DNA from: Calditrichia bacterium
Lineage (GTDB): Bacteria > Calditrichota > Calditrichia > RBG-13-44-9 > J042
Assembly (NCBI GenBank): GCA_030430345.1
Contig: JAUIFT010000075.1
Location: forward strand, 1-8,188
Length of the DNA stretch: 8,188 nt
Direction: 5' to 3'
Under the pieces are notes generated by a model. That model had not been told where the DNA came from. It did no database searches and saw only the letters and a list, made by a program, of their open reading frames with translations. Below, piece by piece: positions 1 through 8,188 of this stretch (the stretch's first letter is position 1; each line of letters opens with the position of its first letter). A program made the position numbers and the translations under genes.

Positions 1-1978
1 CAATCGCTCCTTGCAGACCAGCGGTATTCACTTTCATATAGAAATATTCCGGGCTACTGAAGCTCATATAAAACAGGGTGGGATTTGTTTCCAGCTTCAG
101 CGATTCCTGATGATAATCCTTGAGCACACCAATGATAATGGGATTCCAGCGGAAACGGGAGATCGCCAGGGTTTTTCCAATCGCATCTTCCGGACTGGCA
201 AATCCGAGCATTTTCGCGGCACTGGCAGTGATTACCGCAGCAGTATCTTCGTCACTGGGATAACTTTTATCAAATTTTCTGCCGGCAATAACTTCCATAT
301 CGAAAGTATCGATGAAATCATAATCGATGCCGGAGAATGTAAATTGTACTTCTTCTTCCGGAGTTGCGGTATATTTACGCACGCCGGTTTTGAAACGCAT
401 TTTCTTTCCCGGTAATGTGTTTGCCGCGGTGACTTCGCCAATATTATGATTTTCTTTTAATAGATTCTTAAACGCTTCGACATCCTTACCACGTTGCTCC
501 CGGTCCCGGCTGGCGATGCCCGGTCTTTCCACAACCATCATTTGCTCCATGTTGAATCCCAGGTCCCGGGAATTCATATAAGACAGTTGATCATGCACCA
601 CAAAAGTGCCGACCAATAATGCTGCCGATGCAGCAAATTGCAGCACAACGAGAATCTTCCGGAGAAAATTCCCCTGGGCACTGCGGCTGAATTTCCCTCG
701 CAAAACGGTAATCGGTTGAAAAGAAGAGAGCACAAAGGCGGGATAACCTCCGGCCAGCAAAGTTCCACAGATAAACAATCCAACCAACGCCCCCCAGAAC
801 CAGGGCTCGCTCCATAACGGCCAGGAAAAGGAAAGACCGGCCAGTTGGTTAAAATAATTCAGGGAAAGAATTACCAGGGCGACTGCCAACAGCACGGCAA
901 AGAAATTGACCAGCAGCGATTCCGCTAAAAACTGGCGAATCAGTTGACTGCGGAAAGCACCAACCACTTTGCGCAACCCCACTTCTTTCGCCCGTTCCAT
1001 CGCCCGCGCCGTGGAGAGATTGATGTAATTCACCCAGGCAATAATTACGATAAATACCGCGATGATCAGCAAAAAATAGACGGCGTCACCATTGCCGTTT
1101 ATTTCCGCTTCGTCGGTGAGATGGGAGTATAGATGGATTTCTTCCAATGGCTGCAAGCTTAGTTCGTCCCGGCGATTCTGCTCGGCCAGACCGGGATTGT
1201 ATTTATCGACGATCGCCGGAAATTTTGTTTCTAATGCGGCCGGATCGGTGCCTGGTTTAACGGCGATATAAGTATACATATCCTTCCGGCGCCAGGTGGT
1301 GCCGTAACGTTCCGGCGCCCAGTCGCCCCGGCTATAAAGGGTTTCGTAGGAAATCAGCACATCAAATTTTAGGTGAGTATTCGCCGGTGGATCGATGACT
1401 ACACCGGTGACTTTGCAAAGTTCATCGTTATAATCGTCATCTTTCAGATGGAGGAATTTGCCGATGGGATTTTCATCACCAAAGTATTTTTTTGCATACG
1501 ATTCGGAGATCACCATGGTAAGCGGGTCCTTAAGGGCGGTTTTTGCATCGCCCATTACCATCGGGTAATCAAACATTGGCAGGAAGGACGAGTCTGCATA
1601 GAGAAAGCGGCGATGCTTGAACATAATCGGTTCGCCGGGGGCATCGTCATAGGTAATGACCACATTATTCTTTGAGCCGAGGTTATAGAGACGGGCATAT
1701 TCCAAAACTTCCGGCAGCTCTTTCTTTAAAGCCGGCCCCGCACCGGGGTAGTTCTCCGAGCTTTTGAATACCAGGGTGTTATTGGCGAACTGATCCAAAC
1801 GGACCCGATAGATATTTTCAGCGTTGTTAAAACTGTCGTAACTCAGTTCGAAACGCACATATTGGAGAATCAGCAAACACCCGGCAATCCCGATGGCCAG
1901 GCCGAGAATATTAATCGCAGAAAAAATTTTGTGGCGGGATAAATTTCGTAAAGCAATTTTAAGGTAATTTTTGAACAT
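1..1978 (-). CDS. FtsX/MacB-type ABC transporter permease (C-terminus beyond window edge)
   Basis: This is the membrane subunit of a type VII (MacB/FtsX-like) ABC system. Such systems use ATP in the cytoplasm to drive periplasmic conformational change, export or lipoprotein handling. The minus-strand frame is open from ATG at 1976-1978 to the window edge, 659 codons, beginning MFKNYLKIALRNLSRHKIFS. TM1 lies at about residues 19-41, followed by a periplasmic MacB_PCD-like domain at about 45-295. TM2 is at about 300-322, then the FtsX signature (ARAMERAKEVGLRKVVGA, 324-341), TM3 at about 357-378 and TM4 at about 395-418. A second half begins with TM5 at about 442-462 and another periplasmic domain. 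Family members of this duplicated type are about 780-810 residues, so roughly 130 residues with the last three helices are missing here. The start is set by GGAGG eight bases upstream. No ATPase gene is visible. Family is confident; substrate is unknown. Confidence 0.93.
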   Translation of the reverse strand, partial: MFKNYLKIALRNLSRHKIFSAINILGLAIGIAGCLLILQYVRFELSYDSFNNAENIYRVRLDQFANNTLVFKSSENYPGAGPALKKELPEVLEYARLYNLGSKNNVVITYDDAPGEPIMFKHRRFLYADSSFLPMFDYPMVMGDAKTALKDPLTMVISESYAKKYFGDENPIGKFLHLKDDDYNDELCKVTGVVIDPPANTHLKFDVLISYETLYSRGDWAPERYGTTWRRKDMYTYIAVKPGTDPAALETKFPAIVDKYNPGLAEQNRRDELSLQPLEEIHLYSHLTDEAEINGNGDAVYFLLIIAVFIVIIAWVNYINLSTARAMERAKEVGLRKVVGAFRSQLIRQFLAESLLVNFFAVLLAVALVILSLNYFNQLAGLSFSWPLWSEPWFWGALVGLFICGTLLAGGYPAFVLSSFQPITVLRGKFSRSAQGNFLRKILVVLQFAASAALLVGTFVVHDQLSYMNSRDLGFNMEQMMVVERPGIASRDREQRGKDVEAFKNLLKENHNIGEVTAANTLPGKKMRFKTGVRKYTATPEEEVQFTFSGIDYDFIDTFDMEVIAGRKFDKSYPSDEDTAAVITASAAKMLGFASPEDAIGKTLAISRFRWNPIIIGVLKDYHQESLKLETNPTLFYMSFSSPEYFYMKVNTAGLQGAI

Positions 1979-1986
1979 AGGCGACA

Positions 1987-1991
1987 CCTCC
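1987..1991 (-). promoter_or_regulatory. Shine-Dalgarno site of the ABC permease gene
   Basis: Read on the minus strand this is GGAGG followed by eight bases (TGTCGCCT) and then ATG. It is the strongest ribosome binding site in the window and fixes the permease start at 1978 rather than at an internal Met. Confidence 0.8.
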
Positions 1992-2050
1992 GGATATTGA
2001 TGGCAAGCAATTCAGTTAGTGGGTAGTTCCCAATACCGGAAGATTGCCGG

Positions 2051-2196
2051 TTATGTTTCATAATTTCTTCCCGGAAAGCCAGTTTTTCCTGAGGTAACTC
2101 TACTACTTTCTGTAGTTAGGGATTGGGCATTTACCAATACCAATACGCCAACCAACAAGAATACTGAGGCCTGTGTATATTTTTTTCTAAATCGGG
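2051..2196 (-). pseudogene. Possible relic of a small exported-protein gene (signal-peptide-like fragment)
   Basis: The minus-strand frame ending at TAA 2051-2053 reads RFRKKYTQASVFLLVGVLVL, then VNAQSLTTESSR and about 20 more residues. Basic residues, a hydrophobic core and an N-A-Q cleavage-like site resemble a Sec signal peptide. There is no ATG, GTG or TTG start at a sensible place before the basic residues. Upstream the frame runs straight into the REP inverted repeat at 2208-2299. After only about 25 mature residues it stops, 72 bases before the permease start. The simplest reading is a decayed or interrupted gene whose 5' end was replaced by the repeat. A chance hydrophobic reading of AT-rich intergenic DNA is also possible. 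No homologue is recognised. Confidence 0.22.
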
Positions 2197-2207
2197 GGCA
2201 GGATGGG

Positions 2208-2299
2208 TAATTGTTGTGTAGGGGAGAAGCATTCTTGGCAACCAATTCTTGCAAACACGACAAGTTCACCAGGAATGCTTCTCCCCTACACAACAATTA
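2208..2299. repeat. REP-like inverted pair upstream of the transposase (31-nt arms)
   Basis: The left arm 2208-2238 and right arm 2269-2299 are reverse complements at 30 of 31 positions (one T/C difference, at 2235), around a 30-base loop. Each arm contains a unit starting GTAGGGGAGAAGCATTC, with GTAG at its base and a near-palindromic GAAGCATTC core. GTAG-type tetranucleotides next to a hairpin are known as recognition features of REP-associated tyrosine transposases. The pair ends 40 bases before the transposase ATG, so the hairpin could also affect transcription or translation of that gene. The arms are longer than those of the other pairs here because they share an extra flank (TAATTGTTGT). 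Confidence 0.85.
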
Positions 2300-2338
2300 T
2301 TAACGTTAAATCAAAACAAAAGAACCACAAACGCAAAA

Positions 2339-2959
2339 ATGGGATACAATCCGAAAAAACATCATCGCAAATCAATCCGCTTAGAGGGATATGATTATTC
2401 CAGCACCGGCGCATATTTCATAACTATCTGTGTAAAAAACCGGGAATGCCTTTTAGGGGAAATCAGAAATCGGAAAATGATATTGAACGATTTTGGAAAA
2501 ATAATCGCCTATCATTGGAAAAATATACCGACCCATTTTAAGAATGCGAAATTGGATGAATTCGTGATCATGCCAAATCATTTTCATGGAATTTTGTGGT
2601 TGGTGGGTGGTAAGGATACGGCAACGTATTCTGAAGGGGCGAAGCATTCCTTTAAAAATCCCGAGAATAAATCCACTATCATCGAAAGAAATGCTTCACC
2701 CCTTCATACCGCAAAAACACCCGACCGCCCCAATGGTACCAAACCCGGATCGATATCCGCCATCATCCAAAATTTTTCATCGGTAACCACCCGCAAAATA
2801 AACCGAATCAGGAAAACACCCGGTGAAAAATTATGGCAACGAAATTATTACGACCGGATTATTCGTAATGAAAATGAATTGTTCAACATCCGCCGATATA
2901 TTTTGAATAATGTCCTGAAATGGGATTTGGATTCTGCAAATGGTGATGTGGCGACGTAA
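2339..2959 (+). CDS. REP-associated tyrosine transposase (RAYT, Y1/HUH, IS200-like)
   Basis: A 206-residue single-strand DNA transposase of the TnpA-REP branch of Y1 HUH enzymes, which nick and rejoin DNA at REP hairpins. The N-terminus (YNPKKHHRKSIRLEGYDYSS, residues 3-22, then GAYFITICVKNRECLLGE) is typical of the family. The metal-binding HUH motif is HFH at residues 81-83 within MPNHFHG. The catalytic tyrosine should be Tyr170 or Tyr171 in LWQRNYYDRIIRNE. The C-terminal helix (FNIRRYILNNVLKW) is also typical. ATG at 2339 is preferred because family members begin just before the HHR-SIRL motif. A TTG at 2249 would add 30 residues read through the upstream repeat arm, which is unlikely. No clear Shine-Dalgarno is seen. 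Residues 98-123 are encoded by an internal REP pair. Codon use is A-rich compared with its neighbours, consistent with mobility. All key motifs are intact, so it may be active. Confidence 0.93.
   Translation: MGYNPKKHHRKSIRLEGYDYSSTGAYFITICVKNRECLLGEIRNRKMILNDFGKIIAYHWKNIPTHFKNAKLDEFVIMPNHFHGILWLVGGKDTATYSEGAKHSFKNPENKSTIIERNASPLHTAKTPDRPNGTKPGSISAIIQNFSSVTTRKINRIRKTPGEKLWQRNYYDRIIRNENELFNIRRYILNNVLKWDLDSANGDVAT
2632..2706. repeat. REP-like inverted pair inside the transposase coding sequence
   Basis: The left arm 2632-2648 (TGAAGGGGCGAAGCATT) and right arm 2690-2706 (reverse complement TGAAGGGGTGAAGCATT) match at 16 of 17 positions around a 41-base loop. The core GGGG.GAAGCATT is the same as in the flanking pairs. 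The GTAG base is altered to TGAAG. The segment is translated in frame as residues 98-123 of the transposase (EGAKHSF at one arm, RNASPLH at the other), between the HUH motif and the tyrosine motif. This is a non-conserved linker position in the family. Confidence 0.82.
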
Positions 2960-2962
2960 TCC

Positions 2963-3088
2963 GTAGGTGTGAAGCATTCCGTCTCAAATTCAGAGATAAG
3001 TCCTCAATATTGCCGGGAATGCTTCACACCTACAATAACAACACATTCAATAAATCCACGATCTCTCCCGGGAATGCTTCACACCTAC
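2963..3088. repeat. REP-like cluster downstream of the transposase (one forward, two reverse units)
   Basis: A forward unit at 2963-2980 (GTAGGTGTGAAGCATTCC) starts three bases after the transposase stop. Its perfect 18-base reverse complement occurs at 3016-3033 and again at 3071-3088. The two reverse copies share a 23-base identical block (3013-3035 and 3068-3090), 55 bases apart. Any forward/reverse pair can form an 18-bp hairpin. The cluster sits between the convergent ends of the transposase and the methyltransferase, so it could act as a bidirectional terminator or mRNA-end stabiliser, as known for some REP/BIME elements. The remaining 3091-3160 shows nothing recognisable. Confidence 0.85.
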
Positions 3089-3160
3089 AAAAATTCAATA
3101 TTCCACAATTTTACATGGAAATGATTCTCCCCACAATTCGATCGATCATTTACAAAAAAT

Positions 3161-3961
3161 TTATGCGCCCGATTGAAAAAGAAAAAAATTGTAACTCTTA
3201 TTTTCTGCAAACGCGGCCGAATCAATCAGGGCCAGCTGTTCTTTGCTCTTCTCGATCTTCTTGCGGAAATACCACTGCAGGAAGCGCAGCAGGTGGGGGT
3301 GTTTGGCGCGGATCTTTTCGGTGCCGATATCCACGGCGAGAAAAAGTTTATCTGCGAAATTTTTCGCAATATCCAGGGTTTTGGTAATGTCGGGAGTAAT
3401 GTCTTTTTCCTGAACGATAGTAAAACCAGCGTCCTCTGCCCGGGTGAGGAAATTTTCGAGATTATGACCACTTTTCGCAAGAATACCGCTGGCATCGCTT
3501 TTTACGAAGTAATCGCAAACAATGAGATGACCATTCGCTTTCAGGGCGTTATTCACTGCCGGGAAGAATTTTTCCAGATTGATGTATTGCGCCGATTCAC
3601 TCATGATCAAACAATCATATTCCTTTTGCGGCTGAAAATCTTCAAAAATACAGTGATGAAAAGGCACATCTAACGATTCGGTAAACAGCTTCTGCTGATT
3701 ATTGTCCGGGGAAAGCCCCTCGACGTCATAGCCTTCCGCGATGAGGCGCTTGCTCATGATACCAGTGCCGCAGCCGACATCCAGCACGCTCTTCACGCCT
3801 TTCGGGATACTATTGATCAAGAGACTTTCGTAGCGTTCCTGGGCGACCTTCAGGTTATCGATAGTCAGTTCATCTTCCGGGAGCCAGAGGCCGTAGTGAA
3901 GCCGGTCCAGTTCCAGTACTTCGTTGTAGATTCGTAATGCGCGATCATTTTGCTTGCTCAT
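3161..3961 (-). CDS. Class I SAM-dependent methyltransferase
   Basis: A 266-residue cytoplasmic methyltransferase with the Rossmann fold. SAM-binding motif I is VLDVGCGTG at residues 59-67, followed by the acidic region VEGLSPD (80-86) that replaces the usual ribose-binding acidic loop. The post-motif strands ECLIM-like (YDCLIMSESAQYI) and HLIVCDYF follow in the expected order. The N-terminal stretch RLHYGLWLPED (20-30) resembles the Y-x-x-G-x-W segment seen in small-molecule methyltransferases such as those acting on tocopherol, sterols or glycine, which suggests a small-molecule rather than nucleic-acid acceptor. No substrate can be assigned. The start ATG (3959-3961) is preceded by GAAGGA five bases upstream. 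It is convergent with the transposase and divergent from the peptidase, so it is probably transcribed alone. The C-terminus is basic and aromatic (LRFLQWYFRKKIEKSKEQL), with no membrane segment. Confidence 0.88.
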   Translation of the reverse strand: MSKQNDRALRIYNEVLELDRLHYGLWLPEDELTIDNLKVAQERYESLLINSIPKGVKSVLDVGCGTGIMSKRLIAEGYDVEGLSPDNNQQKLFTESLDVPFHHCIFEDFQPQKEYDCLIMSESAQYINLEKFFPAVNNALKANGHLIVCDYFVKSDASGILAKSGHNLENFLTRAEDAGFTIVQEKDITPDITKTLDIAKNFADKLFLAVDIGTEKIRAKHPHLLRFLQWYFRKKIEKSKEQLALIDSAAFAENKSYNFFLFQSGA

Positions 3962-3990
3962 GGGATTCCTTCAGCGAATTTTCATTTTCG

Positions 3991-4018
3991 ATCATACAGC
4001 CGTTTTTAAATAAACGGC
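3991..4018 (-). promoter_or_regulatory. Candidate promoter/operator of the methyltransferase gene
   Basis: On the minus strand TATGAT (3991-3996) is a good -10-like hexamer 29 bases before the ATG. Directly upstream, 3999-4018 is an inverted repeat with 7-base arms (GCCGTTT / AAACGGC) around a 6-base centre, covering the -10 to -35 spacer. No good -35 box is seen at the matching distance (GGCCGT). The arrangement would suit a repressor site, but it could also be a chance hairpin. No T-run follows it, so it is not an obvious terminator. Confidence 0.3.
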
Positions 4019-4104
4019 CTGTAATCTACGGACTGGAATGGCGATCATCAACATATTTCGGAAGTCGTAGGGTCGTTGCTATCGTTAGTACTCGATCTTA
4101 AGAT

Positions 4105-4235
4105 CTCTCACTCCCGCGGCTGTACGCCCGGGTTACAAAGTGTCCCCCTTGCAGGGCTGGGTTTAAATCGATCCAAAACACCAAGGCCCAAAGGGCCGAC
4201 TTATCCTGGCCCGGCGTATAAGATTCCGGGCGAAT
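4105..4235. repeat. GC-rich multi-hairpin intergenic element, possibly a dispersed repeat
   Basis: Within the 467-base divergent intergenic region, about 130 bases are distinctly more GC-rich than the AT-rich flanks and hold four hairpins: 4113-4120 with 4126-4132 (one bulge), 4146-4149 with 4153-4156, 4185-4189 with 4193-4197 (GGCCC-AAA-GGGCC), and 4209-4214 with 4226-4231. On the minus strand the segments CTTTGTAACCCGGGCGTA and CAGCCCTGCAAGGGGG resemble, from memory, degenerate copies of dispersed intergenic hairpin repeats common in environmental bacteria. A 12-bp palindrome (GATCTTAAGATC, 4094-4105) marks its left border. No convincing protein frame crosses it. It could equally be a structured leader or small RNA. 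Confidence 0.35.
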
Positions 4236-4339
4236 GTTCCTCAATTTTGATTCAATATTTGCCAAACATCCGTAGAACAATCAAACAATTCTCCAATATT
4301 ATTCAACAACCAACAATTTCAAAAACACGCGTCGAACTA

Positions 4340-4367
4340 TTGTTTATCCAAACAAAAATCGTAAATT
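4340..4367 (+). promoter_or_regulatory. Weak candidate promoter for the peptidase gene
   Basis: TTGTTT (4340-4345) and TAAATT (4362-4367) lie 16 bases apart in AT-rich DNA, about 60 bases before the ATG, with the two palindromes at 4384-4406 just downstream. The match to sigma-70 boxes is modest, and promoter consensus in this lineage is uncertain. Confidence 0.2.
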
Positions 4368-4383
4368 TTTTAAGATCAGCAAA

Positions 4384-4406
4384 CCGTTAACGGCACATAT
4401 ATGTGC
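4384..4406. promoter_or_regulatory. Two abutting palindromes upstream of the peptidase gene (candidate operator)
   Basis: CCGTTAACGG (4384-4393) is a perfect 10-bp palindrome and GCACATATATGTGC (4393-4406) a perfect 14-bp palindrome. They share one base and end 22 bases before the peptidase ATG. Dyads at this place are typical of binding sites for dimeric helix-turn-helix regulators in the promoter or 5' leader. The binding protein is not known. Confidence 0.4.
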
Positions 4407-4419
4407 AGCACAACCGTAT

Positions 4420-4423
4420 GGAG
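4420..4423 (+). promoter_or_regulatory. Shine-Dalgarno site of the peptidase gene
   Basis: GGAG sits five bases before ATG 4429-4431 and supports that start, which also gives an intact signal peptide. Confidence 0.6.
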
Positions 4424-4428
4424 AAATC

Positions 4429-6666
4429 ATGAATCGTATCTATTTGCATTTTCTCGCTTTAATCCTCCTATTTTCCACCATTACAATTGGACAACCCGAC
4501 TTAACGCTGGAACGAATATTTACTTCCGATGAATTCAAGCTATCCCGTTTCGGTCCAGCCCGCTGGCTGGAAGACGGCAAGGGGTATACCATTTTGGAGA
4601 CATCGCCGGAAACCGGGGGCGAGGACATCATACAATACGATCCGGTCAGTGGGGAACGAACGATTCTAGTATCCAGCAAGTCACTAACCCCGGAAGGGCG
4701 TAATCAACCGTTAGCAATTGATGATTACCAATGGTCGAGCGACAAGAAACGCCTGCTCATATTCACCAACACAGTGAAAGTATGGCGCGATAATACTCGT
4801 GGTGATTATTGGGTGCTGCATCTGAAATCCGGTAAGCTTCAACAATTGGGTAAAGATGCGCCAAAACCTTCTACATTAATGTTTGCAAAATTTTCCCCGG
4901 ACGGAAAGCGTGTTGGTTACGTTCGGGAGAATAATATCTATGTCGAGACACTGAAAAGCGGAGAAATTCTGGCAATTACGACCGATGGCTCGGAAACGAT
5001 CGTCAACGGCACTTCAGACTGGGTTTACGAGGAAGAGTTCTCCCTGCGCGACTGTTTTAGCTGGAGCCCGGACGGAGAAAAGATTGCCTACTGGCGTTTC
5101 GATAAAAGTAGCGTCGGTACTTTTTACATGATCAACAATACCGATAGCATTTATTCCCGCCCGATCCCCCTCCCCTACCCGAAAGTCGGCACTACCAATT
5201 CCGCAGTGCAGGTTGGGGTAATTTCCGCGAAAGGTGGCACGACTACCTGGTTTAATATTCCCGGAGACCTGCGCAACAATTACGTACCGCGTATGGAGTG
5301 GGCAGCCAATTCGAAGGAAGTGATGATTCAACGGATGAATCGCCTGCAGAACACCAATACCCTGCTGCTTGGCGACATCAAAGACGGTTCAGTAAAAACC
5401 GTCATGGTAGAAAAAGATGATGCCTGGATCGATATTCATGACAACCTGAAGTGGTTCGAAAACGGCAACTATTTCACCTGGCTAAGTGATCGGGATGGCT
5501 GGCGGCATCTCTACCTGATCTCCCGCGATGGCAGCAGCCAGCAGCTCCTCACACCGGGCGATTATGATATTGTCAGAATTGAAATGATCGATGATAAGGG
5601 CGGATGGGTGTATTTCATCGCTTCGCCGGATAATCCTACCCAGCGTTACCTCTATCGCGCCTCGTTGGACGGGAAAGGGAAAACAGAGCGCCTGACGCCG
5701 GCGGGCCAACCGGGCATTCACAGTTATCAAATTTCTCCGGGGGCGAAGTGGGCATTTCATACCTTCACCAGTTTTGGCATCCCGCCGGCGAATTCGCTGA
5801 TTAGCCTGCCGGACCATCGCCAGCAAAAATCCCTCGTTGATAATAAGGATGTTAAAGACCGTGTCGACAAATTAGCGAAAACGCCGGCAGAATTCTTTCG
5901 GGTAACCATCGAAGGGAATATTGAGCTGGATGCCTGGGAGATGCGCCCTCCCAATTTCGCCCCCAACAAGCAATACCCTTTACTGATGTTCGTTTATGGT
6001 GAACCCGCCGGGCAAACGGTGCTGGACCGCTGGAGAGGTAATCGCTATCTCTGGCATCTTTATTTGACGCAGTTGGGCTATGTTGTCATCAGCGTCGATA
6101 ATCGCGGCACGCCCGGCCCCCGTGGCCGTAACTGGCGGAAAATCATTTACGAACAGATCGGTATTCTGGCATCTGCCGATCAGGCGGCGGCAGTAAAAGC
6201 ACTCCTTGCCAGTAAACCTTACCTCGATCCGGAACGGGTTGGCAGCTGGGGCTGGAGCGGTGGAGGTCAGATGACGCTTAATGCACTTTTCCGCTATCCG
6301 GAAATATACCGCACCGGTATTGCCCTCGCTTTTGTTAGCGATCAGCGGCTCTATGACACCGTCTACCAGGAAAGATTTATGGGTTTGCCAACAATGAACA
6401 AAGACGGTTACATCAACGGTTCCCCGATCACCTTCGCACATCGCCTGCAGGGTAATCTTTTTATTGCACATGGCACCGGCGATGACAATGTCCATTACCA
6501 GAGCTTTGAAAGGTTGGTAAATGAGTTGATCCTCCATGACAAGGATTTTTCCATGATGGTCTATCCCAATCGCAGTCATTCCATCAATGAAGGCGAGAAT
6601 ACATCCCGGCACCTTTTTCGGCAAATGACCAACTATCTTCTAGAAAATTTACCGTTGGAAAAATAA
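4429..6666 (+). CDS. Exported S9 family peptidase, dipeptidyl-peptidase IV-like
   Basis: A 745-residue serine peptidase matching the usual 720-770 residues of the DPP IV (S9B) family, which removes N-terminal dipeptides, usually X-Pro, from peptides. A Sec signal peptide (residues 1 to about 21, MNRIYLHFLALILLFSTITI) sends it to the periplasm or beyond. An N-terminal beta-propeller (about 30-490) contains the double-Glu motif DWVYEEEF (197-204; Glu202 and Glu203 should bind the substrate amino terminus) and a WR pair with Arg120, aligned with the substrate-binding Arg of human DPP IV. The alpha/beta-hydrolase domain holds Tyr523 (oxyanion hole), nucleophile Ser610 in GWSGGG, Asp685 in HGTGDDNVH with Asn687, and His717 in NRSHSI. 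All catalytic and exopeptidase-specific residues are present, although GWSGGG replaces the classic GWSYGG. There is no C-terminal sorting domain. It is transcribed alone and is convergent with the amylase. Confidence 0.93.
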   Translation: MNRIYLHFLALILLFSTITIGQPDLTLERIFTSDEFKLSRFGPARWLEDGKGYTILETSPETGGEDIIQYDPVSGERTILVSSKSLTPEGRNQPLAIDDYQWSSDKKRLLIFTNTVKVWRDNTRGDYWVLHLKSGKLQQLGKDAPKPSTLMFAKFSPDGKRVGYVRENNIYVETLKSGEILAITTDGSETIVNGTSDWVYEEEFSLRDCFSWSPDGEKIAYWRFDKSSVGTFYMINNTDSIYSRPIPLPYPKVGTTNSAVQVGVISAKGGTTTWFNIPGDLRNNYVPRMEWAANSKEVMIQRMNRLQNTNTLLLGDIKDGSVKTVMVEKDDAWIDIHDNLKWFENGNYFTWLSDRDGWRHLYLISRDGSSQQLLTPGDYDIVRIEMIDDKGGWVYFIASPDNPTQRYLYRASLDGKGKTERLTPAGQPGIHSYQISPGAKWAFHTFTSFGIPPANSLISLPDHRQQKSLVDNKDVKDRVDKLAKTPAEFFRVTIEGNIELDAWEMRPPNFAPNKQYPLLMFVYGEPAGQTVLDRWRGNRYLWHLYLTQLGYVVISVDNRGTPGPRGRNWRKIIYEQIGILASADQAAAVKALLASKPYLDPERVGSWGWSGGGQMTLNALFRYPEIYRTGIALAFVSDQRLYDTVYQERFMGLPTMNKDGYINGSPITFAHRLQGNLFIAHGTGDDNVHYQSFERLVNELILHDKDFSMMVYPNRSHSINEGENTSRHLFRQMTNYLLENLPLEK

Positions 6667-6703
6667 AAAATGCCCCGTCATTTCATCCTATCCCTGTAAC
6701 CCA

Positions 6704-6747
6704 GTATCCCCGTGGCAAAAATTCATGAATTTTCGCCACGGGGATAC
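6704..6747. terminator. Bidirectional hairpin terminator between peptidase and amylase
   Basis: Arms 6704-6716 and 6735-6747 (GTATCCCCGTGGC and its perfect reverse complement) enclose a centre that is itself a perfect 16-base palindrome (6718-6733, AAAATTCATGAATTTT). The whole can fold as about 20 pairs with one mismatch. It lies in the 105-base gap between convergent genes. The T-runs are not immediate: TTTTTT at 6768-6773 on the plus strand, and the minus-strand T-run is opposite A 6664-6669. Termination is therefore likely but not of the textbook form. Confidence 0.65.
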
Positions 6748-6771
6748 GGATGGGGAATTATCGGATGTTTT

Positions 6772-8188
6772 TTATTTCATCAATAATAATTTCTGCGTCT
6801 TCATCTGATTATTCCAGCTAATTCGCAGATAGTAAACCCCACTGGACTGTCGTCCCGCATCCCAGCGTTTTTCGTGCATGCCTGCTTCCGCATATTCATT
6901 CACCAGGGTAGTGACCTGCTGCCCCAACGCATTGTAGATAGCAACGGTTACCTGGCCACTTTCCGGGATTTGAAAACGGATATTGGTTGCCGGGTTAAAC
7001 GGATTGGGATAACTGGGCATCAATTCAAATGCATTGGGTAGCTGAGCGGCAATATCCTCATTCTCGCTAACCACCTTGGATGAACTGTAAGCGAGATAAT
7101 CGGACTGCTTCACCCACACCGCATAGCCGCGGGAAGGTGCGGAGACATATACCCGGCCATCACTATAGACCTGGGTAGTCTGCGTATTATCATAGGCATT
7201 GACCAGGGTAGTATTCGCCCAATTGGAAAATCCGCTCGGGGAACTGTCTACCCAAAGTCCTTTAGTTTGCGAATCGTGATTGTTGATCACAACAATCGCG
7301 CCATCGCGGGTGCCATTGCCCTGACGGCGGGCGGCATAAACGTGATAGGTATCGCCGGACGGCCAGGGATTGCCAGTCTGGCTAAGCACATTGATTGTCC
7401 CGCCGAGATAGTTCTTGCGAACAAAATTCAGCTTATTGATATCATCCTGCAGGCTGCCCGGGGCAGTCACCTGGTAGCTGGAATTATGCGCATCTATCTG
7501 GGTGACGCCAAAGTAGTGAGGATAAAACACGCAGGGGCGGCCTTCGTGGGTAAGGATGTAGGCATAAGCCATATCGAAATCCTTCGTCAGCCATTTGTCA
7601 TGCTCTTTGCCGGTATCATGGTTATCGACAAAGGTAACCACCGAAGTGCCGGGCAGACCGTTTCCGGAATTATTCCGGACCATCCCGGCATGGTTCAGGG
7701 AGGACATATCGAAGCTGCTCTGGTTGCCATTACTCATGCTAGTCAGTGTAAACTTCAGGGGAAAATCGAAGCCATCGACATCCGCACCATTGCTGGCGAC
7801 ATTGTTCACCCAGTTTTTAATCCGGTAATCGGCGCCCCAATATTCCCCGACGATGAAACGCTGGCTGCCATTCAGCAGCGGCAAATTATCCACCCAATCC
7901 GCCACAAAGGATTCCTGGAACCCACGGACGAAGTCGAGGCGAAAACCATCGAAGCCGATTTCGTCAACCAGCCACTCGCCCCAGTCTTTCAGGCGGGTTT
8001 GCTCAACAGTACCAAAGGTATTGATGTCATTGCCAAAAAACTTGGTGTTGGTGATAATTTCGTCGCTGCCGGGAAAGCCCAGCCAGTCGTTATTATCAAC
8101 CGGATGAAAATTGCTGTAGTTCCAGGTATAATTCGGCTCCCCGGTGCCCGTGTGGGTTGGGTAACTGATACCGGTATTGGTGCGCGCT
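6772..8188 (-). CDS. Secreted GH13 alpha-amylase with C-terminal sorting domain (N-terminus beyond window edge)
   Basis: An extracellular endo-acting starch hydrolase cleaving alpha-1,4-glucan bonds. The frame is open from the right edge to TAA at 6772-6774, giving 471 residues. It runs through the GTG at 7905, so that codon is an internal Val, not the start. Conserved GH13 region II is GFDGFRLDFVRGF, with the nucleophile Asp at 7933-7935. Region III is VGEYW (acid/base Glu at 7843-7845). Region IV is FVDNHDT (Asp at 7615-7617). FVRGF, VGEYW and HEGRPCVFYPHYF resemble the plant/archaeal-type amylase subfamilies (GH13_6/7). An amylase C-terminal beta-domain follows (about 7080-7400). The last 85-90 residues, from LPNAFELMPSYPNPFNPATN to TQKLLLMK, form a FlgD-like/Por-type sorting domain used for type IX or related secretion. 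Region I, the N-terminal barrel strands and the signal peptide lie outside. No carbohydrate-binding module is visible. Confidence 0.94.
   Translation of the reverse strand, partial: ARTNTGISYPTHTGTGEPNYTWNYSNFHPVDNNDWLGFPGSDEIITNTKFFGNDINTFGTVEQTRLKDWGEWLVDEIGFDGFRLDFVRGFQESFVADWVDNLPLLNGSQRFIVGEYWGADYRIKNWVNNVASNGADVDGFDFPLKFTLTSMSNGNQSSFDMSSLNHAGMVRNNSGNGLPGTSVVTFVDNHDTGKEHDKWLTKDFDMAYAYILTHEGRPCVFYPHYFGVTQIDAHNSSYQVTAPGSLQDDINKLNFVRKNYLGGTINVLSQTGNPWPSGDTYHVYAARRQGNGTRDGAIVVINNHDSQTKGLWVDSSPSGFSNWANTTLVNAYDNTQTTQVYSDGRVYVSAPSRGYAVWVKQSDYLAYSSSKVVSENEDIAAQLPNAFELMPSYPNPFNPATNIRFQIPESGQVTVAIYNALGQQVTTLVNEYAEAGMHEKRWDAGRQSSGVYYLRISWNNQMKTQKLLLMK

Follow-up and report, generated by a model that had tools for sequence, protein, structure and literature searches.

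An inverted REP pair translated in frame within a RAYT gene of a Calditrichia bacterium, and the matching of inner and flanking REPs among related loci

In-frame REPs within the genes of TnpAREP enzymes have already been described for subclass 2.4 of these proteins (Quentin et al., 2018; PMC6006769, accessible text), and intragenic REPs have been reported from other genes as well, e.g., uvrA, recB, and genes of tRNA-modifying enzymes (Di Nocera et al., 2013; PMC3733652, accessible text). According to the accessible part of PMC8266576, the GTAG motif is required for both binding and cleavage by TnpAREP from E. coli; single changes in GTAG left binding by the S. maltophilia TnpAREP intact, and its cleavage was reduced or abolished. 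With regard to the long-term matching of RAYTs and REPs, a REP residing inside the enzyme gene directly records which REP that gene has encountered, and makes it possible to ask whether the enzyme and its substrate move jointly. The locus described here is one more example of the known arrangement, and a comparison of 158 open reading frames (ORFs) quantifies the tendency of the inner REP to follow the outer ones.

The window, i.e., the whole stretch of DNA analysed (8,188 nucleotides, contig JAUIFT010000075.1), contains a gene (Table 1) that, judging by its motifs, likely encodes a TnpAREP of the subclass 2.4, or RAYT group 4, kind, where such inserts are usual. Residues 80–83 of the protein, NHFH, conform to the HuH consensus of the subclass, NH[IFV]H, the WQ motif is formed by W166 and Q167, downstream of the insert, and the Y motif retains the tyrosine and the YIxNN part of YIxNNP, with the final P replaced by V (PMC6006769, accessible text). 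Three other features of the subclass are seen: the flanking repeats carry a GT[AG]G foot, which is GTAG in five out of five arms examined; a REP pair is read in frame between the HuH and Y motifs, with GTAG absent from its arms; and the variable extension between β3 and αC corresponds to residues 92–127 of the predicted structure. In the structure model, these residues have pLDDT below 50 and sit between the strand 81–88 and the helix 139–158, and most of the catalytic core has pLDDT above 90. An earlier account of this DNA made from the letters alone (hereafter, the sequence-only reading) had proposed that the gene is a RAYT and that paired REPs of the same family as the flanking ones are translated in it between the HUH and tyrosine motifs; the position and the frame were confirmed, and the identity of both the gene and the insert is supported.

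The match to the NCBIfam family NF047646 (REP-associated tyrosine transposase), which is found in all 50 members of the 50-sequence alignment at E 0.001 or better, reaches 65.1 bits in the window protein, in two stretches and below the curated cutoff of 80. The insert splits the profile match and may thus lower the score; we do not claim the equivalog status for this protein. As for the neighbours, the gene at 2–1987 (minus strand) presumably encodes an ABC-transporter permease, and the one at 6772–8187 (minus strand), an amylase-like secreted enzyme, both assigned by their appearance. Weak NCBIfam matches were obtained for a SAM methyltransferase at 3161–3961 (minus strand) and a dipeptidyl-peptidase-like enzyme at 4429–6666 (plus strand). 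The peptidase-like and amylase-like genes converge, and their ends are separated by a near-perfect 22-nt inverted repeat without a loop (6704–6747, 95% complementary), which resembles a terminator acting in both directions or some further palindromic element.

Table 1. The RAYT gene, its motifs, and the internal and flanking REPs in the window
Feature	Position	Strand	Remarks
5' flanking REP pair	2208..2299		Arms 2208–2238 and 2269–2299, 97% complementary; RNA fold z −12.3
RAYT/TnpAREP gene (predicted)	2339..2959	+	206 aa, ATG start, TAA stop
HUH motif PNHFHG	2573..2590	+	Residues 79–84
Internal REPIN, inverted REP pair	2632..2706	+	Read as residues 98–123
Internal REPIN, left arm	2632..2653	+	GAAG foot replacing GTAG
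Internal REPIN, right arm	2685..2706	-	CTTC on the plus strand replacing CTAC
Y motif YILNNV	2897..2914	+	Residues 187–192; subclass consensus YIxNNP (PMC6006769, accessible text)
3' flanking REP pair	2963..3033		Arms 2963–2980 and 3016–3033, 100% complementary
Extra 3' REP arm	3071..3088	-	

The internal arms 2632–2648 and 2690–2706 are matched at 16 out of 17 positions, as noticed earlier, and without gaps extend to 22 nt with 20 matches. The inverted-repeat score of the element is 16. When the bases of the whole ORF were shuffled 100 times, the score did not exceed 11, and the maximum in 300 synonymous-codon shuffles of the 100-nt linker piece was nine, so that none of the latter reached 16. 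Folded alone, the RNA hairpin has the energy of −29.1 kcal/mol (z −6.8), and the DNA hairpin has z of −5.3 on the plus strand and −6.7 on the minus strand. Because synonymous shuffling and resampling fail to reproduce it, the dyad is a feature of the DNA level and is not forced by the protein sequence.

In the internal element, two inverted REPs enclose a short spacer and form the same unit as in the flanks, that is, the element has the composition of a REPIN: by hand count, the unit from GAAGCATTC to ATGCTTC spans 57 nt in the internal copy and 56 and 55 nt in the 5' and 3' copies, respectively. The core GGGG.GAAGCATT, which the sequence-only reading had ascribed to the flanking repeats in general, is indeed common to the inner and the 5' pairs, whereas the 3' repeats read GGTGTGAAGCATT. 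The feet differ as well, being GAAG in both inner arms versus GTAG in all five flanking arms examined. The alignment of the internal and 3' units covers 92 nt including the loop and scores 36, compared to the maximum of 14 in 500 shuffles; the two loops alone score 10, which was equalled by 28 out of 2000 shuffles. The likeness of these two units does not stop at the REP and goes on for approximately 18 nt upstream, in coding sequence in both cases (2615–2633 and 2945–2963), where it may reflect either a shared target sequence or a larger duplication. The terminal repeat motif of TIRYTs, GGGGWSAS (PMC3733652, accessible text), was not found in the flanking repeats, as the 5' repeat GGGGAGAA deviates in the last letter and the 3' one has GGTG.

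Protein relatives were taken as the best 120 of 7928 hits, from 7992 candidates scored; 112 of these 120 hold both boundary motifs, and the regular expressions for the arm types were picked after inspection. With these post hoc expressions, at least one translated arm was found in 100 out of 112 linkers of the best 120 of 7928 relatives. In the same set, the left arm was of the GAKH type in 66 linkers, of the RGEAF type in 21, and of neither type in 25, and the right arm was NASPL in 83, CFAPT in ten, and neither in 19. At the protein level, the closest protein among these best 120 of 7928 relatives, P0002 (81% identity), contains an insert homologous to that of the window, with the loop residues present too, and in P0003 (74% identity) the left arm is apparently in another frame; thus, REPs appear to be translated in different frames among relatives. 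GAKHS and NASPL are nearly invariant in the 50-sequence alignment, where G100, H103, and N118–L122 are at least 90% conserved.

The insert of P0002 rules out, at the protein level, an insertion that is both recent and unique to the window gene. The sequence-only reading had suggested either a recent insertion or selection for the hairpin; a recent insertion peculiar to this gene agrees neither with this observation nor with the published occurrence of the arrangement in subclass 2.4 (PMC6006769, accessible text). Judging from the comparison, the internal REPIN is not unique and is probably not recent. Linkers of several relatives (P0008, P0011, P0024 among the proteins, and L034, L047, L051, L052, L056 among the loci) contain tandem REP-encoded blocks, hence the loop would grow by duplication too. 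In addition, P0031, P0039, and P0057 have C-terminal extensions resembling translated REPs, with KGEAF and RGEAF endings, and it looks as though translation enters the 3' flanking REP.

Among 82 genomes of the phylum of genome G005, the paired pattern occurs at 17 places in six genomes, 16 of these places being 56–57 nt long; the place in G014, where the GGGG part is absent, could be a chance occurrence. Five out of the six genomes with the pattern also have a RAYT match (threshold E 1e-30), and G066 has three repeat pairs and no RAYT match at this threshold. G049 has nine pairs, of which one lies within the RAYT gene and two are adjacent to it, the other six being found at other places of the genome. 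The sole full repeat pair of the GAAGCATTC type in G005, a genome that may be incomplete, lies within the RAYT gene; similarly, in G400, which may be incomplete as well, only three copies of the tested palindrome were found at no more than one mismatch, all of them within one RAYT gene. The repeat copies being confined to RAYT genes in G005 and G400, the inner copies there come from no evident outside pool. The linker of this G400 locus, L224, holds three stacked copies of one REP palindrome in two reading phases. In G012, possibly incomplete too, an inner palindrome that is not matched by the flanks has seven further genomic copies, and G083 and G048, which have high-scoring RAYT matches, contain no exact copy of the window repeat core. 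Neither an empty linker site nor an insertion event was identified among the loci compared.

For the comparison at the DNA level, 223 loci including the window were considered, of which 30 lacked an ORF with two motifs and 28 duplicates were dropped, yielding 165 unique ORFs; seven of these were dropped due to short flanks or linkers, and 158 ORFs remained. The sample is biased, since 80 out of 568 confirmed loci from genome contigs were kept and whole-genome additions were the best matches only; eleven loci fetched by the repeat pattern (L140–L150) were excluded from the set. Flanks were defined as 400 nt on each side, and a linker–flank match, as a score of at least 13.

Linkers match their own flanks in 73, 62, and 53 out of 158 ORFs at scores of at least 13, 16, and 20, respectively, and the control, N-terminal coding DNA, does so in five, one, and one. 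The same linkers compared with flanks of other loci yielded 120, 48, and 24 matches in 1896 comparisons at the same thresholds. The REP palindromes vary widely among loci, and unrelated REP sequences are common in linkers; hence, a linker match pairs each inner REP with the REP that flanks it at its own locus. When a repeat is common to both flanks, 34 out of 43 linkers match that repeat. The identity between the inner and flanking copies is 0.949, compared to 0.918 between the flanking ones (n = 32), and the inner-versus-flank mismatches in 62 ORFs are spread over the codon positions (62 out of 771, 45 out of 769, and 69 out of 774, respectively).

The hexamer GTAGGG or CCCTAC is present in 133 out of 158 linkers (mean length 157 nt) and 102 flank sets (831 nt), and in 13 N-terminal (261 nt) and 17 C-terminal (208 nt) parts of the same ORFs. 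In linkers, GTAGGG occurs in codon phase 0 at 100 places, in phase 1 at 40, and never in phase 2, which would create an in-frame stop; the first foot lies at a median of eight codons past HUH. The phase differs in 75 out of 229 related ORF pairs, which are not independent. Among related pairs with core identity of at least 0.60 in which each linker matches the flanks of its own locus at a score of at least 16, REPs are switched in 17 out of 58, these pairs being not independent either, as L004 recurs in many of them. The best inverted repeat of the linker exceeds all 19 synonymous resamples in 119 out of 158 ORFs, with approximately eight expected. No match to the own flanks at a score of at least 13 was found in 85 out of 158 linkers; palindromes scoring at least 12 are present in 58 of these 85 and in 45 of the 73 matched linkers, that is, much alike. 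Neither GTAGG nor CCTAC is found in 24 out of 158 linkers, including that of the window.

These comparisons across many bacteria suggest that inner and outer copies change in concert. The sequence-only reading had considered that homologues with the same residues and no dyad in the DNA, or a repeat absent from the rest of the genome, would point to coincidence or local duplication. Neither outcome was observed in the relatives: their dyads exceed synonymous resampling, and one related genome has the repeat scattered over it. Cognate REPs occupy the same loop at loci of several phyla, for which reason both coincidence and a simple local duplication were rejected.

The reading we favour, with a probability of roughly 0.6, is that a disordered loop of the RAYT tolerates inserts and has repeatedly received cognate REPINs, or exchanged one for another, the inner copy turning over with the flanks. 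The internal element would be a REPIN of approximately 75 bp from the flanking family, situated in the unstructured loop that follows the HUH strand and precedes the next helix. The enzyme would process the flanking REPIN family, and REPINs of the current family would enter the tolerant loop or displace older ones, so that the inner copy would turn over alongside the flanking copies and then be inherited between turnovers. We infer entry and replacement because of the cognate matching, the mixed frames, and the REPs stacked in single linkers (e.g., L224). The sequence-only reading had raised self-targeting or autoregulation as possibilities; in the window itself, GAAG in place of GTAG in both inner arms makes efficient cleavage unlikely, and the inner copy is probably a passenger cleaved poorly or not at all, which, if other TnpAREP enzymes are a guide, would be at best bound and not efficiently cut. 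Pure drift following insertion is not a ready explanation, given the strong palindromes in flank-unmatched ORFs. The same palindromes, the confinement of the tested copies to RAYT genes in G005 and G400, and the linkers with unrelated REPs each matching its own flanks lead to a further, tentative suggestion with a rather small chance of being correct, namely, that the inner REPIN serves as a built-in seed: it would preserve the association of the RAYT with its REP family when the gene is transferred horizontally and when the flanks are lost, and could start a REPIN population anew in another genome, the inner copy being kept as a cognate DNA element in any open frame.

Several other explanations compete with the turnover of cognate REPINs. 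The inner hairpin might be selected as a cis-acting element, where putative binding of the RAYT to the non-template or lagging strand, or to the mRNA, would curb its own expression or activity. Dyads exceeding all resamples in the majority of ORFs, and strong dyads persisting without a flank match, conform to this explanation, and the retained binding of altered GTAG by the S. maltophilia enzyme makes a bound but uncut inner site conceivable (PMC8266576, accessible part). We nevertheless consider it unlikely, as the 24 linkers devoid of both GTAGG and CCTAC show that an intact foot is not required, and the varied frames and stacked REPs suggest accumulation rather than one functional site. The opposite direction of descent, with the internal copy being the source of the window flanking REPINs, agrees with the 92-nt likeness of the internal and 3' units, including its upstream part, and with the two genomes where the tested copies reside solely inside the gene; at the same time, two copies give no direction, and GTAG, present in all five flanking arms examined and in neither inner arm, makes the inner copy look derived, so that this origin seems improbable. 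Least probable is constraint at the protein level, where GAKHS and NASPL would be functional residues and the DNA dyad their consequence. The conservation of G100, H103, and N118–L122 speaks for it, but the same DNA is apparently read in other frames in relatives (RGEAF and CFAPT, at the protein level), linkers often contain REP sequences of an unrelated kind, the dyad is not reproduced by synonymous resampling, and the segment is disordered in the structure model. An origin of the dyad from the protein sequence alone was rejected because of synonymous resampling and the differing apparent frames of the translated motifs.

The accessible part of the text on subclass 2.4 (PMC6006769) does not state the number of inner copies matching their own flanks, the mixed frames across loci, or the genomes with inner copies only. 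Compared by that text, the window RAYT differs from TnpAREP of subclass 2.4 in having YILNNV instead of YIxNNP, in the absence of GTAG from the inner arms, and in the make-up of its insert, two inverted copies separated by a spacer. The internal element resembles the REPINs of Bertels and Rainey (PMC3116915, accessible text) in having two inverted REPs, a short spacer, and the unit near the RAYT, and differs from them in that one unit lies within the RAYT coding sequence. Similarly to intragenic REPs and Rickettsia palindromic elements (PMC3733652, accessible text), it is a palindromic insert in frame, translated as 20–30 residues; the latter elements, however, reside in unrelated genes, whereas the host of the former is the presumed mobilising enzyme. 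Finally, unlike TnpA of the IS200/IS605 family (IS608, ISDra2), the window RAYT lacks IS ends, being flanked by REP pairs, and has an extra disordered loop that holds the insert.
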